In this document: in pieces, positions 1 to 64,000 of the stretch
Position numbering within the stretch: the stretch's first letter is position 1
Layout of the letters: every line of letters begins with the position of its first letter
Assembly: GCF_007990525.1 (NCBI RefSeq)
Contig: NZ_AP019823.1
Span: 1 to 64,000 of the forward strand
Length of the DNA: 64,000 nt
Source of the DNA: Leptotrichia hofstadii
Lineage (GTDB): Bacteria > Fusobacteriota > Fusobacteriia > Fusobacteriales > Leptotrichiaceae
Direction of reading: 5' to 3'
The notes under the pieces: model-generated
Databases searched by the model: none
The model's input: only the letters and a program-made list of their open reading frames with translations
What the model was told of the DNA's origin: nothing
Position numbers and translations under genes: made by a program

Positions 1-520
1 GTTATGAAATTTTGCATAGAATTTTTTATCCACAACTCTATAATATATAATAGTATATATATAATTAAATATATTATTATTATACATTGTGGAAATGTGG
101 GAACATTTATAAATAAAGGGATTGACAGAGAAAAGGGTGTGGAAAACTTTTGTCAAATTTGTGGAAAAATATTATCAACAAAATTGTAAACATAATTACC
201 AACAGAGTTTGTGGATAAATTAAAAGTATGTGGATAATGTGTGGAAAGATGCTGAAAATGGATGTAATTAATTTTTGTGGATAAAAATTTAAAAAGTAAA
301 ATTTTTTGATAAACAGCAGAAAAATATTATATTTTTTATGTGGAAAAACCTGTGGAAAACTTTTGTTTAAAATCTTGATTATTTATTTTATTTATGTTAT
401 AGTAAAATCAAATAAAAGTACAAATTTAAAGGGAAAATCAATAAACGAGTTTACTAGGCAAAATGCGAGAAAATTAAAAATTTTTATTCATAATCAAAAT
501 TAACTAAAAAGGAGAGAAAA
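1..520. other. Probable oriC, dnaA-upstream part
   Basis: Non-coding AT-rich DNA before dnaA. Perfect DnaA boxes (TTATCCACA) lie at 26-34 on + and, as TGTGGATAA on -, at 210-218, 229-237 and 276-284. Near-matches of the TGTGGAAAA type lie at 88-96, 138-146, 160-168, 339-347 and 351-359. A very AT-rich alternating tract at about 38-86, directly next to the first box, is a plausible unwinding element. Box clustering beside dnaA is the usual mark of a bacterial origin. The window starts inside this region, so its left limit is not visible. Any open reading frames here are short and lack a credible ribosome site. Confidence 0.75.
375..403 (+). promoter_or_regulatory. dnaA promoter candidate
   Basis: TTGATT (375-380), a 17-bp spacer and TATAGT (398-403) form a sigma-70-like promoter, giving a start near 410 and a leader of about 115 nt before dnaA. 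Two near-consensus DnaA boxes (339-347, 351-359) lie just upstream, which would fit autoregulation by DnaA. The regulation is inference. Confidence 0.5.
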
Positions 521-524
521 GTAA

Positions 525-1880
525 ATGGATATTGAGAAATTGTGGGAAAAAATAAAGAAAATAATGAAAAAAAGAGTAAACGAGGCAGAATTTGAGGCAT
601 TTTTTAACAATGTGGAAGTAGGAAAGCTGGAAGATGGAAAACTTACACTTGTATGCAATTCAAAGCTGATACAGCAGAATATGGAAAAGCATAAAAGCCA
701 GATGGAAGATATTGTGGAAATTGTAACAGATGAGGAAGTTACAATAAACTTTGAAGTAAAACAGCAGGATGTAATGACATACAAGCCTGAAACACATAGT
801 TTTTCAAAAGATACAAAGGAAAAAATCCAAGTTTTCCACACAGGCTTAAATCCTAAACATAGGCTAGACAATTTTGTTGTAGGGGAAAATAGTAAACTTG
901 CATATAACGCCTGTCTTGCAGTTGTCAACAATCCAACGCCAGTTTATAACCCGCTTTTTATCTATGGAAGTTCAGGACTTGGTAAAACCCATTTGATGCA
1001 AGCTGTGGGAAATGCAATATTGGAAAATAATCCAAGCAAGCGTGTATATTACTCAACTTCAGAAGAATTTTCAAATGAATTTTTTAAAGTTTTGAACAGT
1101 GGACGTATTCAGAATTTTCGTGATACATTCCGTGCTTTAGATGTACTTCTTCTAGATGATATACAATTTTTTGAAAAGGTGTTTGGACGTGGTGAAGGAA
1201 CTGTGGAAGAAGAATTTTTCCACACATTTAACAAGTTGCAGGAACTTGGAAAACAGATAATAATGATAAGTGACAAGTCGCCAAAGGAAATAAAAAATCT
1301 GTCAAAACGTCTGGAATCAAGATTCTTGTCTGGCTTAACGGTGGAAATTCAAAGCCCAGGCTACGAAACCCGTATGATGATTTTGAAAAATATGGCAAAG
1401 ACACAAGGAATTGAAATAGATGACAGCATTCTTGAATACATATCAGATTCTCTTGATACAAATGTAAGGGAATTGGAAGGAACATTAACAAACTTAAACG
1501 CACGTGCAAAACTTTTAAACGAACAGATAACAATGCAGCTGGTACAGGAAATGCTTATGCACAATGTAAAACGTGAACAGTCCAAAGTAACAGCCAAAAA
1601 AGTAATAGAAATGATTTCTGCACAATATGGTGTCAGCGTAACTGACATGAAATCCAAAAAACGTCAGAAAAAAATAGTAGAAACAAGACAAATCGCTATG
1701 TATTTGTTAAAGAATAATGATGAGCTGGATCTAAGCCTAACAGCAATTGGAGGACTTTTTGGCGGAAAAGATCACAGTACAGTTATAAGCAGTATCAGAA
1801 AAATTGATAAAAAAACGAAGGAAGATGTTGTGTTTAAAAAAGAAATTGAAGCTTTGAACAAGAAAATTTTTAGAGCTTAG
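525..1880 (+). CDS. dnaA: Chromosomal replication initiator DnaA
   Basis: Initiator ATPase that binds DnaA boxes and opens the origin. The 451-residue length is typical. Domain I occupies about residues 1-85 with a very short linker. The AAA+ domain follows, with Walker A GSSGLGKT at 148-155 and Walker B LLLDDIQF at 208-215. The C-terminal DNA-binding domain carries GGKDHSTV near 413-420, the family signature. The start has GGAG at 511-514, about 10 nt before ATG. Just after Walker B the protein reads EKVFGRGEGTVEEEFFHTF, roughly five residues longer than the usual AGKEQTQEEFFHTF-type segment, and the expected TSDRPP stretch reads ISDKSP. The gene is flanked on both sides by DnaA-box-like repeats. 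Confidence 0.98.
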   Translation: MDIEKLWEKIKKIMKKRVNEAEFEAFFNNVEVGKLEDGKLTLVCNSKLIQQNMEKHKSQMEDIVEIVTDEEVTINFEVKQQDVMTYKPETHSFSKDTKEKIQVFHTGLNPKHRLDNFVVGENSKLAYNACLAVVNNPTPVYNPLFIYGSSGLGKTHLMQAVGNAILENNPSKRVYYSTSEEFSNEFFKVLNSGRIQNFRDTFRALDVLLLDDIQFFEKVFGRGEGTVEEEFFHTFNKLQELGKQIIMISDKSPKEIKNLSKRLESRFLSGLTVEIQSPGYETRMMILKNMAKTQGIEIDDSILEYISDSLDTNVRELEGTLTNLNARAKLLNEQITMQLVQEMLMHNVKREQSKVTAKKVIEMISAQYGVSVTDMKSKKRQKKIVETRQIAMYLLKNNDELDLSLTAIGGLFGGKDHSTVISSIRKIDKKTKEDVVFKKEIEALNKKIFRA

Positions 1881-2538
1881 AGAATTGGGGAAAATGTGGA
1901 AAGAATGTTGAAAATTTTGTGGGAAAGAATAATAATATTTGAAAAATTATCCACAGTGGAAAAAGTTTTCTACATAATTAATTTTTATAAAAAATTTTAA
2001 TAAAATAATTAAATTTTGTTTAATAAAATAAATTAGAAAATATTAATGTGGAAAAATAAAACTTAATTTCCACTATATGTTGAAAATTTCTCCACAAAAA
2101 TTGTGGAAAAAAATAATTAAAAATATTGTATTAAAAGAAATTTTGTGGAAAAATAAAATTTTAATGTGTAAAATTAAAATCATAATATCCACAAATATAA
2201 ACAAAATTTTCCACATTTGTTGATAACTCAAAAATATTTAATTTTAAATTAAAGAATAACTGTGATAAAATAATAAAAATAAAAACATATAAATTTTCTC
2301 CACATAATTAAAAATTAACTCCACAATTCAATGTGGAAAAAAATTTACAAAAGAAATTACTAAAAATAGGAATATACTGAAATTGTGGAGAAGATGTGGA
2401 AAGATTTGTGGGAAAGGTTTTCCACGGATAAATGAAGTTTTCCACAGGGAAATTAATGATTAGTTTGGTTAATGATTGAGAGTAATATTAGTTCAAATTT
2501 ACTAAAAAAATATGAATATAAATTATGGAGGGAAATTA
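1881..2538. other. Downstream DnaA-box-rich intergenic region (possible second half of oriC)
   Basis: About 660 bp without a convincing gene, extremely AT-rich. It holds one perfect DnaA box (1947-1955, TTATCCACA) and many TTTTCCACA/TGTGGAAAA near-boxes in both orientations, several between 2040-2110, 2145-2220 and 2325-2450. Together with the cluster upstream of dnaA this suggests a bipartite origin like that of Bacillus or Helicobacter. The usual occupant of this position, dnaN, is absent. Which half unwinds cannot be decided by eye. Confidence 0.55.
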
Positions 2539-2775
2539 ATGAAAAATATAAATAATGAAATAGAAGAAGTTGTTATAAATACTGAATTTATAAAATTGGA
2601 TCAGCTTTTGAAGTGGGCAAACTTTACAGGTTCTGGAGTGGAAGCGAAAATGTTTATTTTGAATGGAGAAGTGAAAGTGAATGACGCTGTGGAAACTAGA
2701 CGTGGGAAAAAAATTTATGATGGGGATATTGTGGAGTTTGCTGGAGAAAAAGTTATTGTAAGGGCAAAGCATTAA
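2539..2775 (+). CDS. yaaA: S4-domain RNA-binding protein, YaaA family
   Basis: A 78-residue S4-domain protein of the kind found between dnaA/dnaN and recF in many low-GC bacteria. The S4 core is visible as IKLDQLLKWANFTGSG followed by GEVKVNDAVETRRGKKIYDGD. It probably binds structured RNA; the exact role of the YaaA family is not settled. I place the start at ATG 2539 because GGAGGG (2528-2533) lies upstream of it; an in-frame upstream start at 2512 would put that ribosome site inside the gene. The adjacent recF neighbourhood supports the assignment. Confidence 0.85.
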   Translation: MKNINNEIEEVVINTEFIKLDQLLKWANFTGSGVEAKMFILNGEVKVNDAVETRRGKKIYDGDIVEFAGEKVIVRAKH

Positions 2776-2847
2776 ATAGTTTGCTGATTTACTAAACAGA
2801 TGAATAGTTGTGAAAGCAGACTGTGGAGAATTTAAGGGGAGATTTTT

Positions 2848-4485
2848 ATGAAAAAAGGTATAGGAATTGGAGTAGAAGATTTTAGTGAAGTAATAAAAGA
2901 GAATTGCTATTATATTGACAAGACAAAATGGATAGGAGAAATTTTAGAGGATAAATCAAAAATAAAGTTATTCACACGTCCAAGAAGATTTGGGAAAACG
3001 CTTAATATGTCGATGTTAAAATATTTTTTTAATGTTGAAAATAAAGAAGAAAATAAAAAGTTATTTAGTGGACTTGATATTGAAAAATCTGAATATATAT
3101 CTGAACAGGGACAGTATCCAGTAATTTTTATTTCACTGAAAAGCATAAAGGCAAAAACTTGGGAGGAAGCAATACAGGAAATTAGACTGCTGATTTTAGA
3201 ATTGTTTTCTGAGTACAAGTATCTTTTAGAGGATTTGGATGAGTATGATTTGCCTAGATTTAAGAAGTATTTACTGGGCAATGCAGATTTTTCTGAGTTA
3301 AAAAATGCCTTGCTGTTTTTAACTAGAATATTATTTCAGAAGTATAAAAAAGAAGTTATCTTATTAATTGATGAATACGACAGTCCTTTAATTTCTGCTT
3401 ATGAACATCATTACTATAGCGATGCCATCGCATTTTTTAAAGTATTTTACGGAGAAGCGCTGAAAACTAACCAGTATTTAAAAATGGGAGTTATGACTGG
3501 GATTATAAGGGTTATTAAGGCTGGAATATTTTCTGACTTAAATAATTTACGCGTTTATTCTATTTTAAATAGACAGTATCCTGATTTTTTTGGATTTAAC
3601 GGAGAGGAAGTTGAAAAGTCGCTTAAAGATTTTGATATTGAATACAAACTTTCTGATGTCAAGTTATGGTATAATGGATATAAATTTGGAAATTCCGAAG
3701 TATATAACCCTTGGAGCATTTTAAATTTCTTAAAAGATGGGAAGTTAGCTCCTTACTGGATTGATACTTCTGGAAATTTCTTGATTAATCAAATTTTAAA
3801 AAATACAGATTCTGAAATTATGGAAACTTTGGAAGCTCTTTTTAATGGAGAAACTGTTGAAGAAAATATCAGTGATAATTCCGATTTATCCAGTTTATTG
3901 GGGCAAGAGGAAATTTGGGAACTTCTTTTATTTAGCGGATATTTAACTATTGATGAAAAAATTGGGGAAGACTATGAGGATGTGTATTCCTTGAGATTGC
4001 CTAATAGGGAGGTAAGGGAGTTTTTTAGGAAAAAATTTATTGATGTAAATTTTGGGGAAAGTATGTTTAGAAAGGCTATGGAAGGGCTTAAAAATCTTAA
4101 ATTTGATATTTTTCAAAAATATTTACAAAATATTTTATTAAAATCAACAAGTTTTATGGATACTAAAAATGAAGACTTTTATCATGGATTAGTCTTAGGA
4201 ATGATGTTTTATCTAGATAATCATTATTATGTAAAATCTAATGAAGAAAGTGGCCTTGGAAGATACGATGTTGTAATTGAGCCAAAGAATAAGAACAATA
4301 GAGGTTTTATTCTGGAGTTTAAAGTTGTGAAAAATGAAGATGATTTGGAGAAAGTCTCGGAAGAGGCGATAGAGCAGATAATAGAGAAGAAGTATGATAT
4401 TGGGTTAAGAGATAGAGGTATTAAGGATGTTACTTTTGTTGGAGTTGCTTTTTGTGGAAAAGTGGTAAAAGTCAGTTACAGATAG
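2848..4485 (+). CDS. AAA-ATPase-like / DUF1703 (PD-(D/E)XK) protein
   Basis: A 545-residue protein of the AAA-ATPase-like plus DUF1703 type, often present in many copies in anaerobe genomes. The N-terminus shows YYIDKTKWI then a P-loop variant TRPRRFGKTL (43-52); LLIDEYDSP is the likely Walker B. The C-terminus has a nuclease-like core, GRYDVVIEP ... GFILEFKV, giving the D ... E-x-K pattern of PD-(D/E)XK enzymes. The biological role of this family is unknown; nuclease or nucleotide-switch activity is inferred from the fold only. It sits between yaaA and recF, where no such gene is normally found, and starts 72 bp after yaaA with its own GGGGAG site. It looks like an insertion into a conserved replication block. 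Confidence 0.85.
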   Translation: MKKGIGIGVEDFSEVIKENCYYIDKTKWIGEILEDKSKIKLFTRPRRFGKTLNMSMLKYFFNVENKEENKKLFSGLDIEKSEYISEQGQYPVIFISLKSIKAKTWEEAIQEIRLLILELFSEYKYLLEDLDEYDLPRFKKYLLGNADFSELKNALLFLTRILFQKYKKEVILLIDEYDSPLISAYEHHYYSDAIAFFKVFYGEALKTNQYLKMGVMTGIIRVIKAGIFSDLNNLRVYSILNRQYPDFFGFNGEEVEKSLKDFDIEYKLSDVKLWYNGYKFGNSEVYNPWSILNFLKDGKLAPYWIDTSGNFLINQILKNTDSEIMETLEALFNGETVEENISDNSDLSSLLGQEEIWELLLFSGYLTIDEKIGEDYEDVYSLRLPNREVREFFRKKFIDVNFGESMFRKAMEGLKNLKFDIFQKYLQNILLKSTSFMDTKNEDFYHGLVLGMMFYLDNHYYVKSNEESGLGRYDVVIEPKNKNNRGFILEFKVVKNEDDLEKVSEEAIEQIIEKKYDIGLRDRGIKDVTFVGVAFCGKVVKVSYR

Positions 4486-4512
4486 TTATAGTGTGAAAGG
4501 GAAGAAATAGCG

Positions 4513-5601
4513 ATGTATTTGGATCAGATTAGTTTTAATAACTTTCGTTGCCTTGCGGATGGGAAATTGAAGTTTGACAGGTATTTTAATTTAATATATG
4601 GGAAGAATGGACAGGGGAAGACATCGCTTATTGAGGCTGTTCATTTTTTGGCTACTGGGAAAAGCTTTAGGACTAAGAAAGTGAAAGAGATTCGAAAGTA
4701 TAATTTGAACAGGCTGATTGTATTTGGGAAATATAAAAATAAAGATTTATCGGAAAATGCTATTGCTATTGATGTTAATGAGGATAAGAAAGATTTTTAC
4801 ATTGATAGGGAAAAAGATAAATATATAAACTATGTGGGGTTACTTAACATTATTTCATTTATTCCTGAGGATATTGAACTGATTATTGGGAATCCTGGCG
4901 TTAGGAGAAACTTTTTTAATTACGAGATTTCACAGGCAAAAAAGGAGTATTTGCAGTCGATTGTGAATTTTGAGAAAATATTGAAGGTGCGGAACAAGCT
5001 TATAAAGGAAAAAAAGACTGGCGAGGAAATTTATAAGATTTATAACGAAAAATTTATAGAGGAAGGGCTAAATATTGTTTTAAATCGGCAGGAATTTATA
5101 AAAAAAATATCAATTTTATTAAACTTGAATTATCGTAAGTTATTTGATGAAAATTCAGAGCTGAAATTAAAATACGACTGTTTTCTTGGGGATGTGGAAA
5201 AGAAGACTAGAGAAGAGCTGAAGGAAAAATTTGAAGTGCTATGCAAAAGGAAAAGTGAAAGGGAAAAATTTCTTGGATACAGCCTGCTTGGCCCTCAAAA
5301 AGATGATTTTATCTTTGAGCTGAATGGAAAAAACGCAAAGGCATATTCTTCACAAGGGGAGAAAAAATCTATAATATTCTCGCTAAAAATTTCAGAAATT
5401 GATATTTTAATAAAGGAAAAAAAGGAATACCCGATATTTCTGATGGATGATATTGCTTCATATTTTGATGAAGTGAGAAAAAAAAGTATTTTAAGCTATT
5501 TTGAAAATAAAAAAATCCAATGTTTTATAACTTCGACAGAGGATTTGGGCATAGAGGGGAAAAAATTTATTGTGGAAAAGGGGAAGATTATTGATGAGTA
5601 A
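4513..5601 (+). CDS. recF: DNA replication and repair protein RecF
   Basis: SMC-like ATPase that helps load RecA at single-strand gaps. The 362-residue length is typical. It begins MYLDQISFNNFRC, has Walker A GKNGQGKT at 30-37, an ABC-like signature region with SQGEKKS, and Walker B PIFLMDDIASYFDE near the end. It lies 27 bp after the DUF1703 gene and 14 bp before the DciA-like gene, so it is probably co-transcribed with them. No dnaN precedes it and no gyrB follows it, unlike the common dnaA-dnaN-recF-gyrB order. Confidence 0.97.
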   Translation: MYLDQISFNNFRCLADGKLKFDRYFNLIYGKNGQGKTSLIEAVHFLATGKSFRTKKVKEIRKYNLNRLIVFGKYKNKDLSENAIAIDVNEDKKDFYIDREKDKYINYVGLLNIISFIPEDIELIIGNPGVRRNFFNYEISQAKKEYLQSIVNFEKILKVRNKLIKEKKTGEEIYKIYNEKFIEEGLNIVLNRQEFIKKISILLNLNYRKLFDENSELKLKYDCFLGDVEKKTREELKEKFEVLCKRKSEREKFLGYSLLGPQKDDFIFELNGKNAKAYSSQGEKKSIIFSLKISEIDILIKEKKEYPIFLMDDIASYFDEVRKKSILSYFENKKIQCFITSTEDLGIEGKKFIVEKGKIIDE

Positions 5602-5615
5602 AAAGGGGTTGAAAA

Positions 5616-6659
5616 ATGGAAGGAATTAAGGATTTAAAGAATTTGGCACTGGAAGCAATTGAGAAAAGAAGTTCGCTTTTGAAAAATGAAAAATATATTT
5701 TGTGGAAAATCAAGAAAAATTGGAAGCAGATTGTGAGTGGGCCAATCGGTGAGAAAACTTATCCAAAAAGTCTATTTGATGGAAATCTTGTTGTGGTTAT
5801 CAATGATGGCGTTATTTATCACACGACAATAATGTATGCGGAAAATATAAAGGAAAAAATAAACACATTTTTGAATGGGAAATTTTTGGAAAGTATCGAA
5901 TTTTCGAAGATAAATTACAAAATAAAGCGTGATTTGCTGGATGAACTTATTGAAAATGAGGAAAATAGAGGGACAATTCGGGCTGGGGAAATTCCAAGAG
6001 GAAATGTTAGGGAAAAAAATAGAAATATTGATTCTGAAAATAAAATTGCGGAAAAAGTAAAGGATATTGTGCTTTTGCCTGAAGAAGTTAAGGAAATTCA
6101 TGAGAATATTGATAAAATTGATAAAAAGTATGAAGATATTGCCAAAAAGCTGGAAAAAATTGCAATAAAACTGAAAAAGAGGGAAAAATATCTGAAAAAT
6201 AATGGATATATTCAATGTGAAAACTGTAAAATTTTATTTTTGCAGGAAAACAAGGAGAAAATGTGTTTTGAGTGCAGAATGAATGAAAAAAATAGAAAAT
6301 TTCAGAAAATGGCAGATTTAATAAGAAATAAACCGTATATTTCCGAAAAACAGGCAGTCCGAATGACAAATACTGACAAATCTACATATTACAAGGCAAG
6401 AGACATCTTGGCACAGCAGACTTACAATGATATGCTTTATTACTGCCTTGAAAAAAACAGGGAAATTTCTTTAAATGAAGATTATGAGTTTGAAATTCGG
6501 AGTGAGTCGAGAGAAGATGTGGAAAAATTTATAAAAAATTATGTAGACTATAAGATTGGGAGTGACAATGAGGAAGTTTTTAAGATTGAGAGAAAGTGGG
6601 CTTTGAGAAGATTAAGAAAGGATATGAAATTTAGAATTGAGAACAATAGGAGGTATTGA
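5616..6659 (+). CDS. dciA: DciA-like (DUF721) protein with C-terminal zinc ribbon
   Basis: The first ~95 residues match the DUF721/DciA pattern (YILWKIKKNWKQIVSGPIG, then GNLVVVINDGVIYHT). DciA proteins load the replicative helicase in bacteria that lack DnaC or DnaI, and the family often sits beside recF. At 347 residues it is much longer than a minimal DciA. After a charged, coiled-coil-like linker (about 140-195) comes a four-cysteine zinc ribbon (C201, C204, C217, C220), then a helix-turn-helix-like stretch (about 240-266, with SEKQAVRMTNTDKSTYYKA). The zinc and HTH modules suggest added nucleic-acid contacts. The ribosome site AAAAGGGG is well placed. Helicase loading is inferred from family and position. 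Confidence 0.75.
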   Translation: MEGIKDLKNLALEAIEKRSSLLKNEKYILWKIKKNWKQIVSGPIGEKTYPKSLFDGNLVVVINDGVIYHTTIMYAENIKEKINTFLNGKFLESIEFSKINYKIKRDLLDELIENEENRGTIRAGEIPRGNVREKNRNIDSENKIAEKVKDIVLLPEEVKEIHENIDKIDKKYEDIAKKLEKIAIKLKKREKYLKNNGYIQCENCKILFLQENKEKMCFECRMNEKNRKFQKMADLIRNKPYISEKQAVRMTNTDKSTYYKARDILAQQTYNDMLYYCLEKNREISLNEDYEFEIRSESREDVEKFIKNYVDYKIGSDNEEVFKIERKWALRRLRKDMKFRIENNRRY

Positions 6660-6891
6660 AAATATCTGAGTTTGCATACTACAATTTTAAGTAAAAAATT
6701 TTATTTATGGTTTTGGTTCAAAATATGGTAAAATAATATTTATAAAATTTGAGATAAAATCCAAAAATCTTTAATACATAGTAATTTTTTAAATGATTTA
6801 AACTTAAAAAGTATAATTACTTTATTTAGATTAAAAATTTTGATAGTTTTATGGTTGATTAAAAAAGAGTTGGAATATAAATGGAGAAAAT

Positions 6892-7929
6892 ATGTATATA
6901 GAAGAATTATTAAAAGAAGCGGATAAATCAATGGAAAATTACAAGTACGAGGATGCACTTGTGTATTTGAAGTCAGTACTTGAAATCGATGAGAACAATT
7001 ATTCGGCGCTTATGACACTTTCTAAGATTTATTCAGACTTTGGAATGTTTGAACAGGCGAAGGAATATGCTGAAAAATTGCAGAAAAAGTATCCTGATAG
7101 CAGGGATACGCTTTTTACATTGGGATTTGTATATCAGTCGCTTGGAAGATTGAAAAAGGCGATTTCGCTTTATAAAAAATTTCTGGAAATAGAAAAAAAT
7201 TATTTTGTGTATCTGAATATGGGAATGTCCTACGCTTTGTTAAAGTATTATAGAAAGGCGATAGAAAATATTGATAAGGCCATAGAAATGGAGCCTGAAA
7301 GCTCAGAAGCATACGTGGAAAAAGGTGATTGCCTTACAATGATGGGCAGATACGACGAAGCAATTTCTGAATACAAAAAACTTTTAAATGCAAAATTTAA
7401 CGAAGTCGAAGAATTTTCCCTCTACGCACGAATGGGCGATACAATGGCGTATTCAAATAATATAAAAGGAGTTGTAAAATATTATAATATAGCTATAAAT
7501 TGTGAAAATGTGGAAGATTATATATTTGAAGATTATTTTGAGATATTGTTTAGAGCGGAGGAGTTTGAGGAAATAAAACTTCTGCTTTTAAATTATGAGA
7601 ATGCAACGAATGAAAATAAAGGGCTTTCAAGAATAAAAATGCTGAATTTGCAAGGAAGGTTTTTTGTGAAAACAGAAGATTATGAAAATGCACAGAAGGT
7701 TTGTGATAAAATGATTATTTTAGAACCTGAAAATATTCGCCATTATGTGAATTTGGTATACGTGCTGGAATTACAGCATAAATATGACAAAGCGCTTGAA
7801 TATGTGGCTAAAATGGCTAAATTTACAGAAGATAAGGACTTTTTGAAGGAATTGAAAAAGAGATTGAGAAAAAATAAGAGAAAATTTGAAAAGGAAAATG
7901 AGAAAAGTTTAGAAAATAAAGAAAAGTAA
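6892..7929 (+). CDS. Tetratricopeptide-repeat protein
   Basis: 345 residues, almost entirely TPR-type helical pairs (for example YEDALVYLKSVLEIDENNYSALMTL and YRKAIENIDKAIEMEPESS, split here into recognisable units), with a lysine- and glutamate-rich tail. There is no signal peptide or membrane segment, so it is probably a cytoplasmic scaffold. GGAG precedes the ATG by 7 nt. The next gene, a Kdo-kinase-like protein, starts 28 bp later, so the pair is likely an operon. The partner proteins are unknown. The 232 bp upstream hold no gene that I can support. Confidence 0.8.
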   Translation: MYIEELLKEADKSMENYKYEDALVYLKSVLEIDENNYSALMTLSKIYSDFGMFEQAKEYAEKLQKKYPDSRDTLFTLGFVYQSLGRLKKAISLYKKFLEIEKNYFVYLNMGMSYALLKYYRKAIENIDKAIEMEPESSEAYVEKGDCLTMMGRYDEAISEYKKLLNAKFNEVEEFSLYARMGDTMAYSNNIKGVVKYYNIAINCENVEDYIFEDYFEILFRAEEFEEIKLLLLNYENATNENKGLSRIKMLNLQGRFFVKTEDYENAQKVCDKMIILEPENIRHYVNLVYVLELQHKYDKALEYVAKMAKFTEDKDFLKELKKRLRKNKRKFEKENEKSLENKEK

Positions 7930-7957
7930 AAAAAATTAGAAATTATGAGGATTTTAA

Positions 7958-8872
7958 ATGGAAGAAAAAAATTATGAAGTTAATAAGAAATATGATGAAA
8001 AAATATTAATAAATGTACTGAAAAATTTTGATAAAACTGGGGAATATGTTGTAGAACCGGGAAGAAATGAAATAAAAAAGTTTGAGATATATATTGAAAA
8101 TAATTTGAAAAAAGGGAATGAAAAAAAGAAAAAAAATAATAACATTGAAAATACTGAAACAAAAAAAATGGTAAATGTAAAAAAATTTAAACAAAAAGAT
8201 TTCATTACAAACTTTTTCTATAAATTTAAAGGCTCAAAAGCAAAGCGTTCTTATGAATATGCAAAAAAATTACTGGAATGCAAAATAAAAACTCCAGAAC
8301 CAATTGCATATTTTGATGATTTTATAAACGTAAACAATAAAAAGAACAGTTATTATATAAGTGAGGAATTAAAATATGATTTTACCTGCCGGGAAGTTTT
8401 CTGGCCTGAGGATATTGAGCGAGACAAGGCTGAACAGGGGGAAAATTACAAGATAAGTGAAGAAACGGAAAGAATGCTTGCAAAAGTGGAAAAAAATCGT
8501 GAAAAAATCATAAGACAGTTTGCAAAATTTTCTTTTGACTTGCACGAAAATGGTGTGGAATTTGAGGATTATTCGCCGGGTAATGTGTTGATTAAGGACA
8601 AAAGCGGGAATTATGAATTTTATCTGGTTGATTTAAATAGAATGAAATTCGGAGTGAAATTGAATTTGGATAAAAGAATGAAAAATGTTTCAAGAATGAT
8701 GGAAGATGAAAAACTAGCCAGAATTTTTGCAAATGAATATGCGAAGTATTACAGACAGAGGGAAGATTTAGTTTTTAGATATTTGAGATATTATATCAGA
8801 AGACATAATAGATATGTGTATTTTAAGGATATTACTCGTCCAGTAAGGAATGTTTTTAAAAAGAAGAAGTAA
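7958..8872 (+). CDS. Kdo/WaaP-type lipopolysaccharide kinase-like protein
   Basis: 304 residues with the protein-kinase-like core of LPS core kinases (KdkA/WaaP family): FSFDLHENGVEFEDYSPGNVLI is the catalytic-loop region with the Asp and Asn, and FYLVDLNRM supplies the metal-binding Asp. A basic N-terminal third contains a poly-Lys/Asn stretch. The C-terminus is strongly basic, which fits association with anionic membrane lipids. The presence of LPS genes later in the window supports a role in phosphorylating the inner core (Kdo or heptose). The substrate is inferred, not shown. Confidence 0.7.
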   Translation: MEEKNYEVNKKYDEKILINVLKNFDKTGEYVVEPGRNEIKKFEIYIENNLKKGNEKKKKNNNIENTETKKMVNVKKFKQKDFITNFFYKFKGSKAKRSYEYAKKLLECKIKTPEPIAYFDDFINVNNKKNSYYISEELKYDFTCREVFWPEDIERDKAEQGENYKISEETERMLAKVEKNREKIIRQFAKFSFDLHENGVEFEDYSPGNVLIKDKSGNYEFYLVDLNRMKFGVKLNLDKRMKNVSRMMEDEKLARIFANEYAKYYRQREDLVFRYLRYYIRRHNRYVYFKDITRPVRNVFKKKK

Positions 8873-9543
8873 ATTTGTTTAATAATTTTAAAAAGTAAAA
8901 GATTTTATCTTTAAAATTTATCACAAAGTATTTTTATAAATGATTTTTTATTACAGATATATTTTTTTTATAATTATTTTTTATTTCATTTTTATGTTTT
9001 TTCTATTTTTATAAAGCAAAGGGGAACAGTCGCCATCCCCTTTGCAAACCCGGCTCGTCTAAGCATTTTTTTGAAATAAAATTGAAACTCGCTTTTTAAC
9101 AAAAGTTATTATCAACTCTTTAAATTAATTAAAATTTGAAGAGTTTGAAAAAGCTCAGACAGTCAATTTCATTCCAAAAAAATCACGACAATTTTAGTTT
9201 AATTATAATAGATTCAAATATCAAGCAAAATTTCGTTAAAGAAAAAATAACTGTTTGAGATTTTGGAGTGAATTTTAAATTATATAAAGTTATTTGTATT
9301 AAAATAAACTTAATTCAAAATCGAGTTTTATTTTTTCTTTATAAGAAAGTTTTGTGTAAAGCGGGGTTGTAAGGGCATGGCGTCTGATGCCCTTACGTTA
9401 AAAAAGATTTAAGAAATACAAAAGGGAAAAAATTACTAATAAAATTAATAAATAAAAATTTAAGATTATAAAAAAGCCTTTTAGAATTAGAATTTAAATA
9501 AGTTTAGCAAAAAAAATAATAAGTTGAAAGGAAAATTTAAAAA
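8873..9543. other. Long intergenic region carrying repeat copy A
   Basis: 670 bp without a protein gene. The middle 390 bp is the structured repeat described separately (9011-9401). The flanks are simple AT-rich DNA, and AAAGGA before ATG 9544 is the mnmG ribosome site. Poly-T-rich sequence just 5' of the element (8960-9012) resembles the corresponding flank of copy B, so the true left end may lie up to ~30 bp further out. Confidence 0.6.
9011..9401 (+). repeat. Structured ~390-nt repeat element, copy A
   Basis: One of three same-orientation copies. Hairpin P1: arms 9016-9025 and 9036-9045 (10 bp, GCAAAGGGGA/TCCCCTTTGC), loop containing CAGTCGCC. Then the conserved stretch GGCTCGTCTAAG. Hairpin P2: about 9065-9085 with 9162-9183, with an inner GCTTTTT/AAAAAGC pairing (9091-9097/9148-9154). 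Long-range stem P3: 238-250 with 328-340 (offset 9000). Then TATAAGAAAGTTTTG, and hairpin P4: 9369-9378 with 9387-9396, loop GGCGTCTG. No open reading frame. The P1 and P4 loops can pair through CGCC/GGCG. Confidence 0.85.
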
Positions 9544-11436
9544 ATGAAAAATTATGACATAATTGTTGTTGGAGCGGGGCATGCTGGGGTGGAAGCTGCA
9601 CTTGCGGCGGCAAGGCATGGACTGAAAACAGCGTTATTTACAATATATCTTGACAATATTGCAATGATGTCGTGCAATCCGTCAGTTGGAGGTCCTGGAA
9701 AAAGCCATCTGGTGTCGGAACTTGGAATGCTTGGTGGAGAAATGGCAAGGCATATTGACAATTACAACTTGCAGTTAAAGAACTTGAATCATACGAAGGG
9801 ACTTGCTTCACGAATTACAAGGGCTCAAGCCGATAAATACTGGTATAGGATTAAAATGCGGGAAATTATCGAAAAGCAGGAAAATCTGGATTTGGTGCAA
9901 GGAATTGTTGTGGATTTGATTGTGGAGAATAAGAAAGTTATGGGAGTTGAAGACAATCTTGGGATAAAATATGGGGCAAAGGCTGTTGTTTTGTGTACAG
10001 GAACGTTCTTAGGCGGAGAATATGTCATGGGGGATGTAAAATATTCGTCAGGGCGGCAAGGAGAGCCTGCGAGCGTTGATTTACCTGGTAGGCTTGTGGA
10101 ATATGGCTTTGAGCTGGATAGATACCAGACTGCCACTCCTCCTAGAATTGCCAAATCTTCAATTGATTTTTCAAAAACAGAGGAATTAAAGGGAGAAGAT
10201 AAGCCACGATATTTTTCTTACGAAACAAAAAAAGAATATAATTCAACTTTACCAACTTGGCTTACATTCACCACACCTGAAACAATACGAGTGGGACAGG
10301 AAATGTTAAAATATTCGCCAATTGTTACAGGAATTGTAAGTACGAAAGGTCCACGGCACTGCCCTTCCCTTGACAGAAAGATTATGAATTTTCCAGAAAA
10401 GACTAATCATCAGATATTTCTGGAGCAGGAATCTGTAGAATCTGACGAAATCTATATAAACGGATTTACGACAGCAATGCCTCCTTTTGCACAGGAAGCG
10501 ATGTTAAAGACAATCAGCGGGCTAGAAAATGCTAAAATTGTACGTTACGGTTATGCTGTGGAATATAACTTTGTACCTGCTTATCAGTTAAAATTGACTC
10601 TTGAAACAAAAGTTCTGGATGGACTTTACACAGCGGGAACGATTAATGGAACGAGCGGATATGAAGAGGCCGCTTGTCAAGGATTTATGGCGGGAGTGAA
10701 TGCTGCGAGAAAAATTTTAGGGAAAAAGGAAATTGTGATTGACAGAAGTGAGGGATATATCGGGGTTTTGATAGACGATATAATAAACAAAAAAACGCCA
10801 GAGCCTTATCGTGTACTGCCTTCAAGAGCTGAATACAGACTGACTTTGCGTCAAGACAACATTTTTATAAGACTTTTGGAAAAAGCGAAGGAAATTGAGC
10901 TATTAAATGCCGAAAAATTGACAGAACTTGAAAATACGTGTCAGGAAATTGAAAATGAAGTTGAAAGATTGAAAGGAATTACGGTTTATCCGACTAAGGA
11001 AAATAATGAAAAATTACTTGAAATTGTAGAAAAACAAAATCAATCTGAAAGTGCGGAAATTGAAAAAACTAGTAAAAATAGCATGAACAGCCCTGTTTCA
11101 GCTTTTGAATTTCTTGCGAGAAAAGAAATTAACTATAATAATTTAAGTGAATTTGTGGAAACTGTGAAATTGTCGGATTTAGCGAAGGAGCAAGTGGAAA
11201 TAAATGCGAAATATAACGTATTTATTGAAAGGGAAAAGGCGCAGATTGAGAAATTTAAAAAACTGGAAAAAATGATAATTCCAAAGGATTTTGACTATGA
11301 AAGCGTAAAAGGGCTTAGCAATATCGCTATTTCTGGGCTTATGTACGGACAGCCTGAAACGATTGGGCAGGCTAGCAGAATTAGTGGAGTTACTTATAAT
11401 GATATTTCGCTTTTAATTGTGATTTTGAAGAATTAA
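9544..11436 (+). CDS. mnmG: tRNA uridine-5-carboxymethylaminomethyl modification enzyme MnmG (GidA)
   Basis: FAD-dependent enzyme that, with MnmE, installs cmnm5 at the wobble uridine of certain tRNAs. The N-terminal dinucleotide-binding motif is GAGHAGVEAALAAARHG. MSCNPSVGGPGKSHLV and YSPIVTGIVSTKGPRHCPS are family hallmarks, and the C-terminus has the GQPETIGQASRISGV-type helical domain. The 630-residue length is normal. A short low-complexity stretch near 495-520 (QSESAEIEKTSKNSM) looks like a lineage insertion. mnmG is often near oriC. The usual neighbours mnmE and rsmG are not in this window. Confidence 0.97.
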   Translation: MKNYDIIVVGAGHAGVEAALAAARHGLKTALFTIYLDNIAMMSCNPSVGGPGKSHLVSELGMLGGEMARHIDNYNLQLKNLNHTKGLASRITRAQADKYWYRIKMREIIEKQENLDLVQGIVVDLIVENKKVMGVEDNLGIKYGAKAVVLCTGTFLGGEYVMGDVKYSSGRQGEPASVDLPGRLVEYGFELDRYQTATPPRIAKSSIDFSKTEELKGEDKPRYFSYETKKEYNSTLPTWLTFTTPETIRVGQEMLKYSPIVTGIVSTKGPRHCPSLDRKIMNFPEKTNHQIFLEQESVESDEIYINGFTTAMPPFAQEAMLKTISGLENAKIVRYGYAVEYNFVPAYQLKLTLETKVLDGLYTAGTINGTSGYEEAACQGFMAGVNAARKILGKKEIVIDRSEGYIGVLIDDIINKKTPEPYRVLPSRAEYRLTLRQDNIFIRLLEKAKEIELLNAEKLTELENTCQEIENEVERLKGITVYPTKENNEKLLEIVEKQNQSESAEIEKTSKNSMNSPVSAFEFLARKEINYNNLSEFVETVKLSDLAKEQVEINAKYNVFIEREKAQIEKFKKLEKMIIPKDFDYESVKGLSNIAISGLMYGQPETIGQASRISGVTYNDISLLIVILKN

Positions 11437-11659
11437 TGCATAGAATTAAAATTAGGTTATGTGAGTTAAAATGTTAAAAAAGCAGCCATTTATAAAGCAT
11501 AGCCTATTTTTTAATACAAGCATTTTTTACTTTTATTTTTTTGTAAAAAATATGAGGTATAATTTATATTACTTAGATGCAGAATATTTTAAAATTAGTT
11601 TTTTTGTTTGATTTTGAACACTTTTTATAAATTTGAAAAAAGAAGGAGTTTGTGTGGTT

Positions 11660-12400
11660 ATGGAATGTAAGGTTTTTGCTGTAAAAGATATAAGAGATAA
11701 TAGTGAAATTGTGGAAAGTATGTTTTTACTTATGAAAAAATATTATGAAAATATGAAAAAAGATAAGTTTCTGATGGACTTATATGATAAAAATGATGTT
11801 TTTTTAATATTTGAAAGTGATGAGTTGAAAGGGTTTTCTACAATAAAAAAAATGGAATTAAATATTGAAAATGGTAAAGATTCTGAGAAGAAAAGAATAG
11901 CTGGATTTTTTTCTGGGGACACTATTATTGAAAAGGGATTTTCGTGGGGAATTGAATTTCAGAAGGAATGGATAAAATACTGCCTTCTGGAAAGTGAAAA
12001 AAATATGAAAAATGGCGTGAAAACTTATTGGTTCTTGATTTCTAAAGGGATAAAGACATACATGTATCTTCCGACGTACTTTAAAAATTTTTGTCCAAAG
12101 GCGGGTTATACGGAAAGTGAGATGGAGAAAAAAATAAAAGATATTTATGCTGAAAAAATATATAAAAGCAGATATTGTAAAGAAAACGGAATTGTAAAAA
12201 ATGATGGGACAAATGATTTTTTGAGGGAAAATGTCGTTGTACTGTCAGAAAAACAGCTAAAAAATAAAAATATACAATTTTTTTTAGAGAAAAACCCCAA
12301 CTATCAGAAAGGCGACGAGCTAGTGTGCCTTGCTGAAATTTCTTTTGATAATTTAACAAATTTGGGAAAACGGGTTTTGAAGGAAATTTCACTGCTTTAA
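11660..12400 (+). CDS. Unrecognised protein at the head of the radical-SAM cluster, possibly GNAT-like
   Basis: About 246 residues, soluble, acidic-basic mixed, no signal peptide. I do not recognise it firmly. The alternation VFLIFESDELKGFSTIKKMEL followed by helical segments resembles an acyl-CoA N-acyltransferase fold, but the acetyl-CoA loop is not clear. ATG 11660 has GGAG at 644-647 (12-nt spacing); GTG 11654 would have a better 6-nt spacing and is an alternative. It lies 138 bp before the first radical SAM gene and may belong to that pathway. The preceding 220 bp contains only an A/T-stem hairpin (about 11474-11514), perhaps the mnmG terminator. Confidence 0.5.
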   Translation: MECKVFAVKDIRDNSEIVESMFLLMKKYYENMKKDKFLMDLYDKNDVFLIFESDELKGFSTIKKMELNIENGKDSEKKRIAGFFSGDTIIEKGFSWGIEFQKEWIKYCLLESEKNMKNGVKTYWFLISKGIKTYMYLPTYFKNFCPKAGYTESEMEKKIKDIYAEKIYKSRYCKENGIVKNDGTNDFLRENVVVLSEKQLKNKNIQFFLEKNPNYQKGDELVCLAEISFDNLTNLGKRVLKEISLL

Positions 12401-12538
12401 CGAAATAAATACTTAATAATAAATTTTCAAAACTAAATAGTTTGATTTAAAAAGTAAAATTTACTTTGAAAAGAAATAAAATTCAATGATTTGCGTGCTA
12501 AAATATTGTAAGTTAAATAAATAAAAAAGGTGAATTTT

Positions 12539-13867
12539 ATGAAGATGTTGTTTATTTATCCTGGATTTGGAAAGAAAAAGGGACAGAAATATATTTTTCA
12601 GCTGAGGACGTTTGAGCCGCTTACGTTTGCTTACTTGCGGGCATTGACTCCTTATGATATTGAGTGTGAGCTGATTGATGAGAGGATTGAGGCAATTGAC
12701 TATGATAACGATGCAGATATTGTTGTAATTACTTTGGAAACGTATACGGCACGGCACGGATATGAGATTGCTAAAAGATTTAGGGAAAAAGGAAAGAAAG
12801 TTATTGTTGGGGGGACACATGCTTCGCTTGTGCCAGATGAGGCTATGAAGCATGCAGATTCTGTAGTTACGGGATATGCTGATGATATTTGGGGGAAAAT
12901 TATTGAGGATTATAGGAATGGAACGGAAAAGAAACTTTATATTGGTGGGCTTAGCAATAAATTTTTAATACCGGACAGAAGTATTTTTAAGAAAAAATAT
13001 TTAATTTCAGTTGTGGAAACTGGGCGTGGGTGTCCTCATCACTGTGAATTTTGCGCAATTTCGGCAGTTAATAAGAAACGGTATGCTAAAAGACCTGTTG
13101 ATAGTGTAATTGAGGAATTGAAGCATATAAAGTCAAAATATATATTTTTTGCTGATGATAACTTTGTTGCAGATCCGAAATATGCATTGGAGCTTTGTAA
13201 GAAAATAAAGCCGTTAAAGAAAAAATGGATTTCGCAAGGGGCCATAACGATGGCAAAAAACGAGAAACTGCTTGAGGCTATGCGAGATAGCGGATGCCTT
13301 TTTATTTTAATAGGATATGAGTCAATAAATAAAGAGGCTCTTGACAATATGAAAAAGGAATGGAGCTACAAGCTGGGAGATATTGAGGAATCAACACGGA
13401 TTATACATAAATACAATATTGGAATTTATGCCACATTCGTTTTTGGGTTTGAGGAAAAAATCGGTACTACGTTTGAAGATACTGTAAAATTTGCACAGAA
13501 AAACCATCTGGAATTTGTCCAGTTTAACTATCTCGTACCTTTCCCAAATACCGAACTTTATTTTAAAATGGAAAAGGAAGGAAGGCTTTTGTACAAAAAG
13601 TGGTGGCTGGAGCCTCAAAAATATTCATATTTATTTTTTGAGCCTTATGATATTTCTACAAATGAGTTTCGTGACAGGTGTATTGCAGTAAGATATGCAT
13701 ATCATTCTGTAAAAAATATTTTGGGAAGAACCTTTGATGTTTTAAAAAGAACAAAAAATATACCATTTTCCATTATGTATCTGTTTTTGAGCTTTGGGCA
13801 GAAGGCTGTTATAAAGAAATTTCAAGATTTGCCAATTGGAGATAATTTAGATGAAAAAATTCGGTAA
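12539..13867 (+). CDS. B12-binding-type radical SAM protein 1
   Basis: 442 residues. The N-terminal ~150 residues form a Rossmann-type B12-binding-like domain (KKVIVGGTHASLVPDEA, then ADSVVTGYADDIW). The radical SAM core follows, with ETGRGCPHHCEFCAIS giving the CxxxCxxC cluster. The C-terminal part (LVPFPNTELYFKMEKEGRLL ... WWLEP) is typical of the HpnJ/HpnR-like group. The cobalamin ligand motif DxHxxG is not present (DERIE at the equivalent position), so cobalamin use is uncertain. AGGTGA precedes ATG 12539. The GH3-type gene overlaps its end by 17 bp, indicating an operon. It is closest to protein 5 (21878-23212): both begin with a GKKKGQKYI motif. Confidence 0.88.
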   Translation: MKMLFIYPGFGKKKGQKYIFQLRTFEPLTFAYLRALTPYDIECELIDERIEAIDYDNDADIVVITLETYTARHGYEIAKRFREKGKKVIVGGTHASLVPDEAMKHADSVVTGYADDIWGKIIEDYRNGTEKKLYIGGLSNKFLIPDRSIFKKKYLISVVETGRGCPHHCEFCAISAVNKKRYAKRPVDSVIEELKHIKSKYIFFADDNFVADPKYALELCKKIKPLKKKWISQGAITMAKNEKLLEAMRDSGCLFILIGYESINKEALDNMKKEWSYKLGDIEESTRIIHKYNIGIYATFVFGFEEKIGTTFEDTVKFAQKNHLEFVQFNYLVPFPNTELYFKMEKEGRLLYKKWWLEPQKYSYLFFEPYDISTNEFRDRCIAVRYAYHSVKNILGRTFDVLKRTKNIPFSIMYLFLSFGQKAVIKKFQDLPIGDNLDEKIR

Positions 13868-15767
13868 AAAAAGTAAATTTTATGAAGTAAAAAATTTTAA
13901 ATATGTGATTTTAAACAGATTATTCATATTTTTTTGTAAAAAATGCTACAAAAATTTTGTTTCCAATATAAAAAGTAAAAGTAAGATTCGGAAAACGCAA
14001 GTAAAAATACTTTTGGAAATATTAAAAACTAATAAAAACACAGAATATTTAAAAAATTTTGAAACAGAAAGCCAAATTTTAAATATAGAAAATGAAAAAG
14101 AATTAATAGAAAAGTTTCAGAATAAAATTCCAGTTGTGAATTATGAGGATATTAAGGAATTTGTAGAAAAGGAAAAAAGTGGGGAAAACAATGTTCTTTT
14201 GAGTGATAAAATCAAGCTATTTGAACTTACGAGCGGGAGCACATCCGATGTGAAATATATCCCATACACAGAGAAATTTTTGAAAAGCTATATGAATGGC
14301 GTTTTTGCATGGATTTACAATTTATATCAAAATAATAAAAGACTTTTTCTTGGAAGTTCCTACTGGTCTGTTTCTCCAATTTTAAAGCGAGAAGCTGTAA
14401 CTAGCGGAGGAATCCGTGTGGGAATCGAAGACGATACTTCGTATTTTGATAAAGTTTCTGGATTTTTTTTAAATAAACTGTTTACAGTTCCGAAAGAGAT
14501 AAAAAATATTCAGAATATGGAGGATTTTTTACTGATTACAGCGGTGTTTCTACTTTTGTCAGAAAATCTTGCGATGATTTCTGTCTGGAGTCCATCGTTT
14601 CTTATGATTTTGCTTGACTTTATTGAAAAAAATCATAAAGTGATTTGTCAAATTGTAAAAAGCGAGGATTTAGGCACTGAATTTTTTGCTGATAAAAATT
14701 TGGGAAATAAAAAGTATTTTCAGATTATTCAGAAAAAGTACAGGAAATTGTGGAAAAAAAATAGAAGTAAATTTTTGATAAATTATTTTGAGAAATATGA
14801 AAAAAATATTTTGAGTAAAAATGATAAAACTCAGAATTTGGAAATTACGGAAAAAAATAACGAGAATGAAATCATGGCTGAAAATAAGAATTTGGAAACT
14901 AAATCAGGAAATAAAATTGTGGAAAACTTTGTGGATTACTCTGTGATTTGGGAAAAGCTTTCGCTTGTGAGCTGCTGGGCGGATAGTGATTCCTATGAAA
15001 TTTTTATAAAATTGAAGGAAAAATTGAATTTTGGTAAAAAAAACATGAATTTGAAATTTCAGGGAAAAGGGCTTATGTCAACGGAATGCATCGTAAGTTT
15101 TCCGCTGGAAAATGTGAAAAATGGGAGCGTTATTGCTTATAACTCGTTTTTTTATGAATTTATTCAGGTTTCTGATGATAAGCTGGAAAACAGGAATCCA
15201 AAACTTTTGGATGAATTGGAGCTGGGAGAGCGTTATTGCGTTGTTGTTACGACAAATGCAGGGCTTTACAGATATAATACGAATGATATTGTGGAAGTTA
15301 CAGGATTTTATCATAAAATTCCGATTGTAAAGTTTGTTGGCAGAATAAATAATTTTTCTGATATTGTGGGAGAAAAATTAAAAAATTCGTTTGTGGAAAA
15401 GCAGGTTTTAACAACATTGGAAGAAAATAATATAAAGGGAGAATTTTTGCTGTTTGCACCAGTAAAAAATGAAATAGGGGAAATTTTTTATACTTTATTT
15501 TTAGAAATAAAAAAAGATGGCAGAAAATTTAATTGGAAACAAATTAAAAATGAAATTAACAGCAGTTTATGCAAGGCATTTCATTATGAATATGCGTATA
15601 AATTAGGGCAGTTGGGGAAAGTAAGAGTATTTTTAATAGAAAAGGATGGATTAAAGACTTATACGGCTGAAAAATCGAAAAAGCAGAAAATAGGCGATAT
15701 AAAATATCGGCTGCTAGATAAAAATTTTGGCTGGGAAAATAAATTTGCAGGAGGATTTGGAGAATGA
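13851..15767 (+). CDS. GH3-family acyl-adenylate/amido synthetase-like protein
   Basis: 638 residues. Motifs match the GH3 fold: LFELTSGSTSDVKYIPYT (AMP-binding loop), SCWADSDSYEIF, GKGLMSTECIVSFP, and TTNAGLYRYNTNDIVEVTGF. Plant GH3 enzymes adenylate a carboxylic acid and join it to an amino acid; bacterial members are usually of unknown substrate. A low-complexity Asn/Glu/Lys insertion around 325-360 makes it longer than usual. It overlaps radical SAM gene 1 by 17 bp at its start, and its stop overlaps the ATG of radical SAM gene 2 (ATGA), so all three are translationally coupled. That coupling is the best clue that the radical SAM products feed an acyl or amide activation step. Confidence 0.8.
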   Translation: MKKFGKKSKFYEVKNFKYVILNRLFIFFCKKCYKNFVSNIKSKSKIRKTQVKILLEILKTNKNTEYLKNFETESQILNIENEKELIEKFQNKIPVVNYEDIKEFVEKEKSGENNVLLSDKIKLFELTSGSTSDVKYIPYTEKFLKSYMNGVFAWIYNLYQNNKRLFLGSSYWSVSPILKREAVTSGGIRVGIEDDTSYFDKVSGFFLNKLFTVPKEIKNIQNMEDFLLITAVFLLLSENLAMISVWSPSFLMILLDFIEKNHKVICQIVKSEDLGTEFFADKNLGNKKYFQIIQKKYRKLWKKNRSKFLINYFEKYEKNILSKNDKTQNLEITEKNNENEIMAENKNLETKSGNKIVENFVDYSVIWEKLSLVSCWADSDSYEIFIKLKEKLNFGKKNMNLKFQGKGLMSTECIVSFPLENVKNGSVIAYNSFFYEFIQVSDDKLENRNPKLLDELELGERYCVVVTTNAGLYRYNTNDIVEVTGFYHKIPIVKFVGRINNFSDIVGEKLKNSFVEKQVLTTLEENNIKGEFLLFAPVKNEIGEIFYTLFLEIKKDGRKFNWKQIKNEINSSLCKAFHYEYAYKLGQLGKVRVFLIEKDGLKTYTAEKSKKQKIGDIKYRLLDKNFGWENKFAGGFGE

Positions 15768-17086
15768 AAGTGGCATTACTGGCACCAGCAGGGGCAATGT
15801 ACAGATTTAATGGAACATTTAAGAAGGCGATTCATTATGCACCGCTCACATTATCGACACTTGCGGCGTATATTCCAGAAGACATCGAAGTTGTAATTCA
15901 TGATGAAACGATTGAAAAAATACCGCTTGAACTGGATGCGGATATTGTGGTTATGACTTCTATTACGGGAACATCAGAAAGAGTGTATAAATACGCAAGA
16001 TACTTTAAAAGCAAAGGGAAAAAGGTTATTTTAGGCGGACCGCATCCGACACTTTGTCCAGAAGAGGCGATACAGCATTGTGATTCTGTTGTAATTGGGC
16101 GTTCTGAATGGCTTTTTACGGAAATAATGGAAGATGCGAGAAATAACAGTTTAAAGAAATTTTATGTGCAGAAGGAAAATAGCCTGGAAAATTTGAAATT
16201 ACCAAAAAGGGAACTTCTGAAAAAGGAAAGATATGTTTCCATAAATAGCATTGAAGCTACAAAAGGCTGTTCTTTCGACTGTTCCTTCTGCGTTGGAAAG
16301 GCTTTATACCCCAAATTACTGAAAAGACCAATTAATGAAATTATTGCAGAAATTGAAACTTTTAAGAAAAAAGAAGTTTTGTTTATAGATTTAAATTTGA
16401 TTGCTGACAGAAATTATGCAAAAAAACTGTTTATTGAATTGACACCCCTCAAAAAATGGTGGTTTGGGCTGGCAACTTCCAACCTTGTTCACGATGATGA
16501 AATGATAAGGCTAATGGCAAAAAGTGGCTGTAAAGGCTTGCTTATAGGATTTGAGGCTGTATCGAAGGAATCATTGCGGGCTATGAATAAAGGGGTAAAT
16601 GTTATGGCTGATTACCATTTGCTTATGAAAAAGCTGCATCATTATGATATTGCTGTAAACGGAACTTTTACGTTCGGTGCAGATGGCGATGACAAGGATA
16701 TATTCAAGCGAACTGTGGAGGAAGTAATAAAAATGAAAGTTGACTTGCCAAGATACTCTATATTAACTCCATTTCCTAAAACAAAACTTTACAATGATTT
16801 GGAAAAGCAAGGCAGAATTTTTGAAAAAAACTGGACAATGTACGATGTTCAGCACGCTGTATTTCATCCAAAAAAAATGACTGCCCAGGAACTTCAGGAA
16901 GGTGGAATTTACGCTTGGAGGGAAACTTATAAAGTAAGCTCGATTTTTAAAAGAATCGCAAGATTCAGCGTTATTGCACCAATTATGCTTAATACTAACT
17001 TGGGGTATAGGCATTATGCCGATAAACTGGAGGAATTTACTTTTGAAAAAATGACAGATAATTCTGATATTCCAAATGTAGATTAA
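15764..17086 (+). CDS. B12-binding-type radical SAM protein 2
   Basis: 440 residues with the same two-domain plan as its paralogues: KKVILGGPHPTLCPEEA in the N-terminal domain and TKGCSFDCSFCVGKAL as the cluster loop, then LTPFPKTKLYNDLEKQGRIF. The equivalent of the cobalamin ligand motif reads HDETIEKI, not DxHxxG. The start codon overlaps the GH3 stop (ATGA). It is followed not by a gene but by ~600 bp containing repeat copy B, which separates it from radical SAM genes 3 and 4. Confidence 0.88.
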   Translation: MKVALLAPAGAMYRFNGTFKKAIHYAPLTLSTLAAYIPEDIEVVIHDETIEKIPLELDADIVVMTSITGTSERVYKYARYFKSKGKKVILGGPHPTLCPEEAIQHCDSVVIGRSEWLFTEIMEDARNNSLKKFYVQKENSLENLKLPKRELLKKERYVSINSIEATKGCSFDCSFCVGKALYPKLLKRPINEIIAEIETFKKKEVLFIDLNLIADRNYAKKLFIELTPLKKWWFGLATSNLVHDDEMIRLMAKSGCKGLLIGFEAVSKESLRAMNKGVNVMADYHLLMKKLHHYDIAVNGTFTFGADGDDKDIFKRTVEEVIKMKVDLPRYSILTPFPKTKLYNDLEKQGRIFEKNWTMYDVQHAVFHPKKMTAQELQEGGIYAWRETYKVSSIFKRIARFSVIAPIMLNTNLGYRHYADKLEEFTFEKMTDNSDIPNVD

Positions 17087-17693
17087 TTAGTTAATTTTAA
17101 ATAAACAATCATATAAATTATTTTTTTATTAAGAAATTTTGATTAATAATAGTTTTTTCATTTATATTTATGTCTTTTTTTATATAAAGCAAAGGGGAAC
17201 AGTCGCCATCCCCTTTGCAAACCCGGCTCGTCTAAGAATTTTTTTGAAATAAAATTGAAACTCGCTTTTTAACAAAAGTTATTGTAAATTCTTTGAACTA
17301 ATTATAATTTCAAAATTTTGAAAAAGCTCAGACAGTCAATTTTATTCCAAAAAAATCACGACATTTTAAATTCAATAATACCAATTGTAATGTTAAAAAA
17401 ATAATAAGCAAAATTTCGTTAATAGAAAAAGAACTGTTTGAGATTTTTGAGTACAATTTAAATTATAGTTAATTAAGGAGATGGAATAATCTTTATTAAA
17501 AATCGAGTTTTCTTTTTCTGTTATAAGAAAGTTTTGCGTAAAGCGGGGTTGTAAGGGCATGGCGTTTGATGCCCTTACGTTAAATGAAACTAATTAAAAA
17601 AAAGAAAAATGAAAAAATTTTATATAAATAAGATTTTAAGTTTAATTATAATGTTTAAGACAATAAATTAAATTATTGATAAGGAGAAGAAAA
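17087..17693. other. Intergenic region carrying repeat copy B
   Basis: 607 bp without a gene, in the middle of the radical SAM cluster. The repeat spans about 17184-17582. The upstream flank (17100-17183) is T-rich and resembles the flank of copy A. The downstream flank leads to AAGGAG (17681-17686), the ribosome site of the next gene. Confidence 0.6.
17184..17582 (+). repeat. Structured ~390-nt repeat element, copy B
   Basis: Second copy, about the same length as copy A and in the same orientation. P1: 17189-17198 with 17209-17218, loop containing CAGTCGCC. P2: the AATTTTTTTGAAATAAAATTGA arm (read from about 17234) pairs with TCAATTTTATTCCAAAAAAAT with a single mismatch. P3: 17420-17431 with 17512-17523 (12 bp, one G-U). 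P4: 17551-17560 with 17569-17578, loop GGCGTTTG. The region between P2 and P3, and inside P3, has diverged from copy A while all four stems remain. Confidence 0.85.
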
Positions 17694-18998
17694 ATGAAAA
17701 TAGCTTTTTTACGTCCTAATATGGGGGGAAAACGTTCCAATGATGCGATAGAGCCACTTGCTTTTGCAGTTCTTTCGGGACTTACTGATAAGACTCGACA
17801 TGAGCTTATGCTTTTTGATGATAGGATTGAGGATATTCCGATGGATCTTGAGGTTGATTTAATTGTGATTTCTACGTTTACGATGACGGCTAGGCGGGCT
17901 TATGAACTAGCCGAAAATTACAGGAAACGTGGAGTTTATGTGATGATTGGAGGGTATCACGCTTCGCTTATGCCTGATGAGGTGCAGGAACATGCGGACA
18001 CGGTTTGTGTAGGAAGTGGAGAAGTTACTTGGAATGAATTTTTAAATGATTTGGAAAATGGGGTGCCGAAAAAGAGGTATGAATGTAGAAAATTGCCAGA
18101 TATTAATAATGTTGTTTATGATAGGAGCATTTACAAGGGAAAAAAATATTCTTTTGTTGTGCCAGTTCAGTTTGGGCGAGGCTGTATGCACCAATGTGAA
18201 TTTTGCACTATTGGGGCGGTTCACAAAGGAGATTTTCAACATAGGGATGTTGAGAATGTGATAAATGAGGTAAAGGAAATTTTTAGAACGAATAAGAGAG
18301 CGAAAATTGTTTATTTTGTGGATGATAATATTTTTGCCAATAAGAAAAAAGCTCTAAAACTGTTTGAAGAATTGAAAAAACTGAAAATAAAATGGGCTTG
18401 TCAAGGCAGCATCGATATTGCAAGAGATGAGAAATTAATAAAATTGATGTCAGAAGCGGGGTGCATTGAAATGCTTCTGGGATTTGAGAATATAAATATA
18501 AAAAATATTAAGAAAATGAAAAAGGTTGCAAATTATGAGTTTGACTATGAAAAAATTATTAATATTTATAAAAAAAATAAGATTCTTGTACATGCAAGCT
18601 ATGTAATTGGGTATGATTATGATGATAAAAACTGCTTTGATGAAATTTTGGAATTTTCTAAAAAGCATAAATTTTTCCTTGCAGGATTTAATCCGGCATT
18701 GCCGATACCAGGAACTCCTTTTTATGAAAGATTGAAAAAAGAAGGTCGGTTGCTTTATGAACGATGGTGGCTGGATGAGAAATTTCGTTATGGGAAAGCG
18801 TGCTTTGAGCCATATAATATGACGATTGAGGAATTTGAGGCGGGAATCTTGAAGTGCAAGGTGGAATATAACCGACATTCGAGTATTTGGAAAAGGCTGT
18901 TTGACGGAGCTGCTAATTTTAAACATGCCCTTGTATTTCTCGCTGTAAATTATATCAACCGAAAAGAAGTTTATAACAAAAAAGGAATAAAATTATGA
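17694..18998 (+). CDS. B12-binding-type radical SAM protein 3
   Basis: 434 residues. VYVMIGGYHASLMPDEVQEH is the N-terminal domain signature and RGCMHQCEFCTIGAV the cluster loop, followed by ALPIPGTPFYERLKKEGRLL. The position of the cobalamin His reads DDRIEDI. I start at ATG 17694, 7 nt after AAGGAG; the in-frame TTG at 17676 has no ribosome site. The stop overlaps the start of radical SAM gene 4 (ATGA), so genes 3 and 4 are coupled. Confidence 0.88.
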   Translation: MKIAFLRPNMGGKRSNDAIEPLAFAVLSGLTDKTRHELMLFDDRIEDIPMDLEVDLIVISTFTMTARRAYELAENYRKRGVYVMIGGYHASLMPDEVQEHADTVCVGSGEVTWNEFLNDLENGVPKKRYECRKLPDINNVVYDRSIYKGKKYSFVVPVQFGRGCMHQCEFCTIGAVHKGDFQHRDVENVINEVKEIFRTNKRAKIVYFVDDNIFANKKKALKLFEELKKLKIKWACQGSIDIARDEKLIKLMSEAGCIEMLLGFENINIKNIKKMKKVANYEFDYEKIINIYKKNKILVHASYVIGYDYDDKNCFDEILEFSKKHKFFLAGFNPALPIPGTPFYERLKKEGRLLYERWWLDEKFRYGKACFEPYNMTIEEFEAGILKCKVEYNRHSSIWKRLFDGAANFKHALVFLAVNYINRKEVYNKKGIKL

Positions 18999-20317
18999 GA
19001 ATAATGCTTGTTTTAGCAAAGGATAACATTTACAAATATAACTCGATTCACAAAAGAAAATATTATCCGCAAATTACGTTAATAACGCTGGAATCACTAA
19101 TTGACAGAAAGTATAACGCTGATGTTGTTATTGTGGATGAAGGTGTGGAAAAATGGGATGCTACTTCTAAAAAATATGAAAATGAAAAATTTGACTTAAT
19201 TTGTATTTCTTCGGTAATTTCAGGATCGAAAAGGGCAAAAGAGATTGCCAAGTTTTGGAAAAGTAAAGGAGCGTATACGTTAATTGGCGGGCATTATGCG
19301 ACAGCTTTGAAAGAAGAGGCATTACAATACTTTGATACAGTAATTATGGGAGCTGCTGAAATTTCATTTCCGATGTTTCTTGAAGATTTTACAAATGGAA
19401 CTCCAAAAAGAGAATATTTTAACCTTGTTGGAAATGATTATGAACCGAAGCCATTAAACCGAAAACTTTTGAAAAATAAAAAATATTTTAAAAATTATGG
19501 CACAATCGTCGCAAACAACGGCTGTCCCAATAAATGCTCCTACTGCTCCATCACAAAGATGTATTCTGGAAAAAATCAGATAAAAAGCATAGAGTACGTG
19601 ATAAATGAAATAAAAACAAATAAGCTCAAAAAATGGATATTTCTTGATCCAAACTTTTTAGGCAATAGAAATTACGCCATTCAGCTAATGGAAGAATTGA
19701 AGAAATTAAAAATAAAATGGACGGCTTCCGCAACAATAAATATCGGCAATGATAAAAAAATTCTTCAGTTAATGAAAGAATCTGGCTGTATAGGCTTGGT
19801 TATTGGCTTGGAAAGTTTTGTTCAGGAAAATCTTGATGGAGTAAATAAAAAATTTAACAATGTCGCAGAATACAAAAAACTCGTAAAAACGATTCAATCT
19901 TATGGAATATCAGTCCTTTCCACACTTATGATAGGAATGGAAACTGACACAGTGGAGTCAATTCGCCAAATTCCCGATATTATTGAGGAAATTGGGGTAG
20001 ATGTGCCAAGATATAACATAATTACTCCATATCCAGGAACACCTTTTTTTAATCAGTTAAAAGAAGAAGGCAGATTGCTTACAGAAGACTGGTATTACTA
20101 CGATACTGAAACAGTCGTATTCAAGCCTAAAAATATGAGTTACGACACATTGCAGAAGGAATTTTATAAATTGTGGCTTGACACTTTTACTTTCAAGCGA
20201 ATTATAAGAAGAGTGAAAACTTCTAGGAATAAAGGGCTGAAATTCATTCTGGAAGTATTTTCAAGACAGCATGCACGGAAATTCAGGAAGTATGGGAAGA
20301 TTAAATTTGAGAAGTAA
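18995..20317 (+). CDS. B12-binding-type radical SAM protein 4
   Basis: 440 residues. GAYTLIGGHYATALKEEALQ marks the N-terminal domain and NNGCPNKCSYCSITKM the CxxxCxxC loop; ITPYPGTPFFNQLKEEGRLL is the usual C-terminal motif. The cobalamin ligand position reads DEGVEKW. It is more diverged from the other four at the N-terminus. It is translated through an ATGA overlap with gene 3 and is followed by a 123-bp gap before the Sel1/TPR gene. Confidence 0.87.
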   Translation: MRIMLVLAKDNIYKYNSIHKRKYYPQITLITLESLIDRKYNADVVIVDEGVEKWDATSKKYENEKFDLICISSVISGSKRAKEIAKFWKSKGAYTLIGGHYATALKEEALQYFDTVIMGAAEISFPMFLEDFTNGTPKREYFNLVGNDYEPKPLNRKLLKNKKYFKNYGTIVANNGCPNKCSYCSITKMYSGKNQIKSIEYVINEIKTNKLKKWIFLDPNFLGNRNYAIQLMEELKKLKIKWTASATINIGNDKKILQLMKESGCIGLVIGLESFVQENLDGVNKKFNNVAEYKKLVKTIQSYGISVLSTLMIGMETDTVESIRQIPDIIEEIGVDVPRYNIITPYPGTPFFNQLKEEGRLLTEDWYYYDTETVVFKPKNMSYDTLQKEFYKLWLDTFTFKRIIRRVKTSRNKGLKFILEVFSRQHARKFRKYGKIKFEK

Positions 20318-20440
20318 ACGACTTAGATTATTTTATTTAATGACAGTTTTTACTATTTTTATTGTGTTTTTTCTTTAACAATTTATCAGGAACAGATAAC
20401 TATTTTTTTGAAAGACCCAAAAAAGAAAGGGATGCTAAGA

Positions 20441-21736
20441 ATGAAAAAAGAAAAAATAATAAAACTGTTTATAACATTATTAACAAGTGTTGTAATTGTT
20501 TTTTCTATATTATTTTATCAAAATTCTATTCATGAAAATGAACTTGAGAAATTCAGCTATAAAAAATATTTGCATGAATTTGGATTTAGTAAAACTGAAA
20601 ATCCTACATACGAAGAAATTCAAAACAGTGATAAATACTTCAAACTTTTAGATAAAGCTACTTATGAAAAGAATAAGGAAAATTATACAGAAGCAGAAAA
20701 TATTTATATGGAAGCTACAAAATATAATGTTCTTGGTTATCAGGAAATAGGCAGAATGTATTTAGAAAATATTAAGAATACTGAAAAAGCAATAGAATAT
20801 TTTGACAAGGCTTATGATAAAGGGGATATAAATGCAGCGTTTTGGTTAGGGCAAAGTTATGAAAAATTGAATGACGAAGATATGAAAAGAAAATGGTATG
20901 AAAAAGGTGCTTTGAATGGTGATACTGATTCTGAAATTTATTTTGGAAGATTATTATATTTGGAAAATAAAAAAGATGAATCTGAAAAATGGTTCAGGAA
21001 AGCACTGATAAATTCAAAAAATGCTATCGCAATTTATAACCTTATGATAATAAATTATGAAAAAGGAAATATAAAGGAAGTTAAAAAATTGCAAAAGCAA
21101 TTACACGAAAAAGGTGTAGAAGAAATGGATGACGATATGTTGGGAAAAGTAAAATATATGACGGGGAATAAAAAACAGCAACATATTTTCGTGTATCTTA
21201 ACAATGCTGATAATTTTATTGAGAAAAAACAGTATCTAGAAGCTGAAAAAGAGTATATAAAAGCAATAAAATATGATAAAAAAATAAATTATTATTTAGC
21301 AGAATTATACAGGATTTATTTAAAAGATATAGAAAAGTCAGCAGAATTACATGAGAAAGCTACAAGAGTAGGCGAAAAAAGAGCGTTTGCATTATTAGGG
21401 GATATATATTTAAATTGGGGAGAAACAAAAGAAGCAACAAAATGGTATAGAGAAGGAGCAAAAAAGAGAGAGTCAAATTCTCAATATAGAATAGGGAGAA
21501 TTTTACAGCTTTCAGGAGAAATCAAAGAGGCATTTAAATATTACAATAAGTCGGCAAAACAGAAAAATATTTATGGTATAATTAGAGTTATAGAGTATTA
21601 TTATGTAAATAAAAATTATAGGGAAGAAAAAAAATGGATTTATAAAGTTTTTAATGAAAATAACATTTTAGAATTGAATAAAAAAAGAAAGTTTATATTA
21701 TTAAATAGACTCAGGGAGATAGAAGAAAATGATTGA
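20441..21736 (+). CDS. Membrane-anchored Sel1/TPR-repeat protein
   Basis: 431 residues. The start at ATG 20441 follows AAAGG; upstream in-frame starts (20408, 20432) are poorly spaced. The N-terminus (MKKEKIIKLFITLLTSVVIVF) is a single membrane segment or uncleaved signal. The rest is repeats of Sel1/TPR type, with units such as AIEYFDKAYDKGDINAAFWLG and KWFRKALINSKNAIAIYNL. It probably faces the periplasm as a protein-binding scaffold. It lies between radical SAM genes 4 and 5, but no direct link to their chemistry can be read from the sequence. Confidence 0.75.
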   Translation: MKKEKIIKLFITLLTSVVIVFSILFYQNSIHENELEKFSYKKYLHEFGFSKTENPTYEEIQNSDKYFKLLDKATYEKNKENYTEAENIYMEATKYNVLGYQEIGRMYLENIKNTEKAIEYFDKAYDKGDINAAFWLGQSYEKLNDEDMKRKWYEKGALNGDTDSEIYFGRLLYLENKKDESEKWFRKALINSKNAIAIYNLMIINYEKGNIKEVKKLQKQLHEKGVEEMDDDMLGKVKYMTGNKKQQHIFVYLNNADNFIEKKQYLEAEKEYIKAIKYDKKINYYLAELYRIYLKDIEKSAELHEKATRVGEKRAFALLGDIYLNWGETKEATKWYREGAKKRESNSQYRIGRILQLSGEIKEAFKYYNKSAKQKNIYGIIRVIEYYYVNKNYREEKKWIYKVFNENNILELNKKRKFILLNRLREIEEND

Positions 21737-21877
21737 ATTAACAAAATATAATGAGAATAAGTAAATTGAAATAGTAAACTAAAATTAATAGATAAAAACA
21801 AAAATCTTGAAAAAAAATATTTTCTTGAAAGGAACAAAAATTCTGAATAATAAAAAAATCGTAAAAGGAGAAAAATA

Positions 21878-23212
21878 GTGAAAATAACATTTATACTGCC
21901 TGCCATTGGAAAGAAAAAAGGGCAGAAATATATAAAAACATGGAAAAATATGGAACCACTTATGATTGCGGTTTTAAAATCTTTAACTCCTGAGGATGTT
22001 GAAACGAATTTTATGGATGACAGGAATGAGTTTATAAATTATGAGGAAAATACAGATCTGGTTGTGATTTCTGTGGAAACTTATACTGCCAAAAGGGCTT
22101 ACGAAATAGCAAAAAAATTTCAGAAAAGAGGGATAAAAGTACTTGCAGGGGGGTATCATCCAACTGTAGAGCCTGACGAGTGTCTGGAACATTTTGATTC
22201 GATTATTTTGGGAAATGCAGAAAGCGTGTGGACAAAGATGTTGAACGATTTGAGAAAGAATAAGCTGGAAAAACGGTATTATGGCGTAACTACGTCTTTT
22301 GCAATGCCTGACAGGAGTATTTACAAGGATAGGAAATATTCACCGCTTGCATTAATTGAAACTGGGCGTGGATGCAATTTTGCGTGTGATTTCTGTGCGA
22401 TTCATTCTTATTATGAGAAAAAGTACTTTAGACGTCCTATTGAGGAAATTGTGCAGGATATAAAAAATTCTGGGAAGAAATATGTTTTTTTTATTGATGA
22501 TAATTTTGTAGCGGATCATAAACATGCGATTGAGATTTGCAAGGCGATTGCTCCATTAAATATAAAATGGGTAACGCAAGGGGCTATTACCATTGCGAAA
22601 AATGATGAACTGCTTTACTGGATGAAAAAAAGCGGATGTAAAATGATTTTGATTGGGTACGAGTCGATGAATCCAAATATTTTAAAGGATATGGGGAAAG
22701 GCTGGAGAAGTGGCGTTGGGGAAATAAATGAACTGACGGAAAAAATTCATAGTTATGGAATTGGAATTTATGCCACTTTTGTATTCGGCTATGGAAATGA
22801 TACGAAGGAAACTTTTGACGAAACGGTAAAATTTGCCAAAAAACATGGATTTTATTTTGCGGCATTTAACCATCTTGTACCATTCCCAAAAACAGGCGTT
22901 TATAGAAAATTAAGAGAAGAAAAACGCCTTCTTAGTGAAAAATGGTGGCTGGATGAAAATTATCCTTATGGGCGGATTTCCTTTCTTCCAACCGATCAGA
23001 CTCCCGATGAGCTTTCCAAAAAATGTGCCAATGCAAGAAAAAGTTTTTTTGGGTGGCGTTCAATACTAAAAAGAGGATTTATGCAGTTAAAACGAAGCCA
23101 TGATTTGGGAATGTTTGCAATATTTTTTGCACAAAACTTTAATTTGAAAAAAGAAGTTATGGGGAAATATGATTTACCATATGCACAAAACTTGGATGAA
23201 GCTCCAAAATAA
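21878..23212 (+). CDS. B12-binding-type radical SAM protein 5
   Basis: 444 residues, GTG start with AAAGGAG at a normal distance. The N-terminus GKKKGQKYIKTWKNMEPLM is closely like radical SAM protein 1. IKVLAGGYHPTVEPDECLEH marks the B12-like domain and TGRGCNFACDFCAIHSY the cluster loop; LVPFPKTGVYRKLREEKRLL follows. The ligand position reads DDRNEFI. It is last in the cluster and is followed by a clear terminator at 23280-23299. Confidence 0.88.
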   Translation: MKITFILPAIGKKKGQKYIKTWKNMEPLMIAVLKSLTPEDVETNFMDDRNEFINYEENTDLVVISVETYTAKRAYEIAKKFQKRGIKVLAGGYHPTVEPDECLEHFDSIILGNAESVWTKMLNDLRKNKLEKRYYGVTTSFAMPDRSIYKDRKYSPLALIETGRGCNFACDFCAIHSYYEKKYFRRPIEEIVQDIKNSGKKYVFFIDDNFVADHKHAIEICKAIAPLNIKWVTQGAITIAKNDELLYWMKKSGCKMILIGYESMNPNILKDMGKGWRSGVGEINELTEKIHSYGIGIYATFVFGYGNDTKETFDETVKFAKKHGFYFAAFNHLVPFPKTGVYRKLREEKRLLSEKWWLDENYPYGRISFLPTDQTPDELSKKCANARKSFFGWRSILKRGFMQLKRSHDLGMFAIFFAQNFNLKKEVMGKYDLPYAQNLDEAPK

Positions 23213-23279
23213 TTTTTAATAGTTCTATTTTAAATGGTTCGACTATATTTAGAATTTGATAAAACAAATGTTCTGAAGC

Positions 23280-23301
23280 AAGGGGTATTGACCCCTTTTG
23301 A
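23280..23301 (+). terminator. Intrinsic terminator after the radical SAM cluster
   Basis: AAGGGGT (23280-23286), loop ATTG, ACCCCTT (23291-23297) followed by TTTT. It separates the + strand radical SAM cluster from the convergent LpxL-like gene. Confidence 0.7.
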
Positions 23302-23384
23302 AAATAAAAAAAATTTATTTTATTTAACAGATTCAGTAAGTTTTTAAAAGATATATTGAAAGTCAAGGACAGGAAAAATAAAAG

Positions 23385-24248
23385 TTAGATTCCATCCCGC
23401 CATCTGTCCTGAAACCAGAACCATTGCTCTGGCAGTTTTAGGATAATTTTTTCGTATTCAGCTAAAATAGATTTCATTATTTCGTGTCTATTTTTGTAAT
23501 TTTCAGGATAGATAACTTTGTCTATAAAAATGTGGCAAATATTGTTTTCATCAACTTCATTGTGAATAATAACAATTGGAATATTCTCTTTCTTGGAAAA
23601 ATAGGCAGGAAAGCCTGAATTAGTGGTAGGTAAGCCCAAAAATGTGATTTTATCCCCATCTGGTTTTCGTACGTCACTTAAAAGCACAAAAACGCCCTTT
23701 GAATTTTTATTTTTCAAAAAAGATTTGTAATTTTGTTCTGGAAAATAAGTCATGTTATTCTTAAAACGGATTTTATCCATATAAGATTCAATAAATTTGT
23801 TTGAGATAATTCTAATAGGAATAAACATTGTGTCGTTTCTCGTTGGAAAAAGGCTGGCGTGAAAAAATCCAAAATGTGAAGTAACAAGAATAATCCGTTC
23901 ATTTTCACTCTTTAATTTTTCCAGTAATTCAGAATTATATATTTTTGGCGAAAAATTTTCAAAATATTCATAAATCCAGAAGGGCAGTAAAAACGACTTT
24001 GCTGTATTTTTATAAGATTTTATCGCAATTTCCTTGATTTTTTTCTTTGAATAATTAAAACTATTTTGTTCATTTAAAATCAAATTTAAGTTACGATACG
24101 ACAATTTTCTTCCTTTTGGAATGAGATAAAAAAGTAAAACGCCAATAAATTCAGATATTTTTAGCCGAATTTTGGGTGAAAGAAAATTAAAGATTTTTAT
24201 AAAAATATAAAAAATTGAGAATATTATAAAATCTATAGTTGTTTTCAT
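23385..24248 (-). CDS. LpxL/HtrB-type lipid A acyltransferase-like protein with altered catalytic motif
   Basis: 287 residues, similar to late lipid A acyltransferases: an N-terminal membrane segment (IIFSIFYIFIKIFNFLSPKI), YRNLNLIL, then the active-site region SHFGFFHASLFPTR, and LPEQWFWFQDRW near the end. The family's HX4(D/E) catalytic pair (usually HFGNWE) reads HFGFFH here, so His replaces the acidic residue; I checked the codons (CAT TTT GGA TTT TTT CAC). It may use another residue, act on a different acceptor, or be inactive. It is the only minus-strand gene before 38 kb and converges with radical SAM gene 5. Confidence 0.8.
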   Translation of the reverse strand: MKTTIDFIIFSIFYIFIKIFNFLSPKIRLKISEFIGVLLFYLIPKGRKLSYRNLNLILNEQNSFNYSKKKIKEIAIKSYKNTAKSFLLPFWIYEYFENFSPKIYNSELLEKLKSENERIILVTSHFGFFHASLFPTRNDTMFIPIRIISNKFIESYMDKIRFKNNMTYFPEQNYKSFLKNKNSKGVFVLLSDVRKPDGDKITFLGLPTTNSGFPAYFSKKENIPIVIIHNEVDENNICHIFIDKVIYPENYKNRHEIMKSILAEYEKIILKLPEQWFWFQDRWRDGI

Positions 24249-24321
24249 AAAATGCTCCTTGTAAATATAATCTATTCAATAAATTATACCACAGAAAATA
24301 AAAAAAATTAATTTTTTAGTA

Positions 24322-24350
24322 TTGAAATTTATCTTTAGAAGTGATATAAT
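24322..24350 (+). promoter_or_regulatory. Promoter of the candidate antitoxin sRNA
   Basis: TTGAAA (24322-24327), exactly 17 bp, then TATAAT (24345-24350): a near-consensus sigma-70 promoter, predicting a start near 24357. There is no gene it could serve other than the short RNA that ends at the terminator at 24394-24433. Confidence 0.7.
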
Positions 24351-24356
24351 ACTTAC

Positions 24357-24433
24357 ATATAAAAACCTAACGGTTATAATATGGCAAATTGTGAAAAAAA
24401 AGTCTTGTTCATTATTGAATGGGGCTTTTTTTT
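24357..24433 (+). ncRNA. Candidate antitoxin sRNA
   Basis: About 77 nt between a strong promoter and an intrinsic terminator: A-tract plus GTC (24394-24404) pairs with GGC plus T-tract (24423-24433). Its 5' half is complementary in three ordered blocks to the peptide mRNA downstream. Block 1 is CCTAAC (24366-24371) with GTTAGG (24485-24490), touching the SD. Block 2 is TTATAATATGGCA (24374-24386) with TGCCATGTTATAA (24471-24483), 13 bp with one G-U. Block 3 is TTGTGAA (24389-24395) with TTCACAA (24457-24463), which is the loop of the mRNA's 5' hairpin. This is what an antitoxin RNA acting on a neighbouring toxin mRNA looks like. Expression is not demonstrated. Confidence 0.7.
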
Positions 24434-24443
24434 ATGTTATAAT
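24415..24443 (+). promoter_or_regulatory. Promoter of the candidate toxin mRNA
   Basis: TTGAAT (24415-24420), 17-bp spacer, TATAAT (24438-24443), predicting a start near 24450. The -35 lies inside the loop of the sRNA terminator, so the two transcription units are packed end to end. Confidence 0.7.
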
Positions 24444-24450
24444 TATTTGT

Positions 24451-24469
24451 CAAGGCTTCACAAACCTTG
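24451..24469 (+). promoter_or_regulatory. 5' stem-loop of the toxin mRNA, sRNA target
   Basis: CAAGG (24451-24455), loop CTTCACAAA, CCTTG (24465-24469), right at the predicted 5' end. Such 5' hairpins protect type I toxin mRNAs and present a loop for antitoxin pairing; here the loop is complementary to 7 nt of the upstream sRNA. Confidence 0.6.
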
Positions 24470-24501
24470 ATGCCATGTTATAAAGTTAGGAGGTGGTCTT
24501 A

Positions 24502-24573
24502 ATGATGAACTGGGATTTGACTGTTTTAGCACTTATAATCACTGCTTTTTTATTTTTTAGCAGTCAAAAATAA
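24502..24573 (+). CDS. Candidate type I toxin, 23-aa hydrophobic peptide
   Basis: Reads MMNWDLTVLALIITAFLFF then SSQK: one short hydrophobic helix with a polar end, as in type I toxins that insert into the inner membrane. AGGAGGTGG (24488-24496) is the strongest ribosome site in this part of the window, 5 nt before the first ATG and 8 nt before the second. The mRNA can fold on itself in nested helices that hide the SD: AGGTGG (24491-24496) with CCACCT (24598-24603), TGGGATTT (24511-24518) with AAATCCCA (24581-24588), and GACTG (24519-24523) with CAGTC (24561-24565). Too short for automatic gene callers. Toxicity is inferred; a leader peptide for the downstream hydrolase is the main alternative. 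Confidence 0.65.
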   Translation: MMNWDLTVLALIITAFLFFSSQK

Positions 24574-24607
24574 TTAAGTAAAATCCCATTGTTCTTCCCA
24601 CCTTATA

Positions 24608-24642
24608 CCTGTCAGTTCTATCTATTGGACTGGCAGGTTTTT
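24608..24642 (+). terminator. Terminator of the candidate toxin mRNA
   Basis: CCTGTCAGT (24608-24616) pairs with ACTGGCAGG (24629-24637), 9 bp with one G-U, followed by TTTTT (24638-24642). It ends the small transcript before the hydrolase gene, which argues against a simple leader. Confidence 0.8.
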
Positions 24643-24670
24643 CATTAAAATATCAAGGAGCTTTCTAAAA

Positions 24671-25411
24671 ATGATAGAAAAAATAAAAATCGGTCTAAAT
24701 AATTTGTATTTATTTAAAAATAAAAATGATGAATATTTATTGCTGGATACAGGAATAAATGTGAAAAATAAAGAAATTTTGAAAAAACTGATTCAAAAAA
24801 TTGGAGATGTAAAAAAGATAAAAGTGATAGTTCTAAGCCATTCCCATTCTGATCATGTCGGAAATCTGAAAATGCTCATTGATGAAATTGGAGATGTTAG
24901 AGTTATTGCACATAGAAATTCTGAAAACATATTAGAAACAGGAAAAAGTGTTATTCCAAATGGATTTTATCCATTTACAGAAAAGATTTCTAAAAAATTG
25001 AAAAGTAAAAAGAATTTTAGTAAAAATATCTTTTCAAAATTGGAGAAAACTGATATGGAAAAAGTGATTTTTATTGATTTTTTACAAAAGGAAAAAATTT
25101 TACTTTCAGAATACGGTTTTGGAAATATGGAAATTATTGAAACAAAGGGACATTCAAATGATTCGGTTTCGGTTGCAGTTTTTGATGAAAAAAATAATAA
25201 GAAATATTTGTTTTGTGGAGATCTGGTTCAGAATTTGTGTTTTAAGTTTCCCTTAATTCCGTTATTTGGGGAGAATAAGGAAGAATTGACTGAAAGTTGG
25301 AAAAAGATTATCCTGAATGGTTATGATAAAATTTTTCCTGCGACTGGGAAAGAAGTTATGGCACGGGATTTAATCAGAAGATTGGGGAAAGATGAAAAAA
25401 ATAGAATTTAA
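24671..25411 (+). CDS. Metallo-beta-lactamase-fold hydrolase
   Basis: 246 residues. The zinc-binding motif is SHSHSDHVG (HxHxDH), with ETKGHSNDSVSV supplying the next metal His and LFCGDLVQN the bridging Asp. This is the general MBL-fold hydrolase family; the substrate could be a thioester, lactone or phosphodiester and cannot be read off. AAGGAG precedes the ATG by about 10 nt. Its end overlaps the next gene by 20 bp, so the two are coupled. Confidence 0.85.
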   Translation: MIEKIKIGLNNLYLFKNKNDEYLLLDTGINVKNKEILKKLIQKIGDVKKIKVIVLSHSHSDHVGNLKMLIDEIGDVRVIAHRNSENILETGKSVIPNGFYPFTEKISKKLKSKKNFSKNIFSKLEKTDMEKVIFIDFLQKEKILLSEYGFGNMEIIETKGHSNDSVSVAVFDEKNNKKYLFCGDLVQNLCFKFPLIPLFGENKEELTESWKKIILNGYDKIFPATGKEVMARDLIRRLGKDEKNRI

Positions 25412-26336
25412 AATTATTCAAAATAGTGATTATAGCGATGAAATAAGAAACATTCTAGATGAAGAGGAAATGGAATCGCTTGTACAGGTAAAATACGAGA
25501 AAGTGCCGAATTTGTTTGAATCATTGCATAAGGATAGCGAAAAAACTCCGATTATCGTGGTAGGAATTGATACTGAAAATGACAATCTTGTTGGTGTTGG
25601 GGCTTGTTCTATTTTTAAAAATAATATCGGGTATTTAAATTCATTTAGAATAAAAAAAGAATATAGAAATAAAGTCAATTTTGGCAAGGCTTACAAGATG
25701 TTAATAACAGAAGCCAAAAAATGTGGAATAAAAACCGTAATTACGACTATTCTTGAAGAAAATAAAATAGCACAAAGAATCTTGACAAAAAGGCGAAAAA
25801 GTATGCCAATTTATGAATTTTATAAAAACATTGTATTTTTTAGCTTGAAAAATGTGAAAAAAGGCGATTTAATAGTAAAGGATGAAGAAATTTTGAACTA
25901 TGGAAATTTTGAAATTTATCTGAAAAATAAGACAAATAAAAAATACGTAGTGACAGATTACAAAAAAATTTATAAATTTTTGTATAAATTTAGAAAGGTA
26001 ATAGCTTTTTTTGGATATCCAGAAATACCTGAAATCAATAAAATTTCAAATTTTTTGTATGTGGATTTTGTTTTAAAGGATAAAAATGCAGATGAGAAAA
26101 AAAATAAAAATGAATTTATAAAAGCTGTAAAATTTATTCAAAATAAAGGCTATAATTGTGATTTTTTTATGATTGGAAGTTATGAGAACTCGTTTTTGGA
26201 AAAAAATTTAGATAAAATGAAGGTTTTTAAGTATAAAAGCAAGATGTATAGAGTTTTTTATGAAGAAATTGAAAATACTGAAATAGATAATAATTTTAAA
26301 AGTGAAGATATTGAGATTTCATTTTGGAATTTGTAA
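25392..26336 (+). CDS. GNAT-like acetyltransferase
   Basis: 314 residues. The N-terminal half has the GNAT pattern: VVGIDTENDNLVGVGACSIF (strands 2-3), YLNSFRIKKEYRNKVNFGKA (strand 4 and the acetyl-CoA loop region), then KTVITTILEENKIAQRIL. The canonical Q/RxxGxG/A loop is degenerate (RNKVNFGKA). The C-terminal half is not recognised and may be a second, degenerate GNAT domain. It overlaps the MBL hydrolase gene by 20 bp. Function unknown. Confidence 0.6.
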   Translation: MKKIEFKIIQNSDYSDEIRNILDEEEMESLVQVKYEKVPNLFESLHKDSEKTPIIVVGIDTENDNLVGVGACSIFKNNIGYLNSFRIKKEYRNKVNFGKAYKMLITEAKKCGIKTVITTILEENKIAQRILTKRRKSMPIYEFYKNIVFFSLKNVKKGDLIVKDEEILNYGNFEIYLKNKTNKKYVVTDYKKIYKFLYKFRKVIAFFGYPEIPEINKISNFLYVDFVLKDKNADEKKNKNEFIKAVKFIQNKGYNCDFFMIGSYENSFLEKNLDKMKVFKYKSKMYRVFYEEIENTEIDNNFKSEDIEISFWNL

Positions 26337-26376
26337 TATAGTAAAATTATTTTAAAAGCAAATTTAAAAATTGATG
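26337..26376 (+). repeat. Promoter-proximal repeat module, copy 1 (traX leader)
   Basis: TATAGTAAAATTATTTTAAAAGC continuing to AAAAATTGA (quoted as two parts) matches 48398-48437 almost base for base, including the -10-like hexamer; the few differences are transitions. It begins directly after the stop of the GNAT-like gene and would form the 5' end of a ~170-nt leader before traX. Confidence 0.4.
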
Positions 26377-26514
26377 CTTATTCAGTTTGGCTTTGAAATG
26401 ATTTGAGAAAATTTTATATATTTTTAATAATAAAGGTTATTTTATGTATAATGTTATAACTTTTAATAATAAAAGTGTTATAATTTTTCAGAAAAAATAT
26501 TTAAGGAGAATTTT

Positions 26515-27291
26515 ATGAAAAAGTTGAACACTAATCAATTGAAGTACATTGCTTTATTTTTTATGTTTTTAGATTCAGTATTTTTTGCATTTTTAGGTTT
26601 TTTGCCATCCTGGATTCATTTGATTACTAGATTTGTAGCGCCGTTATTTGCATTTTTTACAGTGGAAGGCTTTTATCACACTAGAAATCGTGAAAAATAT
26701 ATGGCAAGACTATGGACAGCGGCAGTTTTGATGCAATTTGGAAATATAATTTCATTTATTATGTTAGGGCAGAGATACCAAATAATTGATAATATTTTTT
26801 TAACTCTTGCATTAGGTTTTACAGTGATTTATTTCTTACAAAAAGGGAGAAGAGACAAAAAGGCTATTTACAATATTTTAGGAATATTTCTTTTTCTTTT
26901 TATGATAATATTTTCTTTTTTTCCAATTGTGATTGGAACTTATTTTATAGGGCTTGAAGGTGGAGTACAGATCTTATTTACAATGATTAGCTTCTGGGCA
27001 TTTTATGGAAATAGAAAAAAGCAGGTAATAACATTTTTAATTTTAAATATGCTATATATTTCATTATTCCTGCCACTAAGTCCATCTGAATATCCTAGCT
27101 TGGCATTATGGTTTGATGATTTTTGCTACAACAGCGATGGCTTAACATTTTTATTTTTACCGTTTATATTTTTATACAATGGAAAAAAAGGGAGCAAAGC
27201 GCCTATTCACAAATGGTTTTTCTATATTTTCTACCCTTTGCAATTCTGGATTTTAAACGTTCTCGCATTTTTTTTGAAAATTAAAGGTTGA
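26515..27291 (+). CDS. TraX-family membrane protein
   Basis: 258 residues, about eight hydrophobic segments. The start KKLNTNQLKYIALFFMFLDS, then the THL-type region SWIHLITRFVAPLFAFFTVEG and HTRNREKYMARL, are characteristic of TraX. The founding member N-acetylates F-pilin, while most chromosomal homologues have unknown acyl-acceptor targets. AAGGAG lies 7 nt before the ATG. A two-part TGTTATAA direct repeat (about 26452 and 26475) lies just upstream and may mark the promoter. Confidence 0.85.
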   Translation: MKKLNTNQLKYIALFFMFLDSVFFAFLGFLPSWIHLITRFVAPLFAFFTVEGFYHTRNREKYMARLWTAAVLMQFGNIISFIMLGQRYQIIDNIFLTLALGFTVIYFLQKGRRDKKAIYNILGIFLFLFMIIFSFFPIVIGTYFIGLEGGVQILFTMISFWAFYGNRKKQVITFLILNMLYISLFLPLSPSEYPSLALWFDDFCYNSDGLTFLFLPFIFLYNGKKGSKAPIHKWFFYIFYPLQFWILNVLAFFLKIKG

Positions 27292-27362
27292 AATTAAGTT
27301 ACAGCAATTCTGGTTCATGCAGTTTTATTGATTTAAGCTTATGCGAGGACAAAGTAAAAAAT

Positions 27363-27391
27363 TTGAAATATAATTTTGCATATAGTATAAT
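27363..27391 (+). promoter_or_regulatory. Promoter of the MATE transporter gene
   Basis: TTGAAA (27363-27368), 17 bp, TATAAT (27386-27391), predicting a start near 27398 and a ~120-nt leader. That leader contains an 8-codon open frame (ATG at about 27433, MKNQTRLE) preceded by AGAGGA. Confidence 0.65.
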
Positions 27392-27519
27392 GAAATATAA
27401 GTGATTTTGAGTAGGGCTAGAGGAATTTTACCATGAAAAATCAGACAAGGCTTGAATAAAGGATTTAAAAATTTCATAGATTTAAGCAAGAGCCGTTAAA
27501 ATAAAAGAAAGAGGGAAAA

Positions 27520-28923
27520 ATGGAAGAATCAACAAAATTAAAAACAGAACTAAATGACAGAAAAATGAGATTTGGCACAGAATCAATTCCAAAATTGCTA
27601 GTTTCACTTGCAGTACCGGCAATTATCGCCAATCTTGTAAACGCGCTTTATAATATTGTGGATCAGATTTTTATTGGACAGAAAATCGGATTTTTGGGAA
27701 ATGCGGCTACGAATGTGGCTTTTCCGCTTACGACAATTTGCCTTGCGATTGGGCTTATGACTGGAGTTGGAGCCGCAACGAACTTTAATCTGGAATTGGG
27801 GAGAAAACGTCCCAAAAGAGCAAAAAGTGTGGCTGGAACGGCAGTAACAATGCTGCTTTTAGGCGGAATGGCCTTGTGTATACTGATTAATATTTTTTTA
27901 AGACCGATGTTAACAGCGTTTGGCGCTACAAATCAGATTTTTGACTATGCAATTGAATATACTCAGATTACATCTTTAGGAATACCATTTTTATTGTTTG
28001 CGATAGGGGCAAACCCTTTGGTAAGAGCTGATGGAAATGCCTTTTATTCAATGCTTGCGATAGTTGTTGGATCGCTTGTAAACACTATATTAGATCCGTT
28101 ATTCATGTTTGGGTTTGATATGGGAATGGACGGCGCGGCCTGGGCAACTGTGATTGGGCAGTTTGTGTCGGCAGTTATACTGGCTTTGTATTTTTTCAGG
28201 TTTAAAAGCGTAAAATTTGAATTAAGGGATTTTAAGATAAAAATACGGGAAATAGGGATTTTATTTGCATTTGGGACATCGCCTTTTATTTTTCAATGTT
28301 CTGCTTTAATTATTCAAATTGTAACAAATAATCTGCTAAAGATATACGGGGCAAAATCCATTTATGGAAGTGAAATTCCAATTGCTGTTGCTGGAATCGT
28401 CATGAAAATAAATGTTATATTTATAGCAGTTGTATTGGGATTAACACAGGGGGCACAGCCTATTGCGGGATTTAATTACGGAGCTAAAAAATATGGAAGA
28501 GTTTGGGAGATATTGAAATTAACATTAAAAGTGGCATTTGTTATTTCATTAATGGCATTTGCAATATTTCAGCTTTTTCCAGTTCAGATAATTTCCATTT
28601 TTGGAAGCGGAAGTGAACTTTACTTTAAATATGGAACAAAATATATGAGAGTATTTTTATTTTTCATATTCCTGAATGGTATTCAAGGTGCAGTTACCAT
28701 GTTTTTAACATCAATTGGAAGGGCGTTTCAAGGGGCTTTTTTGTCGCTTGTAAGACAAATTATATCACTATTGCCGTTACTTATAATTTTACCGTACTTT
28801 ATGGGAGTTGATGGAATTATGTTCGCATTTCCAATAGCTGACCTGGTGGCATTTGTTGTATCGGTAATCATTTTGAAAAAGGAAATGAAAAAAATTCCTA
28901 AATTGGATGAGTATATTTCATAA
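27520..28923 (+). CDS. MATE-family multidrug efflux transporter
   Basis: 467 residues with about 12 membrane segments. GTESIPKLLVSLAVPAIIANL at the start, DQIFIGQKIGFLGNAATNVAFP in the first bundle, and LGLTQGAQPIAGFNYGAKKY at the start of the second bundle are typical of the DinF/NorM-type MATE proteins that export drugs or metabolites against Na+ or H+. GAGGG precedes ATG 27520. It appears monocistronic, with its own promoter at 27363-27391. Confidence 0.92.
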   Translation: MEESTKLKTELNDRKMRFGTESIPKLLVSLAVPAIIANLVNALYNIVDQIFIGQKIGFLGNAATNVAFPLTTICLAIGLMTGVGAATNFNLELGRKRPKRAKSVAGTAVTMLLLGGMALCILINIFLRPMLTAFGATNQIFDYAIEYTQITSLGIPFLLFAIGANPLVRADGNAFYSMLAIVVGSLVNTILDPLFMFGFDMGMDGAAWATVIGQFVSAVILALYFFRFKSVKFELRDFKIKIREIGILFAFGTSPFIFQCSALIIQIVTNNLLKIYGAKSIYGSEIPIAVAGIVMKINVIFIAVVLGLTQGAQPIAGFNYGAKKYGRVWEILKLTLKVAFVISLMAFAIFQLFPVQIISIFGSGSELYFKYGTKYMRVFLFFIFLNGIQGAVTMFLTSIGRAFQGAFLSLVRQIISLLPLLIILPYFMGVDGIMFAFPIADLVAFVVSVIILKKEMKKIPKLDEYIS

Positions 28924-29104
28924 TTTTGAAAAATTATTTTTTCCTACAGAAATATTGCCCCCCTTTTTTAAAATCTAATTTAAAGTTACGGTTATTTATG
29001 CTTAACTAAATTTTACGATAAAAAAGATTTTATTATATTTTATCTTTATAATAAATTTAATCTTTCATAGAATAATCTTTTAATTAAAAGTTTATAAAAA
29101 TTAT

Positions 29105-29132
29105 TGACTTTTAGGAAAAATGTGGGATAATA
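29105..29132 (+). promoter_or_regulatory. Strong extended -10 promoter for the pckA leader
   Basis: TTGACT (29105-29110), 16-bp spacer, GATAAT (29127-29132), with an extended TG element at 29124-29125. Start predicted near 29139, about 400 nt before the pckA ATG. Confidence 0.6.
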
Positions 29133-29152
29133 TTAATGTAGGGAGAAAATAA

Positions 29153-29191
29153 TGTTGAATACAATTTTAGACAATTATATAGCCCAATAAT
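29153..29191 (+). CDS. Possible 12-aa leader peptide
   Basis: MLNTILDNYIAQ, stop TAA, preceded by AGGGAG (29141-29146) at a workable distance. It lies at the very 5' end of the predicted pckA leader RNA. Its SD sequence GTAGGGA (29139-29145) is complementary to TCCCTAC (29374-29380), the left arm of the terminator hairpin, so translation here could change the downstream fold. No composition bias (such as repeated codons) betrays a regulatory amino acid. Speculative. Confidence 0.35.
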
Positions 29192-29374
29192 AAAAATATG
29201 TATAATTAAATTCAGTATTTATTATATAATTAAAAAAAACATAAGCTATAGATTGTGATTTTTTGATATATTTTCAGATTTATTGAAACTGTTTTAGGAA
29301 ATATTGGGACAATTTCAATATTACCCAAATAAATTCAAAATTTAAATATTTAAAATTAATATTATTTTGTATTT

Positions 29375-29399
29375 CCCTACTGCAATAGTAGGGATTTTT
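29375..29399 (+). terminator. Terminator-like hairpin in the pckA leader
   Basis: CCCTACT (29375-29381), loop GCAAT, AGTAGGG (29387-29393), then ATTTTT. A compact intrinsic terminator lying between the leader promoter and pckA, so it is either an attenuator or the end of a separate small RNA. Confidence 0.65.
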
Positions 29400-29535
29400 G
29401 TATAATGATACTGCAGTAAAACCGATTTAAATTTAAACTCAAAATGTTATCATTTTATCTTAAATTAATTCAGAGTTTAACATTGAAGAGGATTCAAGCA
29501 TATATTATAATTTTCTGGAATATGGAGGAAGCAAT

Positions 29536-31131
29536 ATGAAAAAACTGACAAAGGATCTTGAGAAATTAGGAATTGTAAATGTAGCAAAAATCTACAGAAA
29601 CCTGGCACCTTCTGAACTTATTGAGCATGCGCTAAGCCGTAAGGAAGGAACATTGTCTGAAACAGGAGCTTTAGTTGTAACGACAGGGAAATATACAGGG
29701 CGTTCGCCTAAGGATAAATATATTGTAGACACACCAGGCGTTCATGAAAAAATTGCCTGGGGAAATGTGAACAGGCCTATTGAAAAAGAAAAATTTGACT
29801 CTATTTATAGCAAACTGATTGCATATCTGCAAAATCGTGAAATATTTGTATTTGATGGAATGGCAGGAGCTGATCCTGCATGCAGAAAAAAATTCAGGAT
29901 AATAAACGAACGTGCCAGTCAAAATTTATTTATCCATCAGCTTTTAATTCGTCCAACAGAAGAAGAGCTAAAGGATTATGGGCATTCTGACTTTACAATA
30001 ATTGCGGCTCCAGGCTTTAAATGCAGTGCTAAAATTGATGGAATAAACTCTTCAGCCGCGATAATTATAGATTATGAAGCAAAAGTTGGAATTATTTGCG
30101 GAACAGAATATTCAGGAGAAATTAAAAAAAGCGTATTTTCAATAATGAACTTTATAATGCCTGAAATTGATGTGCTGCCTATGCACTGTTCTGCCAATAT
30201 GGATCCAAGAACCGGTCAAACCGCTGTATTTTTTGGACTTTCGGGAACAGGGAAAACTACTCTTTCAACAGATCCTAATCGTAAGTTAATTGGAGATGAT
30301 GAACACGGATGGTCTGATCACAGCATTTTCAACTTTGAGGGAGGATGCTATGCAAAATGTATAAACCTTGATCCGGAGCATGAGCCTGATATTTACAATG
30401 CGATAAAATTTGGCAGCCTTGTGGAAAATGTTGTAATGAATCCTAAAACACGTGAATTTGACTTTTATGACAAGAGCTTGACAGAAAATACGAGAGTAGG
30501 TTATCCAATTAATCATATAAAAAATGCCCAAATTCCAGGGATTGGAGGAATTCCAAGCGTTGTAATATTTCTGACGGCAGATGCATTTGGAGTTTTACCG
30601 CCTGTGTCAAGACTTTCAAAAGATGCGGCAATTTATCATTTTGTAACAGGATTTACTTCTAAGCTTGCTGGAACGGAACGTGGAATTACAGAGCCGCAGC
30701 CTACATTCTCAACTTGCTTTGGAGAACCGTTTATGCCATTAGATCCATTAGTTTATGCAGAAATGCTAGGTAAAAAAATAGAACTTCACAGCACAAAAGT
30801 ATTTTTAATAAATACAGGGTGGTCTGGAGGACCTTACGGTGTTGGAAACCGTATGAACTTAAAATACACAAGGGCAATGGTAACAGCGGCATTAAACGGT
30901 GAACTGGATGAAGTGGAATACAGGCACGATGATATTTTCAATTTGGAAATTCCGCAATATTGTCCAAATGTCCCAAGTGAACTTTTAAATCCAGTAGATA
31001 CGTGGGCAAACAAGGAAGCTTATGGAGCGGCTGCAAGAAAGCTGGCAAAAATGTTCAGGGAAAATTTTGCCACAAAATATCCGAATATGCCAGAACATAT
31101 TGTAAATGCAGGACCGTCACGTTTTGAATAA
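29536..31131 (+). CDS. pckA: Phosphoenolpyruvate carboxykinase (ATP)
   Basis: 531 residues, cytoplasmic. It interconverts oxaloacetate + ATP and PEP + CO2 + ADP. FFGLSGTGKTTLSTDPNR is the kinase P-loop, IGDDEHGWSD the ATP-PEPCK signature, and GRSPKDKYIVDTPG the substrate-binding N-terminal motif. GGAGG precedes ATG 29536. The neighbouring oxaloacetate decarboxylase operon works on the same metabolite, so the pair links PEP, oxaloacetate and pyruvate to ATP and to a sodium gradient. Confidence 0.97.
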   Translation: MKKLTKDLEKLGIVNVAKIYRNLAPSELIEHALSRKEGTLSETGALVVTTGKYTGRSPKDKYIVDTPGVHEKIAWGNVNRPIEKEKFDSIYSKLIAYLQNREIFVFDGMAGADPACRKKFRIINERASQNLFIHQLLIRPTEEELKDYGHSDFTIIAAPGFKCSAKIDGINSSAAIIIDYEAKVGIICGTEYSGEIKKSVFSIMNFIMPEIDVLPMHCSANMDPRTGQTAVFFGLSGTGKTTLSTDPNRKLIGDDEHGWSDHSIFNFEGGCYAKCINLDPEHEPDIYNAIKFGSLVENVVMNPKTREFDFYDKSLTENTRVGYPINHIKNAQIPGIGGIPSVVIFLTADAFGVLPPVSRLSKDAAIYHFVTGFTSKLAGTERGITEPQPTFSTCFGEPFMPLDPLVYAEMLGKKIELHSTKVFLINTGWSGGPYGVGNRMNLKYTRAMVTAALNGELDEVEYRHDDIFNLEIPQYCPNVPSELLNPVDTWANKEAYGAAARKLAKMFRENFATKYPNMPEHIVNAGPSRFE

Positions 31132-31141
31132 ATGCAGCAAT

Positions 31142-31232
31142 AGACAGTTCAGTAACGTTCAAACGACTAATATTAATTATTTGATTTTCAGTCAAATTTC
31201 AAAAGTTTGCGTATATGCTTAACTGTCTGTTT
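31142..31232 (+). other. Stem-enclosed intergenic structure between pckA and oadA
   Basis: AGACAGTT (31142-31149) pairs with AACTGTCT (31221-31228), followed by GTTTT, and encloses a small hairpin ATTTGA/TCAAAT (about 31179-31196). It could be a weak terminator or a processing site between the two genes. Low certainty. Confidence 0.35.
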
Positions 31233-31272
31233 TATAACAATTTTTAAATGTTTACTAAAATATGGAGGTTTT

Positions 31273-32664
31273 ATGGGAAAGGTAAAAATAATGGAAACAT
31301 CGTTAAGGGATGGACATCAGTCACTTATGGCAACAAGAATGACTACTGCCGAAATGCTTCCAATAATAGAAACTATGGATAAAGTCGGATATTACGCAAT
31401 GGAAGTCTGGGGTGGAGCAACTTATGATGCGGCAATCAGATTTTTGCATGAAGATCCGTGGGAAAGATTAAGAGAAATCAGAAAAAGAGCTAAAAATACA
31501 AAGCTTCAGATGCTGCTAAGAGGACAAAACTTGCTTGGTTATCGGCATTATGCAGATGATATTGTGGACAGGTTCGTTGAGCTTTCGATAAAAAATGGAA
31601 TTGATATTATTAGGACATTTGATGCTTTGAATGACACAAGAAATATAAGGCAGGCATCAGAAAGCGCAAAAAAATATGGAGGACATAGCCAGCTTGCCAT
31701 CTGTTACACAATTAGCCCTGTTCATACGATAGAATACTATAAGAAGCTGGCTTTGGAAATGCAGAGCATGGGGGCGGATTCTATAGCCATAAAGGATATG
31801 TCGGGAATTTTGCTTCCAAATGTGGCTTATGAGCTTGTAAGTGAACTGAAGGGGATTTTAAATATACCACTTGAACTGCATACTCATGCAACGGCGGGAC
31901 TGGCTGGAATGAGTACCTTAAAAGCGATTGAAGCTGGAGTGGATATTGTAGATACGGCAATTTCGCCTTTTGGAAGCGGAACTTCACAGCCACCTACAGA
32001 ATCGCTTGTTAGAACCTTGCAAGGCTCAAAATATGATACAGGGTTAAATCTTGAACTTTTAAAGGAAGTCGCAGAGTATTTTAAACCTATAAGAAAAAAA
32101 TATATTGATAATGGAACAATGAATCCTAAGGCTCTTGCTGTAGAGCCAAGCATTGTAGAATATCAGCTTCCTGGCGGAATGCTCTCTAACCTTTTGTCAC
32201 AGCTGAAGGCGCAAGGAGCGGAAGACAAATATGAAGACGTGCTTCGTGAAATTCCAAAAGTCCGAAAAGATCTAGGCTATCCGCCTTTAGTAACGCCGAT
32301 GAGCCAGATGGTTGGAACGCAGTCAGTCTTTAATGTCTTGACAGGGCAGAGGTACAAGATGATTCCAAAGGAAATTAAAGATTATGTAAAAGGAATGTAT
32401 GGGAAATCGCCTGTAAAAATTTCGGATGAAATTAAGGCGGTTATAATTGGAAATGATGAAATATTTACTGGAAGGCCTGCCGATTTGCTGCAAAACGAAT
32501 ACGACACAATGAAGAACGAAATTGGGAGTCTGGCAAAATCTGATGAAGATGTTCTAACTTACGCATGCTTTCCACAGATTGCAAAAGATTACCTGAAAGA
32601 AAAGTACGAGGAAAAAAAATTAGAAGAGAAAATCAGTATTCAGAATATTGATGTCGTTTTTTAA
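31273..32664 (+). CDS. oadA: Oxaloacetate decarboxylase alpha subunit, carboxyltransferase without biotin domain
   Basis: 463 residues. It moves the carboxyl group from oxaloacetate to biotin. METSLRDGHQSL opens the TIM barrel, AIKDMSG carries the catalytic lysine, and ELHTHATAGLAG the metal-binding histidines. Classical OadA is ~590 residues with a C-terminal biotin domain; here it stops after the PYC/OADA conserved region and the biotin carrier is a separate gene (33424-33798). The start is ATG 31273 with GGAGG at 31264-31268; an in-frame upstream extension to 31207 lacks a ribosome site. It is first in the sodium-pump operon. Confidence 0.93.
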   Translation: MGKVKIMETSLRDGHQSLMATRMTTAEMLPIIETMDKVGYYAMEVWGGATYDAAIRFLHEDPWERLREIRKRAKNTKLQMLLRGQNLLGYRHYADDIVDRFVELSIKNGIDIIRTFDALNDTRNIRQASESAKKYGGHSQLAICYTISPVHTIEYYKKLALEMQSMGADSIAIKDMSGILLPNVAYELVSELKGILNIPLELHTHATAGLAGMSTLKAIEAGVDIVDTAISPFGSGTSQPPTESLVRTLQGSKYDTGLNLELLKEVAEYFKPIRKKYIDNGTMNPKALAVEPSIVEYQLPGGMLSNLLSQLKAQGAEDKYEDVLREIPKVRKDLGYPPLVTPMSQMVGTQSVFNVLTGQRYKMIPKEIKDYVKGMYGKSPVKISDEIKAVIIGNDEIFTGRPADLLQNEYDTMKNEIGSLAKSDEDVLTYACFPQIAKDYLKEKYEEKKLEEKISIQNIDVVF

Positions 32665-32728
32665 AAGTTTTTAGAAATAAAAATTGAATGATAATAAGGC
32701 TAGGCAGTTTAAAAAGAGAGGTGAAAAA

Positions 32729-32995
32729 ATGAACTTAGATATAGATTACTTCAAGACAAAATTAAAAGAAATAACGGAATGGTATGAAAATACGAGATGG
32801 AATAACAAAACATTGCTTGAAAAAATATCAGAGCTTGATATGGAAATAAATAAGACGCGTGATGCGGAAAATCTTATAGATTGGGATAAATTAAGCCATA
32901 TAGAAGAAAAAATTGTAAGTGATATGGTTCATTTGAGAAATAAAATGAAACTCTCGCAAAAGGAAAGATTTGATAGTTACTACAGAATAAAATGA
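32729..32995 (+). CDS. Small unknown protein in the oxaloacetate decarboxylase operon
   Basis: 88 residues, charged and helical (ITEWYENTRWNNKTLLEKI, then HIEEKIVSDMVHLRNKMKL), no membrane segment. I do not recognise it. The start is ATG 32729 after GAGAGGTG; the in-frame upstream start at 32684 is poor. It lies 64 bp after oadA and 57 bp before oadG, on the same strand. Its fixed place between subunit genes suggests an accessory or assembly factor, but that is inference. Confidence 0.65.
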   Translation: MNLDIDYFKTKLKEITEWYENTRWNNKTLLEKISELDMEINKTRDAENLIDWDKLSHIEEKIVSDMVHLRNKMKLSQKERFDSYYRIK

Positions 32996-33052
32996 CACAT
33001 AGAAACTGTTTAAATTTAACAATTCAAAAAATTTGAAAGGAATAATTAAAAT

Positions 33053-33394
33053 ATGAAAAGTATTTTATTTGGAAGTTCAGCCGTAACTTTTGCAGATGCT
33101 ATTTATATTACTATTGTCAGTATGATGGTTGTATTTTTCATATTATTTCTGATTTCATTTGTATTGTCATTTTTCAAATACTTCACAAATTATGAGGTAA
33201 AGAATGAGGATATTCAAAATAAAGAAATAAAAGACAATAAAATTTTGGAAAAATCAGACAAGAAACAAAAATTTAATATGGAAAAAATAAAAGATGAAAC
33301 TATGCTGGCGGCAATGATGGCGGCTTTGATTGAAGCGGCTGGAGATAATAAGGACAGCCGTATAAGAATAAAAAATATTAGGGAAATAAAATAA
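33053..33394 (+). CDS. oadG: Oxaloacetate decarboxylase gamma-chain (OadG) family protein
   Basis: 113 residues. One membrane helix (about 20-43, ITIVSMMVVFFILFLISFVL), then a charged cytoplasmic tail ending in a helix MLAAMMAALIEAAGDN, as in OadG proteins that tether the decarboxylase and help biotin transfer to the membrane pump. It lies between the small unknown protein and the biotin carrier, 30 bp before the latter. Confidence 0.82.
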   Translation: MKSILFGSSAVTFADAIYITIVSMMVVFFILFLISFVLSFFKYFTNYEVKNEDIQNKEIKDNKILEKSDKKQKFNMEKIKDETMLAAMMAALIEAAGDNKDSRIRIKNIREIK

Positions 33395-33423
33395 CATTTG
33401 AAATACAAAGGAGTACATAAAAC

Positions 33424-33798
33424 ATGATTAAACTGTATAAAATTAGAATTGGAGAAAAAGTTTATGAAGTGGAAGTGGAAAATGTTTCAGAAAAAGAAGG
33501 GACTATTGAAACTTCAGCCAGTTCAGACAGCAAGCAAGAAGCAGGCAAGAATGAAAATCCACCTTTACAAAAGGAAACAGAAGGAAAAGAAACAATAAAA
33601 GCTCCCATGCAAGGACTTATAGTGGATGTGAAGGTAAAAGCCGGACAAAAGGTAAAGACTGGAGATGAAATTGTGATTCTGGAAGCTATGAAAATGGAAA
33701 ATCCGATTGTAGCTCCTTGCGATGGGACTGTAAGCGAGATTAGAGTGATAAAGGGCGATACAGTAAATACTGATGATATTTTAGCAGTATTATCCTAA
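33424..33798 (+). CDS. Biotin carrier protein of the sodium-pumping decarboxylase
   Basis: 124 residues. The C-terminal half is a biotinyl domain with the biotin lysine in EAMKMENPIVAP, preceded by IKAPMQGLIVDVKVKAGQKV. The middle is a Ser/Glu/Pro/Lys-rich flexible linker, which lets the biotin swing between alpha and beta subunits. AAGGAG precedes the ATG. It replaces the biotin domain missing from oadA, as in methylmalonyl-CoA and glutaconyl-CoA decarboxylases with separate carriers. Confidence 0.92.
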   Translation: MIKLYKIRIGEKVYEVEVENVSEKEGTIETSASSDSKQEAGKNENPPLQKETEGKETIKAPMQGLIVDVKVKAGQKVKTGDEIVILEAMKMENPIVAPCDGTVSEIRVIKGDTVNTDDILAVLS

Positions 33799-33853
33799 AA
33801 TACAAAAATTTAATAGAATTACAAAAAACCTCAAGGAAAGGAATGGTTTTCAA

Positions 33854-34972
33854 ATGGAACTACTAAAAATTCTTTACGGAACAACAGGATTATCAATGAT
33901 AACTATAAAACAGATTATTATGATAATAATAGCTTTAACTTTATTGTATCTGGCAATAAAAAAACAATATGAACCATATTTACTGCTTCCAATTTCTTTT
34001 GGAATGCTGCTGGCAAACCTGCCTGCTGTTGCAAATGAAGGACTTATGGAAAAAGGCGGACTTTTGTATTATCTTTATCAAGGAGTAAAATTAGGTATTT
34101 ATCCACCGTTGATATTTTTAGCAATTGGAGCAAGTACAGACTTTGGACCGCTTATTGCAAATCCAAAAAGTTTATTGCTGGGAGCTGCTGCGCAATTTGG
34201 AATTTTTGTAACATTTATAGGAGCTATTTTACTTGGATTTACAGGAAAAGAAGCTGGCTCAATTGGAATTATCGGAGGAGCTGACGGGCCAACAGCAATT
34301 TATACCACAACCAAATTAGCTCCACACTTACTAGGTTCAATCGCTATTGCGGCCTATTCCTATATGGCTTTGGTTCCTGTTATTCAGCCACCAATTATAA
34401 AACTTTTGACAACAAAAAAGGAAAGAATGGTAGAAATGACACAACTAAGATTTGTAAGCCAACGTGAAAAAATTATTTTCCCAATAGCAGTAACAATTAT
34501 TGTGATTCTTTTAGTTCCATCATCAGCACCGTTAATTGGAATGTTAATGCTTGGAAATCTTATAAAGGAAGCTGGAATTGTCTCAAATTTAGTTGAACAT
34601 GTACGAGGGGCGCTGCTTTACTGTATTACTATAGTATTGGGAATGACAGTTGGAGCAACAGCCAATGCAGAAACTTTTTTAAGTTTTAAGACAATAAATA
34701 TTATTATTTTAGGGCTAATCGCATTTTCATTTGGAACAGTTGGTGGTGTAATATTTGGAAAAATAATGTATAAATTCACAAACGGAAAAGTAAATCCAAT
34801 GATTGGATCAGCAGGAGTCTCTGCAGTACCAATGGCAGCAAGGGTTGTACAAAAACTTGGACAAGAAGAAAATCCCAAAAATTTTCTGTTAATGCATGCC
34901 ATGGGACCAAATATCGCTGGAGTAATTGGATCAGCAGTTGCTGCAGGAGTTCTTTTAATAATATTCAGATAA
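33854..34972 (+). CDS. oadB: Sodium-translocating decarboxylase beta subunit
   Basis: 372 residues, membrane protein with about ten helices. It decarboxylates carboxybiotin and exports Na+. GIIGGADGPTAIYTTTKLAP carries the conserved Asp, and GSAGVSAVPMAARVVQK and AMGPNIAGVIGSAVAAG are family motifs. It is the last gene of the operon, followed by a strong terminator at 34976-35023. Together with alpha, gamma and carrier it completes the pump. Confidence 0.95.
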   Translation: MELLKILYGTTGLSMITIKQIIMIIIALTLLYLAIKKQYEPYLLLPISFGMLLANLPAVANEGLMEKGGLLYYLYQGVKLGIYPPLIFLAIGASTDFGPLIANPKSLLLGAAAQFGIFVTFIGAILLGFTGKEAGSIGIIGGADGPTAIYTTTKLAPHLLGSIAIAAYSYMALVPVIQPPIIKLLTTKKERMVEMTQLRFVSQREKIIFPIAVTIIVILLVPSSAPLIGMLMLGNLIKEAGIVSNLVEHVRGALLYCITIVLGMTVGATANAETFLSFKTINIIILGLIAFSFGTVGGVIFGKIMYKFTNGKVNPMIGSAGVSAVPMAARVVQKLGQEENPKNFLLMHAMGPNIAGVIGSAVAAGVLLIIFR

Positions 34973-34975
34973 AAA

Positions 34976-35023
34976 ATTGCTCTCATTAATCTAAAATTTT
35001 ATACTTAGTGAGAGTGATTTTTT
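34976..35023 (+). terminator. Terminator of the oxaloacetate decarboxylase operon
   Basis: ATTGCTCTCATTAA (34976-34989) pairs with TTAGTGAGAGTGAT (35005-35018), 14 pairs with three G-U, then a T run to 35023. Confidence 0.8.
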
Positions 35024-35290
35024 ATGTGTCCTTTTAAATAACAAATTTTAATTATTAAGACAAACCTTTACTGCAAGATAAGGTTTTGCGGCAATGAACA
35101 ATCCTGCGAAAAAACATAGTAATATGAAAAAATATTTATTAATCAAGATATATAAAAGATAATAAAAAACAAATTAGTTGAAAGATTATGAATTAGCTAT
35201 CAAATAATCCTATTATAAAAATTTATTTCTATTTTTAAATGGAGTTTAGTATAAATGGGAAATAGTATTAGAATAAATTTAGGAGAAAAA
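35024..35290. other. Intergenic region before birA
   Basis: About 270 bp of AT-rich DNA. The only structure I see is a 7-bp hairpin, AAACCTT (35062-35068) with AAGGTTT (35080-35086). No biotin-operator-like dyad could be recognised. A 22-codon frame at 35094 is noted among the rejected items. Confidence 0.35.
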
Positions 35291-36037
35291 ATGAAAGAAA
35301 ATATAAATCTATATAAATTTGATGAACTTGATTCGACAAATGACTATTTACGAAGGAATCACAAAAGTTATGAAGAATTTGATGTTATTTCTGCTAGAGT
35401 TCAGACGCATGGAAAGGCACGCAGGCAGAATGACTGGATTTCGATGGATGGGATGGCACTTTTTAGTTTCTTTTTAAAGGAAAGGGATAACTGGGAAATT
35501 GAGGATTATTTGAAATTGCCTTTAATTGCTGGACTTGCAGTTATAAAGGGACTTAGAAAAATTGAAAATTTAGAATATAAATTCAAATGGACTAATGATG
35601 TTTATGTGGAAAATATGAAATTATGTGGCATTCTAATGGAAAAAACCGAAGATGTTTATATTACGGGAATTGGGATAAATATAAATAATATGTTGCCAGA
35701 AAACTTGAAAAGCAAAGCTATCTCATTGACTCAAATAAAAAATAAAAAATATGAACTTGACGAAGTTATAAAGAATATCGTTTCAGAATTTCAAACATTG
35801 TGCGAAACTTTAGAAAATGGATTCTGGAAGGATATTTTAAAGGAAATTAATCAGATAAATTATTTGAAAGGTAAAAAAATTGAATTAAAACTTGGAAATG
35901 AAGTTATTTCAGGAGTTGCTCAGAATATTGATGAAAATGGGGAGCTTCAGATTTTGATGGAAAAAACAGATAATCGAAATCCTGAAATTAGGAGTTTTTC
36001 AGTTGGGGAAGTTTTTGAAAAGATAGTTTATTATTAG
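35291..36037 (+). CDS. birA: Biotin-protein ligase (BirA), group I without DNA-binding domain
   Basis: 248 residues. It activates biotin as biotinyl-AMP and attaches it to carrier lysines. DELDSTNDYLRR opens the catalytic domain, THGKARRQNDWISMDG is the biotinyl-AMP loop (less canonical than GRGRRGRxW), and FKWTNDVYVENMKLCGILME is the KWPNDI/GGILxE region. There is no N-terminal winged helix, so it should not act as a repressor. The start is ATG 35291 after TTAGGAG; 35255 is an in-frame alternative. Its place right after the biotin-carrier operon makes the carrier a natural substrate. Confidence 0.88.
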   Translation: MKENINLYKFDELDSTNDYLRRNHKSYEEFDVISARVQTHGKARRQNDWISMDGMALFSFFLKERDNWEIEDYLKLPLIAGLAVIKGLRKIENLEYKFKWTNDVYVENMKLCGILMEKTEDVYITGIGININNMLPENLKSKAISLTQIKNKKYELDEVIKNIVSEFQTLCETLENGFWKDILKEINQINYLKGKKIELKLGNEVISGVAQNIDENGELQILMEKTDNRNPEIRSFSVGEVFEKIVYY

Positions 36038-36131
36038 AATAAATTATTAAACTTATTTTTATAGAGAATTGACTATGCAAATAACAAATGCTATAATAAG
36101 GCAGATCTATTTATACTATTTAGGAGGTATT

Positions 36132-37124
36132 ATGAGAAAAAATATTTTAAGAAGTTTGTTATTGCTGGCAATTTTGTTATTTGCAGTTAGTTGTGGTAAA
36201 AAGAATGATACAATTAAAATTGTGTTTTTACCTAATGAAACTAATGATTCGTTGAAAAAGTCAAGAGAAGAATTTGCACGGGTTGTACAAGAAGCGACTG
36301 GGAAAAAGGTTGAGATTGTTACAACCACAGATTACAATATTACGGTTGAAAATATTATTTCTGGTCAATCGCAAATTGCTTATATTGGGGCTGAGGCATA
36401 TTTGAATGCTAGACAGAGAACGAAAGATATTGAGGCGGTGCTTACAAATGCTGGAGAAAGTGGAACGTTGGAAGATGCCCGTTATTACAGCTTTATTGCA
36501 GTTAGAGCAGAAGATGCTAATCAATACCGTTCTGGAGATGGATTTGACTTGAAGAAGTTAAAAGGCAAGTCTATAGGATTTGTTACAAACAGCTCTACAT
36601 CAGGATTTAAAATACCTGCTAATTACATTGTAAAAGAGTTTGGGCTAAAAAATACAGATGAAGTGCTTGGAAATAAAGTATTTTCAAAAGTTATGTTTGG
36701 AAATTCACATCCAGGAGCACAAGTTTTATTATTTAAAGGAGATGTTGATGTTGCGACATTTGCTATTCCAAAATCATTTACAATTTATGAGCTGACTGCT
36801 GGAAAAGACTTTAATTCAGGAGCTACATATAAAGTGAAAAAAGGAGCAGTTGCACCATTTGGAGATTATGCTGGAAAAAGCTTTACAGTTATAAAATCAA
36901 TACCTGTTTACAATGGGCCAATCGTATTTAATACAAAAACTTTAGCAAAAGAAGATCAGGAAAAAATCAAAAAGGCGCTTTTAGCTAAATCAACAACTGA
37001 CAATCCACACATTTTCAGTGATAAGAAAAGTAAAATAAGAGGACTTTTCTTAAAAGAAAACCCAAATGTTGGATTTGTGGAAACAAATACAGCTTGGTAT
37101 GAAGGAATGAAAGATATAAAATAA
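36132..37124 (+). CDS. PhnD-like phosphate/phosphonate ABC substrate-binding lipoprotein
   Basis: 330 residues. A lipoprotein signal ends in LFAVSC, with Cys as the lipidation site, followed by the periplasmic-binding fold of the PhnD family: IKIVFLPNETNDSLKK, GQSQIAYIGAEAYLNA, LKGKSIGFVTNSSTSGF, DVDVATFAIP. The start is ATG 36132 after AGGAGG; an in-frame start at 36069 would bury the signal. No permease or ATPase gene is adjacent, so the transporter must be encoded elsewhere or the protein is an orphan receptor. Ligand (phosphate, phosphonate, phosphite or other) unknown. Confidence 0.82.
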   Translation: MRKNILRSLLLLAILLFAVSCGKKNDTIKIVFLPNETNDSLKKSREEFARVVQEATGKKVEIVTTTDYNITVENIISGQSQIAYIGAEAYLNARQRTKDIEAVLTNAGESGTLEDARYYSFIAVRAEDANQYRSGDGFDLKKLKGKSIGFVTNSSTSGFKIPANYIVKEFGLKNTDEVLGNKVFSKVMFGNSHPGAQVLLFKGDVDVATFAIPKSFTIYELTAGKDFNSGATYKVKKGAVAPFGDYAGKSFTVIKSIPVYNGPIVFNTKTLAKEDQEKIKKALLAKSTTDNPHIFSDKKSKIRGLFLKENPNVGFVETNTAWYEGMKDIK

Positions 37125-37142
37125 TAAAAATCGAGGAAAAAA

Positions 37143-37388
37143 ATGCGTTTAGATAAATTTTTAAAAGTAACAAGAATTATAAAAAGAAGAACAGTAGCAA
37201 AGGAACTGGCTGACAATGGGAATATCGTTGTAAACGGAGATATAAAAAAATCTTCATACGATGTGAAAAAAGGCGATATTTTTGAAATAAAGTATTTTAA
37301 CAAGAACATAAAGGTAAAAGTGCTGGATCTGCCGCCTGAAAGTCTAAAAAAGGAATTTATTGATGAATATATCCAAATAATTGACTAA
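37143..37388 (+). CDS. rqcP: S4-domain protein RqcP (YabO) family
   Basis: 81 residues, [26 protein letters not shown] at the start (split here: the S4 motif is [16 protein letters not shown]), then [17 protein letters not shown]. This closely follows RqcP of Bacillus, which binds stalled 50S-tRNA complexes and assists RqcH in alanine tailing of nascent chains. GAGG lies before ATG. It starts 18 bp after the PhnD-like gene. Confidence 0.85.
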
Positions 37389-37525
37389 TTATTTTTCTTG
37401 TTTGTAATAAAATAATAGTAATTTTTACATTAAATATTAAACTTAAAGATTTTAACTATTTTGCTTAAATTAAAAAAATTTTATTGTCCAAAAGTTTGAT
37501 TATAAATTAACTTTACAGGCTACAT

Positions 37526-37551
37526 AAAAATACAGTAAATATTGTATTTTT
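37526..37551. terminator. Possible terminator between rqcP and spoVG
   Basis: AAAAATACA (37526-37534), 8-nt loop, TGTATTTTT (37543-37551). An A/T stem only, with T-tract on the + side; weak by sequence. Confidence 0.4.
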
Positions 37552-37565
37552 ATTGAGGTTTTCAC

Positions 37566-37593
37566 TTGTTTTTTTTAACAAATGAGGTATAAT
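37566..37593 (+). promoter_or_regulatory. spoVG promoter candidate
   Basis: TTGTTT (37566-37571), 16 bp, TATAAT (37588-37593), about 40 nt before the spoVG start. Confidence 0.55.
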
Positions 37594-37633
37594 TATAATG
37601 GAAGATATAAATTACAAAACAAGGAGAAGACTT

Positions 37634-37918
37634 ATGAAAGTTACTGATATTCGTATTAGAATTGGAAAACAAACGGAAAACAATGAAAGATTACGGGCGT
37701 ATGCTGACATCACATTTGATGAAAGTTTTGTCATTCATGGATTAAAGATAATTGAAGGTCAAAATGGGCTTTTTGTAGCAATGCCTTCGAGAAGAATGCC
37801 GAATGGAGAATTTAAGGATATTGTTCATCCTATAAAACCTGAATTAAGAGCCGAAATAACACAAGTTATTTTAGAAAAATTTGAAGAGGAAAGTGCGGCT
37901 CAAACTGAAACAGAATAA
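37634..37918 (+). CDS. spoVG: SpoVG family regulator
   Basis: 94 residues. MKVTDIRIRIGKQTENNERL and FVAMPSRRMPNGEFKDIVHP are the hallmarks of SpoVG, a small site-specific DNA/RNA-binding protein that in non-spore-formers tunes division, capsule and virulence genes. AAGGAG precedes ATG 37634. It is the last gene before the strand switch at 38 kb. A role in envelope-gene control here is only a suggestion. Confidence 0.93.
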   Translation: MKVTDIRIRIGKQTENNERLRAYADITFDESFVIHGLKIIEGQNGLFVAMPSRRMPNGEFKDIVHPIKPELRAEITQVILEKFEEESAAQTETE

Positions 37919-37933
37919 AAAATTGAAAAAATT

Positions 37934-37998
37934 AAAAGTACACCTAAAAATACTAAAATATATATACATTAATACTAATATCAGTGGTGTACTTTTTT
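37934..37998. terminator. Bidirectional terminator at the strand switch
   Basis: AAAAGTACACC (37934-37944) and GGTGTACTTTT (37986-37996), an 11-bp perfect stem with a 41-nt AT loop and T/A tracts on both sides. It separates spoVG from the convergent YwaF-like gene. Confidence 0.75.
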
Positions 37999-38039
37999 CT
38001 TGTCTATTTATTTTTCAAATTAACATTTCTATAGCAATT

Positions 38040-38711
38040 TTATCTTTTATTTCTTTGCATAACTGGCAAATACAGCAAAAATTGTAAAAATATCATTGTA
38101 AGAATAAGAACAATATCATATAGCCAAATTGGATTTATAAACTTTACTTGTGGGATAATGTGGCTTTTTAAAAACATTGCATTTATCTCTTTAAATATCC
38201 AGTTATAAATGAACGCGTAAAGGAATATTAAAAGCAGTGTAATTACTGACTGAAAAAATCCTTTTTTTGTTGGCTTGTCATTTAGATATGTATAGCCAAA
38301 AAAAGCTGTAAAAACAATAAGTGCGTGCATTATCATAAAAAGATAAACATAATAATTATCGTGGTAGTATATTATTCCTGGTAAAATTAATGCCAATACT
38401 GGTCCAAAAGTCAAATAATATACGGCATTATACAAAAATTTTGTTTTAAAAATCAAATATAGACCTGCAAAAATTGCCGCAAAATTACAAAGATGTACAG
38501 GTGTTACATTAGTTATCGGCTCGTTTTGATACATTAACCTGTAAATCGAGTCGATGAATTTAAATATTAATAAAAAATATCCTAAAAAAGTTGAGTACTT
38601 ATTTATATCCAAATTTTTGAAAAATTTAGGAATGTAAAATAAAATTATACAAAATAAAATAGACACAATAAAAGTTTCTATATGAATAGGACTAAAATAA
38701 CTAAAAGTCAA
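38040..38711 (-). CDS. YwaF/TIGR02206-type membrane protein
   Basis: 223 residues, about seven hydrophobic helices. YQNEPITNVTPVHLCNFAAI, FGPVLALILPGI and IMHALIVFTAFFGY are typical of this family of uncharacterised membrane proteins. The start is TTG 38711 with AAAGGAG placed 6 nt upstream, a convincing non-ATG start. Enzymatic role unknown. Confidence 0.8.
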   Translation of the reverse strand: MTFSYFSPIHIETFIVSILFCIILFYIPKFFKNLDINKYSTFLGYFLLIFKFIDSIYRLMYQNEPITNVTPVHLCNFAAIFAGLYLIFKTKFLYNAVYYLTFGPVLALILPGIIYYHDNYYVYLFMIMHALIVFTAFFGYTYLNDKPTKKGFFQSVITLLLIFLYAFIYNWIFKEINAMFLKSHIIPQVKFINPIWLYDIVLILTMIFLQFLLYLPVMQRNKR

Positions 38712-38768
38712 TATCTTCTCCTTTCCTGTCTTTTAAATTTTCATTTATTTAAAATTTTTTAATGCTGT

Positions 38769-40070
38769 TCACTGTTTTGTTTGAGAAAACATCCAGTCCT
38801 TGATACCAGGGATGCTATATGCTATTTTCCATGTTCCTGAATGTTCAGAGCCTGGATTAGCATCTTTTGGCAAGTATGGATTTGTCCCTTTTTCCAAAGT
38901 TGTGTATTTTATGTTTGTTTTTTGAGCGGCAAGTCTTCTTGTGCTTTCTAGAAACTGCCCTTCTCCATAATCACCCTTCCATGCTTCTCTTGTCACAGTT
39001 CCTCCCATTTTTATAAGTTCACTTGTGATAGCATTCATTCCCGGATAAGCTTTTGCATCTCCAGTAGAAACTAGGATCCATAGGTTATTTTTTGCCATTG
39101 GCGCGACTTCCTTGTCATCCCATTGGCATGCAACTAGATACGAAGCGGCAAACAAATCAGGGTACTTGGAATTCATGACAATTGCCATCATTCCTCCCAT
39201 TGACTGTCCGGTAGCGTAAATTCTCTTGGTATCAATGCTGTATTTGGAAGGAAGATATTCTCTTACTAAATTGACAGTCGCTTCCAGATCGCTTGTAATG
39301 TCGCCGTTATCATCAACAACTTGTCTTGAATATTGGGGAGCTAGCACGAATGCCTCATGTCTTGACTGTTCTTCGGGCGTTGCAAATGAAACTGCTCCAT
39401 TTCCTTGCAGAAGCGTAGTTTTCGTATCTTCGCTTAAAACACTCATGTCGTGCATAAACAGTACAAGTGGATATTTTTTATTTCTGTCATAATTTTTTGG
39501 AATATACAGGTTGTATTTGACACTTGTCCCAGTTCTTGGATCTTTAAACACAAACTGCTTGAAATTTTCTACAACTAAATTTTTTGTCTTGTTATTTTCA
39601 AGTATTGCAATGCTTTTTTCCATTTTTTTTCCGTTTGTAAATAAGATGTCTTCCTTCTGTGTTATTTTGGAAGTTACCTTTTTCATCTGAAAACCTATTT
39701 CAGATCCACCTTCCACACGCAAAGAGGCTTCCTTGTCTTTTGGGTTTAATTCGATGATTACATATTTTCCATCCTTGACAATATTTGTTTTTTCAGGCTG
39801 GGTATTTGAATAAACTTTTTCCACAGTTCTGCCTGGTACGGCAAAAGTATCTCGTGAAAGCTGTGAATTTACTACCTTGTCATTAAATTCTATGATAATA
39901 TGTGTAATCTGCTGTCCATTTCCAAAGACTTCAGTTACAGATGTTACATTTCTTATCCCTTTTGGATATTTTATTTTTTCTGTTTTTAATGTAGTGGTAG
40001 TTTCTGCCAAAACAATTCCAGTTGAGAACAGCATACCAAATATTGCCCAAAATAATACTATTTTTTTCAT
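38769..40070 (-). CDS. Secreted alpha/beta-hydrolase, esterase/peptidase-like
   Basis: 433 residues. The signal peptide is KKIVLFWAIFGMLFSTGIVLA. A ~150-residue beta-rich N-terminal domain is followed by the hydrolase domain: YNLYIPKNYDRNKKYPLVLF, then the nucleophile elbow GQSMGG, and a late GSEHSGTW that may hold the catalytic His. It resembles the PHB-depolymerase/prolyl-oligopeptidase group. I start at ATG 40070, 9 nt after GGAG; GTG 40076 is too close. The substrate is likely an extracellular ester or peptide, unknown. Confidence 0.78.
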   Translation of the reverse strand: MKKIVLFWAIFGMLFSTGIVLAETTTTLKTEKIKYPKGIRNVTSVTEVFGNGQQITHIIIEFNDKVVNSQLSRDTFAVPGRTVEKVYSNTQPEKTNIVKDGKYVIIELNPKDKEASLRVEGGSEIGFQMKKVTSKITQKEDILFTNGKKMEKSIAILENNKTKNLVVENFKQFVFKDPRTGTSVKYNLYIPKNYDRNKKYPLVLFMHDMSVLSEDTKTTLLQGNGAVSFATPEEQSRHEAFVLAPQYSRQVVDDNGDITSDLEATVNLVREYLPSKYSIDTKRIYATGQSMGGMMAIVMNSKYPDLFAASYLVACQWDDKEVAPMAKNNLWILVSTGDAKAYPGMNAITSELIKMGGTVTREAWKGDYGEGQFLESTRRLAAQKTNIKYTTLEKGTNPYLPKDANPGSEHSGTWKIAYSIPGIKDWMFSQTKQ

Positions 40071-40229
40071 ATCCACTTTCTCCTTTTCAATTTTTGATTT
40101 ACATAAATTCCTTTATAAATTTTACCACAATTTTTATATATTTCAAAATTTTAAAATAAAATCTATTTCCATTAAAGTAAAAGATTTTTTTAAAATTAAT
40201 TTCCATGTATAAATATGCTGTCAATAAAT

Positions 40230-43200
40230 TTATTTCACAATAGTCAACAAATCTGTTTTTTTAACTTTCATTACAACAAGATTATCAACTGTATCCTCCT
40301 CTTTATTTTTCCCTTTCGGACTTACTGCATCAATAGTTTTTACAACTTTCTTCATTTCAATTCTTTCATTTAATTCATTTTGCTCTGCTCGTGCATTTTC
40401 CAAAAAGTACAGTTCAAAATGATTTTTTATTTCAAAAATTCTCTGAATTTTATATTTTTCAGCAAATAATTTTAATTTAATGCTTAAAATAAATTTTTTC
40501 ATCTGCTCTGGAATTTTTCCAAACCTATCTCTAATTTCATCAAGCAAATCAGTTAATTCACTATCTGTTTCCAGCATTGCAAAACGTTTATAGATATTTA
40601 GCCTTTCATCTTTTTCAATATATGTTTCAGGAATGAAGCCTCTTTCATCCAGAATAATTTCTACATTTTCAATTTTTTTGACAAACTCACCCTTTTGCTT
40701 ACGAATTTCCTCATTTAGCATTTTTATGTATAAATCATATCCAAAAGTTTCTATCGTTCCGTGCTGCTTATCTCCCAAAATTTCCCCAGCACCACGTATT
40801 TTCAAGTCTTCCATCGAAATTTGAAAACCTCCTGATTTTATCCCTTCCACTTTTAGCATGCTTTCTTCCTTTTGGCGTCCCTGCTTTGTAATATTTCTCG
40901 TTTTTAATAAATAACAGTAACCTTGCCTGTTGCTACGCCCTACACGGCCTTTCAGCTGATACACCTGGGATAATCCTAGACCAGTAAAGTTTTCAATCAA
41001 AATGGTATTGGCATTTCCCACATCAATTCCATTTTCAATAATTGTTGAAGCAATCAGAATGTCAAACTGCCCATTTTCAAAACGCAATAACTTATCCTTA
41101 ATTTCCTTTGGCGGAAGCTGTCCATTTATAAATTCGATTTTTACAAAATCTGGAAGCATTTCCTTCAGTTCCTTCAATTTTTCCTTCATATTTTTTACAT
41201 CATTATAAATATAGAAAACTTGCCCATCACGTGACAGTTCACGCAGTATTGCCATTTTTATTGTTTCCTCATCCCAATCGAGAATTTCTGTTATAATAGG
41301 AAGCCTGTTTGTTGGAGGTGTGTCAATTATGGAAATCTCTCGGATTCCAAGCATCGCAAGGTTTAATGTACGTGGAATTGGAGTCGCAGTTAATGTCAGC
41401 ACATCCAGCTTTTCCCTTTGAGATTTTAACTTTTCCTTAGCCTTAACGCCAAATTTTTGCTCCTCATCAATAATTAAAAGCCCTAAATTCTTAAACTGCA
41501 CGTCATCACTTAGAAGCCTGTGAGTTCCAATAACTAAGTCAATAATTCCACTTTTCAGATTTTTTAAAATGTCCTTTGATTTACTTTTCGTAAGCCGTGA
41601 TAAATTTTCAATTGTAATCGGATAATTTTCAAATCTTCTTTTAAATCGCTCAAAATGCTGTTCTGCAAGTACCGTAGTTGGAGCTACCATAACAACCTGC
41701 TTCCCGTTGTCAATCGCTTTGAATGCCGCTCTCATCGCGACTTCCGTTTTCCCATATCCAACATCTCCACACACAATTCTGTCCATTATTTGTGGACTTT
41801 CCATATCCTTTTTCACATCATTTATGGCATTTCTCTGATCTTCCGTTTCTTCAAATGGAAAATTCGCCTCAAATTCCTCCTGCCACACAGTATCCTTCTG
41901 ATACACAAAACCATTCTGGCTTTGCCGTCGTGCCTGTATTTTGATAAGTTCCGCTGCAAATTTCTGAATATCTTCTTCGAGCTTTTTTCTTTTTCGCTTA
42001 AATCCACGTGTTCCAAGCCTGAATAACTGCGGTTCCGTATCATTTGACACATATTTTTCAAGTCTGTCCAGCTTTTCCACAGGAATATACAAAATATCCT
42101 CATCAGCATATTTGATTTTCAAATAATCCCGCTCTTCCATTGTCTGAATTCCTTTATAAATTCCAACACCATATTGAACGTGGATTACATAGTCACCTTC
42201 GATTATCTGATTGACTTTTTTATATTTTATAGCTTTTGCTGTTTTTTTCTTTCGCTCGTAAATATATCCGTCAAGCTCCCTGTCTGTAAGCACAATAAAA
42301 TTATTTTTTCTATTTTTAGTATCTAGATTTTCTGAACTGTCATTAAAGATAAATCCTTCAAACAGCTCATATTTTTCAATTTCCAGATTGTTTTCTTTTT
42401 CAGTCAGAATTTGTCCAAATTCAGCCATTTTCTTCTCATAGTTATTCGTAAAAATATAAATATCTTCAATTTTTGACAATTTTTCAAGCCTATTTTTATC
42501 CCTGAAAGTCTCAATCTGTTCCTGCGAGAAATTTTTAGTCTGCACAAAAATACTTTTTTTCTTCAGATTTTCATATCTTTTTCGATAAATTTCCTCACGG
42601 CTTCTGTCAAGCAAAATAAACTCTTCCATTTTATAGTCCAGCAATTCCTCATTTTCAACAACAATCGTTACGTCTTCTGCCCTTAATTCATCAATAAGCT
42701 CTATCAATTCATAATTATTTCCAGAAAGCAAATTTCCAAAAACTTTTATTTCTTCCATCTTTTCCACAGAAATCTGGCTATCAATATCAAAAATCCTTAT
42801 ACTTTCCAGCTCATCTCCAAAAAACTCCATTCTAACAGGATTTTCCAAATCTGGCGGAAAAATATCAAGAATATCCCCACGTCTGCTGTACTGCCCCTTT
42901 TTCTCAATCAAATATGAATTTTCATACCCATTTTCCACAAGAAATTCCACAATTTTCGTAAAACTATATTCTTTTCCAATCTCAAAGGAAAAAAACTTAA
43001 CTTTTTCAAAAAAAATATCCAAAGTAATCTGTAAATTCACAAATAAAACAAATTTTTCCTTATTTTTTAAAATATCTAGCAGTCTTATATTTATTCCTGT
43101 TATATCTTCCTTATTTTGTGAGATGTTTTCAAAAATATCAATTATTTTTTTATCTTCCAGTTTATTTTTACTTTCTTTAATATTTTTTTTGTCAGTTTTA

Positions 43201-43439
43201 AATTTTTCCGTTAAAATATTCTTTTGTTTTTCTGATGTTTCATAATAATTTTCAAGCATTGCATGATAATTTTCCAAATTTCTGTTGGATGTGGAAATAT
43301 AAATTATCTTTTTCTTTTCCGAACATAATAAAAACCACGGAATTGCACCGCGGTAAAAATTATTTTCAGATTGTAAAATATCTATTTTCTTATCTTTTAA
43401 TTTTTCTATTTTATTTAAAAAACTTAAATTAAAGTTCAT
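40230..43439 (-). CDS. mfd: Transcription-repair coupling factor Mfd
   Basis: 1069 residues, slightly shorter than E. coli Mfd. It removes stalled RNA polymerase and recruits UvrA. Order: UvrB-like N-terminal region; RNA-polymerase-interacting domain with EGDYVIHVQYGVGIYKGI; translocase motor with GDVGYGKTEVAMRAAFKA (motif I), IDEEQKFG (motif II), LTATPIPRTLNLAM, and the TRG/second RecA region GRVGRSNRQGYCYLL; C-terminal TRCF domain. It is transcribed toward dnaA and lies 18 bp downstream of the RnfD-like gene. Confidence 0.97.
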   Translation of the reverse strand: MNFNLSFLNKIEKLKDKKIDILQSENNFYRGAIPWFLLCSEKKKIIYISTSNRNLENYHAMLENYYETSEKQKNILTEKFKTDKKNIKESKNKLEDKKIIDIFENISQNKEDITGINIRLLDILKNKEKFVLFVNLQITLDIFFEKVKFFSFEIGKEYSFTKIVEFLVENGYENSYLIEKKGQYSRRGDILDIFPPDLENPVRMEFFGDELESIRIFDIDSQISVEKMEEIKVFGNLLSGNNYELIELIDELRAEDVTIVVENEELLDYKMEEFILLDRSREEIYRKRYENLKKKSIFVQTKNFSQEQIETFRDKNRLEKLSKIEDIYIFTNNYEKKMAEFGQILTEKENNLEIEKYELFEGFIFNDSSENLDTKNRKNNFIVLTDRELDGYIYERKKKTAKAIKYKKVNQIIEGDYVIHVQYGVGIYKGIQTMEERDYLKIKYADEDILYIPVEKLDRLEKYVSNDTEPQLFRLGTRGFKRKRKKLEEDIQKFAAELIKIQARRQSQNGFVYQKDTVWQEEFEANFPFEETEDQRNAINDVKKDMESPQIMDRIVCGDVGYGKTEVAMRAAFKAIDNGKQVVMVAPTTVLAEQHFERFKRRFENYPITIENLSRLTKSKSKDILKNLKSGIIDLVIGTHRLLSDDVQFKNLGLLIIDEEQKFGVKAKEKLKSQREKLDVLTLTATPIPRTLNLAMLGIREISIIDTPPTNRLPIITEILDWDEETIKMAILRELSRDGQVFYIYNDVKNMKEKLKELKEMLPDFVKIEFINGQLPPKEIKDKLLRFENGQFDILIASTIIENGIDVGNANTILIENFTGLGLSQVYQLKGRVGRSNRQGYCYLLKTRNITKQGRQKEESMLKVEGIKSGGFQISMEDLKIRGAGEILGDKQHGTIETFGYDLYIKMLNEEIRKQKGEFVKKIENVEIILDERGFIPETYIEKDERLNIYKRFAMLETDSELTDLLDEIRDRFGKIPEQMKKFILSIKLKLFAEKYKIQRIFEIKNHFELYFLENARAEQNELNERIEMKKVVKTIDAVSPKGKNKEEDTVDNLVVMKVKKTDLLTIVK

Positions 43440-43457
43440 AAAAAGCCTTCCCTATTT

Positions 43458-44492
43458 TTATCTGTTGTTGTACAATCGCCATATTCCATAAACTACATAA
43501 ATGTAAACAATATATGGCACGAATCCAAAAGTATGCAAATACGAAACAGCAAATACAAGTATCACAATAATGATTGCAAAACCAATTCCCTGTATTATTT
43601 CAGCAAATGAAACTGATTCGACACCAAATACATTTGGCCTGAATATTGTGTTTATTGGTCTTGTAAAAAGGTTTAAAATTAATACTGAATATATAATTGA
43701 TTCTGTATTAATTCCTAAGAACCAGAATATTATTGTAGAAAGTCCAGCTAAAAATCCAAAAAATACTTTTCCAAGTCCATGTCTAGGGGTAGTAAAGCTA
43801 TCTGTTAATACAAAAATTCCCATAAAAATAATTTCTCCAAGAGTAGTAACTACATTGATATTGTAAGCCGCTGCAATATAGTATCCGAAGAAAATGGTAA
43901 CAAAGAATGATACTGGTATATGCCATGTTATCTTTGTTCTAAGGATTAAATATATTGCCCCTATAACCATGGCAACTATTGAAAGCTCTCCGATAATTCC
44001 TCTGTCTACTATAATAAATGAAGTTAGGCCAGTTATATTCTGTCCTGAAATTTTCATCACTTGTGAATTAGTCCACGCTTGTGAATTTGGAGCCAGAACA
44101 GCTGGAAAAAATGTTAATACAAATAATTTCCCTAATATTACTGGATTAAAAATCTTTTTATCTGTTCCCCTGTATACAGCTTTTCCAAATAATGTTGCCA
44201 TTCCTCCTGCAAATGCCGCCACATAAAGCGGTGTAAACGGAGCAAGGACAAGCCCTGTCAAAGCTCCTATTGTAATTCCTGAAAGATCCTTTAATGTTCC
44301 TTTGTTTTTCTGTATTATCAATGAAAATATTACGTCTATAGCTTCCGAAGCCCCTACTGCTGATAAAATTACTAGAAGTGGCGTTGTTTCATAGATGAAG
44401 AATGCCACAAGCAGCATAGGGAGCAGAGATACCAAAATATCTATATTTGCCTTGGTTATATTTTCCTGTAATTCCTTTTTCTTTCTAAACAT
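43458..44492 (-). CDS. RnfD/NqrB-family electron-transport membrane protein (orphan)
   Basis: 344 residues with about ten membrane helices. GTLKDLSGITIGALTGLVLAP and FVLTDSFTTPRHGLGKVFFG match RnfD, whose FMN is bound covalently to a Thr in the D-x-x-[ST]-x-x-T stretch. Rnf couples ferredoxin and NAD+ to Na+ or H+ transport. None of the other rnf/nqr genes is adjacent: neighbours are mfd and a low-complexity secreted protein. It may be an extra or displaced copy, or an independent flavoprotein. Confidence 0.82.
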   Translation of the reverse strand: MFRKKKELQENITKANIDILVSLLPMLLVAFFIYETTPLLVILSAVGASEAIDVIFSLIIQKNKGTLKDLSGITIGALTGLVLAPFTPLYVAAFAGGMATLFGKAVYRGTDKKIFNPVILGKLFVLTFFPAVLAPNSQAWTNSQVMKISGQNITGLTSFIIVDRGIIGELSIVAMVIGAIYLILRTKITWHIPVSFFVTIFFGYYIAAAYNINVVTTLGEIIFMGIFVLTDSFTTPRHGLGKVFFGFLAGLSTIIFWFLGINTESIIYSVLILNLFTRPINTIFRPNVFGVESVSFAEIIQGIGFAIIIVILVFAVSYLHTFGFVPYIVYIYVVYGIWRLYNNR

Positions 44493-44586
44493 ACTAAAAT
44501 TTCACTGCCTTTCTTTTATAATTTGATTTTTTGCTTAACCCCAGTAAATACAAAAAGTTGCTAGATAAACCTCTGATATAGCTGTC

Positions 44587-45195
44587 CTACTCTGGCGAGC
44601 TTGAATCTCCGCCACCTGATGACGAACCTCCTGAACTGCTTCCACCACTGCTTCCGCTTCCAGATCCGCTGCTGCTTCCTCCAGTTGATTTTGGAGATGA
44701 ATCCTGTGATTTAACTTTTGACGGTTTTTCCTGTGGAGCCGCTTCTGTAGACGGATCGCTGTTTTTCAGACGGCTATGCTTAGGTGCTTTAGATAAGCCG
44801 TTATTGTTTCTTCTGTTTCTTTTGTTGGATTTTTTCCCATTAAGTCCATTTTCATTTGCTGCGCTTGGATTTTGTGCATTTGGATTAGCATCTGCTACAG
44901 GCTGCTGTGGTACGACCTGCTGTTGAGGAGTGTTTGGTGCAGGCTGTTGAGGCTGTGCCGTATTTACTGCTGCGGCAGGTTGCTGCTGTGCAGGCTGCTG
45001 TTTTGAATCATCCTTCTTGGTATTATTTTTTGCCGTATTATCATCTTTTTTAACTTCTTTTATTTTGTCACCGACTTTTTTAGTTTCATCTCCCAGCTGT
45101 TTCAATATATTTTTTGGATTTTTTGAGTCCTGGCTTCCAAATGCCACTAATACAACTGACATTAGGAACAAAATGACACTTTTTATTTGCTTCAT
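44587..45195 (-). CDS. Secreted low-complexity Pro/Gln/Ser/Gly-rich protein
   Basis: 202 residues. Signal-like N-terminus MKQIKSVILFLMSVVLVAFG. Then a Lys/Asp-rich helix, a Gln-Pro-Ala tract (QQPAQQQPAAAV type), a basic patch KKSNKRNRRNNN, and a C-terminal Ser-Gly tail. It has no lipobox Cys, and no known domain. It is probably exported and disordered, perhaps a wall- or surface-associated linker. The gene is far less AT-rich than its surroundings, which follows from the Gly/Pro/Ala codons. TTAGGAG gives a firm start. Confidence 0.7.
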   Translation of the reverse strand: MKQIKSVILFLMSVVLVAFGSQDSKNPKNILKQLGDETKKVGDKIKEVKKDDNTAKNNTKKDDSKQQPAQQQPAAAVNTAQPQQPAPNTPQQQVVPQQPVADANPNAQNPSAANENGLNGKKSNKRNRRNNNGLSKAPKHSRLKNSDPSTEAAPQEKPSKVKSQDSSPKSTGGSSSGSGSGSSGGSSSGGSSSGGGDSSSPE

Positions 45196-45266
45196 ATCTC
45201 TTCTCCTAACTTTTTATTTATTTAAACAAAATATAATTTATATAAATGAATTACAATGTTTTTTTG

Positions 45267-47024
45267 TTATTTTTTATTAGCTATATCAAAATTTTTATTA
45301 TATAATGCTTTGTAAATTCCGTTTTTACTTAATAATTCATTATGGTTTCCTATTTCTTTTATTTCCCCCTTCTGTATCACTACTATTTTATTACTATTTT
45401 CGATTGTTGTCAACCTATGAGCTATAACAAATGTAGTTTTTCCTTTCATAAGTTTTTCGAGTGCGTCCTGAACTAGTTTTTCAGATTCATTATCAAGTGC
45501 TGATGTAGCTTCATCTAAAATTAAGATCTGTGGATTTTCCAAAATTGCACGTGCGATTGCAATTCTTTGCTTTTGTCCACCAGACAGTTTTATACCACGT
45601 TCCCCAATTTCGGTATCATATCCATCTGGCAGGCTTTCGATAAATTCGTGTGCATTAGCTTGCATGGCGGCTTCTACTATTTCTTCTCTGGTAGCGTTTT
45701 GGCGGCCATATCTTATGTTGCTAAGAATTGTTCCTGCGAACAAGAAGGTTTCCTGTGGTACAATTCCAATTGCTTTTCTGAGACTTTTAATATCATAATT
45801 TCTAATATCAGTGCCATCAATTTTTATTGAACCATTAGACACATCAAAAAATCTTGGAATCAAATTGACGAGCGTAGATTTTCCGCCACCGGAATTTCCC
45901 ACAAATGCAACAGTTTCACCTTTCTTGACGGTTAAGTTAATATTCTTTAATATTTTTTCAGGATTGTCTTTATATTTAAAATCAACATTTTCAAAATTTA
46001 TATCATTTAAAAAATTTTCAAATTTTATACAATTTGGCCTATTCACAATATTTGGAATTTCTTCCAGAATTTCAGAAACTCTTGTAATTGAAGATAGATT
46101 TACACTTATTGCATTAAATCTTGTCATAGCTCTTTTTGCAGGTGTGTACATTGATGAAATTGCACCTATTATCGTAATAAAATCTCCAGGCGTAAAATTT
46201 TTTGCCCTCAAAACGCGATATCCACTAAACATCAATAAAAGTGCAATTATTATATAATTTAATGCTTCCATGATGGAATTAGCTTTCGCATTGTATCTGG
46301 CAGATCTTACAGCAATTTTCTTTAAACTATTATTTTTTTTCTTAAAATTATTTATTTCATACTCTTCTGTAGCAAATGCCCTTATAATCCTAATCCCCGA
46401 CAATGTTTCCTGCAACTTGGAATTTAGCCCATCTAATGCCTCTTGCCGCTGCCTTCCTGAACGCTTTAGCCTTTTTGCATATCTTCTTACTGTAATTACA
46501 AGGATTGGAGTAACAACCATGACTCCTAAAGTTAAATCAAAATCTATATAAAATGCTATTCCTAAAAAAAAGACTACTTTTATTATTTCAGAAATCATAT
46601 CAAAAATCTCTAATATAATTGAATTTATATTGCTAGGGTCTGTCATGACACGTGTCATCATATCCCCTATTTTTTTGCTTGAAAAATATTCCATATCTAA
46701 AGTCTGTATCTTGTTATAAATATCAGTAACTATGTCCTTATAGATAGAAGATGAAATTACAGTTGAAAAAATTGTATTCCAATACATAAGTACTGCTCCA
46801 ACTGCCGCAAGCATTATCATTGCTCCTGCCGCATATAAAATATCCTTTTCACTTTTTCCTGCAATACCTTTATCAAACAGCCTTTTTATCAAAGCTATTG
46901 GAGCTGAAGAAACAAGAGATGATATTGTTGCAAGTAAAAGATTTAGTATGATTAATATATAATATTTTTTTATATATTTTTTCAGTTTTTGAATCCCACC
47001 AAAATCTAATTTTATTTTTTTCAT
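45267..47024 (-). CDS. msbA: MsbA-type lipid exporter, ABC permease/ATPase fusion
   Basis: 585 residues: six-helix exporter domain, then an ATPase domain with GNSGGGKST (Walker A), LSGGQKQR (signature) and ILILDEATSALD (Walker B), and an H-loop in FVIAHRLTT. Length and half-transporter form match MsbA, which flips lipid A-core across the inner membrane. Its place at the end of the LPS glycosyltransferase block supports this over a drug exporter. Symbol given by context. Confidence 0.8.
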   Translation of the reverse strand: MKKIKLDFGGIQKLKKYIKKYYILIILNLLLATISSLVSSAPIALIKRLFDKGIAGKSEKDILYAAGAMIMLAAVGAVLMYWNTIFSTVISSSIYKDIVTDIYNKIQTLDMEYFSSKKIGDMMTRVMTDPSNINSIILEIFDMISEIIKVVFFLGIAFYIDFDLTLGVMVVTPILVITVRRYAKRLKRSGRQRQEALDGLNSKLQETLSGIRIIRAFATEEYEINNFKKKNNSLKKIAVRSARYNAKANSIMEALNYIIIALLLMFSGYRVLRAKNFTPGDFITIIGAISSMYTPAKRAMTRFNAISVNLSSITRVSEILEEIPNIVNRPNCIKFENFLNDINFENVDFKYKDNPEKILKNINLTVKKGETVAFVGNSGGGKSTLVNLIPRFFDVSNGSIKIDGTDIRNYDIKSLRKAIGIVPQETFLFAGTILSNIRYGRQNATREEIVEAAMQANAHEFIESLPDGYDTEIGERGIKLSGGQKQRIAIARAILENPQILILDEATSALDNESEKLVQDALEKLMKGKTTFVIAHRLTTIENSNKIVVIQKGEIKEIGNHNELLSKNGIYKALYNKNFDIANKK

Positions 47025-47166
47025 ATATTTAATTTGCCTTTCGTTATTTACTTGTATGTAAACCTTTTTTAAAATATTTTACTAAAGCCTTGGTATATTG
47101 AATTTTTAGTCTTTAAATTTAAAAATGGTTTAAATAAATTTCAAATTATTTTTCTCCATTGTCTAA

Positions 47167-48237
47167 TTAATGTTTTTTTACAAAAATATTTCGTAATTTT
47201 CTGTAATATACACCACTACCGTCAGTCAGCTCCCTTTTAAATTCATCAAAACTTTTAAAATCGTCTCCGCTTACTCGATAAATCCAGTTTTTATTAAGTT
47301 TTAATGAGTTTACGCCTTTTCTTGTAGTAATAAATACATCAACTCCTAATTTTCTTATATCTTCACGGTTTCCTTTGTATCGGTGTCCCCAAGGATAAGC
47401 CAGACAATCTGGAGTTTTTCCAAGTTTTTCTTGAATAATCCTTTTATTTTCCAGAATTTCAAATTCTACATTTTTTCTAAATTCTTCTTCACTAATTTTG
47501 TCAAAAAATTCATTTTGCTTTTCTTTAAACAATTTATTCAAAAATTCCTTTTTTTCGTTTTCAGATTTATTATTTTCCTGAAGTTGTGCAATATTTCGAT
47601 ATTTTTGTACAAAATCCTTCTTTGGTTTGTATCCAGGAATTGAAATTTTACTTCTTAATTTAAATACAGGAAGTCCATTTAATTTTTCCGCATCTTTTTT
47701 TTGAGAATAATTTCCTTTAAAAAACAAATTATAACTTTCTCTTTTAAAATACGGCGAACTTTCATTGCTGTAAAAATCAAGCACTTCAATGTCTTTTATT
47801 GTTAATTGATGTGAATGTGTATGAAGCTGAAAATCAATTAATCCACTTTTATACATTTCCCTGATTTCATCCCAATTGAGGTAATCCTCATCTTCTCCAA
47901 TAAATTTTGTATTCAAAAATATTGTTGCTTTCATATTGTATTTTTTTAAAATTGGAAAAGCCAAAGTGTAATTATTTTTATAGCCATCATCAAAAGTTAT
48001 CAATATTGAATTTTGTGGCAATGTATAATTTAAATTCTTTAATTCTTCCATTTTAAAAGTTTTTTTATCTTTTATCCATTTTATGTGTTCTTGAAATTCA
48101 TCTACAAAAATTCCACCTTTCCCTTTTTCACTGTCAACACTGTGATACATAAGGCACAAAACGAAATTTTTTCTAGTTTTATTATAAATAATAAATATGA
48201 AAAACAAGAAAATTATTATCAAAAATAAATATATCAT
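47167..48237 (-). CDS. Membrane-anchored polysaccharide deacetylase
   Basis: 356 residues. One N-terminal membrane helix (MIYLFLIIIFLFFIFIIYN), then the NodB fold: LCLMYHSVDS, TFDDGYKNNY (metal Asp), LHTHSHQL (metal histidines), LAYPWGHRYKGN. A ~70-residue charged insertion separates the metal motifs. It probably removes N- or O-acetyl groups from an envelope polysaccharide. I prefer ATG 48237, 8 nt after AAAGGA, to 48246, which has no spacing. It lies between the glycosyltransferases and msbA. Confidence 0.85.
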   Translation of the reverse strand: MIYLFLIIIFLFFIFIIYNKTRKNFVLCLMYHSVDSEKGKGGIFVDEFQEHIKWIKDKKTFKMEELKNLNYTLPQNSILITFDDGYKNNYTLAFPILKKYNMKATIFLNTKFIGEDEDYLNWDEIREMYKSGLIDFQLHTHSHQLTIKDIEVLDFYSNESSPYFKRESYNLFFKGNYSQKKDAEKLNGLPVFKLRSKISIPGYKPKKDFVQKYRNIAQLQENNKSENEKKEFLNKLFKEKQNEFFDKISEEEFRKNVEFEILENKRIIQEKLGKTPDCLAYPWGHRYKGNREDIRKLGVDVFITTRKGVNSLKLNKNWIYRVSGDDFKSFDEFKRELTDGSGVYYRKLRNIFVKKH

Positions 48238-48397
48238 TTTTTCCATCCTTTATTTACTATAAGTAAAATTATCTTAAATACTGAAGAATATTTACTTCAA
48301 AAGTTATTTTTTATTTTAATAAATATTAATTTTACATTTCAGTAGAAATTAAAGAATTTATATATTTATTCTTTTTAATTTTGAATCAATATAATTA

Positions 48398-48437
48398 TAT
48401 AATAAAATCATTTTAAAAGCAAACTCAAAAATTAGAA
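48398..48437 (+). repeat. Promoter-proximal repeat module, copy 2
   Basis: TATAATAAAATCATTTTAAAAG followed by CAAACTCAAAAATTAGA (two parts) corresponds to 26337-26376 with a handful of transition differences. It contains a perfect -10 hexamer at 48398-48403 and would be the 5' end of a transcript. Confidence 0.4.
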
Positions 48438-48502
48438 ATATTTCAGTCAAGCTAAAGATTGCTTAATCTTTAAGTTTGATATTAAAGGAGTTTGGAAGTA
48501 AA

Positions 48503-48592
48503 ATGAAATTATTACAAATATTTCTACTTATATTTTATACGAAATATAAAAAAATAACAACTAAAAAATACAAAAAATATTTATTAAAATAA
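48503..48592 (+). CDS. Possible 29-aa membrane-active peptide
   Basis: MKLLQIFLLIFYTKYKKITT then KKYKKYLLK: hydrophobic N-half, strongly basic C-half. GGAG and GGAAG precede the ATG. It lies on the strand opposite to its neighbours and ends 3 bp before the stop of the convergent glycosyltransferase. It could be a small toxin or an unused frame; no antitoxin-like RNA was found near it. Confidence 0.3.
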   Translation: MKLLQIFLLIFYTKYKKITTKKYKKYLLK

Positions 48593-48594
48593 AA

Positions 48595-49323
48595 TTATAA
48601 TTTACCTTTTAGTTTTAAAATTTTTGCTCTGATTTTTTTTACTAATCTGTCAATTTTAAAGCTCAATACAGTGTTTTTACGATTTTTGCTAAAATGCACA
48701 TGTCTTTTATTTCCAATGTGAGTTACATAAGGTTCCTTAAAAAATACTGTTTTAAATCCCCGCTCTTTATAAAAATCAGATAATACCTCTTCATATCTTT
48801 GATTTTCCAGCTTTTCATGAAGCCCAAATAAATCCATATCCTTTTTTCTTCTTAGAGCCGGATTATAAGTAAATATTTCACCTTTTACGCTATAATACTT
48901 TTCGCCATTTTTAGAAATATAGTCTTCGTCATAGAAAAAACCTTCTGCAAAATCTTTTTTATCACGTAGTCCAACAACTAGAATTTTTTCATCTTCCTCC
49001 ATCAGTTCCATTGATTTTTCAATAAACCCTTTTTTTAAGAACTTCCAGTCATCTTCGCAATGAAAAATATATTTGGTATCGACTTCACGGTAAGCCTTGT
49101 CAATTGACTTTAATTGTCCCAATCGGGTTTCATTAATTATAAGTTTAAAATTTTTATTATTATATTTTGAAATTAATCTCTCCAATTTTTTCCCTTCAGT
49201 ACTGTCTTCTGTAATTATTATCTTTTTAATTGGATAAGTATTGTATTTAAAAAAGCTGTCAAGCGTTTCTTCAAGCAGGTCAAATCTTCCACAGCTAGTT
49301 ATTACCAGCGTTACTTCTTCCAT
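48595..49323 (-). CDS. Glycosyltransferase family 2
   Basis: 242 residues, GT-A fold: TLVITSCGRFDLLEETLDSF, then FHCEDDWKFL with the metal-binding Asp pair, and a C-terminal basic segment. I start at ATG 49323 (MEEVTLV), preceded by AAAGGG; the TTG at 49332 is less likely. It overlaps the upstream two-domain glycosyltransferase by 29 bp. It probably adds a sugar to LPS core or O-chain; the donor is unknown. Confidence 0.85.
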   Translation of the reverse strand: MEEVTLVITSCGRFDLLEETLDSFFKYNTYPIKKIIITEDSTEGKKLERLISKYNNKNFKLIINETRLGQLKSIDKAYREVDTKYIFHCEDDWKFLKKGFIEKSMELMEEDEKILVVGLRDKKDFAEGFFYDEDYISKNGEKYYSVKGEIFTYNPALRRKKDMDLFGLHEKLENQRYEEVLSDFYKERGFKTVFFKEPYVTHIGNKRHVHFSKNRKNTVLSFKIDRLVKKIRAKILKLKGKL

Positions 49324-50851
49324 ATCTATCAAGCCCTTTCTTAGCTTTTGTTTTTTTATTCTCTATTGCATTTGCCAAATATTCATCATTCTTTTTCAAT
49401 CTGCTTCTGTCATTTTCGTTATGATATAAATGGCAAGTCAAAGCCTCAAACTTCAGTTTTTTCTTTTTACATCCAATGTTAAACAGCCTTACAGCAAGTT
49501 CACTATCCTCTCTTCCCCAGCCTTCTATTTCTTCCTCAAAACCATTTACTCTAATTAAATCATCTTTAAAGAAAGACATATTGCAAGATCTTACTCCACG
49601 TAAATTTCTATCTACTTTTGTAAAAATTTTTGAAAGAAGTTTGTTTCTTACCATATTCATATTGTTTTTTAGACCTTTAGTAAAAAGATTTATTTTTTTG
49701 CCTTCCATTATTTCTTTTGCCGCAATTGGCGAAGTTATCACTCTTGAGCCCTGAATAAAGCATCCTTTTTGCATATTTTTTATATGATCTTCGACAAAAT
49801 GCCTATTTAATATCAAATCGCCGTCTATTATTATTATGTAGTTTCCAGTTGCCTTGCTTATCGCCCTGTTTCTAGACATTCCAGCCCGAAATCCCTTATC
49901 TTCCTGCCATGAGTGAATAATATTGCTCTTAGGATAGCTTTGCTGAAATCTTTTTACTAAATCTATTGTTTCCTGCTTTGAGCCATCATCCGCAATTATA
50001 ATCTCCTTTGGAGCGACAGTTTGTTCTAATGCGCTATTTAGACAGGCTTCCAGAGCTTTTGGCCAGTTGTATGTAGTAATAACGAGAGAAGTGTCGTTTC
50101 CTAAGTTATTGTAATATTCTTCCCGCAGCTTTGTATACTTTGTCATTGTATAGATGGAGCTGTATTTAGCAAGCAGATAGCCTTCATAGCCATCCATGAA
50201 CCCCAGCTGGAAAATATACATCCTTAAAAACCTGAATACCATCTTGAAATATATTTTTATAAAACTTGGATTTTTACCTTTTTTTATATATTCTTTGGCA
50301 CTTTGTGAAGTATATCTGTTTAACTTTTCAAGGAATTCCTCTATGCTGTCATAAGTATAATGGATTATCATTTCTTTTATTTTTTTTATTTGACTGTCAG
50401 TCTGGTACTGCTCATGAACTTCACGGCTATTTATTTTTACTTTTCCATTTTTCCATAGCCTGATTACATAGTCATCCCATCCCCCAAATTTTATTTCTTT
50501 TTTGAAAGCTATATTTCGCAGTTTAATTTTGTAAACATCACCTGATAGATTTTCACTGTTTATAATTGATTTTATTTTTTCCTTCAGTTGTGGCGATATT
50601 ACTTCGTCAGCATCTATTAACAAAATCCATTCACCCTTGCATTTTTTTAAAACAGCATTTTTTTGAGGACCGTATCCTTTCCACTTTTCTACAAAAACTT
50701 TTGCTCCCTTCGCAAGTGCAATTTCCACAGTTCTGTCGTTACTTCCACTGTCTACAACTATTATTTCATCAGCTATTTCTCTTACCGAATCCAAAGTTTT
50801 CCCAATTCTGTTTTCCTCATTAAAAGTTATTATTCCTACGGATAATTTCAT
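49295..50851 (-). CDS. Two-domain glycosyltransferase (GT2-GT2 fusion)
   Basis: 518 residues. Domain 1 (about 1-240) looks like the WaaE/KdtX group of LPS core glucosyltransferases: IITFNEENRIGKTLDSVREI, VDSGSNDRTVEIA, LLIDADEVIS. Domain 2 (about 260-500) is a second GT2 with a galactosyltransferase-type end: SLVITTYNWPKALEACLNS, IIDGDLILNRHF, NGFEEEIEGWGREDSEL. The start is the second in-frame ATG (50851), 7 nt after GGAG. The fusion suggests two consecutive sugar additions by one polypeptide. Confidence 0.87.
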   Translation of the reverse strand: MKLSVGIITFNEENRIGKTLDSVREIADEIIVVDSGSNDRTVEIALAKGAKVFVEKWKGYGPQKNAVLKKCKGEWILLIDADEVISPQLKEKIKSIINSENLSGDVYKIKLRNIAFKKEIKFGGWDDYVIRLWKNGKVKINSREVHEQYQTDSQIKKIKEMIIHYTYDSIEEFLEKLNRYTSQSAKEYIKKGKNPSFIKIYFKMVFRFLRMYIFQLGFMDGYEGYLLAKYSSIYTMTKYTKLREEYYNNLGNDTSLVITTYNWPKALEACLNSALEQTVAPKEIIIADDGSKQETIDLVKRFQQSYPKSNIIHSWQEDKGFRAGMSRNRAISKATGNYIIIIDGDLILNRHFVEDHIKNMQKGCFIQGSRVITSPIAAKEIMEGKKINLFTKGLKNNMNMVRNKLLSKIFTKVDRNLRGVRSCNMSFFKDDLIRVNGFEEEIEGWGREDSELAVRLFNIGCKKKKLKFEALTCHLYHNENDRSRLKKNDEYLANAIENKKTKAKKGLDRYGRSNAGNN

Positions 50852-50882
50852 CAGCATTCTCCTATTTCATATTTTTTAATTC

Positions 50883-51977
50883 CTAAACAGCAGGCAAAGT
50901 ATTCTTTTGACATAATTCATCAAACATTTTTTCAAAATTTACATCATTAATACGATTTTCAGGATAATCAATTAATGTATTGCCTTCTTCCCTTATACGC
51001 CATTTATTTTTATTAATCTTCGGACCATAAAAAGCCATTATTTTCTTATCCAGCCCTTCGGCAATATGTAAAATCGAAGTATCAAGCGACACTACCAAAT
51101 CGCTGTTCTTAATTATTGATATAGAATCCAAGATGGTTCTAGATTTTTCAAAGAATAAAACATTTTTATTGTCTGTTTTTTTTAGGATATTATGTATTGT
51201 TTCCCTGTCATTTGGCGAATCTAGAATTATAATTGTATAATCCTTGTACATTTCCCCCAGCCTTTTTATTATAACAAGTGCATTTTCCTCGTTTATCTTT
51301 CTCCCTCTTGAAGCTCCAAAAAAGTTTAATGCTATTATCTTTCCTTTTACATTGTTTTCTTCAATAAATGCGGCTACGTTCTTTTCTGATTCTTCAGAAA
51401 CAGGAACATCATATTTTGTGTCTTTTATTTCAATATTTACACTTTCCACCATTTGCTTATAAATTTGAATCATTTTTAAAGTATTGTTCTGCTTTATGTT
51501 TTTATTGTAAATATGGTATCCATCCTTGTTGTATCCAACGTTTACGGTTGCATTTACCCTGTTTAGAAGGTAAACTTGCTTGTATTTTAGCCCTTCAGTT
51601 GAATCAAAAAGGACATCATAGTTATTTTTCCCAAGTGTTTTTGCAATGCTTCTCCACTCCTGCATCTTTTTCCTGTCAAGAATGTAGTATTTATTAATGT
51701 TTTTGTTTAGCTTTAACAAATTTTCGAGGGATTTGTCTGCAACAACATCAATTTTTATGTTGGGATAATTTTTTCTTATTTCCCGAAAGATGAAGGAGCT
51801 TATTATGTAATCTCCAATTTTTCCATCTGTCCTTAAAAATAAGATACGCTTTATTTCTGAAGGCATAAGATTAATATTCTTTTTCTTTTTATCAAATATA
51901 TGGCTTAGCACTTCATTTTTTTTATCAACCAGTTTGTCCCTATATGGTCTATAAAATTTCCAGTTTATTTTATTCAT
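50883..51977 (-). CDS. GT9 heptosyltransferase-family protein (1)
   Basis: 364 residues, GT-B fold: IKRILFLRTDGKIGDYIISS near the start (acceptor-side glycine loop), and DLVVSLDTSILHIAEGLDKK in the donor domain, the place of the family's D-x-S/G-x-x-H-x-A motif. GAGGAA precedes the ATG. The first ~35 residues are a basic extension. Likely transfers heptose or a similar sugar to the inner core. Confidence 0.85.
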   Translation of the reverse strand: MNKINWKFYRPYRDKLVDKKNEVLSHIFDKKKKNINLMPSEIKRILFLRTDGKIGDYIISSFIFREIRKNYPNIKIDVVADKSLENLLKLNKNINKYYILDRKKMQEWRSIAKTLGKNNYDVLFDSTEGLKYKQVYLLNRVNATVNVGYNKDGYHIYNKNIKQNNTLKMIQIYKQMVESVNIEIKDTKYDVPVSEESEKNVAAFIEENNVKGKIIALNFFGASRGRKINEENALVIIKRLGEMYKDYTIIILDSPNDRETIHNILKKTDNKNVLFFEKSRTILDSISIIKNSDLVVSLDTSILHIAEGLDKKIMAFYGPKINKNKWRIREEGNTLIDYPENRINDVNFEKMFDELCQKNTLPAV

Positions 51978-52119
51978 TCTTTTTATTCCTCATACAGATA
52001 TAATTATTTACGTTAGTTCGAGGATAACGCATAACCCTTTCCAGTTTATTTTATATCTAAGCTTTGCTCGTATTTGCCAAGAGGCGTTGAAGCATGCTTA
52101 AATAATAAATTTATATTGG
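51978..52119. other. Intergenic spacer with partial duplication of the downstream gene start
   Basis: The 17-bp TTTCCAGTTTATTTTAT occurs at 51957-51973 (inside the first codons of the GT9 gene) and again at 52038-52054 in the spacer. On the coding strand the spacer copy again reads KINWK. It may be the trace of a tandem duplication or a decayed paralogue. Confidence 0.4.
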
Positions 52120-53223
52120 CTAGTTAGTTTCAGATATTTTTTCAATTTGAGCATTTAACCATTTTATTGGTTCAGACAGTGAAAAATTATATGTCTGATT
52201 GTGGTTTCCAATGGTTTTTGAGATTACTTGCAGGCTGTCATCTGTTGTTTTAGGAGACCATCTGCATAAATTGTATTTATTGTTTGCGTAAAAGCTCAAA
52301 AGGGGCTTATTTAGTGAAGAAGCTATGTGAACTGCCCCTCCATCCACTCCTATTACTAAGTCAGCTGTCGCCATAAACAAAACATATTCTTTAATGTTAA
52401 ATTTGTTGGATAAGGAAATGTCCAAATCTTTATTTATATAACTGATTAGTTTTTTATAATATTCTTTGCTTCCATCAGTTTTACCCATAATAATTTTCAC
52501 ATTTTTTATTTTATCATTTTCAATATTATTTAATAGCTCAGCGATTTCTTCTGGCTTCATTTCTCTGTCGCTTCCTTGCGGAACTAATAAAATTTTTACT
52601 TTTTTATTATTATCTTCAACTCTTTGAGAATCATATTTCCAAAATTTTTCCATTTTTACAATATCTTTTTCCAAAAGTTTAATATGCGGTTTTTGTTTTT
52701 CTATTTCAAAATATTTAGAAAATTCAGAATTTATCAAATAATCTATAATATGCGTTTCAACAGGCGGAGTACAGTCAAAATCATAATTTTTTACATTTTT
52801 TCTGTTATAATAATGCCCTTCGTAACTTTCTCCAAAAATCATTGTAATTTTGGGACTTAATACTTTTTTCCAAATCATACGCTTTGTATTTTCCTTGCTT
52901 AAAAAGTCTAGTAATACATCCCACTTTTTACGATTTTTAAGTACATCGTTCCGTTTCACGGCAATATCTATTATTTTTTCATTTTCATTGCATAATTTAG
53001 TAAATTCCAGATTTCTATTTGTTACTACTATTCCTAGCTTTATATCAGGATACATTTTTTTTAACTGCCTTGCATAGCAAAAAGACATTAAAGTATCGCC
53101 AATAGAGTCTTTAGGATTTAAAAGTATTGATTTTATATTTTTCAAATCAATATCGCTGTGCTTTTTTTTAGTACCAAACAGCCATATTATTACTTTGGAT
53201 TTTATTCCATTTACTATACTCAT
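52120..53223 (-). CDS. GT9 heptosyltransferase-family protein (2)
   Basis: 367 residues: SILLNPKDSIGDTLMSFCYA near the start and ADLVIGVDGGAVHIASSLNK in the donor domain (D-G-G-x-x-H-I-A) are family motifs; KILLVPQGSDREMKPEEIA marks the second Rossmann half. AAAGG precedes the ATG by 7 nt. A middle member of the LPS operon. Confidence 0.86.
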   Translation of the reverse strand: MSIVNGIKSKVIIWLFGTKKKHSDIDLKNIKSILLNPKDSIGDTLMSFCYARQLKKMYPDIKLGIVVTNRNLEFTKLCNENEKIIDIAVKRNDVLKNRKKWDVLLDFLSKENTKRMIWKKVLSPKITMIFGESYEGHYYNRKNVKNYDFDCTPPVETHIIDYLINSEFSKYFEIEKQKPHIKLLEKDIVKMEKFWKYDSQRVEDNNKKVKILLVPQGSDREMKPEEIAELLNNIENDKIKNVKIIMGKTDGSKEYYKKLISYINKDLDISLSNKFNIKEYVLFMATADLVIGVDGGAVHIASSLNKPLLSFYANNKYNLCRWSPKTTDDSLQVISKTIGNHNQTYNFSLSEPIKWLNAQIEKISETN

Positions 53224-53264
53224 ATGTAACCTTTCTTTACATTTTTCTAAATAGCTATTTATTT

Positions 53265-54404
53265 TTAGGAATTTATATTTTCAATTAATTCCTTTAGTTT
53301 TGCTTTATTGCTTTCCATTGAAAAATCATTCGCTCTCACAAGTGACAGCTTTCTATAATTTTCATATTTTTCATTTTTATTCATCAGTTCATAAACTTTT
53401 TCAACAAACGTATCTTTATCATTTAATGGAATTAGCTCTCCATATTCACTATTTTTCCCTAATATATCCTTAGGTCCTGTAGGACAGTCATAGGCCACCA
53501 CAGGTGTTCCAAAAGCAAGGCTTTCCAGCAATACAGTCGGCAATCCCTCATACTTTCCAGTATGCACAAATAATTTAGCATTTTTAAAGAACGGATACGG
53601 ATTTTCAATTTGCCCAAGCAGAATTATATCGTCTTCCAGCTTGTATTCTTTAATTTTTTGTTTAATCAATTCCACTTTTTCACCATTTCCGATGAAATAA
53701 AGCTTCTCTTTTATTCCACGCTGTTTTAATTTATAATAAATGTCTACTAGGTGTTCAGGCTGCTTCTGTTCTGTCAGACGTGAAACTTGCAGGAAATAGT
53801 CCTGCTTTAAATAATTTTCATACTTTTTATCAATATTTTCAGCTTTTTTACGAATAGCTTCTAAATCTATCGGATTGTAGACAAGTTCCACTTTGTTTTT
53901 ATCCATTCCTAAAATTTCGACAAATTCATCTCTCATTGTATCACAAATTGCCAGTATCTTATCATATTTTTTATATTGCTTTTTATATTTTTCTATTTTG
54001 TCTGCACTTAGTTTCTCTCCAAAAGTAAGTGAGAAATGAATCCAGGCAAATACTGGCACTTTTATATCAAAATTATTATATTTCAATAAATTTGACGAAT
54101 AATCTATAATAACATCATATTTATTTTCTTTTATTGTTTTTTCAACCTTTTTCAAATAAGTTGCCTTTGCCCTTATTCGATAAATTTCTTTAATAAGTTT
54201 ATTTTTACCATTATAGTTATCAAATAAGAATTTATAATTTACCTTTTCAGGAATTTCATTTTCAAATAAGTTGTTTTCCCCATGATTCCAAGTTATAAGC
54301 AAATCAACATCGTAATTCAGTTCCACCAGGTTTTTTAAAACGCTAAGCAAAACTCTTTCTTCTCCACCCATACTAAGATGTCCGTGCAATACCAATACTT
54401 TCAT
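53265..54404 (-). CDS. Glycosyltransferase family 4
   Basis: 379 residues, GT-B fold. HGHLSMGGEERVLLSVLKNL is the N-terminal glycine-rich motif, QVSRLTEQKQPEHLVDIYYK the sugar-nucleotide domain start, and FVHTGKYEGLPTVLLESLAF the E-x7-E region. GalNAc- or glucosyltransferases of LPS outer core have this layout. GGGGAAAAA precedes ATG. Confidence 0.88.
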   Translation of the reverse strand: MKVLVLHGHLSMGGEERVLLSVLKNLVELNYDVDLLITWNHGENNLFENEIPEKVNYKFLFDNYNGKNKLIKEIYRIRAKATYLKKVEKTIKENKYDVIIDYSSNLLKYNNFDIKVPVFAWIHFSLTFGEKLSADKIEKYKKQYKKYDKILAICDTMRDEFVEILGMDKNKVELVYNPIDLEAIRKKAENIDKKYENYLKQDYFLQVSRLTEQKQPEHLVDIYYKLKQRGIKEKLYFIGNGEKVELIKQKIKEYKLEDDIILLGQIENPYPFFKNAKLFVHTGKYEGLPTVLLESLAFGTPVVAYDCPTGPKDILGKNSEYGELIPLNDKDTFVEKVYELMNKNEKYENYRKLSLVRANDFSMESNKAKLKELIENINS

Positions 54405-54546
54405 TTTTTCCCCATTCTTAATTACTATAAAAATCTTCTTTTTTATATCAATCTACAATACTCTAAAAACTTAAAATTCATGTTATTATGAATTTTTTAG
54501 AAGAAATATTTAAAAAATATTATTTTAATCACTTTATACAGCTATT

Positions 54547-55563
54547 TTAGTCTATTTCATACATTTTTTTAAAATGTTCCAGAAAACTTCCTGCTGTATT
54601 CCGTTTTCCAGCGTCAATTTTATATGTAAGTTTGTGAATATTGATTCTTTTAGTTATTTCATCCAGCTTTTGCTGTGAAAATTTATCAAACCATACTCTT
54701 ATCATTTCGTGTGTCAATGCATCTGAAACAACTTTACATTTTTTATCCTTGTAATAATTTTCGATTAACTCAGTATACAGCACTTGAAAGAAAAAGTAGT
54801 TTGGAGCTAAATCGTTATGTTTCCAGAAGATTAGCAGCATATCTAGCAACACCTTCAATACTTCATTGTTTTTCTTTGCAAAAATTATGCTGTTCAACAC
54901 TTTGACTTTCATTTCATCATTCCACGAAAAATAAAAGTCATCATAATCTTCCCAGTCCTTTTTCTCTTCTAAACTAAGGCTGTCATCCCTTTGGAACATA
55001 AAATAGTCCATTTCAAAATATTCCTGCGGCAAATAGTCTGTAAGCAAGATTGTCGCATCAATCCACACACCACCATAGTTAATTAGTAAAGCTAGTCTTA
55101 TTATATCTGTAAAATGTGCAAAATTTATTTTTTTAGCTTCCAGCTTTTGTAAAATATATTCCGGTATCTCAAGGTAATCATTTATGTTGTTCATGTCCAA
55201 GTGTATTACCGTGTAGTCTTTTTTATATTTTTGTACAGATTTATAGCTTATTTTCACTACATCAGGCAATTTTTCAAAATCCCATCCTTGCCCCCAGAAC
55301 TGCCATATAATTTTTTCATTCTCAAATGATTTTTTTGGCTTAATCTGCTCTGCTTTGATACCTTTTGTAAAATATTCATTTAAAAGCTCATTCCAGTCTT
55401 CTCCAACCATTTTTTGAGTTATAAAGTAAACTCTGTTTTGGATTTTATTAAATAATTTTTTTGGCATCATTTCCTTATATATATATTTATATGGTTTTTG
55501 CCTTAGTTTTTTGTTAAGCCTATCAAGTTTTGAAATATTAAATTTGTAATTATTCATTCTCAT
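54547..55563 (-). CDS. Capsular-polysaccharide-type glycosyltransferase (Caps_synth/GT32-like)
   Basis: 338 residues. IIWQFWGQGWDFEKLPDVVK and FAHFTDIIRLALLINYGGVW then IDATILL match the Caps_synth/GT32 group, with the D-x-D-like site in GGVWIDAT. Its start codon overlaps the last 14 bp of the O-antigen-ligase gene, so translation is coupled. Confidence 0.85.
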   Translation of the reverse strand: MRMNNYKFNISKLDRLNKKLRQKPYKYIYKEMMPKKLFNKIQNRVYFITQKMVGEDWNELLNEYFTKGIKAEQIKPKKSFENEKIIWQFWGQGWDFEKLPDVVKISYKSVQKYKKDYTVIHLDMNNINDYLEIPEYILQKLEAKKINFAHFTDIIRLALLINYGGVWIDATILLTDYLPQEYFEMDYFMFQRDDSLSLEEKKDWEDYDDFYFSWNDEMKVKVLNSIIFAKKNNEVLKVLLDMLLIFWKHNDLAPNYFFFQVLYTELIENYYKDKKCKVVSDALTHEMIRVWFDKFSQQKLDEITKRINIHKLTYKIDAGKRNTAGSFLEHFKKMYEID

Positions 55564-56851
55564 CTTGTCCCTTTTCCAGTTTTATTTTTTCTTTCCATAA
55601 ATAATTCAACAAAAACAGCAATATCACTGAAGTTATAATCATGTATTTATTATTCAGGTTAATATCAGTAATTCCTTGTATTGCCCATGCCGCAAGAGCT
55701 GCCTTCGTACCGATTTCGAGAGCAACTAGCCTGCTGTCAATGTTTTCCTTATTTTTGGAAAAGTTTATGGAAGCCGCCTTCATAAAGGTGCTTACGAAGA
55801 ATATTACGAGGAACAGGATTCCCACGATTCCAAAATCCAGCAGGAACTGGAGGTAAGTACTGTGCGTATGTACATAATAAATTGGCCATTCACTCAGACG
55901 GTCAAGGAAATTCTGATGAACATACTCGCTAACGCCTATTTTTTGGTAATATTTGAGATTAAAATCTTTCCTGTCTTCCCATTGCCATCCTAACACAGGC
56001 TTCTGCTTAAAGGCTTCAAGTCCAGTTTTCCAAAAAATTACTCTCAGGTTGCTGGAAGGATCCTTTTCATAGTTTACGATGTACTGCAGTCTATCTGTAA
56101 TTGAGTTTGGAAGGGCGAAATATCCGCCTAGACAGATGAGGATGGCAACTAGAATATATCTTTTCCTTTTTTTGAATATGATATAGAAAACTGTAGGCAA
56201 TAAACAGATATATACCATTTTTGACCTGTTTACAATAACTAGAAACAATGTCAGCGCCGTCATTATAAATAGAAAAACTTTTATTATTTTATTTTTTTTA
56301 TTATCCTTATTTCTATAAAATAGCAGAAAAGACATCAGAAACAGCAAAATTATGCACATTATATTTGCAAAATCCTGAACAGTCAAAATAGCAGTAATTC
56401 TTGGATAATACATTCCTACTGGCTTTGCCCATTCTTTATAGTCCTTAATAAAATTGAAAGTAGCAAGAATCATCACTATTGTGGCACTGAAAAGCGTAGC
56501 TTTTAGAAGAATCATGACTTTTTTCATATCCTTTACGAAAAAGACGAACGGAAAGAAAATAAGATAACGAAGAATATAGTTATCCAGACGAGTATCTATT
56601 CCCCCATCAAAATATGCTATTATAAATGGAACAAAAATAAAAAGCAGCAATTCTATCGAAAATTCAATATCCAGAGATTTAAATAGCGTCTTTCTGTTTT
56701 CCCTTGAAAACATGGTAATTATAAATATTAATGACAAGACACGTATAGCAACATTATTTTCAAATTTTTCTGATAAAAATAAGGCCATTCCAACTAATAG
56801 ACAAAAAGCAAATCCTATTCTGTTTATAATTAAATTAATTTTTTTATTCAT
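55550..56851 (-). CDS. waaL: O-antigen ligase (WaaL) family membrane protein
   Basis: 433 residues with 10-12 membrane helices. The large periplasmic loop ends in YYVHTHSTYLQFLLDFGIVG, the H-x4-L-x-x-x-x-[ED]-x-G motif of Wzy/WaaL enzymes; RVIFWKTGLEAFKQKPVLGW lies earlier in that loop. It transfers undecaprenyl-linked O-chain to lipid A-core in the periplasm. A polymerase (Wzy) role cannot be excluded by sequence alone, but the core-gene context favours ligase. Confidence 0.8.
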   Translation of the reverse strand: MNKKINLIINRIGFAFCLLVGMALFLSEKFENNVAIRVLSLIFIITMFSRENRKTLFKSLDIEFSIELLLFIFVPFIIAYFDGGIDTRLDNYILRYLIFFPFVFFVKDMKKVMILLKATLFSATIVMILATFNFIKDYKEWAKPVGMYYPRITAILTVQDFANIMCIILLFLMSFLLFYRNKDNKKNKIIKVFLFIMTALTLFLVIVNRSKMVYICLLPTVFYIIFKKRKRYILVAILICLGGYFALPNSITDRLQYIVNYEKDPSSNLRVIFWKTGLEAFKQKPVLGWQWEDRKDFNLKYYQKIGVSEYVHQNFLDRLSEWPIYYVHTHSTYLQFLLDFGIVGILFLVIFFVSTFMKAASINFSKNKENIDSRLVALEIGTKAALAAWAIQGITDINLNNKYMIITSVILLFLLNYLWKEKIKLEKGQDENE

Positions 56852-56913
56852 ACCAACCTTCTTTTCCTTTTTAAAATTTTTTCCAGTTTAAATTTCAGTT
56901 ACATAAATCTGAA

Positions 56914-57936
56914 CTATATTTCAAGATGATTCATAATTTCCTTAAAGACCCTGTCGGCACTAATTAAAGGGATGCCTTTGTAATAGTCTTTTCTGTATTC
57001 GTGTCTTTTCTTGGGAATTTTTACAATATTATTTTCATAGAATTCGTTGTCTTCAATAACATTGCTTTTTTCAGTCCAGGGAAAAAATCCCAAAGTCCGC
57101 TTTCCCGGTCCAAAAATCCCAATTACAAACGGTTTTTCAAATCCACTTGCAATATGAATTGGAGAACTGTCATTTCCAACGACAATATTCGCCTTTGAAA
57201 TCAAAGCTCCAAATTCTACAAGATTAATTTCTCCACGAAAATCAATAACATTTTTATCATTTGGGAAATTTAGAGATAATTTTTTTTCGGCTTTTGAGCC
57301 AGTTATCCCAATAAAATAATTTTTATTTTTTTTCAATTTTTCAATAACTTCACGATATTTTTCTATTGGCCATATTTTTTCAGGTCTTTGACTTCCTGGT
57401 GCAACTAATATCAGTTTTTGTTCCTGGTTTTCAAAATATCCATGATTTTTTAAAATTTTATCAATTTTAACAAAATTTTCTTTTGCAGGATAAATTCTAA
57501 TTGGAATTTTTTCTCCTTTATATTCCACCAAATCAAGTAATCTTTCCACTTCATGCTTTTTCATATCATAATGAACTTTCTTATTTAGCAGAAAAGAGCC
57601 TGTCGCTACATCAAATCCAACAATATTGGGAATTTTTGCTAATTTTGCAAGCAATATGGATTTTATAAATCTATGTGGTATCACAGCATAATTATATTTT
57701 TTTTGTTTCAATATTTTTAATACTCTCAAAAAACCTTTTATTCCTCTGTCTTTTCCCTTTTTATCATAAAGCAGTATTTCGTGCAAGTTAGGATTATTGC
57801 TTAGCACGCTCTGATTTGCCGGCAATGTTAAATAATCAATTTCTGATTTAGGATACATGTCCTTTAATCTTTGTATCAAAGGTGTAGACAAGACAATATC
57901 CCCAATGAATGCCGTATGTATTACCAATATTTTCAT
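56914..57936 (-). CDS. Lipopolysaccharide heptosyltransferase (GT9, WaaF/RfaF-like)
   Basis: 340 residues, most canonical of the three GT9 proteins: ILVIHTAFIGDIVLSTPLIQ, VIPHRFIKSILLAKLAKI, LVAPGSQRPEKIWPIEKYRE and IVVGNDSSPIHIASGFEKPF. AAGGAG precedes the ATG. First gene of the minus-strand LPS operon, with an extended -10 promoter just upstream. Confidence 0.88.
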   Translation of the reverse strand: MKILVIHTAFIGDIVLSTPLIQRLKDMYPKSEIDYLTLPANQSVLSNNPNLHEILLYDKKGKDRGIKGFLRVLKILKQKKYNYAVIPHRFIKSILLAKLAKIPNIVGFDVATGSFLLNKKVHYDMKKHEVERLLDLVEYKGEKIPIRIYPAKENFVKIDKILKNHGYFENQEQKLILVAPGSQRPEKIWPIEKYREVIEKLKKNKNYFIGITGSKAEKKLSLNFPNDKNVIDFRGEINLVEFGALISKANIVVGNDSSPIHIASGFEKPFVIGIFGPGKRTLGFFPWTEKSNVIEDNEFYENNIVKIPKKRHEYRKDYYKGIPLISADRVFKEIMNHLEI

Positions 57937-58037
57937 CTTTTCTCCTTTTTTAAACCCCCATTAATCCGAAATCTTCTAAAACATCCTGTTTTTAAGGCTT
58001 TTTCGTAAATATTTCATTTTTCTTTATATACAGAGTT

Positions 58038-58043
58038 ATTATA
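58038..58043 (-). promoter_or_regulatory. Extended -10 promoter of the LPS operon
   Basis: On the minus strand the sequence reads TGATATAAT, a TGn extended -10 with a perfect TATAAT (58038-58043). No good -35 is visible, as expected for extended -10 promoters. It is ~100 bp upstream of the first LPS gene and would drive the block down to msbA. Confidence 0.5.
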
Positions 58044-58155
58044 TCATACTTTAGTATTTTTTTACATAGGTTAGCAGGCATATTGAAATAAAAAATATAA
58101 TATGTTAGAATTGACAAAGAAAAGAAAATAAAAATACGATAAAGGAAAAAAGAAA

Positions 58156-58830
58156 ATGCAGGAAAGTAAAAATTTAAATATAGATAATGAAAAAAATTTT
58201 TTTTACAAAACTTACGAATACAGGAATGGGAAAGCGTTAAAAATATTTTTAGGGATTACAAGGGAAAAGGGGAAAAATTCTTTTGAGATTGCCAAACATC
58301 TGAAAAAGGATTTTCCGGAACTTAACTTTATGGAGATAACAGAATATAAAGTTATAAAATACACGCCATTTCATATAAAGATAGAGACTGTTTCAGAAAA
58401 TATAAATAAGACATTTAACAGTAATTTTATCTCATATTATGATTATCTTATAGAAAAAAATGATTTTCAGCTTACATATAAAACGCTTGATTTGTGGCTT
58501 GAATTTGAAGAAAATTTTTTTGAAAAGGAATATTACCACATGGATTTTAGTTTAGGAAATTTTTTTATAGACAAGGAGAGCGGAAAAATTGCCTTTATTG
58601 ATTTTGATGATATTGTTAGAAAACCTCCTTTTTTTAGAAAACGCCTTTATTTAACAAAATCTATCAGAAGTTTTGAAGGTTCAATGAAATTTTTTTTATC
58701 AGTAAAAAGCTTTTCAAGGGAAGAGAATCAGAAAGTTATTGACAGGCTGGAGGAAATTAAGAAAAAATATGGTGTTGTTTCGAGGGAAAAAGATTTAGAA
58801 ATGACTAGGAAAATTTTGGATAGAAAATAA
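58156..58830 (+). CDS. Kdo/LPS-kinase-like small kinase
   Basis: 224 residues with a reduced protein-kinase-like fold: YHMDFSLGNFFIDKESGKIA supplies the catalytic Asp and Asn and IAFIDFDDI the metal-binding Asp. YRNGKALKIFLG near the start is the likely Lys-bearing strand. It resembles RfaY/KdkA-type sugar kinases of the LPS core. It is divergent from the LPS operon, with TTGACA (about 58110) upstream. It is one of two such kinases in the window, the other at 7958. Confidence 0.72.
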   Translation: MQESKNLNIDNEKNFFYKTYEYRNGKALKIFLGITREKGKNSFEIAKHLKKDFPELNFMEITEYKVIKYTPFHIKIETVSENINKTFNSNFISYYDYLIEKNDFQLTYKTLDLWLEFEENFFEKEYYHMDFSLGNFFIDKESGKIAFIDFDDIVRKPPFFRKRLYLTKSIRSFEGSMKFFLSVKSFSREENQKVIDRLEEIKKKYGVVSREKDLEMTRKILDRK

Positions 58831-58832
58831 AA

Positions 58833-58873
58833 AATATACTCAGACAGCGTCAGAAAGTTGCCTGAGTATTTTT
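58833..58873. terminator. Bidirectional terminator
   Basis: ATACTCAG (58836-58843) pairs with CTGAGTAT (58862-58869), with A and T tracts on either side. It separates the + strand kinase from the minus-strand UspA-like gene. Confidence 0.8.
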
Positions 58874-58899
58874 GTTAAATGTTCTTAAATTTTATGAGA

Positions 58900-59661
58900 T
58901 TATACTATAAAAATAGGCTTTTGAAGATTTTCTAGTATTCTAACTCCCAGTTTACCAGTAATTCTTTCTACCATTATTGTATATCGCAAATCTCCCATTA
59001 AGACCAAGTCATAATTTTGAGCTTCGTTCATAATTGTCTTGAAAGTGTCACCTTTTTTATGAATAAGATTATAGTTGTCGCCAAATCTTTCTGTTAGGCT
59101 GCTTTCATCCTCTTCTTCAACATTTACACGCAACACATCTATTTTTTGCTCACCAAACATATGGAAGAAAGTAAACAATGTCTTGTTCGCATTATAAGCA
59201 CCATCATCAAGTAGCATCAAGTTGTCCAATCTAAAGTCTTCTATGTTTGGCAATATAATTAATGGTTTAAAAATACTTCTTAATATTTCCTTCAATACAG
59301 GAGTTACTTTTTCATTTTTTACAAGTACAAGCAAATCGTATTTTTTTAGTTCTTCTAAAACAATTTCTGCTGTTTCACCATCTTTTGAGTAAAAATTTGA
59401 AATATCAGATGTTATTTTATCCTTTAATTTTTTTACAGTTTTTTCTTCTAGTTCCCTGTATTCCTTAAAAGCATAGTTTGCTCCAATATTTAGTCCCATT
59501 CCTTCGATACTTACAGGAAATACCTCATATTTTAAGATATCTTTGATATAGATAACATCAACATCAACATTATATTTTTGCTTAAACACTTTTGCAAAAC
59601 TAACCAATGGATGTATTTCGCTTTCCGCCGTAACTAAAAATAATGCTTTTTTTTGTAACAT
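58900..59661 (-). CDS. UspA-like protein downstream of gyrA
   Basis: 253 residues, no signal peptide. ALFLVTAESEIHPLVSFAKV, KYDLLVLVKNEKVTPVLKEI and FKPLIILPNIEDFRL, then a second half with LMLLDDGAYNANKTLFTFFH and YDLVLMGDLRYTIMVERITG, look like two universal-stress-type alpha/beta domains. The nucleotide-binding G-x2-G-x9-G[ST] motif is degenerate (GDLRYTIMVERITGKLG). I start at ATG 59661 after GGAAG. It lies 39 bp after gyrA and is probably co-transcribed. Function unknown. Confidence 0.6.
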   Translation of the reverse strand: MLQKKALFLVTAESEIHPLVSFAKVFKQKYNVDVDVIYIKDILKYEVFPVSIEGMGLNIGANYAFKEYRELEEKTVKKLKDKITSDISNFYSKDGETAEIVLEELKKYDLLVLVKNEKVTPVLKEILRSIFKPLIILPNIEDFRLDNLMLLDDGAYNANKTLFTFFHMFGEQKIDVLRVNVEEEDESSLTERFGDNYNLIHKKGDTFKTIMNEAQNYDLVLMGDLRYTIMVERITGKLGVRILENLQKPIFIV

Positions 59662-59699
59662 TTTAACCACTTCCTTATATATGAGAATTTATATTTATC

Positions 59700-62264
59700 T
59701 TATTTTTCTTCTTCGGTTAAATCAGGTTCTTCTGTGATTTTTACTACAGAAGCTATTTTTTCATTATTTCTAACTTTCATTATTCGCACACCTGAAGCTG
59801 AACGTCCTATTACAGATATATTATTTACGCTTGTTCTAATTAGTGTACCTTCTGAAGTAATAAGCATAATTTCATCATTTTCCTTGACAATTTTCACATC
59901 TACAATTTTTCCAGTTTTTTCATTCAGTTTTGCATTGATAATTCCTTTTCCACCTCTTGACTGGAATCTATATTCAGAAAGTTTTGTACGTTTTCCATAT
60001 CCTTCTTCAGTAATTGTAAGAATTCTCATTTCATCATTATTCATTTCTGAATTAATAATTGCAGCACCTACAATTTTGTCCTTGTCTCGAAGAGTAATAC
60101 CTTTTACTCCAGTTGCCCCAGTTCCCATACTTCTTACATCTTTTTCAGAGAATCTTATGGCAATACCATTTCTCGTAGCAACAAAAATTTCATCTTCGCC
60201 AGTTCCGCTTGTAAGCCCGATATACATCACTTCATCTTCATCATTTAATCTAATCGCTCGTTTTCCAGCTTTCATAATATTACTAAACAATGTCAATTCA
60301 GATTTTTTAACAACTCCATTTCGTGTTACGAAGAATAAATTCTTATTCTTTTCAAATTCACGAACTTTTATTATCGTGCTGACTTTTTCATCATCATCCA
60401 GATTTATAATATTTCCAATCAGTTTTCCACGTGCCTGTTTTCCAGTTTCAGGAATTTCATAAACTTTTATGCTGAATACTTTTCCTTTCGTTGTGAAAAT
60501 AAGCAATGTATCAAGAGTTTTTGCTATGTACATATCTTTTACAACATCGTCTTCTATTGTATTTGTAGCATTTACTCCGATTCCACCACGTTTTTGTGAA
60601 CGGTAAGTGTCAATTGCCACACGTTTTACGTAACCTTTTTCTGTAAGTGTTACAACAACTTCTTCGTCCTTAATTAAGTCTTCTATGCTGATTTCGGCTC
60701 TTGCGTTTCTGATTTCAGTTCTACGTTCATCACCAAAATCTTCTTTTAATTTAAGTGCCTCCTCTTTAATTATACCATATATTTTTGAATCGTCAGATAA
60801 AATTCCAGTTAATTCTTCAATTAATAGCATAAGTTCGTTATATTCCTGATTAATTTTATCTCTTTCAAGTCCAGTAAGCCTTTGCAATCTCATATCCAGA
60901 ATTGCTTTTGCCTGAATTTCTGAGAATCCAAATTTTGCAATTAATTCAGTCCGTGCAACATTTGCATCCTTTGAAGCACGTATAATTCTAATTACTTCCT
61001 CAATGTTATCAAGTGCAATTTTGAATCCTTCCAAAATATGAGCTCTATTTTTAGCCTTTTTCAACTCGAATTCAGTTCTTCTTGTAATTACTTCAAACCT
61101 ATGTTCCAGATATTTTTGAAGAACCTGCTTTAAGTTCAATACTCTTGGTGCATTATCCACAAGTGCAAGCATAATTACACCAAATGTATTTTGTAAATCA
61201 GTAAATTTATAAAGACTGTTTAGAATTAGTTCACTTTCCTCACCTTTTTTCAGCTCAATTACAATTCTGATACCATCTCTATCAGTTTCATCCCGCAAAT
61301 CAGATATTCCAGTAATTTTCTTCTGTCTTACCAAATCTGCAATTTTTTCAATAAGTCTGGCTTTATTTACCTGATATGGTAATTCTGTAACAATAATCGA
61401 CTCTTTTCCAGTTTTTGAAGTTTCAACTTCCACACGTCCTGCAACCCGTAGTTTTCCACGTCCAGTTCTATACGCATCATAAATCCCTTGTTTCCCATTA
61501 ATTATACCTCCAGTTGGAAAATCTGGACCTTTTATGTATGTAATCAGTTCATCAATCGAAATTTCAGGATTATCAATCAATGCCACAATTCCATCAACGA
61601 CCTCTCCTAAATTATGTGGCGGAATATTTGTAGCCATTCCGACAGCAATACCGTTTGCTCCATTTAGTAGTAAATTGGGAAGTTTAGCAGGCAATACAAC
61701 TGGCTCATCCAAACTTTCATCAAAGTTTTTACGATAGTCTATTGTATCCTTATTAATATCCGCAAGCAGCTCTTCAGTAATTTTAGCCATTCTAGCTTCT
61801 GTATACCGCATTGCCGCCGCTTCATCCCCATCAATCGAACCAAAGTTTCCATGTCCGTCGATAAGTTCATATCTCATATTAAAGTCCTGTGCCATTCTAA
61901 CCATTGCACCATAAACTGAAGAATCCCCGTGTGGATGATATTTCCCCAGTACATCCCCGACAATCCTTGCCGATTTTTTAAATGGAGTTTTATGGCTCAT
62001 TCCCATTTCACTCATGGAAAACAAAATTCTTCTATGTACAGGCTTTAATCCATCACGTACATCAGGCAATGCACGGCTAACAATTACACTCATCGAATAA
62101 TCCAAATAAGCCGCCTTTATCTCATCCTCAATATAAACGTTAGATTCATTTGATAAATCCGTAGCCTTAGGCAATCCCTCCACAATGATTTCCCTATCAT
62201 CGTTCTCATCCATTTCCGTTATCTCTTCTTCTCTTTCATCGTCATCTCTAAAATCGTCTGACAT
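59700..62264 (-). CDS. gyrA: DNA gyrase subunit A
   Basis: 854 residues. It cleaves and rejoins DNA to introduce negative supercoils, as A2B2 with GyrB. The catalytic Tyr is in [11 protein letters not shown]. The C-terminal pinwheel repeats include a GyrA-box-like SQKRGGIG. An acidic tail extends past the family core. In the quinolone region it reads [15 protein letters not shown]: the Ser equivalent to E. coli S83 is kept, but position 87 (Asp in E. coli, Glu in many Gram-positives) is Gly (codon GGT). AGGTG precedes the ATG. It is separated from gyrB by ~600 bp with repeat copy C. Confidence 0.97.
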
Positions 62265-62866
62265 CCTGCACCTCTTTTCTTCTCTTTTACTTTATAATCC
62301 ACCTTCTCAAAATTCCACAACCTAACTTATATATTTATCTATTAAACATCTTTTATAAAATAAATTTTTGCTAACAAATGTTATTCCTATAATTTCTATA
62401 TCTTCTTCTTTTTTTAAGCAAGGGAAATCAATCGCCATTTCCCTTGCATCCCTGGCTCGTCTAAGCATTTTTTGGAAATAAAAATTAAACTCGCTTTGCT
62501 CAAACAGAAATTTTTATTTCCAAAAAATCACGACAACTTTAACCTAGTTGCAACAATTGATTTAACTAAATCAAAATCAAACAAAATTTCATTAGAAGAA
62601 AAATAGCTAAACACGAATGTATTTCTTTCACTATAATTTTTACATTAAATATCATTTACTTGAATCATTTTAACTTTTTATTGTGAACTTGTGCTTTTGG
62701 AATCTCTTTATGAGTTAAACGAATTCTATTTTTCTTTTATAAGAAAGTTTTGCATCGAGCAGGTGTGCAGAGGTATGGCGTCTGATACCTCTGCGTTAAA
62801 AAAATTAATATAAATAAAATAAGAAAAAATAATCATTAATTAAAATGTCTTAAAATAAAAAATAAA
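62265..62866. other. Intergenic region between gyrB and gyrA carrying repeat copy C
   Basis: 602 bp. gyrB and gyrA are usually close; here the gap is filled by a structured repeat (62416-62800), in the orientation opposite to the genes. The remainder is AT-rich with no gene. Confidence 0.6.
62416..62800 (+). repeat. Structured ~390-nt repeat element, copy C (diverged)
   Basis: The most diverged copy, and the key to the structure. P1: 62418-62428 with 62437-62447 (GCAAGGGAAAT/ATTTCCCTTGC), loop CAATCGCC. P2: 62467-62486 with 62509-62528, a perfect 20-bp stem. P3: 62596-62606 with 62726-62736. P4: 62767-62776 with 62785-62794 (GCAGAGGTAT/ATACCTCTGC), loop GGCGTCTG. Compared with copy A, three P1 pairs and four P4 pairs changed on both strands. 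GGCTCGTCTAAG, AAACTCGCTTT, ATCACGACAA and TATAAGAAAGTTTTG are unchanged. Confidence 0.85.
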
Positions 62867-64000
62867 TTATATATCCAAATTCCTTACATAATTCGCATTA
62901 TCTTCAATAAACTTCCTTCTCGGCTCAACCTTATCCCCCATCAGAATATTAAACATCTTATCGGCATAGGAAGCGTCTTCCATTGATACTTTTAATAACG
63001 TTCTTACTTCTGGATCAAGGGTTGTTTCCCAAAGCTGTTCCGGATTCATTTCTCCCAGCCCTTTGTAACGCTGGATTGTGTATTTTCGTCCTTCTCCTTC
63101 CAGCACTTTTGTCACTTGTTTCATCTGATCGTCTGAATAGGCGTATCTGATTGCTTTTCCAGCCTGAATTTTGTATAAAGGAGGCTGTGCGATATATATG
63201 TAGCCTTCGTTAATTAATTCTCTCAGATGTCTGTAGAAGAATGTCAGCATTAATGTTCTGATGTGAGCACCATCAACATCGGCATCTGTCATAATTACGA
63301 TTTTATGGTATCTTAATTTTTTCAAATCCATTTCTTCGCCAAATCCAGCTCCAAAGGCTGTAATCATTGCTCTAATTTCTGCATTTTCAAGAGCTTTATG
63401 CACTCCTGATTTTTCTACATTCAAGATTTTTCCACGAAGTGGCAATATTGCCTGAAATCTTCTGTCTCTTCCTTGTTTTGCAGAACCTCCTGCTGAGTTT
63501 CCTTCGACTATGAAAATTTCTGATTCAGCCGGGTCTTTTGAAGAGCAGTCTGCCAGTTTACCAGGCAGTGATCCTACTTCCAATGTATTTTTTCTAAGTA
63601 CAAGCTCTCTTGCTTTTTTCGCTGCTTCTCTTGCTCTTTTTGACATTGCCATTTTTTCAATAATTTTTTCAGCTGCCTTTGGATGATCTTCTAGATAGAA
63701 TTTCAAGTTGCTTCCAACAATATTTGATACAATTCCTGTAACTTCACTATTTCCAAGTTTTGTTTTTGTCTGTCCTTCAAATTGAGGTTCGGGTATTTTT
63801 ACACTTATTACACAGACAAGACCTTCTCTTACATCTGTTCCTTGAAATGTCCCATTTTTATCCTTGATTAAGTTCATCTGTTTTGCAATATCATTAATTG
63901 TTCTTGTAAGCGCAGTTCTAAATCCGCTGACATGAGTTCCGCCTTCATGAGTATTTATATTATTTACAAACGAATAAACCGTTTCTCTTTGTGAAGTTGT
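62867..64000 (-). CDS. gyrB: DNA gyrase subunit B, C-terminal part (cut by the window end)
   Basis: The visible 377 codons run off the right edge. The frame is open to 64000 and reads [20 protein letters not shown] upstream of the internal Met at 63877, so this is a partial gene, not a truncated one. [20 protein letters not shown] and [19 protein letters not shown] are the TOPRIM motifs, and [20 protein letters not shown] the C-terminal signature. It supplies the ATPase/TOPRIM half of gyrase. It points toward dnaA and is more than 55 kb away from recF. Confidence 0.97.

Follow-up and report, generated by a model that had tools for sequence, protein, structure and literature searches.

A dispersed Leptotrichia repeat as a probable old member of a MITE-type family built from two structured half-units back to back

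Three non-coding copies of a repeat of about 390 nt lie on one strand at 9.0, 17.2, and 62.4 kb of the window, the 64,000-nt stretch of the Leptotrichia hofstadii genome analyzed here (contig NZ_AP019823.1, positions 1 to 64,000), as reported in the initial annotation and confirmed in the window sequence. In our assessment, with a probability of about 0.72, the repeat is an old member of a Leptotrichia-specific, non-autonomous (MITE-type) family in which two structured half-units stand back to back, each read outward. The count of three holds for the window only, and about 40 copies occur in the genome, on both strands. Similarity among the window copies is far above chance (best non-self BLAST E = 4.5e-128), none contains an ORF of 80 aa or longer, and there is no transposase gene in the element.

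Copy A, including its A/T-rich arms, occupies 8960-9440 on the plus strand, and copies B (17137-17620) and C (62380-62830), each likewise composed of an alpha and a beta half-unit, have the same orientation. The outer ends of copy A lack a sharp boundary, and the limits of 9011-9401 first given for it are too narrow, with conserved DNA extending about 50-100 bp further on either side. On the plus strand of copy A, the alpha half-unit comprises hairpin P1 (9016-9045, stem GCAAAGGGG/CCCCTTTGC), the motif GGCTCGTCTAAG (9052-9063), the 5′ and 3′ arms of P2 (9065-9084 and 9164-9183), and ATCACGACAA (9182-9191), whose GAC pairs with the GTC of GGCTCGTCTAAG in helix P0 and which would form the start of an outward-read alpha RNA. 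The beta half-unit carries the motif TATAAGAAAGTTTTG (9340-9354, plus strand) and hairpin P4 (9369-9396, plus strand, GTAAGGGCAT/ATGCCCTTAC). By folding, the predicted outward-read RNAs of copy A cover 9014-9192 on the minus strand for alpha (P0-P2-linker-P1) and 9221-9400 on the plus strand for beta, the latter directed towards mnmG.

P1 and P4 lie at 17189-17218 and 17551-17578 in copy B and at 62418-62447 and 62767-62794 in copy C, all on the plus strand. Copies A and B share their stems, and copy C has GCAAGGGAA/TTCCCTTGC in P1 and GCAGAGGTAT/ATACCTCTGC in P4, so that the reported changes between A/B and C, at three pairs of P1 and four pairs of P4, are indeed each compensated. P2 of copy C (62467-62528, plus strand) is likewise the perfect 20-bp stem described, with arms at 62467-62486 and 62509-62528. 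Among the motifs said to stay fixed, GGCTCGTCTAAG and TATAAGAAAGTTTTG recur without change in the three copies, but ATCACGACAA reads ATCACGACAT in copy B, and their description as single-stranded was mistaken for GGCTCGTCTAAG and ATCACGACA, which partly pair with each other in helix P0 (GUC/GAC). The proposed long-range stem P3 can be drawn between the halves because these are half-units arranged as an inverted pair, but each half folds locally.

That organization emerges when the copies are aligned in orientation, with the two half-units facing outward. Alpha has the order P1, CCGGCTCGTCTAAG, P2, ATCACGACA, and beta is its mirror image, running from AAGCAAAATTTCGTT through a P2-like stem and TATAAGAAAGTTTTGCG...CGGGG to P4; the near-complementarity of the P1 and P4 loops follows from the imperfect inverted repeats at the ends. 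A third type, gamma, consists of a TTGCTCATTGCCGCAA hairpin, GGCTAGTCTACGAC, P2, and CTCCGACGG and substitutes for either half. Half-units are found as alpha+beta, as alpha+gamma (loci L009 and L012, and genome G007), as alpha+alpha (L039), and as single alpha units (L014, L021, L023, and L024). At the site of copy B, the flanks are constant between species, whereas P1 and P2 have been exchanged as entire modules. Additional inserts of about 70-77 bp are found in P2 loops and in the inner P1 and P4 arms. This module, TTTCGCAATAACAGTTATTTTAAC...GGCGAAA, which may be a further small mobile repeat, takes mirror-image positions in the inner P1 and P4 arms, on the 5′ side at L004, L012, L018, L026, and L034 and on the 3′ side at L011, L015, L030, L034, and L036, in addition to its places in P2 loops. 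Locus L036 (G000:C1:1253800-1257200, G000 being the host genome) also holds a RelB/YafQ-like toxin-antitoxin gene pair in three tandem units of about 923 bp, two of which are followed by a beta half-unit, and the element appears to have been duplicated along with the gene pair.

Within the host genome, BLAST returned 86 matching pieces, and covariance-model searches gave 42 alpha hits (5′ model) and 44 beta hits (3′ model). The family is present in all 13 Leptotrichia genomes, at 1 to 51 copies per genome and hundreds of copies genus-wide. Among 83 other genomes of the order, the alpha model found nothing and the beta model gave a marginal hit in one (E = 0.008), and a pattern scan for the alpha motif across GTDB genomes returned Leptotrichia only. 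Searches of viral contigs, plasmids, and phages yielded no match to the element. No Rfam family reached its gathering score in the window, and none was credible at E≤5 for single units; a CRISPR repeat next to an unrelated copy was the one Rfam hit to pass threshold. Of 38 older copies placed in the host genome, 27 lie between tandem genes and eight between convergent genes.

The compensated changes in P1 and P4 had been read as selection on a fold, an inference that fails once most P1 stems are seen to be three alleles swapped as blocks between species. Across the genus, 102 of 128 P1 stems (80%) belong to one of three alleles. Comparison of P1 at orthologous sites found 45 pairs unchanged, 13 with one uncompensated, one-sided change, 11 in which the whole allele had switched (3 or 4 base pairs together), and no clean single compensated change; a double change occurs once, in a pair whose loop and P2 differ as well. 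Because of these counts, compensation between copies is mostly attributable to block-exchanged alleles, and the orthologous-site comparison rules it out as direct evidence of selection. Uncompensated changes, which the initial annotation had named as evidence against its fold, are present in part, as the 13 one-sided changes in P1. The exchange of hairpin alleles as blocks would probably proceed via gene conversion. For other repeats, the case carries the caution that compensated changes between dispersed copies can arise from swapped alleles, and it suggests wobble asymmetry as a useful second test.

Applied here, the wobble test points to one strand. With units co-oriented, P2 mismatches on the unit plus strand are A.C far more often than G.T (200:21 in alpha, 55:1 in gamma, 37:3 in gamma2, and 23:2 in beta), and A.C on that strand means G.U pairs on the outward-read strand, where G.U outnumbers A.C by 166:10 over P0, P2, and P1. 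When 66 alpha units are aligned on the outward strand, 99.1% of 2241 helix cells are standard pairs, 13 pairs show double changes, and the covariation score is 0.289 compared with 0.162 after shuffling; shifting the helix partner by 1-3 columns destroys the pairing signal. The common C/T change in CTCGTC/CTTGTC turns U.G into U-A in helix P0, and gamma and gamma2 exchange GUC/GAC for GAC/GUC in the same helix. All five half-units folded from the window copies are more stable on the outward strand, by 4.5 to 9.6 kcal/mol, as in copy A, with -55.9 versus -46.7 kcal/mol for alpha and -46.0 versus -36.4 kcal/mol for beta. In the outward fold, P0 encloses the P2 stem of about 20 bp and hairpin P1 comes next. 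The outward-strand wobble asymmetry and the covariation, from test cells that are non-independent, are strong but not final support for a fold, and a strand-biased mutation process may be an alternative source of the G.U excess. A promoter at the element center was considered and rejected, the TATAAT-like block upstream of P0 being weak and lacking a -35 box.

At 28 orthologous sites with unswapped copies, the element has diverged by 3.1%, measured on parts not used for choosing the pairs (arms, loop, and spacer), compared with 16.9% at flanking third codon positions and 7.7% in nearby intergenic DNA, and it is less diverged than the third codon positions at all 28. As a control, ordinary intergenic DNA over the window differs by 14-21% between the host genome and G002 or G001. 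The low divergence at shared sites, a figure subject to ascertainment, fits both purifying selection and preferential conversion, and conversion or interspecies exchange could be its source. Both orientations are held, in different species, at 20 of 36 orthologous sites, and free orientation of this kind is in keeping with an element that has a sense unit on either strand.

Mobility is recorded in the sister genome G007, where about 40 young copies are 90-100% alike and end sharply (GATGGTTTAAAAATTTTAGGGG ... CCCCTAACTATTTTACTCTGTC, with TIRs GATGG...CTCTGTC). The cleanly bounded copies measure 459-481 bp, and 25 of 37 copies measured are flanked by an exact 10-bp target duplication; these elements are short, devoid of a transposase gene, and equipped with TIRs and target duplications, as MITEs are. 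A search for the G007-type ends found, in G001, oppositely oriented pairs of GACAGAGTAAAAAATATAGGGGCA spaced 1.5 kb from each other, which bound complete elements of 1.51-1.53 kb with duplications of 9, 10, and 10 bp in three cases. These elements encode an ISLre2-family transposase (NF033529, E = 2.7e-71; also UPF0236) and are probably the published ISLbu1. The ends of the G007 elements match GACAGAGTAAAAAATATAGGGGCA at about 18-19 of 24 positions, and an ISLre2 (ISLbu1-type) transposase would mobilize the G007 elements in trans.

The targets agree with what is known of these enzymes, since ISLre2/TnGBS transposases insert 15-17 bp upstream of the -35 boxes of sigma-A promoters, and ISLbu1 of L. 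buccalis, with perfect 24-bp IRs, inserts in both orientations (PMC3942029). Around the 37 G007 insertions, strong promoter-like sites face outward in 44 of 74 flanks, compared with six facing inward and seven in shuffled sequence, and the -35 hexamer is mostly 16-17 bp from the element end. None of 16 young insertions examined lies between convergent genes, which agrees with promoter-upstream targeting. The hairpin-ended mobile element suggested at the outset is borne out with respect to mobility by the G007 TIRs, the 10-bp duplications, and an ISLre2 element with partly matching ends. Of the two database matches that had been named as counting against a selected fold, to a known IS end or to an Rfam family, an IS with partly matching ends was found and an Rfam match was not.

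The sites of copies A (mnmG) and C are empty, with a short spacer only, in G005, G007, G009, G011, and G012, and hold the element in either orientation in other genomes of the genus. Upstream of mnmG in G006 (L076), a deletion scar between short direct repeats has left both arms, the loss having taken place between GCAAAGGG in P1 and ACAAAAGGG beyond P4. Neither the left-arm consensus nor comparison with empty sites revealed a recognizable TIR or target duplication in the window copies, and the ISLre2-type end pattern gave one background match only in the host genome. In the left arms of older copies, conservation fades about 100 bp from P1, again with no sharp end.

Some long copies end in TACTAAACC..., the mark of a second MITE type with 3-bp TWA duplications, for which about 117 TACTAWWCCC ends were counted in the host genome and 96 in G001, compared with 13 and 8 for the backwards pattern used as a control. 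MITEs of this type carry gamma units, so that half-units ride in two unrelated end types. No transposase of the TACTAWWCCC type was found. An IS5-family gene (L342) beside one such end was dismissed as a partner because it belongs to a separate IS with its own ends; this element (NF033580, G001:C1:2287700-2290100, ends GGGCGTGTCTGAAAACT) is inserted in a gamma MITE, and end sequences similar to GGGCGTGTCTGAAAACT also occur near L021 and L108. The window itself contains a remnant of another repeat between two genes (34960-35268), with a gamma-type P1 hairpin, TTGTTCATTGCCGCAA, on the minus strand at 35086 and a TACTAWWCCC-type end near 35234-35267. Elsewhere in G001 (L334, 7-114), a CRISPR repeat (Rfam CRISPR-DR7, 45.3 bits) directly adjoins a gamma MITE.

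How the window copies reached their sites admits two accounts. The alpha-beta copies may once have moved like the G007 elements and have since lost recognizable ends, or they may have been moved by the transposase of the TACTAWWCCC end type, with its 3-bp TWA duplication. They are assigned to the family through the half-unit that they have in common with it. Alpha is present in the G007 and window elements alike but has a different partner, gamma in the former and beta in the latter; because the partners differ, and because gamma also sits in TACTAWWCCC-ended elements, the half-units may predate any individual transposon.

Other explanations account for parts of this picture. In a purely selfish palindromic MITE, the hairpins would be by-products of nested inverted repeats with no RNA role, and copying from arm to arm, together with gene conversion among copies, would keep their stems perfect. 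The dominance of three P1 alleles (80% of stems), block switching at orthologous sites, uncompensated single changes at shared sites, the presence of both orientations at 20 of 36 sites, and the wide variation in copy number (1 to 51) are all as expected of such an element. Arm copying, however, would remove both kinds of mismatch, whereas A.C exceeds G.T in four unit types, and shared copies are little diverged at 28 of 28 sites, and this explanation is on balance unlikely. Domestication as bidirectional terminators or insulators, in which one sense unit per strand halts read-through either way, would explain free inversion (both orientations at 20 of 36 sites) and the outward units back to back, and it fits the 27 of 38 host copies between tandem genes. 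Apart from the missing U-tract it is a serious rival, but the outward side of P1 and P4 is A-rich rather than U-rich, an intrinsic terminator was rejected on that ground, and the idea as a whole is improbable.

Two further readings fare worse. The structured ncRNA alternative stands insofar as a fold of predicted RNA is supported in each half, but one large RNA of about 390 nt spanning the whole element is very improbable, even with P3 drawable between the halves and the three window copies co-oriented, because the halves point in opposite directions and are also found singly or in other pairings (alpha+alpha or alpha+gamma); moreover, the stable, wobble-tolerant strand differs between the halves, and no Rfam match exists. 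The inverted hairpin pairs and the CGTC/TGTC motif, which resemble head-to-head CGTC-tagged REP dimers (PMC3733652), suggest a REP/BIME-like element that a Y1 (IS200/RAYT) transposase would move as single-stranded DNA. The genome does have one intact and one broken Y1 transposase gene of IS200 type, but their flanks are unrelated to the element, and the units measure 100-180 nt instead of 20-40. Young copies, moreover, make 10-bp duplications, which Y1 enzymes are not known to make. This origin is the most remote of those considered.

The preferred reading, an old MITE-type family of outward-read half-unit pairs, makes the repeat probably both a genome parasite and, judged from its sequence, a source of RNA structure beside many genes. 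A half-unit would act as RNA in transcripts leaving the element, and the simplest such role would be that of a cis-acting processing or stability hairpin in the mRNA of the neighboring gene, with the long P2 serving as an RNase III-type substrate, a role of the sort suggested for NEMIS and ERIC (PMC2229807). Granted an RNA role, this particular one is suggested by anatomy and is held tentatively, at somewhat less than even odds. It is conceivable, though less likely than not, that P0-P2-P1 constitutes a genus-specific structured RNA unit outside Rfam, carried in back-to-back pairs by non-autonomous transposons of at least two unrelated end types, one of them aimed at promoters. Hosts would then keep the unit as a functional RNA after insertion, and dozens of genes would have received a mobile RNA regulator. 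If the preferred reading is right, each insertion at its set spacing from a promoter would bring with it two RNA structures, one per direction, and the orthologous sites that are empty, occupied, inverted, or module-swapped in close species offer a natural experiment on mobile RNA structure and gene expression.

Among the papers searched, none describes a Leptotrichia MITE or the repeat itself. MITEs with structured transcripts and promoter-targeted ISLre2 insertion are already known; what is new is the unlisted RNA-like fold of the half-unit, its back-to-back pairing, its occurrence with two kinds of ends, and the exchange of hairpins as blocks. In mobility, a close parallel is ISLbu1 (ISLre2 family, p-MULT 3), which has 24-bp ends similar to those of the G007 elements, makes 9-10-bp duplications, and inserts 15-17 bp upstream of sigma-A -35 boxes in both orientations (PMC3942029). 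Unlike ISLbu1, the element lacks a transposase gene, and its structured half-units have no counterpart in the IS; its G007 ends match in part only, and the window copies have no recognizable ends.

Correia/NEMIS elements of Neisseria and ERIC elements of enterobacteria are comparable as MITEs of intergenic regions with transcripts that fold into long stem-loops; RNase III has been proposed to cut NEMIS RNA, and ERIC affects mRNA stability (PMC2229807). Those elements are about 100-200 bp long with one end-to-end stem, whereas the Leptotrichia element is made of two multi-helix outward units, and no sequence relation to either was found. BOX elements of streptococci are similarly composite, modular, and structured (67-637 bp), with TIRs and target duplications (PMC3049150), but BOX modules are arranged in tandem as A-B-C and linked to ISSpn2, whereas the Leptotrichia units form inverted pairs and are linked to ISLre2. 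CGTC-tagged REPs share the inverted head-to-head palindromic dimers and the CGTC/TGTC tag (PMC3733652), yet their stems are 8-9 bp, their loops 4-5 nt, and their units 20-40 bp, and the CGTC of the Leptotrichia element is part of helix P0 in a unit of 100-180 nt. With Rfam families, the half-units have in common a multi-helix, RNA-like fold, but no credible match to any family was found.
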